In this document: positions 1-30,141 of the stretch, piece after piece
Layout of the letters: the number at the start of each line of letters is the position of its first letter
How positions within the stretch are numbered: position 1 is the stretch's first letter
Virus record (IMG/VR): IMGVR_UViG_3300028189_000044
Coordinates: 1 to 30,141 of that record
Strand: one strand, 5' to 3'
DNA: 30,141 nt
Source: a virus
Program-made: the position numbers and the translations under genes
Notes under the pieces: model-generated
Database searches by the model: none
Told to the model about the DNA's origin: nothing
What the model saw: only the letters and a program-made list of their open reading frames with translations

Positions 1-30
1 TTTTCCTAATTTTTTTTTTCGAGGAGAGCC
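1..30 (+). promoter_or_regulatory. Leader of the RNA polymerase gene with T-run and ribosome site
   Basis: The window opens with a T-rich stretch (an uninterrupted T-run at about 10-19) followed by a GAGGAG Shine-Dalgarno element 5-6 bases before the ATG at 31. The T-run could be the U-tract of an intrinsic terminator whose stem lies upstream of the window; that cannot be seen here. No host-type promoter is visible in these 30 bases. Confidence 0.4.
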
Positions 31-2265
31 ATGAAATCAAAGATAGTCGAAAGGCTTAATCGAAGACTCGTCACCGAAGTGTCCTCCAGAAATTCTCTTA
101 AGTTTTTGTTGGAAACAGATATTTCGGACTACATCGACGACATCATCGCAACGTTGTATCTCTACACCAGAACTCAAAGGGGAAATAATAAGACCGTGTA
201 TCTCACGGAAGTGATTGCAGCTATCGGGCACAGTGTGCGCAGCCGACTAAAGATGAAAACAGACTCTGGATTAGCGGCTAAGGGTGGCGCTTTCTTCCTG
301 TATACGTTTGAAGAGTTTGAAGTGATTGAAGTTGTTCTGGGACAGGGTCGAAACGGCCATAATGCATACATCATTCAAGTTGCTAACGATGATATGCTGA
401 CAGCTCTATGGGGCGCACTTTCCTTCGAGAAGACTGAAAAGCTACCTGCATTAGAGCCGTATGCACCGTGGGTTTCATCGAAGCATATTTCAGGTATGCC
501 TATCGTGAAGACTATGAACCGAGAGGTTCTGGAGGAGATTTCAGTAAGAGACCATCCACTGCTATTCGAGTGTCTCAACAAGGCACAACAAGAAGGCTGG
601 CAGGTCAACTCTGAGATATTCGACATCCAAGTGTGGGCACTACGAAACCGGACATCCGCGTTTAGGGATATCTGGGATCAGCAAGACCCTGAGGCTAAAA
701 AGACGAAACTTCGCGAAGCAAAGGCAATCAGTAACATCGCGTCCCGTTTTCGCGGCTTGACGTTCTACCATGTCTACTACTATGATTTCAGAGGTAGAAA
801 GTATCCGGCGACTGCCTACTTGCATGAGCAGGGCTCTGATATCGCCAGAGGTTTGCTTAGACGCGAAGCTTCAGCGCCTATTGGTAAGGCTGGTTTCTAT
901 TGGTTGATGGTGTCAATTGCATCGACCTGGGCCGGCGATTCTGGTCGACAAGACGAGCTGAAGACAGACAAAATACCCTTGAACGACCGTGAGCTGTGGG
1001 CACTCGATAATGAGGAAATCTTGATCGATTACGCCAAGGCACCTAAGGTCAACCAAGGCTGGATGGCCGCTGATAAACCATGGCAGTTTCTAGCAGCGTG
1101 CATGGAACTTGTTAAGGTACGTGAGTGGCAAGGGCTCATGAATGACGCTGATAACTATGAGTATGTGTCTCATCTGGAGTGCTATATCGACGGTAGTAAT
1201 AACGGCAGTCAACACTTAGCTGCGTTAACTCGTGATGAGACCACTGCACCTCATGTCAATTTGGTTCCCTTGGAGCTTCCAGGGGATCTCTACGCTTACG
1301 TGGCCGAATATGTTTGGGAAGCCCTTCATGACATCGTCATGGGTTTACCTAAAAGTGTCAAGCTACAGTGTGATCGCTTTATCGACAATCTGATAGAGCT
1401 TAAGAAGTTAATAAATGCTGCTGAACGCAACAGCGATGTCCGCAAAGAGTTGATTGTTGAGATACAAAGTCTCAAGATTGATAATGAGGACATTGCAGAC
1501 CTCACCTGTGCAGTGTACTGGGACAGAGTGACTGACAGTAAGCAGAGAAGAAAGATTGTAAAGCGTAATATCATGACACTGCCGTATGGCGGAAGCCCTT
1601 ATGGACTAGGACAGCAGCAAATTGACGATAGTAAACGACATGGTATCGAACAGCTGCTCTATCTAGAGCATAAGTGGGGTGCCTACATGGGTCGTCTTGT
1701 CTATGATACTTGTAAAAGGTCTCTCAAACGGCCTATGCAGCTGCTTACAGTGTTTGAAGCTGCCGGTAGACAAGCTGAAAAGAAGGGCGAATTTCTCTCC
1801 TGGCATGTACCTAAGACGAATTTCCCTGTTGTGCAGAATTACACAGAAGGGACTGTGTCTAAACTATGGGTGCAGTACGGACCACCCGATGGTCCACGTA
1901 AGAGTACAGGCTACTACGAGAACACACTACAACTTCATGTGTGCTTTATTGAGAAGCCCCGACCGTCTAAACGTAAGCAGTCTCAGGGTGCCAGTCCAAA
2001 CGCTATCCACAGCTTGGATGCCGCACACTTGATAATGGCTGTTTGCAGAGCAGACTTTGGGGTCACGACCATTCATGATTCCTTCGGTTGTCTGCTGTCT
2101 GATATGCCGACACTTTTTAGAATCATAAGAGAAACCTTTGTGGAACTTTATGAGGAGAACCCACTTGAAGCGCTAATGCACGACATCGACGGTGACCTTT
2201 CTGATGTACAGATTGGCACCTTGGAAGTGAGTCAGGTTCTTGACTCTGAATACTGTTTTTGTTAG
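31..2265 (+). CDS. Single-subunit T7-type DNA-directed RNA polymerase
   Basis: This 744-residue protein transcribes phage genes without host sigma factors. All catalytic landmarks of the T7 family are visible: the first metal aspartate in the IDGSNNGSQH motif (D387, T7 D537), the lysine and tyrosine of the O-helix in VKRNIMTLPYG (K511 and Y519, T7 K631 and Y639, same spacing of 8), and the second metal aspartate in TIHDSFG (D683, T7 D812). The segment before SPNAIHSLDAAH, about residues 590-650, occupies the place of the T7 promoter-specificity loop. The protein is shorter than T7 RNAP (883 residues), mostly at the N-terminal, promoter-melting side, while the D387-K511 interval is about 30 residues longer. 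The ATG has a GAGGAG site. It is the probable reader of the three motif copies at 3109, 16745 and 29759. Confidence 0.97.
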   Translation: MKSKIVERLNRRLVTEVSSRNSLKFLLETDISDYIDDIIATLYLYTRTQRGNNKTVYLTEVIAAIGHSVRSRLKMKTDSGLAAKGGAFFLYTFEEFEVIEVVLGQGRNGHNAYIIQVANDDMLTALWGALSFEKTEKLPALEPYAPWVSSKHISGMPIVKTMNREVLEEISVRDHPLLFECLNKAQQEGWQVNSEIFDIQVWALRNRTSAFRDIWDQQDPEAKKTKLREAKAISNIASRFRGLTFYHVYYYDFRGRKYPATAYLHEQGSDIARGLLRREASAPIGKAGFYWLMVSIASTWAGDSGRQDELKTDKIPLNDRELWALDNEEILIDYAKAPKVNQGWMAADKPWQFLAACMELVKVREWQGLMNDADNYEYVSHLECYIDGSNNGSQHLAALTRDETTAPHVNLVPLELPGDLYAYVAEYVWEALHDIVMGLPKSVKLQCDRFIDNLIELKKLINAAERNSDVRKELIVEIQSLKIDNEDIADLTCAVYWDRVTDSKQRRKIVKRNIMTLPYGGSPYGLGQQQIDDSKRHGIEQLLYLEHKWGAYMGRLVYDTCKRSLKRPMQLLTVFEAAGRQAEKKGEFLSWHVPKTNFPVVQNYTEGTVSKLWVQYGPPDGPRKSTGYYENTLQLHVCFIEKPRPSKRKQSQGASPNAIHSLDAAHLIMAVCRADFGVTTIHDSFGCLLSDMPTLFRIIRETFVELYEENPLEALMHDIDGDLSDVQIGTLEVSQVLDSEYCFC

Positions 2266-2277
2266 GAGAAGACTAAA

Positions 2278-2910
2278 ATGAAAACTATTGACACCTTTGC
2301 GGGTCTGTCTGATATCGCTGACGAAGAACTTCGTCTACATTACTCCGGCGAGTTCCTTCGGGTACTTGGTCATGGTGAAGCCTCCGAAGCTGACCTTGAG
2401 CAGGTCATGATCAACGCGCCACCCTTCTCTGAGTTTGCAGGTGGTTCTTTAAATATCATCGAAACCATGGAAGACTTGAACGAAGTGTCCACACCGAACA
2501 TGTCCAATGACGGTGAGAACTGGGCTTCAATCGTCGAAATTGCCAGTGCCTTTGACATGTGTGAATACATTCTCAAGGGTAAACATGTCAGCCTAATGTC
2601 TGCCTGGAACAACGCCGGTGGTGCCACCTACGCGATCCCTCGACATATCGCTAACAAATGCGACAATGTGAAACTGTCTGTGGCAATGACAGCGGAGGCA
2701 TGGAATCCTTCTATGAAAGAAAAGCCTCAGGCGGAAATGTTTCCAGAAGACGTTGTTAGTACGCTGGCCGCTGTTGGTCTCGAAGTATCTGAAGTTCCTG
2801 TTGCCGAACCCGTGGAGCCGATGAATTTGACCATCACTGACGAAGTCTCTGAATGGCCTACTGATGAGGGTGTGCAGGAGTCGGAAGATGACGATCAAAA
2901 TAACCCGTAG
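2278..2910 (+). CDS. Hypothetical acidic protein downstream of the RNA polymerase
   Basis: A 210-residue protein that I do not recognise. It starts 12 bases after the polymerase stop with a GGAGAAG ribosome site, so the two are very likely co-transcribed. No transmembrane segment, nucleotide-binding loop or zinc motif is visible. The C-terminal 45 residues are strongly acidic and poor in hydrophobics (ending in a run of E, D and N), a pattern often used for disordered tails or DNA mimicry. The final 23 bases overlap the next gene. Position next to the polymerase makes a transcription or early host-interaction role possible, but this is inference from location only. Confidence 0.75.
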   Translation: MKTIDTFAGLSDIADEELRLHYSGEFLRVLGHGEASEADLEQVMINAPPFSEFAGGSLNIIETMEDLNEVSTPNMSNDGENWASIVEIASAFDMCEYILKGKHVSLMSAWNNAGGATYAIPRHIANKCDNVKLSVAMTAEAWNPSMKEKPQAEMFPEDVVSTLAAVGLEVSEVPVAEPVEPMNLTITDEVSEWPTDEGVQESEDDDQNNP

Positions 2911-3091
2911 GTCTCCTTTTTCAGGGAAGATTCACACCAAAGAGTTGGACATTACCAGCTCACAAATTGCCGACTACGATAACGGAATGCTTGTGCAAGA
3001 TGCATTTCCAAATCTCGATGCCGGTGATAGGGAATTCTTTCATACAGGAATTACCGATGAAGAATGGGACGCTCAGTTCCCTGACGTATGA
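2888..3091 (+). CDS. Small conserved phage protein with REF-TGIT-EWD type C-terminus
   Basis: A 67-residue protein. I place the start at 2888 rather than at the upstream ATG (2864) because AGGAG lies seven bases before it. The pattern, 'TGK/SGK..T.ELDIT..Q...Y.NG...QDAFPNL...DREFF.TGIT.EEWD', resembles a small hypothetical protein that recurs in many unrelated tailed and single-stranded DNA phages; that recognition is from memory and its function is unknown to me. It overlaps the preceding gene by 23 bases in another frame, and is the last gene before the promoter-like site at 3109, so it closes the RNA polymerase transcription block. Confidence 0.75.
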   Translation: MTIKITRRSPFSGKIHTKELDITSSQIADYDNGMLVQDAFPNLDAGDREFFHTGITDEEWDAQFPDV

Positions 3092-3097
3092 AATCAA

Positions 3098-3135
3098 CCC
3101 GGAGAGGGCAACCCGTTAAATTAACCCTCTTCGGG
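3098..3135 (+). repeat. Inverted repeat enclosing the first promoter-like motif
   Basis: CCCGGAGAGGG at 3098-3108 can pair with CCCTCTTCGGG at 3125-3135: eleven pairs with one G-U. The 16-base loop is exactly the first 16 bases of the repeated motif. In RNA this would be a hairpin at the 3' end of the upstream transcript, with no U-tract, so a processing site or 3' stabiliser is more likely than an intrinsic terminator. The other two motif copies do not have an equally strong stem. Confidence 0.6.
3109..3128 (+). promoter_or_regulatory. Candidate phage RNA polymerase promoter, copy 1
   Basis: The 20-mer CAACCCGTTAAATTAACCCT occurs here and, base for base, at 16745-16764; 17 of 20 bases recur at 29759-29778. 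All three lie in gaps without genes and ahead of + strand units; this copy is 32 bases before the SSB gene. A T7-type polymerase is encoded upstream, and such polymerases read conserved promoters of about 20 bases, so promoter identity is the simplest reading. The core is nearly palindromic, so direction is inferred from the downstream genes. Confidence 0.65.
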
Positions 3136-3160
3136 AATCTTACTTATATAGAGGTATAAA

Positions 3161-3784
3161 ATGATCCTTCACGATTGCGAAATCTGGTATCCGAAATTGA
3201 TGCCAGGACGTCCGAACGCAAAGTTCGACAAGAAGAATCCCACCTGGGAACTCCAGCTGCGTACTACCAGCAAGGAGAAGAAAAAGGAATGGGAAGCACT
3301 GAATCTCAATGTCAAGGCAGTTATCCCTGACGAAGATGGTGCAGACCCGTTTTATCGTGTGAACATCAAACGAAAGACCATCAAAGCCGATGGAACAGCT
3401 TCCAAAGAAGTTGAAGTTGTTGATGGTAACATGGACCCTGTCGACCCTGGCAGCATCGGGAACGGCTCCATCGGAAACATTCGAATCTTCCAATATCCAT
3501 ATGAGAGCGATGACGGTCCAGGTATCGCCTCAATGCTGATGGCAGTCCAGTTGACCACACACATTGTCTACAAGTCGGCCATTGATCCTGATGATCAATT
3601 TGGTGCCACTGAGACAAAAGTTATTACGCCACCGCCGGAGGAAGAAGAGACTCCTGAGACAACTCAGGCAGCGCCTTCAACGCCCTCTACTCCCGCTGCG
3701 CCTGGAACTCCGAGCTTGAACCCTCCAGGGACTCCAAGTACTCCTGAAGCAGGCTCAGAGATCGACGACGAAATCCCTTTCTAG
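3161..3784 (+). CDS. Single-stranded DNA-binding protein with SSB-type acidic tip
   Basis: A 207-residue protein that coats single-stranded DNA during replication and recombination. Residues 1 to about 150 carry the beta-rich, aromatic pattern of phage SSBs in the T7 gp2.5 position (LHDCEIWYPKL, WELQLRT, then F/Y-rich strands). Residues about 155-198 are a linker rich in P, S, T and E with repeated PSTP/PGTPS units. The last residues are EIDDEIPF, nearly the DDDIPF tip of bacterial SSB that recruits partner proteins. It follows the promoter-like site and has a GAGG ribosome element. The N-terminal family assignment rests on context and pattern; the tail is directly visible. Confidence 0.85.
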   Translation: MILHDCEIWYPKLMPGRPNAKFDKKNPTWELQLRTTSKEKKKEWEALNLNVKAVIPDEDGADPFYRVNIKRKTIKADGTASKEVEVVDGNMDPVDPGSIGNGSIGNIRIFQYPYESDDGPGIASMLMAVQLTTHIVYKSAIDPDDQFGATETKVITPPPEEEETPETTQAAPSTPSTPAAPGTPSLNPPGTPSTPEAGSEIDDEIPF

Positions 3785-3799
3785 GGAACAGCCTCGTAC

Positions 3800-3834
3800 T
3801 AATGGGTATGTGATATACGATTGCATACCCATTA
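3800..3834 (+). repeat. 11-bp perfect hairpin between SSB and DUF3310 genes
   Basis: AATGGGTATG at 3801-3810 is fully complementary to CATACCCATT at 3824-3833, extended by one outer T-A pair, with a 13-base loop. No U-run follows, so it is not a standard intrinsic terminator. A second hairpin with the same ATGGGT/ACCCAT shoulder lies at 11276, which suggests a shared role such as RNase processing or mRNA end protection. Confidence 0.6.
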
Positions 3835-3867
3835 TACGCAATTACTAGAGATATGGAGGGTCAATAT

Positions 3868-4173
3868 ATGACCACGAAAAAAGCAACACGCAAGACACCA
3901 AAGGATCACATCAACCCAAGTCACTACCAGGGTTACTTTGGGGACTTGCAGTGGATTGAGACCATGCAGTACCTCCCAGAGTTTCTTGATCCAAACTGTT
4001 TCAAGGCTGCTCTCAAACTTCAGATCCGAAAGTACATGGATCGGTCTGGCCAGAAGGATGCTGAACTTCAGGAAACCAAGAAAGCCATCTGGTATCACAA
4101 GTTCCTGGCCGCTTACATCGCCAACGACAACAAGCCGATTCGCGTGGCGGACATCGATAATCTTCTGAAGTAG
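3868..4173 (+). CDS. DUF3310-type small phage protein
   Basis: A 101-residue protein. The start is set at 3868 because GGAGGG lies seven bases before it; an in-frame ATG at 3853 lacks such a site. The order 'DHINPSHYQG', then a hydrophobic helix, then 'FKAALKLQIRKYMDRSGQK' and 'ETKKAIWYHKFLAAYI' matches the DUF3310 pattern (conserved HY near the N-terminus, K-Y-x-x-R helix, KKAxWYL helix) common in tailed phages. DUF3310 proteins are sometimes labelled nucleotide-kinase-like but no enzymatic activity is established as far as I know. It is eight bases upstream of DNA polymerase, with which it is surely co-transcribed. Confidence 0.8.
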   Translation: MTTKKATRKTPKDHINPSHYQGYFGDLQWIETMQYLPEFLDPNCFKAALKLQIRKYMDRSGQKDAELQETKKAIWYHKFLAAYIANDNKPIRVADIDNLLK

Positions 4174-4181
4174 GAGGTCTC

Positions 4182-6083
4182 ATGACCAGTAAAGGACGTT
4201 ATGTCTTTGACACAGAAACAAATGGTCTCATTCCAGAGGCTACCAAGATGCACATCATCTACTTGTACGATTTGGACACCCATGAGTTAGTATACTTTCT
4301 TGAAGGTGACCTAGATTGGCAGGACATCGTGACCAATGCAAGATTACTCGTCGGTCACAACATCTGTGGCTTTGACTTGACAATCTTCCTGAAGCTGTTC
4401 AACCTCAAGATACCTCGTACAGTTGCTATCCACGACACCATGCTTATGTCCATGATCCTCGACTATCGAAGGTTCGACGGTGGAAGCCGTAATAGCTTTG
4501 ATAACGGTGGTCATGGACTGAAGGCCTGGGGTGAACACTTAGAGTACCCTAAGGTTGAGCATGAGGAGTGGGAAGTCTACTCTGAGGAAATGAGAGTACG
4601 CTGTGAGGTTGACACTAGAATGAATGTGGAGGTCTACAAAGAACTCCTCGATGAATTCAAGCAGCTTCAGGAACAGAACAATCTGATTGGCCCCTATCTG
4701 AAAGCTGAACACTACCTCGCCAGATGGCAATCAGAGGCTCAGTTAGCTGGTTGGCCTTTTGACAAGGAAGCGGCTCTTGAGCTGTACTCTGAATTGGATG
4801 AGCGCAAAACATTTATTACGGAGAAGCTTGAGAGTATACTTGGTATCAAGACAATCGCTGTAGACAAAGTAAAAGGTGTGGTCGCAACTAAGGTCCCTAA
4901 ATGGACCAAACAAGGTTGCTACGCTGCCCACACAGCCACTTGGTTTGATATCGATCCCTGGTCTGGCTTTGAAGGTGAAATTCGGATGGTTGAGGGTCCG
5001 TACTCTCGTGTTAAGTTTGAACCGTTGAAACTAACTGCTCCAGGTGACGTTAAGATCTTTCTGTTCAGAAATGGGTGGGTGCCGACTGAGTACAACTACA
5101 AATTTGATCAAGAGACTCGTAAGAAGATTCAGATGGCCCCTAAGATTACTGAAGATAGTCTTGAGATTCTAGGTGGCGATGGTGCCTTGTATTCTGACTT
5201 CACAACGATCTGTTCACGCTTTAATGTGTTGACAACTTGGCTAGAGAATGTTGATGATGATAATCGTTTGCACGGTGACTCTTTTACAATCGGAACGCCA
5301 AGTATGCGAACCCGTCACAACGTCATTGTGAACCTACCTACCGGGGATGCTCCGTATGGTAAGCAAATGCGACAGTTGTTCAAGGGAATACCTGGTTGGA
5401 AACTGATTGGCTGTGACTCAGCAGGTAACCAAGCTCGTGGACTCGCGCACTACCTCGGTAATGAGGACTTTATTGATGTTCTTCTGAACGGTGACATCCA
5501 CAACTACAACGCCGATGCTATGACCAAGGCACTTAAAGCTATGGGTATCGAACACACTGTTAAGAGAACTGAGTCTAAACGTGTGTACTACGCCTTCCTG
5601 TTTGGTGCTGGCGGTGATAAAATGTGGTCCTATATCTTTGGTAATCTGGACTCTAAAAAGGGCAATAAATTCAAGAAGGAATTCTCGAAAGCTGTCCCTG
5701 GTCTGTCTGAGTTGCTAGACAAGTTGGAGAACATCTACCATTCCACTAATCAAAACGGTTACGGCTACATTCCCTCATTAGCTGGAAATCGTATCTATGT
5801 GGACTCTACCCACAAGCTATTGGTGTATCTACTCCAGGCTTGCGAGAAGATCACTTGTTCAGCTGCTCTCATGCTGACGGTCGATAAGCTCGAAGAAGAG
5901 GGTATCCCTTACCAACCTCTCATTCACTATCATGATGAGGAAGATTTCATGGTACCAGAGGAACACGCTGAGAGAGCCGCCGAAATCGGTGCTTGGGCAT
6001 TCAAAGAGGGTCCGAAACTTTTCGGTATTGACATTATGGACGGTGAAGGAATGATTGGAGATAACTGGTTTGAGATCCATTAG
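4182..6083 (+). CDS. T7-type family A DNA polymerase with 3'-5' exonuclease
   Basis: A 633-residue replicative polymerase (T7 gp5 is 704). The N-terminal proofreading domain shows Exo I (VFDTETNG, residues about 8-15), Exo II (GHNICGFDLTIF) and an Exo III-like aspartate (CEVDTRMNVEVY). The polymerase domain shows motif A (GCDSAGNQARGLAHYL, catalytic D412), motif B (SKRVYYAFLFGAG, K466 and Y470, the T7 K522/Y526 pair) and motif C (HYHDEEDF, H584-D585). The residue that is the ribonucleotide-excluding glutamate in T7 (E480, in DASGLELR) is glutamine Q417 here. The start has GGAGG six bases upstream. Like T7 polymerase it may need a processivity partner; host thioredoxin use cannot be judged from sequence. 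Confidence 0.97.
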   Translation: MTSKGRYVFDTETNGLIPEATKMHIIYLYDLDTHELVYFLEGDLDWQDIVTNARLLVGHNICGFDLTIFLKLFNLKIPRTVAIHDTMLMSMILDYRRFDGGSRNSFDNGGHGLKAWGEHLEYPKVEHEEWEVYSEEMRVRCEVDTRMNVEVYKELLDEFKQLQEQNNLIGPYLKAEHYLARWQSEAQLAGWPFDKEAALELYSELDERKTFITEKLESILGIKTIAVDKVKGVVATKVPKWTKQGCYAAHTATWFDIDPWSGFEGEIRMVEGPYSRVKFEPLKLTAPGDVKIFLFRNGWVPTEYNYKFDQETRKKIQMAPKITEDSLEILGGDGALYSDFTTICSRFNVLTTWLENVDDDNRLHGDSFTIGTPSMRTRHNVIVNLPTGDAPYGKQMRQLFKGIPGWKLIGCDSAGNQARGLAHYLGNEDFIDVLLNGDIHNYNADAMTKALKAMGIEHTVKRTESKRVYYAFLFGAGGDKMWSYIFGNLDSKKGNKFKKEFSKAVPGLSELLDKLENIYHSTNQNGYGYIPSLAGNRIYVDSTHKLLVYLLQACEKITCSAALMLTVDKLEEEGIPYQPLIHYHDEEDFMVPEEHAERAAEIGAWAFKEGPKLFGIDIMDGEGMIGDNWFEIH

Positions 6084-6102
6084 TATTGAAAAAGGAGAGG
6101 TA

Positions 6103-6921
6103 ATGTTAGCGATTATTGATGGCGACATTCTTGCTTACCTTGCCTGTAAGCCTCGAAAAAAGAAAACAGGAACTGTTCAAATAACTTCTCTGGACGACGC
6201 TGGTCGGGTCGTTCCAGAGGAGACTACAAAAGAAGAAGATACAGCGTACCTAATGGCCTCTTGGGCTAACTTTCAGAAAGACCTTGATCGGTTACTTGAG
6301 AGTTTGTTCTGCACAGAGTACATTATGGTGATGAAAGGTCCGGGAAACTTTAGAGACGACCTCTATGTCGACTACAAGGCCAACCGTGCCAACCCAAACC
6401 CGAACTACAAACCAAAGGACTTCGCACCGTCAATCAGAAAGTTGGCTCTCAGACATGAGCTTACTATCGACTCTGACGGGAGAGAAGCTGATGACTTTGT
6501 TAGGATATGGGCTGAAGAAGCACGTCTGCATGGTGTGCCTTTCATCATCTGCTCCAATGATAAAGATCTACAGTGCATCCCTGGTAAGTACTACAACGTC
6601 AAGAAAAAAGAAATGACTGTTGTGACTGAGGAGTTCGCGCGCAGACACTACTACACGCAGATCCTCAAGGGGGACCCTACCGACAATATCCCAGGGGTTC
6701 CTGGGATTGGCGATAAGAAGGCGGAGAAGATTCTGGCTGACTGTGAAACTGACGAAGAGTTTCAAGAGGAAATTGTCAGTTATTATCTGGGTGCCTATGA
6801 TGATGAGTGGTACGAACATCTGCTCATTAATGGAAAGCTAATCCACATTCAGACGCACATGAATGACTACTTTACCGCTGATCAGTGGCCGGTAGTAAAA
6901 GAGATAAAGGGTCTCGAATGA
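6103..6921 (+). CDS. 5'-3' exonuclease / flap endonuclease (PIN and H3TH domains)
   Basis: A 272-residue nuclease that removes RNA primers and degrades 5' ends. The start at 6103 follows AAAGGAGAGG; an in-frame ATG at 6055 lies inside the polymerase gene and is less likely. Metal-binding acidic motifs are in order: IIDGDILAY at the N-terminus, an R-x-x-LY-x-DYKANR bridge motif, DGREADD, SNDKDL, and the helix-hairpin signature GDPTDNIPGVPGIGDKKA. This is the arrangement of the T5 FEN / T7 gp6 / Pol I 5'-nuclease superfamily. It sits directly after DNA polymerase, as expected for an enzyme that works on the lagging strand, and overlaps the next gene by four bases. Confidence 0.93.
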   Translation: MLAIIDGDILAYLACKPRKKKTGTVQITSLDDAGRVVPEETTKEEDTAYLMASWANFQKDLDRLLESLFCTEYIMVMKGPGNFRDDLYVDYKANRANPNPNYKPKDFAPSIRKLALRHELTIDSDGREADDFVRIWAEEARLHGVPFIICSNDKDLQCIPGKYYNVKKKEMTVVTEEFARRHYYTQILKGDPTDNIPGVPGIGDKKAEKILADCETDEEFQEEIVSYYLGAYDDEWYEHLLINGKLIHIQTHMNDYFTADQWPVVKEIKGLE

Positions 6922-7379
6922 TAATACCAAAGACGGCGAAGCCTCGGTCAAAATTCAATAACGGCCATTGGATGTTTGACGAGCAAATGGGTGATGGGAT
7001 GGGTTTTATCTATGTGATCCGTGATGATTACATGGGACGCTTCTACCTGGGCAAGAAATTGTTTAGGGGTCACGGTAAGCTCAATAAGGGTAAAGAATCG
7101 AACTGGAAGAAGTATACGTCATCCTCAAAACTCTTAGGTGAAATGTTCAAAGAGAGACCTCGTAGCCAGTTCAGCTTCATCGGCATCGAGCAATACCAAA
7201 CTAAAGGGACACTCTCTTACTCAGAGACGTGGTCCTTATGCCACGTAGAAGCGCCCACTAGTGACCTCTGGTACAACAGACTGATTGAGAAGGTTGCTTG
7301 GAATGTTAAGGAGAGTATCACTGACAGACATAAGGACCGACTTCGTCGAGCAATAGCAATGGAGACTTTCGATGGCTAA
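6918..7379 (+). CDS. SegE-like GIY-YIG domain endonuclease (putative)
   Basis: A 153-residue protein starting at the ATGA overlap with the exonuclease stop. The N-terminal half carries a GIY-YIG-like core: GFIYVIRDDYMGRFYLGKK, then ESNWKKYTSSSKLLGEMFKE, which matches the pattern I associate with the GIY-YIG domain of T4 SegE-type endonucleases (IGKKQFW...SDWKKYWSSSEELK). A glutamate that could be the metal ligand follows in YSETWSLCHVEAP. The C-terminal half is basic (ITDRHKDRLRRA). SegE in T4 is a free-standing homing endonuclease; here the gene is embedded in a tight replication operon where T7 places its Holliday-junction nuclease, so a housekeeping resolvase or branch-nuclease role is equally plausible. 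Confidence 0.7.
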   Translation: MIIPKTAKPRSKFNNGHWMFDEQMGDGMGFIYVIRDDYMGRFYLGKKLFRGHGKLNKGKESNWKKYTSSSKLLGEMFKERPRSQFSFIGIEQYQTKGTLSYSETWSLCHVEAPTSDLWYNRLIEKVAWNVKESITDRHKDRLRRAIAMETFDG

Positions 7380-7605
7380 AGTATTTAATGTGGCAGTGCT
7401 GTTATCGACAATGGCTGTATGGATCTATCTCTTTGTGGAGATTGTCTATCGTAACGAGTACACTCAAATGGATCTCATGATCCTCTACGTGTTTGGCTTC
7501 GTCTACTCTGTGGGTGTAGTTAGACGAGAGAAAGCACTGAAAGAGGCAAAAGAAAAGGAGGACGATATTGTCCAGGATAATAACCCCAAATCAACCCTGC
7601 CCTGA
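7372..7605 (+). CDS. Small two-span membrane protein
   Basis: A 77-residue protein with two hydrophobic segments, about residues 5-25 (VAVLLSTMAVWIYLFVEIV) and 33-50 (MDLMILYVFGFVYSVGVV), and a charged, lysine/glutamate-rich C-terminal tail. It overlaps the preceding gene by eight bases and the primase-helicase by 38 bases, so translation is coupled. I do not recognise a family. Small inner-membrane peptides inside phage replication operons can tether replication proteins or alter the host envelope, but nothing in the sequence decides between these. Confidence 0.65.
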   Translation: MAKVFNVAVLLSTMAVWIYLFVEIVYRNEYTQMDLMILYVFGFVYSVGVVRREKALKEAKEKEDDIVQDNNPKSTLP

Positions 7606-9328
7606 CACTGATGAATGTGGCTCCAGTGACGCCCTCCAAATATATGAGGAAGGTGATGGCTTCTGCTTCTCCTGCTCTGGAACTTTTAGCAAGGACCAAG
7701 TAGAAGAAGCTAGTGGTAACTCAGGTTTCACTAAGACAACAACCACCAAGAAAATCCAAATAGGGAGTCAGAAAAGAAAAATGAATTCTATAGAGGAAAT
7801 AAATTCCTTCGTGCCAAAACCTTTTGCGGCCAGGAAGGTGGACGTAGAGATCAATGAATTCTACGGTGTGAAGGTCTCTTACAACTCTGAAGGAATTGTG
7901 GACACGCATTACTATCCATACAACGATTCCAGTTTCAAAGTCAGAAACATGCCAAAGAGCTTCACATGGATTAACAAATCCGATGAGCTGTTTGGACGTC
8001 GGAAGTTTAGCCCCGGTGGTAAGAGGGTCTACATCTGTGAAGGTGAAATGGACACTCTCAGCGTAGCCCAGGCACTCTTCGACAAGTATGGTAGAGTATA
8101 TCCTTGTGTCGGAATTGCATCTTCCACCATGACAGACTCTGTCTTGGCGCATAGAGACTGGCTAAGAAGTTTTGACGAAGTTATTATTGTCATGGATCAA
8201 GATGAGCCGGGCGCTAAGGCCGAAAAAGAAATCACCCGTATTGTCGGCTTTGACAAGGCAAAGATTGCAACTCTCACTGAGAAAGATGCGGGCGAGGTTC
8301 TTGTTAAACATGGTTCTCAGCGCCTTATGCAGTTGTTGTTTGATGCCGCTAGGTTTGTACCTTCTGGTATCATCGGTAAGGACGCCCTTTGGGATGCCCT
8401 TGTGGAATACAACAATAAGGAATCCTTCGAGTACCCACCTTGTCTGGAAGGGCTCAACGGGAAACTGAAGGGTATGCGTGAAGGTGAGATAGCGTTGTTT
8501 ATCTCAGGAACAGGCTCAGGCAAGTCAACGATGCTCCGAGAGGTTATGCTTCATATTCTTGACAATACCAAGGATAACATCGGAGTTGTGTCGCTAGAAG
8601 AATCCCCTGCAGAGACTGCGAGAAAGCTGGCGAGTATGGTACTCAACAGAAACTCCGCTAACGAAACAATACCTATCGAAGAACTTAAACCTGGCTTCGA
8701 TAAGGTGTTTGCGAGTGATCGAGTGATTTTGCTCGACCACCAAGGTAGTATCGGAGATCTCTCCATCATTGATCAACTGGAATACATGGCATTGTCCGGT
8801 TGCAAATATCTCTTTATCGATCATATAACGATCCTCGTATCAGAGGGTGTAGAAAAGCTTACAGGTAATGAAGCTCAAGACAAGATTATGAATGCGCTAC
8901 TACGTCTTGTCAAACGTTACCCGATTTGGATCGGCCTTGTCTCACACTTGAGAAAGGTACAGTCAGGTGCACAATCATTCGAAGAAGGTAAGTTACCCTC
9001 ACTCGACGATATCCGTGGCTCTGGCTCGATCAAACAAATCAGCTTCGACATCATTGCCTTTGCAAGAGACATGGTGTCAGAGGATGAAAAGGTTCGCAAC
9101 ACAATTAAGATGAGTGTACTTAAAAGTCGGTTCACCGGCCTGACAGGCGTTGTCACTGGGGCAGAGTACAACTACGACACCGGAAGGTTGTCCGCAGGAA
9201 CATATAAGCCGCCAGGAGACTCATTCGAGGCCACGAGGACAAAGGTTGTACAAGTTACAGACCAGTCGTCCGGCCCGAAGCCTAAACAGATAAGTATAAC
9301 ATCGCTCCCACCCACCGTTAAAAAGTAA
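7568..9328 (+). CDS. T7 gp4-type DNA primase-helicase (TTG start)
   Basis: A 586-residue bifunctional replication protein (T7 gp4A is 566). The TTG at 7568 is chosen because AGGAGG lies six bases upstream and it retains the whole zinc domain: C11, C17, C33 and C36 (T7 has C17, C20, C36, C39; the first pair is spaced wider here). The TOPRIM primase core shows ICEGEMD (E158) and VMDQDEPGA (D210, D212). The helicase domain has Walker A GTGSGKST (K319), Walker B KYLFIDH, and a later SGxGSIKQISFDIIAF block that includes the sensor/arginine-finger region. It unwinds the fork and lays primers for the polymerase at 4182. Confidence 0.96.
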   Translation: MSRIITPNQPCPDTDECGSSDALQIYEEGDGFCFSCSGTFSKDQVEEASGNSGFTKTTTTKKIQIGSQKRKMNSIEEINSFVPKPFAARKVDVEINEFYGVKVSYNSEGIVDTHYYPYNDSSFKVRNMPKSFTWINKSDELFGRRKFSPGGKRVYICEGEMDTLSVAQALFDKYGRVYPCVGIASSTMTDSVLAHRDWLRSFDEVIIVMDQDEPGAKAEKEITRIVGFDKAKIATLTEKDAGEVLVKHGSQRLMQLLFDAARFVPSGIIGKDALWDALVEYNNKESFEYPPCLEGLNGKLKGMREGEIALFISGTGSGKSTMLREVMLHILDNTKDNIGVVSLEESPAETARKLASMVLNRNSANETIPIEELKPGFDKVFASDRVILLDHQGSIGDLSIIDQLEYMALSGCKYLFIDHITILVSEGVEKLTGNEAQDKIMNALLRLVKRYPIWIGLVSHLRKVQSGAQSFEEGKLPSLDDIRGSGSIKQISFDIIAFARDMVSEDEKVRNTIKMSVLKSRFTGLTGVVTGAEYNYDTGRLSAGTYKPPGDSFEATRTKVVQVTDQSSGPKPKQISITSLPPTVKK

Positions 9329-9342
9329 AGAAAAGAGATATA

Positions 9343-11271
9343 ATGTCCGCAAAACAATTACCGACAGTCTACCAAGAATTCATCGCACTCAGTCGATACG
9401 CCCGTTGGCTACCCGACGAAAAGAGACGTGAAACTTGGTCCGAAACAGCAACTCGTTATATCAGCTTCTTCGATGACAAGTTTGACTTCGACGATGACGA
9501 GTACGACGAGCTACATGCGGCTATCTACAACCTCAAATCAATGCCTTCTATGCGTGCGCTAATGACAGCAGGACCGGCGCTTGACCGCGATAACGTTGCA
9601 GGATTCAACTGTAGCTACCTCGCTATCAACCGTGTACGTGCCTTCGACGAACTGATGTATATCCTGGCCTGTGGCACCGGAGTAGGTTTCTCTTGTGAAC
9701 GCCAGGAAGTGAACCAATTACCTACCATCGCTGACGAAATGGTGCGGAGTTCTTCTGTGCTTGTGGTGGATGACAGTAAAGAAGGTTGGGCCTCATCGTT
9801 CCGTGAAATGGTTTCTCTGCTGTATGCAGGGCAAGTCCCTAAGTGGAATGTCGACGCTGTACGCCCTAAAGGTGCACCTCTGAAAACCTTCGGTGGTCGT
9901 GCAAGTGGCCCTGAGCCTCTGGTGGAACTCTTCAAGTACACCATTATGCTGTTCAAGAACGCTCGTGGACGTAAGCTAACATCTATTGAAGTCCACGGCC
10001 TCTGCTGTAAGATCGCTGAAATCATCGTTGTTGGTGGTGTTCGACGGTCAGCCCTAATTAGCTTGAGCAACCTCAGCGATGAGCGTATGCGTCATGCTAA
10101 GTCAGGTCAATGGTGGAATGAACACCCTGAATACGCCTTGGCCAATAATACAGTGGCCTATGATGAGCGCCCCGGTGTCGATGTATTTATGCGCGAATGG
10201 CTAGCTCTTATTGAGAGCAAGTCAGGAGAGCGTGGCATCTTCAACCGTGAAGCGGCGCAAAGCCAAGTGGCAAAGAATGGTCGTAGAGACCCCTGCTTTG
10301 AGTTCGGTACTAACCCCTGCTCTGAGATTATCCTTCGAGACAGACAGTTCTGTAACCTCTCTGAAGTAGTTGTTCGCGAAGACGATACAATTGATGACCT
10401 TAAAGAGAAGGTTCGATTAGCTACTATCTTTGGAACTCTTCAGTCATCACTCACTAAGTTCAGGTATCTGAGCAAAGAGTGGGCTGAGAACACCAAAGAA
10501 GAAGCACTGTTGGGTGTCTCCCTCACTGGCATTATGGAACACCCTATCTTGAACGGATCTGGATATTTAGATGGCACTGATGACAGACTCGCAGGCATCC
10601 TCGACGAGCTGTGCGATGTTGCTGTGTCGACTAATGCTGAGTGGGCTGATCGTCTTGGTGTCGCCAGATCAACTGCTGTGACCTGTGTGAAGCCTTCTGG
10701 CACTGTTAGCCAACTGGTTAACTCACCATCGGGTATCCATGCTGAATACGCAGAGCACTATATTCGCACTGTGAGGGCCGACGACAAAGATCCTCTATGT
10801 GAATATATGAAGTCTGTAGGCTTCCCCTGGGAAGAAGATGTTACGAAGCCTGGCAGCGTGTCGGTCTTCAGCTTTCCTATGAAGAAACCAAAGGGTTCAA
10901 TCTTCCGAAATGATCGGACTGCACTTCAGCAGCTAGAGCTATGGCTGGTTTATCAACGTCACTGGTGTGAGCATAAACCCTCCATCACAGTGTACGTTCG
11001 GGACGAAGAATGGCTGGCCGTTGGCGCTTGGGTATGGGAGCACTTCGATGAAATCTCTGGAGTGAGCTTCTTACCGTACTCTGATCATACTTATCGTCAA
11101 GCTCCGTACCAGGAGATCTTTGAAGATGAGTACGAAGATCTGATCAAGATGATGCCGAAAAATGTCGATTGGGCAAAACTCGGTGAATTCGAAGACCAAG
11201 ACATGACTGCAGGAGCCGGTACAATGGCTTGTGTAGCTGGTGTATGTGAGATCGTTGATCTTACTAGTTAA
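9343..11271 (+). CDS. Adenosylcobalamin-dependent (class II) ribonucleoside-triphosphate reductase
   Basis: A 642-residue enzyme that makes deoxynucleotides for replication. It looks like the monomeric class II type: an N-terminal redox cysteine in FNCSYLA (C90), the radical-site loop TNPCSEI with C326 and E328, a GVGFSC-type active site entry, and a C-terminal shuttle pair in CVAGVCEI (C630, C635). There is no partner NrdB gene and no glycyl-radical C-terminus in the window, and the length and motifs match Lactobacillus-type RTPR (about 740 residues) with shortened parts. The enzyme needs adenosylcobalamin from the host or medium. It follows the primase-helicase after 14 bases and is followed by a strong hairpin at 11276. 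Confidence 0.93.
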   Translation: MSAKQLPTVYQEFIALSRYARWLPDEKRRETWSETATRYISFFDDKFDFDDDEYDELHAAIYNLKSMPSMRALMTAGPALDRDNVAGFNCSYLAINRVRAFDELMYILACGTGVGFSCERQEVNQLPTIADEMVRSSSVLVVDDSKEGWASSFREMVSLLYAGQVPKWNVDAVRPKGAPLKTFGGRASGPEPLVELFKYTIMLFKNARGRKLTSIEVHGLCCKIAEIIVVGGVRRSALISLSNLSDERMRHAKSGQWWNEHPEYALANNTVAYDERPGVDVFMREWLALIESKSGERGIFNREAAQSQVAKNGRRDPCFEFGTNPCSEIILRDRQFCNLSEVVVREDDTIDDLKEKVRLATIFGTLQSSLTKFRYLSKEWAENTKEEALLGVSLTGIMEHPILNGSGYLDGTDDRLAGILDELCDVAVSTNAEWADRLGVARSTAVTCVKPSGTVSQLVNSPSGIHAEYAEHYIRTVRADDKDPLCEYMKSVGFPWEEDVTKPGSVSVFSFPMKKPKGSIFRNDRTALQQLELWLVYQRHWCEHKPSITVYVRDEEWLAVGAWVWEHFDEISGVSFLPYSDHTYRQAPYQEIFEDEYEDLIKMMPKNVDWAKLGEFEDQDMTAGAGTMACVAGVCEIVDLTS

Positions 11272-11275
11272 ATCG

Positions 11276-11312
11276 TTATGGGTGAGTGATTGTTATGATC
11301 GCTCACCCATAA
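11276..11312 (+). repeat. 15-bp hairpin after the ribonucleotide reductase gene
   Basis: 11276-11290 pairs with 11298-11312 over 15 positions (one G-U), leaving a seven-base loop. The stem begins TTATGGGTGAG and ends CTCACCCATAA. A tract of only four A and no T-run follows, so it is probably not an intrinsic terminator on the + strand; RNA processing or 3'-end protection fits better. The ATGGGT shoulder is shared with the hairpin at 3800. Confidence 0.65.
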
Positions 11313-11340
11313 AACTGAAACAATCAGGAGTACATTGAAA

Positions 11341-11715
11341 ATGACAATCGACTGGACAGAGAAGCTTGTAACTAATCAAGGACACAATGTGTACCTGCTT
11401 GCTACGGACATTGGTGGAAACTTCAACAAAGTGGGTATCATCAAGGTCGGTGAAGAGAGCGTCGTCATCCGAATGAATGACTACGGTGAATTTGCTATAC
11501 TGGATACTGCCCAAGAAGATATCGTTTCCGAAGAGCTTCGTATCGTCAATGACGCAGGCTCTCGTAAGGTCTGGGTCAACATCTTACGCAACACCGCCTA
11601 CCACCGTACCAAAGGTGAAGCTGATCAAGCTGCCAAAGATTCTTTTCGTGGACGTATTGCTTGCGTTGAAATCGATTACGTACCTGGGCAAGGGCTACTC
11701 TCGCCTGAACTTTAA
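11341..11715 (+). CDS. Hypothetical protein, 124 residues
   Basis: I take the ATG at 11341, ten bases after AGGAG; an in-frame TTG at 11335 would be only four bases from it. The N-terminal half alternates hydrophobic and polar residues as in a small beta-domain (NVYLLATDIGG, VGIIKVG, VVIRMNDYGEFAIL). No catalytic motif, membrane span or metal cluster is visible and I do not recognise the family. It is the first gene after the 11276 hairpin and has about 20 bases to the next gene, so it likely belongs to the same message as the following small genes. Confidence 0.7.
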   Translation: MTIDWTEKLVTNQGHNVYLLATDIGGNFNKVGIIKVGEESVVIRMNDYGEFAILDTAQEDIVSEELRIVNDAGSRKVWVNILRNTAYHRTKGEADQAAKDSFRGRIACVEIDYVPGQGLLSPEL

Positions 11716-11736
11716 CTGAAAACAAGGGAGATTACT

Positions 11737-12132
11737 ATGTCAATAGCACTAACAGACTACGAAGAGAGACTTCTTGTGGACGTGGCCTCCGATAACCCTG
11801 GATTACCTTGGGGCGCTGCTATGGGCCAGGGTCTAGAGGTTCTGTGTCACTCAGGTTACATGAACAAGAACGCTGTCAATCCACTCATTACAGGTGGTGT
11901 CAGCACACAGTATCTCGTAAGTAAAAAGGGTGAGGAAATGGTCAAGAAGATCCTCGCCGAAAAGGCTGAGGTGGCTGTTGACGAAATCCCTGACCCTGTC
12001 AGCGAGTACGACATTCTCACTGAGCGTGACTGGATCGAAGGAGAGCTGGCTACCATTGAGTATGACTATAAAGTTCACCCTGTTGCAATGAAACGCATCA
12101 GGTCACTCTTCGATAGACTGGAAGGAAAGTAA
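11737..12132 (+). CDS. Hypothetical protein, 131 residues
   Basis: A soluble-looking protein starting after AAGGGAGA. The first 70 residues (ALTDYEERLLVDVA, then LEVLCHSGYM and STQYLVSKKGEEMVKKILAEKA) have the spacing of a winged-helix-like domain, with a 'LT..G...V' type wing followed by a helix, but this is weak. The C-terminal third (ERDWIEGELATIEYDYKVHPVAMKRIRSLFDRLEGK) is a probable amphipathic helix pair. No family is recognised. The stop is immediately followed by the ATG of the next gene at 12133. Confidence 0.7.
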   Translation: MSIALTDYEERLLVDVASDNPGLPWGAAMGQGLEVLCHSGYMNKNAVNPLITGGVSTQYLVSKKGEEMVKKILAEKAEVAVDEIPDPVSEYDILTERDWIEGELATIEYDYKVHPVAMKRIRSLFDRLEGK

Positions 12133-12312
12133 ATGGTTACCTTTCCAACTATGCTCGTTCTACTTGGACTTCTATTTCTTATCGGAGGGTTCAGGGTACT
12201 GGTAGTTCGAGAGAAGCCAAAACAAGACGGTGTAATACCAATACTGTTTGGTGTTGTGCTTTTACTAATCGCACTTCAATTCTTTGCGGGGCCACAGTGG
12301 CAGATCTTTTAA
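12133..12312 (+). CDS. 59-residue two-span membrane protein
   Basis: This short gene begins at an ATG one base after the preceding TAA and has a GGAAGGAAAG ribosome site. The product has two hydrophobic segments, about residues 4-25 (starting FPTMLVLLGLLFLIGGF) and 36-52 (ILFGVVLLLIALQFF), joined by a basic loop (REKPKQDG). A charge-positive loop between two helices suggests both ends face outward. The next small gene, at 12315, has the same plan, so the two look like a tandem pair. Holin-like size and topology are compatible, but no lysis gene is nearby, so I do not call it a holin. Confidence 0.65.
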   Translation: MVTFPTMLVLLGLLFLIGGFRVLVVREKPKQDGVIPILFGVVLLLIALQFFAGPQWQIF

Positions 12313-12314
12313 CA

Positions 12315-12460
12315 ATGTTTCTGGCGAATGCGGGAGTGACCCTTTTAGTGGTTGCTTCCGTACTTTTCTACAAGAACAAACAAAAACAAGGACTCCCGCG
12401 ACTGTCCTCGGATGGCTAGGTGCGGTGGTTCTTCTCGTAACATTTCTGATACAACCTTAA
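12315..12460 (+). pseudogene. Second two-span membrane peptide, split by a frameshift
   Basis: From the ATG at 12315 the frame reads a hydrophobic helix (VTLLVVASVLFY) and a basic loop (KNKQKQG) and stops at 12417-12419 after 34 residues. The -1 frame then continues from the A-run near 12380-12390 with a second helix (VLGWLGAVVLLVTFL) and stops at 12458-12460. Joined at the run of five A residues, the product would be a 48-residue two-helix protein with the same plan as the gene at 12133. This can be a broken copy, a sequencing indel in the A-run, or ribosomal slippage on A-AAA. There is no Shine-Dalgarno site, so it is probably translated by reinitiation from the TAA three bases earlier. Confidence 0.5.
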
Positions 12461-12469
12461 GGAGTCTCT

Positions 12470-12724
12470 ATGAGAGAGAAAATAAGGGGTGTCCTGAGGG
12501 ACATGCTACCTATCGAGACTGATCGGCCTATCCTCGATACTGACAATATTGAAGATGATCTAGGTGCTGACAGTCTGGATCGCGTTGAGATCATTATGGT
12601 ACTTGAGGAGACATTCGCTATCGTTATAGAGGACCTCCCTGCCAGCAAAATAATGACTGTCGCAGACTACGATTCTGTAGTCGAAGAAGCACTCAAGAAG
12701 AGCCCAACCAAGGAAAGCCAGTAG
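12470..12724 (+). CDS. acpP: Acyl carrier protein
   Basis: An 84-residue acidic four-helix protein with the phosphopantetheine site DDLGADSLDRVEI, modified at S35 (S36 in E. coli ACP), followed by the typical helix II (MVLEETFAIVIED) and PASKIMTVADYDSVVE helix III. Length, acidity and motif match the bacterial AcpP family closely. It starts after AAGGAG. In bacteria ACP carries fatty-acyl intermediates and touches several other enzymes; a phage copy could redirect host lipid synthesis, acylate a phage or toxin protein, or sequester the host holo-ACP synthase. No ketosynthase or acyltransferase is in the window. Confidence 0.93.
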   Translation: MREKIRGVLRDMLPIETDRPILDTDNIEDDLGADSLDRVEIIMVLEETFAIVIEDLPASKIMTVADYDSVVEEALKKSPTKESQ

Positions 12725-12734
12725 GAGGCTACCA

Positions 12735-14054
12735 ATGAATTCCGACGAAATATACGACGTACTACGCATAGTCGAGAGCATGCCTGGCAAGAACGACAAG
12801 GTGGCAGTTCTGCAAGACTTCCTTGATGATCCTGAGTTTGAAAAAGTCCTCAAGCTTGCCTACCATCCACACACTAACTTTGGTGTACTCAGTATGCCGC
12901 TGGTGCATGGCGACAGAGGTGTCTTCACATTGGCGACATTTCAACTTCTGGACGATCTTGCGAATCGTTCTGTCTCAGGGCGCAATGCCAGAGAGGCTAT
13001 TGCTGATGAGCTTGTAGGCCTCAGTGGGGACTCTGCTAGTCTTTTCCTGAACATCCTCAAGAAGGATCTTCGGGCGGGATTCAGTGCAAAGACAATCAAT
13101 AAGGCTAAACCAAAGACAATCCCTGTGGTCCCGTATATGCGCTGTTCACTACCGAAAGACGTCAAGGATGAGATCTTCATCTGGGAAGATGGCGTGTACA
13201 GTCAGGAAAAGATGGACGGTATGTTTGTCAACGTCACAAATTACGAAGATGCGACACCCATTTCTACTCGTACCGGACACCACTTCAATAATCGTGTTCT
13301 GGGTGACTTCACGAATGAGTTGAATGTCGACCTACCAATAGGTTACCAGACTCACGGTGAGTTACTCATCATGGGCACCCATGGTTTTCTCGACCGTAAA
13401 ACTTCTAACGGCATGTTCAACCACATATTGAAATCCGGCGAAGGTCTAGCTGACAGCTCACTAATCATTTATCTTGTGGCCTGGGATACTGTACCTCTCA
13501 ATGTCATCCTAGGACTGGAAGAGAGCAAGGAGCCTTACCAACAGCGTCTGGAAAAACTACAAGGACACCTTGGTGATTGCAATGTAGCCTGTGTTGCGGA
13601 AACAAGGGTATCTTATACGAAAGAAGAATCGGTAACGCACTACAACGATGTCATTGCCAGAGGCGGTGAAGGTACAATTGTAAAAAGCGCCCAAGGCCTG
13701 TGGAAAAACGGCACCTCGAAACACCAATATAAACTCAAGGCTGAGCGTGAATGTGAACTCTTTGTGGCCGATTTCATTGAAGGCAATGGTAAATACGAAG
13801 GTAGCTTGGGTGCCCTGGTTTGCGTATCCAGCGACGGCCTACTACAAGTAAACGTATCAGGTATGACGGATCAACTCCGTGCTGAAATTTGGGCTGGCCA
13901 AGAAGGCTGGCTTGGATCTATTATCACAGTACGTTTTAATGAGGTAATCACCTCGAAAACGAATGAGCTACACTCACTTTTTCTCCCCCGTTTCATCGAG
14001 AGACGCATCGACAAAATCGCTGCTGATCCTCTCCCTTACATACAAGGACTGTAA
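12735..14054 (+). CDS. ATP-dependent DNA ligase
   Basis: A 439-residue ligase that seals nicks between Okazaki fragments. The nucleotidyltransferase motifs are in order: motif I EKMDG with the AMP-accepting K159, RTG at motif Ia, HGELL at motif III, GGEGTIVK at motif IV and KLKAE at motif V. The C-terminal part (about residues 345-425) has the length and beta-strand pattern of the OB-fold domain. The first 140 residues (including FLNILKKDLRAGFSAKTINKA) resemble the N-terminal helical domain of T4-type ligases. The gene has a GGAGG site seven bases upstream and follows ACP after ten bases. Confidence 0.95.
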   Translation: MNSDEIYDVLRIVESMPGKNDKVAVLQDFLDDPEFEKVLKLAYHPHTNFGVLSMPLVHGDRGVFTLATFQLLDDLANRSVSGRNAREAIADELVGLSGDSASLFLNILKKDLRAGFSAKTINKAKPKTIPVVPYMRCSLPKDVKDEIFIWEDGVYSQEKMDGMFVNVTNYEDATPISTRTGHHFNNRVLGDFTNELNVDLPIGYQTHGELLIMGTHGFLDRKTSNGMFNHILKSGEGLADSSLIIYLVAWDTVPLNVILGLEESKEPYQQRLEKLQGHLGDCNVACVAETRVSYTKEESVTHYNDVIARGGEGTIVKSAQGLWKNGTSKHQYKLKAERECELFVADFIEGNGKYEGSLGALVCVSSDGLLQVNVSGMTDQLRAEIWAGQEGWLGSIITVRFNEVITSKTNELHSLFLPRFIERRIDKIAADPLPYIQGL

Positions 14055-14055
14055 T

Positions 14056-14964
14056 ATGAAGGCCAAAACAATCAAAAAAGTTATCCAAGCCAAACTTAAG
14101 GATTGGCTTGAGTCGATTGATGATCCCGCGCTGCAAACCCAAATACGGCATAATGTCGTAGTCACCGGTGGTTGCATCGCTTCAATGCTGCTGAAAGAAC
14201 GTGTCAACGACTTTGATATCTATTTCCGCGACAGGGCCACCACTATCGCCGTTGCCGAATACTACGTCAGGAAGTTTAAGGCGAACCCTCCTTCGAGCTT
14301 CAAGAACCATCCTACAACCCTCGACATCGTCGTCGTCAAGGAAGATGACCGTGTGGGTATCAAGGTACGCTCTGCAGGTATTGCCGGTGCTCCTCAAGAG
14401 GACTATCAATACTTTGAGAGTGTCGAAAACCAAGACGCTGCCGGAAACTATGTGGAAGCTGCCATGAATGTCATGGACGCAGATGCTGACGACGAGGACA
14501 AATACCGTCCTGTCTTCATGTCCACTAATGCTATTACCCTGTCACATGATGTGCAGATCATCACACGATTCTTCGGAACACCGGATGAGTTACATGCCAA
14601 CTTTGACTTTGTTCATACGATGAATTATTTCGATTCAAAGTCTGGTGAGCTGGTGCTGAATGCAAAGGCACTTGAAGCATTGCTTTCAAGGGAACTCATC
14701 TACATCGGTTCGCGGTATCCTCTGTGTTCTGTTATCAGGACTCGGAAGTTTATCAACCGTGGCTTCACAATCAATGCCGGGCAATACCTCAAGATGCTCT
14801 TCCAGGTAAGTCAACTCGACTTAACTGACTTGAAGACTCTCGAGGACCAGCTCACAGGTGTTGATGCAGCCTACTTCATGGAAGTCATTGGCAAGCTTCG
14901 TGAGAGGGGCGACTCAAATATCGATGCTGCCTATCTCATCGAAGTTATCGATCGGATATTCTAA
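14056..14964 (+). CDS. Putative nucleotidyltransferase-fold phage protein
   Basis: A 302-residue protein; I choose the ATG at 14056, one base after the ligase stop and behind AAGGAC, instead of an upstream ATG inside the ligase. Residues about 35-60 read VVVTGGCIASMLLKERVNDFDIYF: a glycine pair, a helix, and an acidic D-x-D, the signature of the DNA polymerase beta-type nucleotidyltransferase fold (GG...DxD). A third acidic residue is possible in TTLDIVVVKED. I recall similar GGCIASLL...NDxDxYF proteins in other tailed phages without known function. Substrate is unknown; tRNA or nucleotide modification and toxin-like activity are all open. Confidence 0.65.
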   Translation: MKAKTIKKVIQAKLKDWLESIDDPALQTQIRHNVVVTGGCIASMLLKERVNDFDIYFRDRATTIAVAEYYVRKFKANPPSSFKNHPTTLDIVVVKEDDRVGIKVRSAGIAGAPQEDYQYFESVENQDAAGNYVEAAMNVMDADADDEDKYRPVFMSTNAITLSHDVQIITRFFGTPDELHANFDFVHTMNYFDSKSGELVLNAKALEALLSRELIYIGSRYPLCSVIRTRKFINRGFTINAGQYLKMLFQVSQLDLTDLKTLEDQLTGVDAAYFMEVIGKLRERGDSNIDAAYLIEVIDRIF

Positions 14965-15242
14965 TGCCGAAGGTTCTCAAGATGCCTTCTACAGGTGTAC
15001 CTAAAGGGGCGGTCTACATAGGCCGTCCTGGACCCTGGGGAAATCCCTTTCTAATTGGTAGAGACGGGGATCGTGCCGAAGTCGTTCGAAAGTTCAGGGA
15101 CAGTGTTACACCTGAACTTGTCCTCAGAGTCGTTAAAGAGCTGAAAGGTAAAGATCTCGTTTGTTTCTGTGCACCAAAAGCGTGTCATGGAGATGTACTT
15201 CTAGAAATTGCTAATCCGGAGATGAATCATGAGCAGGAATAA
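14964..15242 (+). CDS. DUF4326 protein
   Basis: A 92-residue protein beginning in the TAATG overlap with the preceding stop. It shows the full DUF4326 pattern: VYIGRPGPWGNPF near the N-terminus, GDRAEVV, LKGKDLVCFCAPKACHGDVLLEIAN near the C-terminus with paired cysteines and a histidine. DUF4326 is widespread in phages and some bacteria. Its biochemical role is not settled to my knowledge; the conserved C-x-C-x4-CHG set could bind metal. It lies between the nucleotidyltransferase-fold gene and the DHH phosphoesterase, in what looks like a nucleotide-processing block. Confidence 0.88.
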   Translation: MPKVLKMPSTGVPKGAVYIGRPGPWGNPFLIGRDGDRAEVVRKFRDSVTPELVLRVVKELKGKDLVCFCAPKACHGDVLLEIANPEMNHEQE

Positions 15243-15429
15243 AGACTTGTATATGGCTGCTGAGGAGGAAATGATCGGACAGTATATGGATGATCATCCT
15301 GAAGCGACTGAAGAAGAGGCTTCACTGGCTGTCAACAAAGATCCGAGTGCTGTTTCAAACCACGTATCTGACAGACTGGCTGATCAAGCCGATTTTGAAA
15401 ATGATCGACGACGTGATTCGTTGATGTAA
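15229..15429 (+). CDS. Small acidic hypothetical protein
   Basis: A 66-residue protein overlapping the DUF4326 gene by 14 bases and having a CCGGAG element before its ATG. The sequence is mostly helical and acidic (AAEEEMIGQYMDDHPEATEEEASLAV, then SDRLADQADFENDRRRDSLM). I recall similar short 'E-A-x...D-R-x-A-D-x-A-D' proteins in tailed phages, but cannot attach a function. Confidence 0.65.
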   Translation: MSRNKDLYMAAEEEMIGQYMDDHPEATEEEASLAVNKDPSAVSNHVSDRLADQADFENDRRRDSLM

Positions 15430-15443
15430 TACAGGAGGCGTAA

Positions 15444-16574
15444 TTGCCAAATAAGCTATACATGTCAAACCTTGAGAAAGTCACTCAACTCATGGAGTCT
15501 GGGGCTATTGGCCCACTCTCTCAAGTGATTGTTATGGAAGCCCTTCGCAGCTACTGTGAAAGAGTTCTTGAAGAAGACCGGCCTACCGACGATATCGGTC
15601 AAAACGCCTTGATCTCTAACGTAGACTACTACGATGCAGTCGAGGCCTTCTATCACGAATACAAGAACCTCGTTGGTGACAATATCCCGAACCCTACACC
15701 TCCCCCAATTGCGACTGTCATCTATCATGGTGACTGCCTGGATGGCTTCGGTGCACTCTGGAGTTTCCACCAGCTGTACCCTTATCCCTTTGTGGAATTA
15801 AAAGGCCACTACGGACCACTATCACCGGAGTACCTCCATGACTGTACGGGGAGAGATGTCTTCCTCGTCGATTTCAGTTACAAGTACGGTGACTTGCTAA
15901 AGATTCTTGATGTTTGCAGGACGCTGACAATCATTGATCACCACAAGACTGCCGCCCATGAAATTGAGCTGCTCAGACAAGGAAGCAGTAGAACTAATCT
16001 CAAGAAACTCAGTGTGATCTTTGACCTAGAGCGTAGTGGGGCGTCACTTACCTGGGAATACCTTTGTGACAGCTATGCAGGGTATGATGATGTGGATGAG
16101 CCAGAGCTTATTAAGTTCATTCAGGATCGTGATCTTTGGATATTCGACCACCCAGAGACTCGTCTGGTGACTACTGCATTGTTTGCACAAGACATGACTA
16201 TCGAAAATTGGAACCGACTTATGTTGGAGCCTATTGACAATCTTATTGCCGAAGGGACAGTTCTCCGACGTCAGTTTGAAAAGAATCTCGACTGGCTGGA
16301 GAAGCACTCCGCCAGAGAAATGGAGATTAATGGCTATACAGTCCTGGTCGCCAACGCGCCACCTATGTATGCCAGTGAACTGGGAAATCGTTTGGCAGAG
16401 GGTCGTGCCTTTTCGGCAGTGTACTCTGACAGCGAGGACCACAGAAACTTCTCATTACGTTCCACAGAAAGTGGTCAAGATGTGTCTGCAATCGCACAAG
16501 TCTTTGGCGGTGGCGGTCACAAACATGCCGCCGGTTTCAAAGTGCCTCGCGCACATACCTATGCAATGAACTAA
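15444..16574 (+). CDS. DHH/DHHA1-type phosphoesterase (TTG start)
   Basis: A 376-residue protein, probably a manganese-dependent phosphodiesterase. After about 90 residues of unrelated N-terminus come the DHH-family motifs HGDCLDGFGA (residues 95-104), VDFSY (D143) and DHHKTA (165-170), an acidic QDRDLW motif, and near the C-terminus GGGGHKHAAGF of the DHHA1 nucleotide-binding domain. Relatives include RecJ, NrnA nanoRNase, and cyclic-dinucleotide phosphodiesterases such as GdpP. TTG is preferred because AGGAGG lies five bases upstream; an in-frame ATG at 15462 is the alternative. The substrate may be short oligonucleotides (nucleotide recycling) or cyclic oligonucleotide signals of host defence; the sequence does not decide. 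Confidence 0.88.
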   Translation: MPNKLYMSNLEKVTQLMESGAIGPLSQVIVMEALRSYCERVLEEDRPTDDIGQNALISNVDYYDAVEAFYHEYKNLVGDNIPNPTPPPIATVIYHGDCLDGFGALWSFHQLYPYPFVELKGHYGPLSPEYLHDCTGRDVFLVDFSYKYGDLLKILDVCRTLTIIDHHKTAAHEIELLRQGSSRTNLKKLSVIFDLERSGASLTWEYLCDSYAGYDDVDEPELIKFIQDRDLWIFDHPETRLVTTALFAQDMTIENWNRLMLEPIDNLIAEGTVLRRQFEKNLDWLEKHSAREMEINGYTVLVANAPPMYASELGNRLAEGRAFSAVYSDSEDHRNFSLRSTESGQDVSAIAQVFGGGGHKHAAGFKVPRAHTYAMN

Positions 16575-16744
16575 CTAAGGCTGTTGCTCTTTTAATGCAG
16601 CCATAGAGTGGGCCGGAGAGACCACCTCGGACCCCTGACGACATTCCCCCAAATGTCGCCCCGAATGGCCTCTCCGTACCACGCTGACGAACCTGGCGAA
16701 GCTCTCGCCTCAAAACTGGAGGAAGTATGTCACCCTGATTCTGC
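16575..16744 (+). other. Non-coding, structured stretch before promoter copy 2
   Basis: No gene is supported here. The strongest fold is a rod at 16615-16675: GGAGAG (16615) with CTCTCC (16670), extended across one mismatch by CC/GG, then TCGG/CCGA, then a perfect seven-pair tip CGACATT (16639) with AATGTCG (16652). A second small hairpin is GGCGA/TCGCC at 16695-16709. Both hairpins are close to a CTGACGA sequence. The lack of U-tracts argues against simple intrinsic terminators. Confidence 0.45.
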
Positions 16745-16764
16745 CAACCCGTTAAATTAACCCT
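16745..16764 (+). promoter_or_regulatory. Candidate phage RNA polymerase promoter, copy 2
   Basis: Identical in all 20 bases to the site at 3109. It lies 73 bases before the gene at 16838, in a gap of more than 260 bases without coding sequence. With the terminator at 17462 it brackets a single gene, so it would give a short abundant message. Confidence 0.65.
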
Positions 16765-16837
16765 ATTTGAATCTCAAGACCAAACAGGGCATCAAGCTTG
16801 AAAAATAACTTCATATCCTTATAAGGGAAATACTACT

Positions 16838-17437
16838 ATGACCGACGAACTCAAACAAGTATACGCTGCTCCAGACGGAACCACTTTTGATACCAAAGCC
16901 GAAGCTCAGGATTACCTGCGCGGCCCGAAGATCAAAGAAGCTCTCATGACTGTCACCGACAACAATGAAGACCTGTCTGACTGGCTCGTTGCTAACCGGA
17001 ATGTCGTAGCCGGTGCCTTTGAAAGCGGCTTTATCCGCCGTATCACAAAGTCCGACCACAAGAAAATTGACGCCGCCTTCGCAGCTATGACTGCAAGTGG
17101 TGACAAAGCCTATGCATTCCTGGTCGAAAATCAGGAAAGCCTTGAACTGAAGTACAAGACAGTCAAGCGCATGGACGAAGACGAAAAGATGGCTGCCGCT
17201 CGTGTTGCCATTGCCGACGCTACTGATGACAACAACGAAGAACTGGCCAATTGGGTCGTTGAAAATCGTGAAGCTGTCATCGAAGCTTACAACGCCGGTA
17301 AAGTCAAGCGTACTGTTTCGCCGAGGGCTACTGAAGCCCTGGCTGCGTACCGTGAAAAGATGGCCAAAGAAAAGGCCGCTGCTGCCGGTGGTGAAGCTGC
17401 ACCCGAAGCATCTGCTGAAGCTACCGCTGCCGAGTAA
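16838..17437 (+). CDS. Acidic, alanine-rich protein with three internal repeats
   Basis: A 199-residue protein of unknown function. Three related helical units can be aligned: DLSDWLVANRNVVAGAFESG (from residue 45), KAYAFLVENQESLELKY (from 90) and ELANWVVENREAVIEAYNAG (from 134), each followed by basic residues such as FIRRI, TVKR and KVKR. The first and third units are both preceded by DNNE. The C-terminal 30 residues are an A/E/P-rich low-complexity tail. The gene stands alone between a promoter-like site and a strong terminator and has an AAGGGA ribosome site, which suggests high expression. Helical repeats with conserved basic ends could bind nucleic acid or form a scaffold, but this is inference. 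Confidence 0.8.
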   Translation: MTDELKQVYAAPDGTTFDTKAEAQDYLRGPKIKEALMTVTDNNEDLSDWLVANRNVVAGAFESGFIRRITKSDHKKIDAAFAAMTASGDKAYAFLVENQESLELKYKTVKRMDEDEKMAAARVAIADATDDNNEELANWVVENREAVIEAYNAGKVKRTVSPRATEALAAYREKMAKEKAAAAGGEAAPEASAEATAAE

Positions 17438-17461
17438 CCCACAAGGGTTATTCTGATATCG

Positions 17462-17501
17462 ATTCCCCCGAGGTTCCATTAGGAGCTTTGGGGGAATTTT
17501 T
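17462..17501 (+). terminator. Strong intrinsic terminator, 16-bp stem
   Basis: ATTCCCCCGAGGTTCC at 17462-17477 pairs throughout with GGAGCTTTGGGGGAAT at 17482-17497 (three G-U pairs), closing on an ATTA loop, and T residues follow at 17498-17501. It directly follows the repeat-protein gene and would end the transcript starting at the 16745 site. Confidence 0.9.
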
Positions 17502-17521
17502 CGAAAAATTCAAGGGAGACG

Positions 17522-17806
17522 ATGATGACAGAACTACTACAAGAATCCGACCTACTGCTCACCATGCTTATCATCTTAATCATTCTCGACTTCGCGCTTG
17601 TCATCGTTTCTTATGCGACATTGCGATCGAACATCAATCGGGTGCGAAATGTACAACGTGCTGTTTTTCCTTCAAACACTCTATTTTCGAGCCTTCGGCA
17701 CCTTACTAAACAAGATGACGTCACTCTTGAAGAAATCGTCGATGAGATCGAAATGTGGGACTGCATCCATACAGAAATTGAAACAAGAGCTGAACGCGAC
17801 GGATAG
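17522..17806 (+). CDS. Small membrane-anchored hypothetical protein
   Basis: A 94-residue protein with an AAGGGAGAC ribosome site; two adjacent ATG codons (17522, 17525) are possible starts. One long hydrophobic segment, residues about 10-32 (LLLTMLIILIILDFALVIVSYA), is followed by a soluble tail that is first basic (SNINRVRNVQRAV) and then acidic with likely helix (DVTLEEIVDEIEMW). This suggests a single-span protein with a cytoplasmic tail. It opens the small-gene block after the terminator. The next 93 bases up to 17899 hold no convincing gene. Confidence 0.65.
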   Translation: MMTELLQESDLLLTMLIILIILDFALVIVSYATLRSNINRVRNVQRAVFPSNTLFSSLRHLTKQDDVTLEEIVDEIEMWDCIHTEIETRAERDG

Positions 17807-17899
17807 CCTCCTTCAAGATGGACCCCTATCGTTCAGACGGTACTACAAATCTTTCGTGGGTCTTTTCCAAACATCCCAAATCATGCAAGGAATAACACA

Positions 17900-18253
17900 T
17901 TGTCAAATAAAATCTGGCACAAAGGTGTCAACTGCCATATCGTAGAATTCTCACAGATCTTTGAAGCTTCAAGCATCTTCAAGAATGTCCGAGCACGCGG
18001 CGATATCATTGTGTTCAATTCAGAGACACGGCAACTCGATATTGCACAGTCTAGGGGCACTATCACCTATACTGACAGTCGGACAGATCATGTCATGCAG
18101 CTTCCGAATGATGTTGTGGAGGCTCAAAAGATGTTGTCCGACGGCGGCTTCAATAAAGGCGTAATCGCCTGTGACCAAGCCGAATTCAGCACGTATTATA
18201 CCGGTGCTATCACGAAGTTCATGCGTCAGCTTTGGGCACGTGCTAACCGGTAA
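17900..18253 (+). CDS. Hypothetical protein, 117 residues (TTG start)
   Basis: The reading frame opens with TTG at 17900, nine bases after AAGGA; no better ATG is nearby. The product is soluble and mixed alpha/beta (GVNCHIVEFSQIFEASSIFKNV, GDIIVFNSETRQLDIA). I do not recognise a family and see no catalytic motif. The gene is followed by the structured non-coding stretch starting at about 18260. Confidence 0.6.
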   Translation: MSNKIWHKGVNCHIVEFSQIFEASSIFKNVRARGDIIVFNSETRQLDIAQSRGTITYTDSRTDHVMQLPNDVVEAQKMLSDGGFNKGVIACDQAEFSTYYTGAITKFMRQLWARANR

Positions 18254-18567
18254 GTAACCCCGAAGCGGTCATAGATCGCATAGGGTGGGATCGCAGAAGC
18301 CTCCGAGGGACGCCTCCCTTGACCCTTGTGTAGTGCTTCTGCCTTCCCTGTAATTGGTACGGCTCCTGAATCCGCTCGTAAGGCGGAAGGTGACTGGGCC
18401 GCTAATGGTTCCACCCTAAGGCAGTACCATACGCACCGTAGATGCTGCGTCATCTATCATATGCAGATGAGAAGGTCTTCCCGGAAGGGCGCCCAACTGG
18501 TGCGGGGTTAAGGGGAGAGTGATCAAGTAGGTTACTCTCCCTATTCTCCTTAATAGAAAGAATTCAA
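18254..18567 (+). ncRNA. Highly structured non-coding region, candidate novel RNA
   Basis: About 315 bases between genes with a coherent nested fold. A ten-pair long-range helix (18281-18290 with 18409-18418) encloses two arms: an eight-pair perfect helix GCAGAAGC/GCTTCTGC (18293-18300 with 18335-18342) that holds an AGGGA/TCCCT hairpin, and CGGCTC/GGGCCG (18360-18365 with 18396-18401) that holds a TCCGC/GCGGA hairpin. A 3' domain has CGCACC/GGTGCG (18432 and 18499) around TAGATG/CATCTA (18439 and 18451). A ten-pair hairpin at 18513-18541 closes the region just before the gene at 18568. I see no match to tRNA, tmRNA, RNase P RNA or group I intron core motifs. It could be a free RNA or an mRNA leader. 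Confidence 0.55.
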
Positions 18568-19002
18568 ATGTACGGAATACGCGTTCAAAGAACACGAAAC
18601 AGTGTCACTGATTGGGAATTCTTGATATCAGTGACAACCGGTGTTGCGATGTGGCCCTTGAGGTCTCAGGCAGTGCTATATGCCAAGTCCATCTATGACG
18701 GTACTGCTGTCATGTATGATGTGGTGGAAATAACTGATCCACAAATTTACTTCGGGGTTGAGCCTCGTAGCACTGTCGAAGAAGATTTCAGAGACCTGGA
18801 AGAGGTTCGCTTCAGGTTAGAAGAAACAAGGTGCACCCATCGTAAGACTGATGGTGAATACGAGATCACTGACTTCGGTCTGGATGAAGAGAGCCTTGAA
18901 AAGGTTGTCGTCTACCGAAGTACGCTTGTCGACACCGTACCCCATGTCTGGGTACGTCCTCTCAAAAGCTTTATGGACGGAAGGTTCAAATTACATGGCT
19001 GA
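18568..19002 (+). CDS. Hypothetical protein, 144 residues
   Basis: A soluble protein whose N-terminal part looks like a small beta-sheet (YGIRVQRTRN, DWEFLISVTTGVAMWPLRSQAVLYAKSIY) and whose middle is an acidic helix (EEDFRDLEEVRFRLEET). No family is recognised. The ribosome site is weak (AGAAAG), and the ATG lies 26 bases after the hairpin at 18513-18541, so translation could depend on the upstream RNA structure. It overlaps the next gene by eight bases. Confidence 0.65.
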   Translation: MYGIRVQRTRNSVTDWEFLISVTTGVAMWPLRSQAVLYAKSIYDGTAVMYDVVEITDPQIYFGVEPRSTVEEDFRDLEEVRFRLEETRCTHRKTDGEYEITDFGLDEESLEKVVVYRSTLVDTVPHVWVRPLKSFMDGRFKLHG

Positions 19003-19300
19003 AGACGACAAAATGCAGGGCGAAGGGCACTATGACGGTCCTGAGTACCTTCGAAATATGGTAGCCAGTGCGAAAGCTGCCGTAACTGCCAATTATCTAC
19101 AGCACCTAAATCGGTGTGAAACCAACCAGGAAACTGTTACCGTAGCCTATGCTATGACGTTTCAAACGCTCATTTCACTGGCAGGGATCTTAGCCAAGCA
19201 CGGCAACCCAAAACAGGACATGGAACATTGTCTTGAACTGCTCTCAAAGACTGTTGCGGAAATACCTTCAACAGAAACACCAGCTCAGCTAGATAGCTGA
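18995..19300 (+). CDS. Hypothetical helical protein, 101 residues
   Basis: I start it at the ATG at 18995, behind GGAAGG, rather than at the frame's earlier ATG inside the preceding gene. The product is largely helical and contains two cysteines (LNRCETNQ, MEHCLELL) and a hydrophobic helix MTFQTLISLAGILAKH. No family is recognised. It is translationally coupled to the preceding gene by an eight-base overlap. Confidence 0.6.
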   Translation: MAEDDKMQGEGHYDGPEYLRNMVASAKAAVTANYLQHLNRCETNQETVTVAYAMTFQTLISLAGILAKHGNPKQDMEHCLELLSKTVAEIPSTETPAQLDS

Positions 19301-19322
19301 CAAACCCAAGGGGAATACCACT

Positions 19323-19556
19323 ATGTCTGTAACAATCGCAATGACTACCTGTTTAGATGACCTCAAGCTAGTCGCCATGTCCGCATGCGACACTTTATCA
19401 AAGTCACAACTGCAGGAGCAATTCTTCGCTATTAAATTGGAGGAGAGTATTGTGAAATACAGCACAATCGATCAGGAAGAGCGCGATACACCTGACCACA
19501 ACGATTTGTGTCAAGACTTTGAAGAATTCTTCATCGACTTTCTCTCATCATTCTGA
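19323..19556 (+). CDS. Small acidic hypothetical protein, 77 residues
   Basis: Starts at an ATG behind AAGGGGAA, a ribosome-site wording also used at 20123. The product is helical and turns very acidic toward its C-terminus (DLCQDFEEFFIDFLSSF), with two cysteines near the N-terminal half. The family is not recognised. Small acidic proteins in such blocks are often inhibitors of host enzymes, but this one has no specific signature. Confidence 0.6.
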   Translation: MSVTIAMTTCLDDLKLVAMSACDTLSKSQLQEQFFAIKLEESIVKYSTIDQEERDTPDHNDLCQDFEEFFIDFLSSF

Positions 19557-19570
19557 AAAGGAACGCAAGC

Positions 19571-19906
19571 ATGTCACAAGAAATTACATCACGTGCCACC
19601 AAGCTTATCGAACTATGCAACGCAGTGTCTACTGCAGCTGCTGACACGGTGCGTTTCCAACGAGATCGTGAGAGTGTTGAGACGCTTGAAACAGGTTTGA
19701 ATGATCTGGCAGCACTCATCAATATTATGGGTGATGCTGGCGACATCAGCCTTGAAAACTGTGATTATGACCTCGGCGACAAGATAACCCTCATTGCCGA
19801 TGAGCTACTTAAAGACACGGCTTCCTGCATGCCTGTATGGAGTCCAGTGGAACCTTCTTTGGGTGAGGCAGAGATTACAGCATCCCGTTATGGACATGAC
19901 AGTTGA
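19571..19906 (+). CDS. Hypothetical helical protein, 111 residues
   Basis: A soluble, acidic, predicted all-helical protein (SRATKLIELCNAVSTAAADTVRFQRDRESVETLETGLNDLAALINIMGD) in which heptad-like spacing of leucine, alanine and valine suggests a coiled coil over residues 8-50. The family is not recognised. It begins 14 bases after the preceding gene, and its stop overlaps the TTG start proposed for the next. Confidence 0.6.
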   Translation: MSQEITSRATKLIELCNAVSTAAADTVRFQRDRESVETLETGLNDLAALINIMGDAGDISLENCDYDLGDKITLIADELLKDTASCMPVWSPVEPSLGEAEITASRYGHDS

Positions 19907-20232
19907 CCTCAAGGGGAAATTTCAAGACCCTTGACGAGAGAGCTGATTTTCTCATAGGCGAGAAGATTCAGGAGTACGGGGCCGCTGGTGTAAGAGATTA
20001 TTACCAGCGGAGTTCCGGCATCACAGTTACAAAAGAAGATGCGGAACTTGTTATTAATCGTCTACAGTCCACTATACTGGATATTGTAGGCACAATGCAA
20101 AAGAGAACCAAGGGGAATACAAATGGCGATGCGTTTCAGAAGAACATGGAATCCAACAAAGAGCTTCAATCTGAGCGAGCAAGAGCTGCTGCAGCTAGTA
20201 GGGCCAATTACCGGTACTCTGGCGACCTATAA
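19903..20232 (+). CDS. Hypothetical protein, 109 residues, with uncertain start
   Basis: The frame opens with TTG at 19903, overlapping the preceding stop, but no clear Shine-Dalgarno element lies before it; the AAGGGGAA at 19911 is downstream of this start and serves no ATG in this frame. The N-terminal part (DERADFLIGEKIQEYGAAGVRDYYQ) looks like genuine coding helix. The last 110 bases overlap the next gene in another frame, unusually long for this phage, so the C-terminus may be an extension after loss of an earlier stop. No family is recognised. Confidence 0.45.
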   Translation: MTSRGNFKTLDERADFLIGEKIQEYGAAGVRDYYQRSSGITVTKEDAELVINRLQSTILDIVGTMQKRTKGNTNGDAFQKNMESNKELQSERARAAAASRANYRYSGDL

Positions 20233-20620
20233 AGATTCTTGGTCCGTCAAGGCCTTTCTTGAGGCTAAGACAAAACAGCGTATCGACCCTATCCTTGGTT
20301 CGATAAGAGACAATGTTTTGGACTGTCCTCACGGTCCTCGACAACTACCTGCACTACTAAAGCTTGAATTCGTTGACGAGACCCTGTATTTGTTTACAGG
20401 GGATTTTTTCGCAGTTGTCAACAATGAGAATGGCGCGACCTTCGTCAGTAAGTATCCTGCACCGTTGGAGGAACGGAGAGATCAAAAACGCGATATCGAG
20501 TGTCCCGACACCACCACTGTTTGCGGGTGCCAGGCGCATCACAAAAAGGGCAGAACCTCCACAAAAGCACTAGGAGAGTCTGTCCGCTTTGCTTACATGC
20601 AGAGTCAACTTTCACATTAA
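20123..20620 (+). CDS. Hypothetical protein, 165 residues
   Basis: The ATG at 20123 is well supported by AAGGGGAA seven bases upstream. The protein starts basic (RFRRTW) and has a possible metal-binding set in its C-terminal third: CPDTTTVCGCQAHH, with C-x6-C-x-C followed by two histidines. An additional CPHG motif lies in the middle (NVLDCPHGPRQ). Together these could form one or two zinc sites. No family is recognised. It overlaps the preceding frame by 110 bases. Confidence 0.65.
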   Translation: MAMRFRRTWNPTKSFNLSEQELLQLVGPITGTLATYKDSWSVKAFLEAKTKQRIDPILGSIRDNVLDCPHGPRQLPALLKLEFVDETLYLFTGDFFAVVNNENGATFVSKYPAPLEERRDQKRDIECPDTTTVCGCQAHHKKGRTSTKALGESVRFAYMQSQLSH

Positions 20621-20632
20621 CAGGAGAGACCC

Positions 20633-20914
20633 TTGATAAATCTCGCTAAACGTTATCCAAAACAATTCTCTAATCGTACCCACCGCGAGCATTGTGAAGA
20701 GTTTCACGGCACGTACATCGGCCCGAACACTAAACTGTCCGGTGAACGTGCTATTTTGGCTGAGATGCCAGTGCTTTTAGAGCCTTCTGGCTATGTAGGC
20801 GCTCAATTCGACAACACTGCCACAGGCATGGGTCATGGTTGGTATCGATTCAAAAGAAGTGATTGGGCGATTGAGCCTAATGTACCTTGGCCATGGCCTC
20901 CACTCAACCCCTAA
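20633..20914 (+). CDS. Small hypothetical phage protein (TTG start), 93 residues
   Basis: TTG at 20633 is used because AGGAGAGA precedes it by four to six bases and no in-frame ATG is near. The segment VGAQFDNTATGMGHGWYRFKRSDWAI has a glycine-rich turn followed by aromatic residues, a beta-barrel-like pattern (W-Y-R-F-x-x-x-D-W) that I have seen in small phage proteins of unknown role. The C-terminus is proline-tryptophan rich (VPWPWPPLNP). No enzyme motif is visible. Confidence 0.65.
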   Translation: MINLAKRYPKQFSNRTHREHCEEFHGTYIGPNTKLSGERAILAEMPVLLEPSGYVGAQFDNTATGMGHGWYRFKRSDWAIEPNVPWPWPPLNP

Positions 20915-20937
20915 CAGCATAACAAGGAGAAATGACA

Positions 20938-21048
20938 ATGAAGATTAAGACACTACTTAGCCTTATCGCCCTGGCCGCCTTTGGTGGCTGGTTTGTTTCA
21001 ACCATGCAGGTACTTGCCACAACAGCACCTGTGATCGCTACTTACTGA
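20938..21048 (+). CDS. 36-residue membrane or secreted peptide
   Basis: A short gene. AAGGAGA lies seven bases before the ATG at 20938 (an in-frame ATG at 20932 would be too close). The product starts with two lysines, has a hydrophobic stretch LLSLIALAAFGGWFV, and continues mildly hydrophobic through an A-T-T-A-P sequence. It reads either as a single-span peptide or as a signal peptide with possible cleavage after LATTA. The function is unknown. Confidence 0.6.
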   Translation: MKIKTLLSLIALAAFGGWFVSTMQVLATTAPVIATY

Positions 21049-21053
21049 TTAGG

Positions 21054-21257
21054 ATGTCTGACAGAACACGCTACGATGCGTTTCGCGATAAGAGCTTAGT
21101 AGGTAAACTTCGGTATCTTGCAGAAGCTGATTATCCGAGTTCCTCTACCGAGCACCGTGCGCTATACTCAGCTGCCAGCATTATCGAAAATGTCGGTAAG
21201 CTGGACAAAAGTGTGGCTCACTCAATCATCGATGTAATTGAACAAGCAGGAGGTTAA
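21054..21257 (+). CDS. Small hypothetical protein, 67 residues
   Basis: Begins five bases after the preceding stop with only a weak GATTAGG element, so translation is probably coupled. The product is a soluble helical protein (YDAFRDKSLVGKLRYLAEA, then HRALYSAASIIENVGKL, then HSIIDVIEQAGG). It is not recognised. Its last codons contain the AGGAGG that serves the next gene. Confidence 0.6.
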   Translation: MSDRTRYDAFRDKSLVGKLRYLAEADYPSSSTEHRALYSAASIIENVGKLDKSVAHSIIDVIEQAGG

Positions 21258-21258
21258 T

Positions 21259-21495
21259 TTGTCACACACAGAAACAGAAGAACTTAGGGACGTCTTTCGG
21301 TTGTCCTTTGATTTCACTACAGAAGAAGCAATGAATGACTTCTGGAAGAGCTTCACTGATGTCAATCGGCAGCCAACCTCGGAGGAGTCCTGGGACGACT
21401 GCTATCCACAGCCCAAGGACGGCCTGCATGACATTAACAGCAATGTCACCGAGCATCTCGTCCGACGCATTCCAGAGTTTCTCAAGGAAGGTTAG
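21259..21495 (+). CDS. Small acidic hypothetical protein (TTG start), 78 residues
   Basis: The start is TTG at 21259, five bases after a perfect AGGAGG; an earlier in-frame TTG at 21238 lies inside the preceding gene. The product is acidic and aromatic (FRLSFDFTTEEAMNDFWKSF, then SWDDCYPQPKDG). The family is not recognised. It is tightly packed between neighbours. Confidence 0.65.
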   Translation: MSHTETEELRDVFRLSFDFTTEEAMNDFWKSFTDVNRQPTSEESWDDCYPQPKDGLHDINSNVTEHLVRRIPEFLKEG

Positions 21496-21506
21496 GAGGA
21501 GTCCCA

Positions 21507-21800
21507 ATGAACGCACTCTCTAGAGTCATTAACACGATTCTCGACCTACCTCGTAGTAGCGTCCGAGGACCAGTTAGACGATTCGAGGTTGTATTTCTCA
21601 ACCATGATTTCTCACCAACTAAAATCATAAAGTTTCAAACCGACACCCCTGATGACACTTCGGATGTCGTTGCAGCAATTTCTGCATTCTACTCCGGTGA
21701 TGACTGCACATGTATGATCAATGGGGAGCTGGCACAGCTTGAAAGAGACTGGGGTCTCTCTATAGACGCTAAGCAGAACTTGGTGCGTAGCTATGGATGA
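21507..21800 (+). CDS. Hypothetical protein, 97 residues
   Basis: Preceded by GGAGGAG. The N-terminus is a basic amphipathic helix (RVINTILDLPRSSVRGPVRR) followed by a beta-hairpin-like section (FEVVFLNHDFSPTKIIKFQTD) and an acidic helix. No family is recognised. Its end overlaps the next gene by eight bases. Confidence 0.65.
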   Translation: MNALSRVINTILDLPRSSVRGPVRRFEVVFLNHDFSPTKIIKFQTDTPDDTSDVVAAISAFYSGDDCTCMINGELAQLERDWGLSIDAKQNLVRSYG

Positions 21801-21978
21801 AGAGGAGTACGGTGAGTGGGTTGTCTGCGGACGACTCCCTCGAAAGAAGTCTGGTGAGATCGATGTTTACAAAATCGAACGTGCCATGAGAACAATGAAG
21901 CCCTACGACAGAGTCGCTCTTCTACGAACTGTTGCCATGGCCTCTTTTAACCCAAACAGCATTACAAGGAACATATAA
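21793..21978 (+). CDS. Small hypothetical protein, 61 residues
   Basis: Overlaps the preceding gene by eight bases and the following ATPase-like gene by one base (TAATG), so all three are probably translated in sequence. The product is mixed charge with a tryptophan-containing N-terminus (EYGEWVVCGRLPRKK) and an R-rich helix. It is not recognised. The tight coupling suggests it may act with the next protein. Confidence 0.6.
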   Translation: MDEEEYGEWVVCGRLPRKKSGEIDVYKIERAMRTMKPYDRVALLRTVAMASFNPNSITRNI

Positions 21979-23177
21979 TGTTTGTCACCTTCAAGAACGA
22001 CGGTCTAATCGACATGCGTGCAATCAGTACCTTCGGTGCCAGTTCCAAAGAGGGCGACTCGCCCATTGGATTTTTCGGTACAGGTCTGAAGTACGCTATC
22101 GCTATTCTTCTGCGAGAGCACCATGATGTGGTGATGTATCGCGGTAACAAAAAATACGTCTTCGCCGTGAATTCAACAAAGATTCGCAACGACACTTTCA
22201 ACATTGTTACCTTGGATGGTAACGAGCTGGGCTTCACAACAGAACTCGGTAAGACCTGGGAGCTGTGGCAAGCTTATCGTGAACTGTGGTGCAATACCAT
22301 GGACGAGCAAGGTGAAGTTTTCGAAGGCAAATCCACAGGCTCTCCCGGTACAACCACAATCGTTGTCGAGGGCACGGAACTCGCAAAGATTCATCAGGAT
22401 CGCAACTCCATTACTCTGGAAGATACGCCTGACGTGGTCCTCCCTGGCTTGGAGATTCGGAGGGTGCCTTCACAGTATCTCTACTACCGAGGTATTCGTG
22501 TGCAAAAATTGGAGAGGCCCTCTTGTCTCACGTACAACGTCACTCAGGAAATCACTCTCACAGAGGACCGTACAGTCAAATACAACTGGCAAGCTGCAGG
22601 TATCTGTAAACTCGCCATCGTTAAGTGCCACGAAGTCGACATCATTAAGACGGTTCTTCAGGCTAGTGAAGATACCTTTGAACATGCTTGGGATTTTCTG
22701 GACTTAAACGGTCGTCCTGGTACAACATTCCGAACAGTGTCGGAGAGCTTTCAAGGGCATCACTCTACGAACAGGTCTGCCGAAAAGCTGTGCAGGGATC
22801 TCGCCAGGAAGGAAATGGAAGCGCACCAGAGTGAGGACATTTCTGATGACCTCTCAAGGAAGTTAGACGCAGCGTTAGCGCTGGTGCAAGCCGGTGGGGA
22901 GCATCTGTCAAGAAATAATATTGTCATTGTACCTCAGTTGGAGTTCACTCGACTCGCTATGGAGGAGGGCGACAAAATGTTTATCGCCGTTGGCCTCTTG
23001 GTCCTTCCTGTCGATGACATCGCGAAGACGCTCTACGCAGAGTGTATGACGTTTGATAAGAAAGTCATTGCTAAACGCATTCTCGACCTTGTCAGAAGCA
23101 AAATTCTGGCCAACAACGGAGACAGAAATGTCAACACCACCGACAACACTGGAGAGGCTGTACAACCAGTACACTAG
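21978..23177 (+). CDS. GHKL-ATPase-like phage protein (putative)
   Basis: A 399-residue protein. The first 60 residues resemble an ATP-binding Bergerat (GHKL) fold: FKNDGLIDMRAI, then SKEGDSPIGFFGTGLKYAIAILLR, in which G-F-F-G-T-G-L-K stands where GHKL proteins place the lid glycines (G-x-G-x-G). The usual N-box glutamate/asparagine helix is not clear, so the ATPase call is tentative. I recall proteins with the same IGFFGTGLKYA segment in other tailed phages. Residues 95-200 form a beta-rich middle, and the C-terminal third is helical. T4 rIIA, a defence-related phage protein, also has a GHKL domain, but similarity beyond the fold is not shown. It is translationally coupled to 21793. Confidence 0.55.
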   Translation: MFVTFKNDGLIDMRAISTFGASSKEGDSPIGFFGTGLKYAIAILLREHHDVVMYRGNKKYVFAVNSTKIRNDTFNIVTLDGNELGFTTELGKTWELWQAYRELWCNTMDEQGEVFEGKSTGSPGTTTIVVEGTELAKIHQDRNSITLEDTPDVVLPGLEIRRVPSQYLYYRGIRVQKLERPSCLTYNVTQEITLTEDRTVKYNWQAAGICKLAIVKCHEVDIIKTVLQASEDTFEHAWDFLDLNGRPGTTFRTVSESFQGHHSTNRSAEKLCRDLARKEMEAHQSEDISDDLSRKLDAALALVQAGGEHLSRNNIVIVPQLEFTRLAMEEGDKMFIAVGLLVLPVDDIAKTLYAECMTFDKKVIAKRILDLVRSKILANNGDRNVNTTDNTGEAVQPVH

Positions 23178-23355
23178 CAATCTCGTGAAATCAAATGTAC
23201 CAACTGAATTCTTGACGTTTGTAAACTTCCAGGAGAGGCTGTTTCGGCAGCTTCTCCGTAAGGAACATATCAGGACATCTCTCAGCATAAAGATTGGTCG
23301 CAGGACTGAACACCATGATGAGTTCATGTCACATCTAGACACCCTATTTGACTAA
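23128..23355 (+). CDS. Small basic hypothetical protein, 75 residues
   Basis: I choose the ATG at 23128 behind CGGAGACAG; the frame also opens at 23053. It overlaps the end of the ATPase-like gene by 50 bases. The product is helical and basic (FQERLFRQLLRKEHIRTSLSIKIGRR) with an acidic end. The family is not recognised. Confidence 0.55.
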   Translation: MSTPPTTLERLYNQYTSNLVKSNVPTEFLTFVNFQERLFRQLLRKEHIRTSLSIKIGRRTEHHDEFMSHLDTLFD

Positions 23356-23366
23356 CAGGAGACACT

Positions 23367-23828
23367 ATGAGAATACGACGAAGAATGTCTCCTGATGGGG
23401 ACAAGGCAAGCTACGTCCAAGCACTGCTCATTGGGCGAGAGCTTGGCAATCCACGAGGAGCGTCTATAATTGACACTTCTCTTATCTTTTGGCATTCAGG
23501 TGTTCCTTTAGGGGACGCTATAGAGTTTTTGGAGGAGTTCATGACTGTTCGGCAGATGGCGCCTACTGAGGCTAAGTCTTTTTACATCAAAAGAGTTGTC
23601 GGCAGACATGCTGCTGGTAGCACAATGGGAGGTATCATCTACAATGCCGCCTTTACATTCTTCTACGCTGGCATTCCTATGGAGGATGCAATTGTCTATA
23701 TGCAGACCCTTGCAGAGAAGCTCTTGGAGAACGCTAAGATCGGTTACGGTGCCAATTATGTACCGACCAAAGAAGTTCGAAATCGGCCTTCGGGCAGGGT
23801 TATTAAAGGGAGTCCTCACGCATGGTGA
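23367..23828 (+). CDS. Hypothetical protein with duplicated motif, 153 residues
   Basis: Starts behind AGGAGA. Two segments resemble each other: IDTSLIFWHSGVPLGDAIEFLEEFM (about residues 35-59) and IYNAAFTFFYAGIPMEDAIVYMQTLA (about 91-116), sharing F-x-x-x-G-x-P-x-x-D-A-I. This indicates an internal duplication of a roughly 55-residue helical unit. The N-terminus is basic (RIRRRM). It is not recognised as a known family. It overlaps the next gene by seven bases. Confidence 0.65.
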   Translation: MRIRRRMSPDGDKASYVQALLIGRELGNPRGASIIDTSLIFWHSGVPLGDAIEFLEEFMTVRQMAPTEAKSFYIKRVVGRHAAGSTMGGIIYNAAFTFFYAGIPMEDAIVYMQTLAEKLLENAKIGYGANYVPTKEVRNRPSGRVIKGSPHAW

Positions 23829-24394
23829 AGATCAACGTACCCAAATCACCGTCCCCGTCTCCTTCAGTAAAGGCGACAGCGGATATCTTTACGAAAACCC
23901 CTTCACCGACGACGATAGACATGTCGGAAGTGAGACCGAAGGGCCCATCTATATCATCTCCCACAGTGGGCATATCCCCGCCTTCCTTAAAAGCGCCGCC
24001 GTTATCGACGCCTTCCGTGATCACTTCAGGGGTTCAGGTAAAACCGAGTCCAACACCGAGTCCCTCAAATACACCGTCGGTGAAGGCCTTAACGACTCCC
24101 TCTCCCAGCCCGACTTTGAAGCAAGATATCTCAATGTCTTCGAAAGTGACTCCAAGCGAAGAGACTCTGAAGGAAGACAACGTGGTCGTCCCCGAGGTCG
24201 AAAAGGTCCGCGATACTAATCGTCATATCTTGGTGCCTGAAGGGAAACTCTGCGAAGGTTGCTCTTATTTAGAGACTGGAAGTCTACCTATTATCCCTGC
24301 ATCTTGTAAGGGATTTGACGTAGTACTTGCCCAAGGCTCGGAGGGAACGATGAAGTTCATGTTGTGTAATCTTACTACGTTCACTGCTGAATGA
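23822..24394 (+). CDS. P/S/T-rich protein with C-terminal cysteine module
   Basis: A 190-residue protein. Residues about 6-115 are low-complexity and dominated by P, S, T and K, with repeated SPSP, TPSP and PSVK units, so they are almost surely disordered. The C-terminal 55 residues form a compact module with LCEGCSYLETG, PASCKG and FMLCN, four cysteines that could bind zinc. The frame is confirmed by this module, which continues past the point where the competing frame stops (24219). The start overlaps the preceding gene, and the end overlaps 24391 by ATGA. Similar CxxC...C modules occur in short phage proteins; the function is unknown. Confidence 0.7.
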   Translation: MVKINVPKSPSPSPSVKATADIFTKTPSPTTIDMSEVRPKGPSISSPTVGISPPSLKAPPLSTPSVITSGVQVKPSPTPSPSNTPSVKALTTPSPSPTLKQDISMSSKVTPSEETLKEDNVVVPEVEKVRDTNRHILVPEGKLCEGCSYLETGSLPIIPASCKGFDVVLAQGSEGTMKFMLCNLTTFTAE

Positions 24395-24774
24395 TAACGC
24401 GCAGAGAGAAGCTACAAGCTGGTCCCGGATCACGGGAATTATCAGATGAATTTCTGTTGGCTATGGGGTGGAAGGCTGAAATAAGAGCGAAGACACATCA
24501 TCCGAGAGTAACGGATACGCTGTGGCACCCTAATGATGTTCTGCATGGCTTCTGGGAAGGCGCACAACCAAACCCCACCCTCGACACAGACGACGCGCTG
24601 GCTCTGGTGCCGGATGGGTGGCGAATTGAGTATATACAGCAAAACCAAGACGGCTCATTTGAATTACTGCTAACTGATGACTTACCATCGAGAACCCACA
24701 ACCCACAGAAAGTTGTGAAAGCACTAACCCTACCCCTCGCAATCTGCGTGGCTGCATTGGAGATCAATAAATGA
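24391..24774 (+). CDS. Putative phage ABA-sandwich-domain protein
   Basis: A 127-residue protein starting in an ATGA overlap. The pattern FLLAMGW, then PNPTLDTDDALALVPDGWRIEYI, and near the C-terminus KALTLPLAICVAALEI matches the layout of the phage ABA sandwich domain: a D-A-x-x-LVP-x-GW core and an A-L-A-L-C-x-AAL helix at the end. That domain is common in small phage proteins of unknown function. I rate the family assignment moderate because it comes from memory of the motif order. It also overlaps the next gene by ATGA. Confidence 0.65.
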   Translation: MITRREKLQAGPGSRELSDEFLLAMGWKAEIRAKTHHPRVTDTLWHPNDVLHGFWEGAQPNPTLDTDDALALVPDGWRIEYIQQNQDGSFELLLTDDLPSRTHNPQKVVKALTLPLAICVAALEINK

Positions 24775-25310
24775 AGTACGCAATGTGGTGGCAACACCCT
24801 AAAGGTGAAACATGGACCTTCCATCATAGGGAAATGTCAGAGGAAGATTTTCAAGCAATCATGCAGCCTTACACCATGCGGGAACGTGATGCCGCAACTG
24901 TGTCATGGATAACAAAATTAATGGTCAATCCATCCATAGGATTGTGCTTGATGCGTGTTGTTAGTGAACGCCCAACGGATGAACAGCTTGCGGAGGTTGA
25001 GGCAAAGGAACGAGCCGAACTATTCAATAAATATCTAAAACCTGAGTTTCGCGAGCGGCTAATGAGAGATGTGGGTACGGTCACGGGTTGTTGGCCTGAC
25101 AGCGCCCACGGTAAAACACACGATAGAGGTACTGTTACTGACTTTGAGTTTAAGAGCGGCAACTTTAATATGAGAGAAGTTGACCGCATGTGCGACGAGC
25201 ATCACAGATACAAGACGGCACTGGAAACAATTTTCCATGAGTGCAAGGGCACTGATGACTGCAAGGATGTGGCGGAAGCTGCACTCGGTTTGTCGCAGGA
25301 TTTCGCATGA
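24771..25310 (+). CDS. Hypothetical protein, 179 residues
   Basis: Coupled to the preceding gene by ATGA. It has an aromatic N-terminus (KYAMWWQHPKGETWTFHHREMSEEDF), an acidic middle helix (TDEQLAEVEAKERAELFNKYL) and two C-terminal cysteines. No family is recognised. It is the last gene before the long non-coding repeat region. Confidence 0.65.
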   Translation: MKYAMWWQHPKGETWTFHHREMSEEDFQAIMQPYTMRERDAATVSWITKLMVNPSIGLCLMRVVSERPTDEQLAEVEAKERAELFNKYLKPEFRERLMRDVGTVTGCWPDSAHGKTHDRGTVTDFEFKSGNFNMREVDRMCDEHHRYKTALETIFHECKGTDDCKDVAEAALGLSQDFA

Positions 25311-25939
25311 CTTAACCCCCTCGTGGAAACACAGGTTTGAGGTGGTACCTGTTACTATCTCTATAAGTGCCTAACAATCCATTTCCGAAAGGGATTGGAC
25401 GGTGTGGAACGGAAAGGCAGCAACGGGATTGGAATGGAGAGCAGTGTGATGTTACGGATCGGTTCGTATTGTATTGGCAGTAACGGTATTGGCAAGGGAG
25501 GGTAACGTAATGAAAGGGCTAGGCGAGTTATGGTGGGTAGTGGCAGTAATGGTATTGGATTGTATTGCAATGTTAGGGCTTGTTTAGGCCTGGTGCGGCA
25601 GTAACGGAAGTGGTAAAGGAGAGTTTGGTAATGTTTCGGCGTGGCGAGTCGCGCAAATGGAATGGCAGTAATGGAATTGGACGGGAGGGTAGTGTAGCGT
25701 ATAGTAGGGTTAGGGCTAGGTTTGTATCGGTTAGGCAGTAATGGCAAGGGAATGGATTGTATCGTCGAGGTGCGTCCTGGTTTGTAGCGTTGAGGCAGTA
25801 ATGGAAATGGAAGGTATTGTAGTGCAACGTCTGGGTTCGGTGCGTACTGGTGCGTATCGGCAGGCTTGGTTTAAGAACTGTTATCGTGAGCAGGCAGTAT
25901 AAAGACAACGCTCGCATAAAAACTGAAGGAACTAAGAAA
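25311..25939 (+). repeat. G-skewed iteron-like repeat region, candidate replication origin
   Basis: A 630-base gap without a credible gene. The core GGCAGTAAYGG (one copy GGCAGCAACGG) starts at 25416, 25476, 25542, 25597, 25664, 25734 and 25794; partial copies follow at 25859 and 25893. Intervals between full copies are 55-70 bases. Each full copy is followed by related purine text (G-x-A-x-T-GG...). The + strand is strongly biased: 25501-25560 has 24 G and 4 C. A GAAA-capped hairpin with seven pairs and one mismatch (CCATTTCC/GGGATTGG) lies at about 25379-25398. Regular short repeats in a gene-free, skewed tract fit an initiator-binding or R-loop origin. This is inferred, not proven. Confidence 0.75.
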
Positions 25940-26617
25940 ATGGCTAAGGCAAAAATAATTGAAATTCCACCGATGAAACTTGTCACTATGGAAGTGACAG
26001 TGATTGGGGATTCTCCTCTGATCGTTCACAAATGGTCTGCAAAGGCCAAAAAGGAAATGATGGACAAGCAGCTGCAGATTGCAGCGCAGCCAAAGGGACC
26101 CCGTGATCCTATTCGGGAGTGCCAGGAGGCTCGGTACCTTGATGCGGAAGGTTTCGATATGCTACCTTGCGTTGGTTTCAAGAATGCTGCTGTCACTGCA
26201 TGTACCTCTTTGGACATGACAAAGGTAGCGGCACGACAAGCAATCAAGGTTATTGGTGAACACACGAGAATCCTCGGTGATGCGCCTGTGATGCGCGAGG
26301 ACATGGTGAAAATTGGGATGGGAACATCCTTCCTTCGTTACCGTCCTGGGTACAACACCTGGTACTGTAAGCTCATGGTCTCGTATAACTCTGCACTGAT
26401 GTCTGATGCACAGGTCATAAACCTGTTCAACACAGCCGGTTTTGCAGTGGGTGTGTTCGAGTGGCGCACTGAAAAAGGTGGCATCTACGGCGGTTTCCGT
26501 GTTGGTACCGGTAGTGAAGTCAAGGCTCTCGACAAGAAGTACGCCAAGGCTAATGCTGCACCGGCACAGCTGCAGATTCCCCATGATCTCAGTTTCGACG
26601 TCGCTGAAGCTGCATAA
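25940..26617 (+). CDS. Conserved phage protein of unknown function
   Basis: A 225-residue protein; the ATG at 25940 follows GAAGGA and is preferred to the frame's earlier codons, which lie in the repeat tract. The motifs GDSPLIVHKWSAKAKKEMMDKQ, LPCVGFKNAAVTAC, MREDMVKIGMGTSFLRYRPGY and NLFNTAGFAVGVFEWRTEKGG match a protein I recognise as widespread in tailed phages and prophages, usually annotated as hypothetical. The shape suggests a nucleic-acid-handling role because relatives tend to lie in replication or recombination modules, but I know of no established activity. Here it lies directly after the candidate origin, which makes an origin or ssDNA role worth testing. Confidence 0.75.
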   Translation: MAKAKIIEIPPMKLVTMEVTVIGDSPLIVHKWSAKAKKEMMDKQLQIAAQPKGPRDPIRECQEARYLDAEGFDMLPCVGFKNAAVTACTSLDMTKVAARQAIKVIGEHTRILGDAPVMREDMVKIGMGTSFLRYRPGYNTWYCKLMVSYNSALMSDAQVINLFNTAGFAVGVFEWRTEKGGIYGGFRVGTGSEVKALDKKYAKANAAPAQLQIPHDLSFDVAEAA

Positions 26618-27090
26618 TGACAACTGTCTACGAACTCAAGCAGGGTGCTCGTCTCAAAGCTGGGATGACACCCGAGATCGTAGGTGCTGAATTGGAGAGG
26701 CTGCGCAAGGAAAATGGAGGTACAATTACACCAGATTATGTGTTATTGAATTCCAAAGACCCTGCCAGTCCTCTCCATGAGCACTTCGAATGGAACAACA
26801 AGAAAGCTGCTGATAAGTGGCGACGTTCTGAGGCTGGATACCTCATTCGATCTATCGTAGTAAGGTTCATAGAGACGCCTAAGCAAGAGCCAGTACGCGC
26901 TTTTGTAAATGTGGGCGCACCCAATGATCCTAAATTCAATACAATTGTCAACGCGATGTCTGAGAAGGAGTCTCGGGAAAGGGTACTGACAAGAGCAAAG
27001 AATGAATTGCGCTCTTGGAAGAATCGATACAAGACTCTGACTGAATTCGCTGCTCTGATTGACATCATCGATGAAACCACAGGAGATTAA
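26617..27090 (+). CDS. Conserved phage protein with HEHFEW motif
   Basis: A 157-residue protein starting in a one-base TAATG overlap with the preceding gene. The central motif DPASPLHEHFEWNNKKAADKWRRSEAGYLIRSI resembles the 'HPLH..FEWDD..AA..YR...AR.LIRS' core of a small phage protein found across unrelated phages, of unknown function. The C-terminal third is a basic helix (RERVLTRAKNELRSWKNRYKTLTEFAAL), suitable for nucleic acid or coiled-coil contacts. The tight coupling suggests that this protein and the previous one work together. Confidence 0.75.
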   Translation: MTTVYELKQGARLKAGMTPEIVGAELERLRKENGGTITPDYVLLNSKDPASPLHEHFEWNNKKAADKWRRSEAGYLIRSIVVRFIETPKQEPVRAFVNVGAPNDPKFNTIVNAMSEKESRERVLTRAKNELRSWKNRYKTLTEFAALIDIIDETTGD

Positions 27091-27091
27091 T

Positions 27092-27430
27092 ATGTTGACA
27101 TTACCGACAAATGTTGTCAGCAGACCATTAGGCAGCGCTGAACACCTACCTGCCTACGACACTGTCCCTGATGTTTACAAGGGTTTTAACAGTGAAGAGC
27201 CTTTCTCTGGAGGTATTTCTCGTTGGTTCCATCGCCACGATGTGGAAGTCAAAGACGGTGAAGTCCGCATGGGTACGAACTGGTTCACACCTAAAGAAGG
27301 TCTGCAACTGTCTGACATAATCACAGTGCTCAGTAACACTATGCGGTCTTGGGACTGCAAGCACGAACACAAGACCGCAGGATGCGGGTTTATGGCCTCT
27401 GAGTGGCTAGACCTTAAGCCTGACTCTTAA
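27092..27430 (+). CDS. Hypothetical protein, 112 residues
   Basis: Start set at 27092 behind AGGAGA; the frame's earlier ATG (27059) lies in the preceding gene. The C-terminal half has two cysteines and four histidines within WDCKHEHKTAGCGFM, which might bind a metal. The N-terminal half has Y and F residues at regular spacing. No family is recognised. Confidence 0.65.
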   Translation: MLTLPTNVVSRPLGSAEHLPAYDTVPDVYKGFNSEEPFSGGISRWFHRHDVEVKDGEVRMGTNWFTPKEGLQLSDIITVLSNTMRSWDCKHEHKTAGCGFMASEWLDLKPDS

Positions 27431-27443
27431 ATTGGAGGAGTAA

Positions 27444-27863
27444 ATGATAAATTACTGCACAGGTCTCATGTTCAATGAGCGTATTGATCGTGTCGTCCTG
27501 ATCGAGAAAAATCGTGGTCCCTCTCATAACATCGGACGATGGAACGGCGTTGGCGGCAAAGTAAAACCTGGCGAATGGGCTAATGAAGCAATGCAGCGTG
27601 AGTTCAGAGAGGAGGCTGGCCTGGACTCTCCTAATTGGGAGCACTTTGCCACTTCCTACAATGATCACCATTCGTTATCCTGGTTTCGGTTGTTTGTACC
27701 GAATCCTGAAATCTATATGGTGAAGACAAAAGAGTCGGAACATGTAGCAGTGTGTCCTTTTGATACACTTGACCAGAGACCACTGGCTGTCAATCTCGAA
27801 GTCATGATGACGCTAGCTCTCACACCCACAATCGCCTTTTCGAAAATAAAGGTCGATGTATAA
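27444..27863 (+). CDS. Nudix hydrolase
   Basis: A 139-residue enzyme with a complete Nudix box: G38, five residues, E44, seven residues, R52-E53-F54-x-E56-E57-x-G59-L60. The preceding WNGVGGKVKPGE is the MutT/8-oxo-type entry. Nudix enzymes split nucleoside diphosphates linked to other groups; targets include damaged dNTPs, ADP-ribose, NAD and mRNA 5' ends. The substrate cannot be read from the sequence, although NTP-type MutT-like is favoured by the short length. It starts behind GGAGGAG. In a phage it may clean the dNTP pool or act on ADP-ribose-type host defence signals. Confidence 0.92.
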   Translation: MINYCTGLMFNERIDRVVLIEKNRGPSHNIGRWNGVGGKVKPGEWANEAMQREFREEAGLDSPNWEHFATSYNDHHSLSWFRLFVPNPEIYMVKTKESEHVAVCPFDTLDQRPLAVNLEVMMTLALTPTIAFSKIKVDV

Positions 27864-27876
27864 CAAGGAGTTCGTT

Positions 27877-28158
27877 ATGATTGAACCAACATACCCTTTC
27901 GGACACGACAACGGAGACCAAGTGAAGAGCTTTTCCACAGGTTTCAAAGGAATGATCACTGCTCGAGCAGATCATATACATGGTTGTAACCGATATTACG
28001 TGCAGCCGCCCGTCGAGAAAGACAACAAGCTGGTTGAAGGGTGCTGGTTCGATGAACCTGATCTGAAGACCATCAAGAAGGTCGCCAAGAAAGACCTTGA
28101 GAAACCACCCATCGGGACTAGAAAACCTCGTGGTGGTCCTCACTCGTCTACCAAGTAG
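27877..28158 (+). CDS. Small hypothetical protein, 93 residues
   Basis: I choose the ATG at 27877 behind AAGGAG; an upstream ATG (27856) overlaps the Nudix gene and lacks a ribosome site. The N-terminal half has aromatic and charged residues (FGHDNGDQVKSFSTGFKGMITARADHIHGCNRYYVQP), a pattern that looks like a small beta-barrel: 'TGF.G.I..R.....GC.RY.VQP' resembles conserved small phage proteins. The C-terminal third is basic (KKVAKKDLEKPPIGTRKPRGG). No defined family is recognised. Confidence 0.65.
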   Translation: MIEPTYPFGHDNGDQVKSFSTGFKGMITARADHIHGCNRYYVQPPVEKDNKLVEGCWFDEPDLKTIKKVAKKDLEKPPIGTRKPRGGPHSSTK

Positions 28159-28177
28159 AAGTTCGAAATAACATTTT

Positions 28178-28282
28178 GGGGAGCATGGAGTAGATGCTGA
28201 GGCGGGGATGGAACGACCCTTACGTAACACTTGCCGTGTTGCTTACTCGAAGTGCTGGTGCAATTCCAGCCGCTTTCCACCA
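28178..28282 (+). ncRNA. tRNA-like element with encoded CCA
   Basis: A 105-base segment in a gene-free gap. Its ends form a seven-pair acceptor-like helix (GGGGAGC 28178-28184 with GCTTTCC 28272-28278, two G-U) followed by A and CCA (28279-28282). The 3' part has a T-arm: GCTGG (28254) and CCAGC (28266) around a seven-base loop TGCAATT. A seven-pair arm GTAACAC/GTGTTGC (28224 and 28236) and a GGG/CCC arm with GG in its loop (28205-28219) stand where anticodon and D arms would be. Departures from a tRNA: an extra C before the acceptor strand, about 20 extra bases after the acceptor, and no clear anticodon (UGC if the loop is read as seven bases). Confidence 0.45.
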
Positions 28283-28310
28283 ACATTAACTCAAAATAGG
28301 AGGACATTCG

Positions 28311-28565
28311 ATGTCCCAAGTAAAAACTGCTGCAAAATCCATCATCATTGCTTCCAAAAAAGAGACCGTCAGCACTGGCTACCCTATCGCAGAGGCAGAC
28401 GACACCATCGAGAAGCCTTCAAAGAGCAAGTACGCTGCCAAGAAGGACAAGCCTGTGAAAAAGAAATGGGACAACGACTTCGGTCTCCCCTGGGCCAACA
28501 TGACAAAGGAACAGCAGAATGCTCGTCGCAAAGAAATGCGTCGTCACTCTCTGGCTTCAAGGTGA
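28311..28565 (+). CDS. Small basic protein, 84 residues
   Basis: Starts eight bases after AGGAGG. It is strongly basic and lysine-rich, with K clusters in the middle (KSKYAAKKDKPVKKKW) and R/K at the end (RRKEMRRHS), and contains the segment LPWANMTKEQQNARRKEM. Basic, poorly hydrophobic content suggests nucleic acid binding or a disordered accessory protein. No family is recognised. It overlaps the next small gene by one base. Confidence 0.65.
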   Translation: MSQVKTAAKSIIIASKKETVSTGYPIAEADDTIEKPSKSKYAAKKDKPVKKKWDNDFGLPWANMTKEQQNARRKEMRRHSLASR

Positions 28566-28720
28566 TGGATACCAAGTATCACTACCTCATCGTCTTTCTC
28601 TTGCTCACAATTATCTTGCCGGTCCTCGTTATGGTCACCCATCAAGAGGGTTATGACAAAGGCTACTCGGCTTGTGAAACGGAGGGAGATCGTCACAGAC
28701 CTCTAACGCTAAATGAGTGA
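28565..28720 (+). CDS. 51-residue single-span membrane protein
   Basis: The ATG at 28565 overlaps the preceding TGA. The product begins with a short polar N-terminus, then a hydrophobic segment of about 20 residues (LIVFLLLTIILPVLVMV), then a polar tail of about 25 residues with one cysteine. Size and topology are compatible with an inner-membrane anchor or a small spanin-like component, but no partner is visible. It overlaps the next gene by eight bases. Confidence 0.6.
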   Translation: MDTKYHYLIVFLLLTIILPVLVMVTHQEGYDKGYSACETEGDRHRPLTLNE

Positions 28721-28904
28721 CAGCTACGTACTATGTGGTTGGTTCGACAACGCTACTGCGTTGCCTGATCAGTATTTCACCGACTTGGACGAGGCAAAAA
28801 CAGCCTTTGACAAGACCACATCGACGTCTCCACCACCTGTAGAGACGACTCTCTGGAAACGTCGTGGACGTACCTACGACTTGGTGCAGGACAAATATCA
28901 GTAA
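28713..28904 (+). CDS. Small hypothetical protein, 63 residues
   Basis: Overlaps the preceding gene by eight bases and is probably translationally coupled. The order YVLCGWFDNATALPDQYFTDLDEAKTAFDK ... VETTLWKRRGRTYDLVQDK looks like a small alpha/beta domain with two terminal strands and a central helix. It is not recognised. Confidence 0.6.
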   Translation: MSDSYVLCGWFDNATALPDQYFTDLDEAKTAFDKTTSTSPPPVETTLWKRRGRTYDLVQDKYQ

Positions 28905-28915
28905 GGAGGACTACT

Positions 28916-29101
28916 ATGGCTATTGGCGGCACTTCAACTACAAACGTCAACATGGTACAGGTCAGCTCACCTCAAACGAGGTCTTCCGGCAGGACTTACC
29001 ATTGTGACAAATGCGAGAAGACCTACAGGACACCAAACGGGATCTATCAACACAAACTCGTTAAACATCCGGAAAAGAAAGAAATCGACAATGGACTTTG
29101 A
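28916..29101 (+). CDS. C2H2 zinc-finger protein
   Basis: A 61-residue protein starting behind AAGGAGG. Residues 28-51 fit a classical C2H2 finger: Y28, C30, C33, Y37, I43, H46, H51, i.e. C-x2-C-x12-H-x4-H with the hydrophobic residues at the expected places. The finger is preceded by a serine/threonine-rich leader and followed by a basic-acidic tail. Classical C2H2 fingers are common in eukaryotes and rarer, though known, in phages and bacteria (Ros/MucR type has a different spacing). One finger alone can bind nucleic acid or protein. The next gene begins 11 bases before its stop. Confidence 0.85.
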   Translation: MAIGGTSTTNVNMVQVSSPQTRSSGRTYHCDKCEKTYRTPNGIYQHKLVKHPEKKEIDNGL

Positions 29102-29300
29102 ACTAGCTGACGAGTTTGTTCCTAACGGTAAATATCGCTTTACTTATAGGGAGCGTGGCAAAAAGGGAGAGGTTAAAGAGGAGGTCATCCAAATTGTTGA
29201 CAATCCACTTAACGCCTGCGCGATGCTCCTTGAGGGTGTAGCTAACCTGGAATTTGGCCAGGAGATGCTTATCGAGGCTTTGCCAAAAATCTCTCACTGA
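29091..29300 (+). CDS. Small hypothetical protein, 69 residues
   Basis: The ATG at 29091 overlaps the zinc-finger gene end. The N-terminal half is beta-like and basic (NGKYRFTYRERGKKGEVKEEVIQIV), the C-terminal half a hydrophobic helix (ACAMLLEGVANLEFGQEMLIEAL). The family is not recognised. The Shine-Dalgarno site is weak (GAAAAGAAAG), consistent with coupling. Confidence 0.55.
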   Translation: MDFELADEFVPNGKYRFTYRERGKKGEVKEEVIQIVDNPLNACAMLLEGVANLEFGQEMLIEALPKISH

Positions 29301-29334
29301 TACAACCTCACTTCAACACGGAAGGACCTATGAG

Positions 29335-29622
29335 ATGAGTGAAGATCGAAACCTCACGGAAGAGCCTCACGAGAAAATATTCGAACAGGCAAAGAGCAGA
29401 GTACGCTTTGAGATGGATGATGAAGGCTACCACCGGTTAGTCGGTAAACATGTTAATGGAGAAGAAGTCTCTGGCGATTGGGTCAGCTACATCTCCATAA
29501 GCAGATTGAGTCTGGCTGAACACAATTACATAGGGGTGACATCTTACTACTTAGGTGGAAGTACACCTGAGAGTATGCCGGTAGAAGTGCCTCTGCAATT
29601 AAACCTGGGAACAACTCCCTAA
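29335..29622 (+). CDS. Hypothetical protein, 95 residues, last gene of the block
   Basis: I choose the ATG at 29335 behind GGAAGG; the frame also opens at 29254 inside the previous gene. The product is acidic at the N-terminus (EDRNLTEEPHEKIFEQAKSRVRFEMDDEG) and beta-rich later (WVSYISISRLSLAEHNYIGVTSYYLG). The family is not recognised. It ends four bases before the stem of the terminator. Confidence 0.65.
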   Translation: MSEDRNLTEEPHEKIFEQAKSRVRFEMDDEGYHRLVGKHVNGEEVSGDWVSYISISRLSLAEHNYIGVTSYYLGGSTPESMPVEVPLQLNLGTTP

Positions 29623-29625
29623 AAG

Positions 29626-29690
29626 ATAACCTCAGAACAACTCTTATGCCTTCGGGTGTAGGGGTTGTTCTGGGGTTATATATTTTTTTT
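29626..29690 (+). terminator. Very strong intrinsic terminator, UUCG-capped
   Basis: A continuous stem of 23 or more pairs from about 29628 to 29677 (several G-U pairs, AT extensions on the outside) closes on a TTCG tetraloop at 29651-29654 and is followed by eight T residues at 29683-29690. It ends the long + strand block of small genes and insulates the promoter-like site 70 bases further on. Confidence 0.95.
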
Positions 29691-29758
29691 GATTTTCCTC
29701 TCCTTATACAGCGATGAAGAACCTCTAAAATAAGAGTAATGGGAATATTTCTTTACTC

Positions 29759-29778
29759 TAACTCGTTAAATTAACCCA
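29759..29778 (+). promoter_or_regulatory. Candidate phage RNA polymerase promoter, copy 3
   Basis: TAACTCGTTAAATTAACCCA matches the 20-mer at 3109 and 16745 in 17 positions, with the core CGTTAAATTAACCC unchanged. It follows the terminator at 29626 and opens a leader that runs out of the window, so it probably drives the next gene block. Confidence 0.6.
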
Positions 29779-30141
29779 AGAGGCTTCGAGAGAAGACGTC
29801 GAAGGGGTTCCTCTTTTAATGTCCTCCTGAACGCTTTAGTAGTTGGAATTGAGAAGAGTAAACCTTAAAGCTTGGCTGTGCATCGTTGAGCACTAGCGAA
29901 CGCGGTCTCTTTCTTATAACCTCCGCTTACGCGAGACACCATATCAGTTATTGTTAAGAGCAATTTCATCGTCGTGTAAGGAAAGAGGATCTTTCTAAAG
30001 AGAGCAGCTACTACGACTGTTCATACTCAGGCTCACGCCAAATGATATCTAAAGAGTCCTTCTTAAGAGAACTTTCTTCTTGTGTATTGAGAAAGTTCTC
30101 TTAAATGAGACTCTCTGAAGAGTCCTTTAAATAGCTGAGAT
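29779..30141 (+). other. Long structured leader without genes
   Basis: About 360 bases hold no gene I can support on either strand. Several hairpins are seen: AAGAGG-CTTCGA with TCGAAG...CCTCTT at 29778-29815, GTGC/GCAC at about 29878-29893, GAAAGA/TCTTTC at about 29981-29995, a perfect 15-pair stem (30063-30077 with 30090-30104), and GACTCT/AGAGTC at 30109-30124. The word AAGAGTCCTT occurs at 30052 and again at 30118, so GACTCT at 30109 can pair with either copy. This would be an unusually long and folded 5' leader for a phage message, or a separate RNA. Confidence 0.5.

Follow-up and report, generated by a model that had tools for sequence, protein, structure and literature searches.

What reads a 20-base sequence that stands three times, nearly unchanged, in a viral genome fragment? 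The fragment, a 30,141-nt virus record with one-directional gene order (the whole stretch analyzed here, referred to as the window), also encodes an RNA polymerase of its own, and an earlier note made from the letters alone had taken the repeated sequence for the promoter class of that enzyme. We followed up this proposal in the window, in related phage records, and in the sequence of the polymerase.

A 19-bp box stands between genes in the window

The 20-mer CAACCCGTTAAATTAACCCT occurs exactly at 3109-3128 and 16745-16764 and with 3 mismatches at 29759-29778, always on the + strand, and a search of both strands of the window with up to 3 mismatches retrieved no further copy. None appeared in 100 shuffles of the window (chance expectation, 0.00), so that the triplication described in the earlier note (two exact copies and one with 17 of 20 bases) holds, though the box proper is 19 bp long. 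A logo of 46 sites, from which two overlapping weak matches (G003 48566 and G010 40772) were left out, delimits a conserved unit with sharp edges, AnCCCGTT(AAA)TTAACCCT. It reads AnCCCGTT-AAA-TTAACCC-T, with GTT, TTA, and CCC near-invariant and the central AAA weaker. Given these sharp edges, the first C of the 20-mer falls outside the unit. The weight-matrix search that the earlier note had suggested was run with a 19-bp matrix on the window, where it returned the same three sites and none on the − strand at a score of at least 5, and on related records (see below). As the earlier note had seen, each of the three copies falls in a gap between called genes; the gene calls come from a simple caller built for this analysis. 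The features concerned are as follows:

3110-3128, + strand: promoter box copy 1, upstream of the block of ssDNA-binding protein and DNA polymerase; predicted start within TTAA before CCC
3161-3784, + strand: Gp2.5-like ssDNA-binding protein (SSB; phrog_112, E value 2e-9), first gene past copy 1
16746-16764, + strand: promoter box copy 2, ahead of the conserved gene F18
16838-17437, + strand: conserved 199-aa gene of family F18, without Pfam or PHROG match; motif at its head in 8 of 12 records
29760-29778, + strand: promoter box copy 3 (AACTCGTTAAATTAACCCA), with the record end 363 nt beyond and no called gene between

The window has further features of its own. A 25-nt inverted repeat (30053-30114) lies right at the record end, within the gene-free stretch of ∼360 nt past copy 3. 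Seven degenerate G-rich repeats of ∼52 nt each, mostly 60 to 66 nt apart (25388-25840), fall in the 2-kb block with the strongest GC skew of the window. An acyl-carrier-protein-like gene (12470-12724; PF00550, PHROG 5934) adjoins an ATP-dependent DNA ligase gene, and a SegE-like GIY-YIG endonuclease gene (6972-7379) adjoins an exonuclease gene.

The same genome encodes a T7-type polymerase with an elongated specificity loop

The proposed reader of the motif is encoded upstream of copy 1:

31-2265, + strand: single-subunit (T7-type) RNA polymerase, 744 aa (PF00940, E value 2.4e-65; T7 RNA polymerase chains, E value 5.6e-42)
1834-1980, + strand: specificity-loop region, residues 602 to 650, placed by alignment, by the secondary structure of the model, and by the way it co-varies with the motif's left half

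Motif and cognate T7-type polymerase are thus found in one genome, and the catalytic residues of the enzyme are intact, being kept in the alignment at T7 positions D537, K631, Y639, and D812. Its AlphaFold2 (AF2) model has a pLDDT of 89 and a TM score of 0.75 to the T7 RNA polymerase-promoter complex 1cez. The specificity loop is modeled as a long β-hairpin with strands at residues 605 to 615 and 632 to 645, and the alignment shows this region to exceed its counterparts in T7 and DSS3_VP1 by ∼12 residues. At T7 position 748, we looked for the D of T3-like specificity and did not see it; among the loops listed, the residue in this group is W, Y, H, N, or R.

The best cultured match of the polymerase is that of phages DSS3_PM1 and DSS3_VP1, at 33.7% identity, followed by the listed T7-like matches at ∼27 to 30%; the close kinship to the T7 and SP6 groups that marks the Autographiviridae is not seen. 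The families of RNA polymerase, DNA polymerase, terminase, SSB, scaffold, and capsid are common to DSS3_VP1 (Naomviridae), even though the RNA polymerases share no more than this 33.7%.

The polymerase gene was present in all 12 records (G000 to G011) compared below; insertions interrupt it in some relatives, for which the alignment covers only pieces. Group I introns (RF00028, 72 to 80 bits) were found at L067 2625-2888, L071 7737-7970 (− strand), L173 1876-2106, and L178 1733-1981, and at least in G006 such an intron adjoins the part of the polymerase gene that encodes the catalytic MTLPYGG. In G009, G010, and G011, where the gene is also split by insertions, the stretches scanned gave no Rfam match.

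The box recurs at fixed places in phages with this polymerase

Among 2.9 million viral contigs, the bare 20-mer matched seven besides the window, and all seven carry a gene of this polymerase family; a search of 84,980 prokaryote genomes gave no exact match to the 20-mer. The core with up to 2 mismatches was present in each of the eight records searched, with 4 to 6 copies on one strand in each of six records of 68 to 80 kb, 3 in the window, and 1 in a fragment of 13.7 kb, the one opposite-strand exception being a 2-mismatch core match.

We then pooled the motif contigs with contigs fetched through the polymerase, which gave the 12 records G000 to G011. They hold 47 strong matches on the coding strand and none on the other. 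Although the sequence is 78 to 93% coding, 45 of these matches are wholly intergenic, with 1 partly and 1 wholly inside a called gene, so that the many intragenic copies named in the earlier note as a reason to drop a promoter role are not seen. Every called gene in these records and in the DSS3 phages lies on the strand of the box. At a score of 18, neither G011 nor a further record, G012, had a match; G011 has a 2-mismatch site in the expected place, while a motif of its own type, sought by eye at the SSB site of G012, was not recognized. One recurrent site lies one or two genes past the polymerase, before the Gp2.5-like ssDNA-binding gene and DNA polymerase. Further recurrent sites precede F18 (a gene of ∼200 aa) and F28-terminase, separate the large minor-head gene from scaffold/capsid, and follow the tail genes. 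With copies before terminase and scaffold/capsid in these relatives, the expectation of the earlier note that more would be found ahead of structural genes has come true. A directional box of ∼20 bp with multiple coding-strand copies heading gene blocks is what T7-type promoters would present.

As an independent set, we took the best 80 of 250 loci found with a polymerase profile (1.38 Mb; 5 of them already among the matrix contigs). At a score of at least 12, these 80 loci gave 110 forward matches and 1 reverse match, compared to 5 in a reversed-sequence control. Leaving aside three loci without an SSB gene, the motif lay up to 310 nt upstream of SSB in 64 of 77 loci of this best-80 set, and in 62 of these 64 it stood 22 to 56 nt before the start. 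It was missing from this site in the other 13 (L108, L122, L126, L128, L129, L134, L135, L139, L169, L170, L171, L172, and L176), several of which carry it elsewhere.

A degenerate pattern with a free center was checked in 25 records, the longer ones of the scan list not already analyzed. All 12 records in which the center has at least two A's (AAA, GAA, AGA, or AAC) belong to this phage group by their polymerase, capsid, or DNA polymerase, versus none of the 13 with other centers, under a two-A rule that was set post hoc and with one of the 13 (G027) having a center also present in G008. Tandem boxes 47 to 64 bp apart occur in G001 (23735/23799), G004 (26498/26545), and G007 (27179/27227), and two overlapping ones 13 bp apart in G010 (40768/40781). 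This signal is spread through a large group of related phages, most of them uncultured, and the box is kept in genomes of 37 to 63% GC.

The left half of the box co-varies with the specificity loop

Co-variation was assessed on 46 non-redundant polymerases, namely, those from loci that have a site score of at least 7 and whose polymerase frame is open, together with G000, G001, and G011; the set excludes loci in which the motif is not recognizable or the polymerase frame is interrupted. In this set, the distance between specificity loops correlated with the distance between left halves (Mantel r of 0.52; partial r, given the rest of the protein, of 0.42; both P values of ∼0.001), and loop distance showed no correlation with the right half (r of 0.07, P value of 0.26; partial r of 0.00). 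When the polymerase was scanned in 119 sliding windows, the four best correlated with the left half all overlapped the loop. Two divergent sequences, G011 and L146, carry much of this signal: after removal of both, the windows covering residue 625 rank 12th or lower of 119. Accordingly, the co-variation of upstream half and loop expected of T7-type promoters is present, but weaker without these two. Where polymerases have unusual loops, the left half of the box is altered and TTAACCC is kept, as with TGCCCTGAAAATTAACCCT (L146) and AGACCGATCTATTAACCCT (L130). Promoter recognition has been placed at positions −17 to −5 in two papers (PMC11617373 and PMC13029058), the latter of which places the motif bound by the specificity loop at −12 to −5.

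Leaders downstream of the box fall into two nearly exclusive classes

The CCC of the box opens a perfectly paired stem of 4 bp or more, closed by a loop of 3 to 8 nt, at 36 of 116 sites, compared to 3.6 in shuffled sequences (standard deviation, 1.9; maximum, 9 of 200); at other offsets, a hairpin starts at 1 to 10 of the 116. The two arms change together (CCCT/AGGG, CCCTCA/TGAGGG, CCCA/TGGG, and CCCG/CGGG), and as the search itself demanded perfect pairing, these arms have to be judged against the shuffled sequences. The CCC hairpins look as if transcripts begin just upstream.

A C-rich run follows shortly downstream at 33 of the 116 sites, versus 3.1 expected (maximum, 8) and none in an upstream control. 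This element, approximately GnCGCCCCTCC, lies ∼8 to 18 nt past the box and is followed by A/T-rich noncoding DNA, as in terminase and early-region sites at G003 48391, G010 40629, and L129 6666. Both features were found together at a single site and neither at 48 of the 116, including the three copies of the window. Sites of the C-rich class head terminase and the early region, and those of the hairpin class are mostly SSB and F18 sites, with some capsid sites. That the C-rich class might serve as a replication origin is a guess, suggested by the primary origin in the T3 record, which lies just downstream of promoter phi1.05.

The earlier note had described strong terminators at copies 2 and 3; this is right for copy 3, with the element listed below, and at copy 2 there is a stable upstream structure (z score of −3.2), but a terminator scan found no intrinsic terminator there. 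The note had also pointed to an 11-bp inverted repeat with the near-palindromic core of copy 1 exactly in its loop, and this repeat exists:

29630-29675, + strand: intrinsic-terminator-like stem-loop of 20 pairs with a T-rich tail, upstream of copy 3
3098-3135, + strand: 11-bp inverted repeat (arms 3098-3108 and 3125-3135; z score of −2.5), specific to copy 1, which lies largely in its loop

It is not a general feature, however, and we rejected an enclosing repeat as part of the signal: among the 116 sites, a motif-enclosing stem of at least 7 was found at 13 (shuffled mean, 5.2; maximum, 12 in 100) and one of at least 6 at 22, versus 18.8 in shuffles.

Weighing the explanations

We consider it very likely that the phage's own T7-type polymerase uses the motif as its promoter, as the earlier note had proposed; the proposal is supported by the co-occurrence of box and polymerase on seven of seven contigs and by the co-variation of left half and loop. 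Several observations count against it, namely, that the TTAACCC to the right of the center is not the usual G start, that the core is near-palindromic and the reversed motif resembles K11 promoters too, that 13 of 77 loci have no motif before SSB, that the loop loses its top rank in the co-variation once G011 and L146 are both taken out, and that G011 and G012 give no match at a score of 18.

The near-palindrome could instead point to an operator, in which GTTAAnTTAAC binds a dimer of a phage-encoded repressor or activator that controls nearby host-type promoters. GTTAA.TTAAC is indeed a perfect inverted repeat around one base, the sites lie between genes, and some come as the tandem pairs described above. 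The two half-sites, however, are kept unequally, in that the GTTAA side varies (GTTGA, GTTAG, and GTTTA) and TTAACCC is near-invariant; the orientation is fixed, at 110 to 1 in the best 80 of 250 polymerase loci; the left half follows the specificity loop of the polymerase; and no σ70-like promoter is found near copies 2 and 3, so that we regard an operator as improbable. The same lack of −35/−10 pairs at these two copies speaks against a promoter of the host RNA polymerase, or a host-factor site, used by the phage. Its position at the heads of gene blocks would suit such a site, but the conservation of the box across the GC range given above, in phages that probably have very different hosts, its specificity to phages of this polymerase group, and its absence as a 20-mer from the prokaryote genomes searched make this explanation very improbable.

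Equally small is the chance that the box acts at the RNA level, as a leader or processing element in read-through transcripts. The hairpins at 36 of 116 sites and the 11-bp stem that copy 1 can form are what one would look for in such an element, but the box sequence is kept to the left of the hairpin start and at hairpin-free sites, the excess of hairpin starts is confined to CCC, and the left half follows a loop with which the polymerase reads DNA. Slightest of all is the chance that the same box fires in the opposite direction. Its reverse complement, AGGGTTAATTTAACGGGTT, resembles the AGGG...GGG of K11, with AGGG ∼13 to 14 nt before GGG as in K11 promoters; yet all called genes of G000 to G011 and of the DSS3 phages lie on the box strand, the leader hairpin and the 22- to 56-nt spacing to SSB lie downstream of TTAACCC, and the class that DSS3_VP1 itself has points along the gene direction. 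We rejected a reverse-oriented promoter on account of this gene direction, the leader hairpins, and the SSB spacing.

A working model for the proposed promoter

From the box, its strand, position, and synteny, the co-occurrence with the polymerase, the loop co-variation, and the hairpin excess, we infer how binding, start site, and hairpins could fit together if the box is the polymerase promoter. The left half, AnCCCGTT, would be read by the elongated specificity hairpin, the A/T center would be melted, and synthesis would start within TTAA just before the invariant CCC. Two start registers would fit, one at the T just after CGTTAAA (the DSS3 register) and one at the A two bases on. We prefer the latter, since it would give a purine start and would center the left half on the positions that the loop reads; most probably, synthesis would start at the first A of AACCC, because the upstream AACCC would then lie at −13 to −9, as in T3 promoters. 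The copies would split the one-directional genome into middle and late blocks (replication, F18, terminase, and scaffold/capsid), and at many sites the 5′ end of the transcript would fold into a compact hairpin, with CCC as its 5′ arm, which would probably stabilize the mRNA.

More tentatively, and with somewhat less than an even chance in our view, this may be an undescribed promoter system of T7-type polymerases that does without a G start. Transcription would begin at A (or T) before the invariant CCC, which would belong to the promoter and at the same time form the 5′ arm of a transcript-capping hairpin. The two nearly exclusive leader classes, hairpins at SSB, F18, and some capsid sites and a C-rich box 8 to 18 nt downstream at terminase and early-region sites, would belong to the same system, the latter possibly serving also as replication origins or timing signals.

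For a wide family of polymerases from uncultured phages, the box would be the promoter that has been missing. Promoter-polymerase pairs without the T7 core would be useful as orthogonal transcription tools, and with natural variants of loop and promoter available by the dozen at one conserved site, the evolution of promoter specificity would become testable in this enzyme family. A 2026 genome-mining study mentions metagenomic polymerases for which no promoter-like sequence could be found (PMC13029058).

Comparison with known promoter systems

Literature searches on the motif, Noahvirus, Naomviridae, DSS3_VP1, and DSS3_PM1 returned, at the level of search results, no paper on this promoter. 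The cultured relatives DSS3_VP1 and DSS3_PM1 (Naomviridae, Noahvirus) have no weight-matrix match to the window-type box, and in them we found a class of their own, TAGGGTGCGTTAAAG. With up to 3 mismatches, it has 14 (DSS3_VP1) and 15 (DSS3_PM1) matches on the coding strand versus 2 and 1 on the other, and 1 and 0 in a reversed control. This class has the T7-type core (T at −4, A at −3, A at −1, and G at +1), and the distance from its TAGG to the start G equals that in annotated K11 promoters and in the SP6 match. It shares with the window the one-directional gene order, a box before SSB, and CGTTAAA, but has TAGG on the left instead of AACC and GAGGGG on the right instead of TTAACCC, a shorter loop of another type, and some copies inside genes. 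Related polymerases with different loops and different boxes at the SSB site are what a promoter role of the box predicts.

A hairpin near the promoter also recalls phage N4, whose virion RNA polymerase uses a hairpin promoter and recognizes a hairpin upstream of the start. In the phages studied here, by contrast, the hairpins lie downstream and differ in sequence, and most sites have none.

The promoters of T7, T3, K11, and SP6 (Autographiviridae) are the closest in kind, with a directional box of ∼20 bp whose several copies head gene blocks, a cognate single-subunit polymerase, and a division into an upstream specificity half and a downstream half for melting and initiation. The T3 promoters that we read contain TTAACCC and have AACCC at −13 to −9, the place it takes here in the preferred register. 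The earlier note was right, however, in calling the motif unlike the T7 consensus: the 19-bp box AnCCCGTTAAATTAACCCT lacks the conserved core CACTATAG or anything close to it, no G stands at any plausible start, and CGTTAAA gives T, A, and A at −4, −3, and −1 only if +1 is the T. The specificity hairpin is ∼12 residues longer, and the phages, of ∼70 to 80 kb, have another gene order. The core CACTATAG defines the T7/T3/SP6/K11 subset and not all promoters of single-subunit polymerases. The box is a putative new promoter class within a known kind of system, set apart by an unusual initiation end and by its leader hairpins.

Follow-up and report, generated by a model that had tools for sequence, protein, structure and literature searches.

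The gap at positions 18254 to 18567 of a 30,141-base viral record (the window, meaning the whole stretch of DNA analyzed) is tentatively best explained as an intercistronic spacer that has a 3′ hairpin acting in processing or as a decay barrier, preceded by an orphan folded domain acting in cis. This explanation draws on helices of at least 12 pairs, the folding z scores of the sense versus the antisense strand, a GC peak at the closing helix, noncoding codon usage, and three intergenic GUGAU hairpins that lack a U-tract and carry compensatory changes. It is weakened by a folding energy at background level, by the lack of a homologue in about 100 records, by a hairpin family of three copies, and by a pentamer test made post hoc.

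The window encodes a single-subunit RNA polymerase, a family A DNA polymerase, a primase-helicase, a B12-type ribonucleotide reductase, and a DNA ligase. By RNA polymerase, the nearest named phages were DSS3_PM1 and DSS3_VP1 (34% identity; DSS3_VP1 is classified in the Naomviridae), and, of the five closest environmental relatives found with this protein, four were 55 to 69% identical over the best segment. RNA polymerase genes of relatives contained inserts of ~700 to 800 nt (L035, 17254 to 18057; L034, 1893 to 2603; L038, 8677 to 9438 and 7569 to 8267), which hold a homing-endonuclease-like open reading frame and resemble group I introns, none being reported at the Rfam gathering threshold; the window's own RNA polymerase gene had no insert.

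The gap lies between a gene of 117 amino acids with no relative found (17900 to 18253, plus strand) and one of 144 amino acids with DUF1653 at its C terminus (18568 to 19002, plus strand). The phage had been said to leave almost no gaps, which proved wrong, as other noncoding gaps measure 263, 614, 152, 147, and 519 nt. Codon usage of the gap was noncoding, with one frame scoring intermediate (0.04); no Pfam family was found in its open reading frames, and a weak thymidylate synthase match (E value, 2) was taken as chance. Elsewhere, the 614-nt gap (25311 to 25924) is G-rich and noncoding, with degenerate repeats of approximately GGCAGTAATGGNATTGG every 60 to 120 nt, and is possibly an origin or a binding array.

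The predicted fold (plus strand throughout) consists of a multi-branched domain (18255 to 18510) and the 3′ hairpin. The domain is treated as one because a closing helix (18255 to 18262/18503 to 18510, UAACCCCG/CGGGGUUA; pair probability, 0.84) joins its ends; this helix and a 5′ hairpin, GCGGUC-AUA-GAUCGC (18265 to 18279; pair probability, 0.99), were both absent from the preliminary description. A long-range helix (18281 to 18292/18407 to 18418 in the minimum-energy fold; mean pair probability, 0.98), given there as ten pairs, is present but really 12 to 13 pairs long (18281 to 18293/18406 to 18418). It encloses the two arms proposed earlier: arm 1 (18293 to 18342), pairing 18293 to 18300 with 18335 to 18342 (GCAGAAGC/GCUUCUGC), had a pair probability of 1.0, and the inner hairpin of arm 2, UCCGCU-CGUAA-GGCGGA (18371 to 18387; stem, 18371 to 18376/18382 to 18387), had one of 0.92, but the outer pairs of arm 2 were weak (0.2 to 0.4). 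Two further hairpins are predicted (18421 to 18448 and 18450 to 18470). The former (stem, 18421 to 18426/18443 to 18448; pair probability, 0.97) and the 3′ hairpin (13 pairs, 18512 to 18524/18530 to 18542; 0.99) were recovered as first described. Outside the minimum-energy fold, part of arm 1 (18315 to 18326) can pair alternatively with 18504 to 18515, and segment 18504 to 18517 has four competing pairing partners.

Folding energy of the region gave a z score of −4.3 (none of 100 shuffles as stable), and its reverse strand gave −2.3. Without the 3′ hairpin, z was −2.8 (1 of 200 shuffles as stable); subregion 18279 to 18420 reached −3.45, and 18419 to 18511 had no excess stability (z, +0.5). 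Across 258-nt stretches of the same phage, the background z score (from just 16 shuffles per stretch) had a mean of −1.0 and a standard deviation of 1.6, with 14 of 232 (6%), coding ones among them, at −3.5 or below. Because the multi-branched domain falls within this background, energy alone is weak evidence for it. The region contains three helices of 12 pairs or more, a count that no shuffle (of 300) and no genome stretch (of 95) matched; one of the three is the alternative arm 1 pairing, which is not in the minimum-energy fold. Among 258-nt stretches, the domain is also the GC maximum of the window, and the peak coincides with the closing helix. The long-helix count and the GC maximum are stronger tests than folding energy. 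By itself, the energy is only moderately unusual. The spacer domain in front of the 3′ hairpin is probably a real RNA fold.

No Rfam 15 family scored above its gathering threshold, in agreement with the first impression that the RNA belongs to no known family; the best match was to an unrelated HCV element (E value, 4.4). ARAGORN found no tRNA or tmRNA in the region, the GOLLD and ROOL covariance models did not match it, and there was no Rfam intron match, at a gathering threshold that likewise failed to report the intron-like inserts of the relatives. Searches with blastn against phages and plasmids returned just short, chance-level matches. No homologue of the fold was detected in about 100 related viral records by blastn or by a covariance model whose input was a single sequence supplied twice and which would miss distant homologues, such that not found does not mean absent; the DNA polymerase relatives from IMG/VR were the best 80 of at least 568. 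Homologues of the gene at 16838 to 17437 were located at 21 loci, and the fold was not found in the examined flanks of any. Gaps 16575 to 16837 and 29623 to 30141 held no second copy, no relative was found in which the flanking genes are joined without a gap, and two scans of viral contigs with 16- to 17-mers hit unrelated sequence only. Recurrent short matches in relatives at 18455 to 18472 were likewise unrelated on side-by-side comparison. A 29-nt match to the tRNA-cluster gap of a Stenotrophomonas phage falls in an unannotated HNH endonuclease gene of that phage, but an HNH relic is unlikely, as SYADEKVFPE alone matched in the window and no other HNH motif was seen. In Stenotrophomonas phage Yut2, an unannotated HNH endonuclease gene lies within the tRNA cluster (L041, 1333 to 1680). 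By these sequence comparisons, the large fold is an orphan without known relative.

The 3′ hairpin (18510 to 18544, plus strand) is the third of an intercistronic set. In a scan for the strongest hairpins of the window, 6 of the top 12 were intergenic: arm 1, two whose stems end in or are followed by T-runs (17451 to 17505 and 29626 to 29679), and three without (3795 to 3838, 11265 to 11317, and 18504 to 18549). GTGAT tops the 5′ arm in all three of the latter, whose aligned forms are at 3799 to 3835, 11275 to 11313, and 18510 to 18544, all on the plus strand. This pentamer ranked first of 1,024 (3 occurrences versus a mean of 0.06), with no other found three times in that position, in a test made after sight of the hairpins and on three sequences only. 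In the alignment of the hairpins, 95.5% of pairs were kept and four pairs had changed on both sides, a result equaled by 6 of 500 shuffles. The agreement of the three hairpins in position, missing T-run, apex, and compensatory change is nevertheless strong.

T7-like phages have RNase III processing sites, which are stable hairpins between genes. The present set is similar by analogy, as its hairpins lack a U-tract and are scattered among the genes of a phage that encodes a single-subunit RNA polymerase, and a stable intercistronic hairpin repeated between genes, as at T7-type sites, was found here; the 250-nt multi-branched domain, in contrast, has no counterpart among them. An intrinsic terminator would also be a GC-rich hairpin between two genes, but 18510 to 18544 has no U-run after 18542 (AUUCUCCUUA; ATTCTCCTTA), unlike 17451 to 17505 and 29626 to 29679 of the same phage, although a loose pattern scan did count it among terminator-like hairpins. 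Given its position, shape, and the common GUGAU apex, the 3′ hairpin is most likely, by this analogy, a dispersed intercistronic element of a candidate mRNA-processing or 3′-end-protecting kind. No such domain lies upstream of the other two GUGAU hairpins, indicating that the hairpin does not need it. In relatives G001, G002, and G004, sequence-unrelated hairpins stand behind the homologue of the gene at 3161 to 3784, which fits with a fast-evolving intercistronic signal. A hairpin match in Klebsiella phage KPN8 (E value, 0.07) was rejected, being a single copy in that genome. Stem-loop elements scattered between phage genes are also a feature of the mobile regulatory cassettes that Arbiol et al. 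(2010) reportedly described in T4-type phages, but the three hairpins here have no attached promoter. In relative L039 (11740 to 11860, minus strand), a long-range helix around smaller hairpins is followed by a T run, resembling a compound terminator.

A candidate promoter motif, AACCCGTTRAATTAACCCT, has three sites in the window (3112 to 3128, 16748 to 16764, and 29762 to 29778), and CGTTAAATTAACCC occurs three times, always in gaps and on the plus strand. With up to four mismatches to ACCCGTTAAATTAACCCT, and in most cases one, the motif precedes the homologue of the gene at 16838 to 17437 in 21 of 21 viral loci (L138 to L158), several of which are near-copies of one another. A matrix from 21 distinct sites scored the three window sites, which belonged to its training set, at 28 to 37 bits and all else at 2.3 bits or less. 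From its position and conservation, we infer that the motif is likely a promoter of the phage single-subunit RNA polymerase. The 5′ end of the gap has no candidate promoter (best site there, −4.8 bits, rank 46 in the window), which makes read-through the most likely source of transcription across the region. The nearest upstream candidate is at 16746 to 16764 (plus strand, AACCCGTTAAATTAACCCT; motif matrix), and a terminator-like hairpin with a T5 run (17451 to 17505, plus strand) lies between it and the region. The gene at 16838 to 17437, whose function is not known, has the conserved motif in front and this hairpin behind, an arrangement that would suit expression as one strong unit; in relative L036, a terminator-like hairpin also stands behind its homologue. 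Downstream of the candidate promoter at 29762, no open reading frame occurs for at least 360 nt, up to the contig end (30141); this stretch contains strong hairpins and is possibly a leader or a noncoding transcript.

A serious, if rather unlikely, rival is that the GC-rich stretch represents a recent insert, foreign or decayed, without RNA function, its folding due to base composition plus chance, and that only the 3′ hairpin works. The GC maximum, the missing relatives, an energy only moderately beyond background, the ordinary stability of 18419 to 18511, and the frame of intermediate coding score would all suit an insert; the long-helix count, however, exceeds that of shuffles of the same composition, no open reading frame has a protein family, and the GC peak falls on the closing helix. 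Quite unlikely is a phage RNA that acts in trans after processing has freed it as a compact fold closed by 18255 to 18262/18503 to 18510. The predicted fold has such a closed multi-branched architecture, and phages are known to encode structured RNAs, among them the large, ornate, multi-branched, untranslated GOLLD and ROOL (PMC12286853). Many GOLLD RNAs exceed 800 nt (PMC12286853), whereas the region here is far smaller and has no Rfam match, and the window has no tRNA genes. The earlier suggestion of a free RNA found no support, given that the 5′ end has no phage-type promoter motif of its own and the 3′ hairpin no U-tract as in an intrinsic terminator tail, and no relative was found in Rfam or related phages.

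We are slightly more doubtful of an undescribed compact phage RNA of ~257 nt with a terminal helix, which would be released by the GUGAU hairpin and possibly locked by pairing of the arm 1 loop with 18504 to 18515. Least probable is a leader switch of the DUF1653 gene, in which 18504 to 18517 would exchange among the closing helix, arm 1 (18315 to 18326), the 3′ hairpin, and segment 18544 to 18554, which adjoins the start codon. Mutually exclusive helices of 8, 12, 13, and 11 pairs do use this segment, and the downstream gene has a weak ribosome site, but overlapping complementarity is cheap in a GGGG-rich segment, there is no conservation, and the same hairpin type occurs elsewhere without the domain.

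In the preferred reading of a cis-acting spacer, the region would be an untranslated intercistronic stretch of phage mRNA and no independent gene. Transcription would enter from upstream by read-through, with the nearest candidate promoter at 16746 to 16764 and the terminator-like hairpin in between. The 3′ hairpin would serve mRNA processing or 3′-end protection, as between genes of T7-like phages, and the GC-rich domain would fold compactly before it, giving the upstream message a stable 3′ end; most likely, the domain would also insulate the downstream DUF1653 gene in cis.

The large fold would gain importance only with the discovery of homologues or a transcript, and the hairpin set and promoter motif are more useful results than the region itself. 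If real, the hairpin set would define an intercistronic signal at the RNA level in a little-studied phage group, whose RNA polymerase makes it a distant relative of DSS3_VP1; combined with the promoter motif, it would provide a first testable transcription map for this group.
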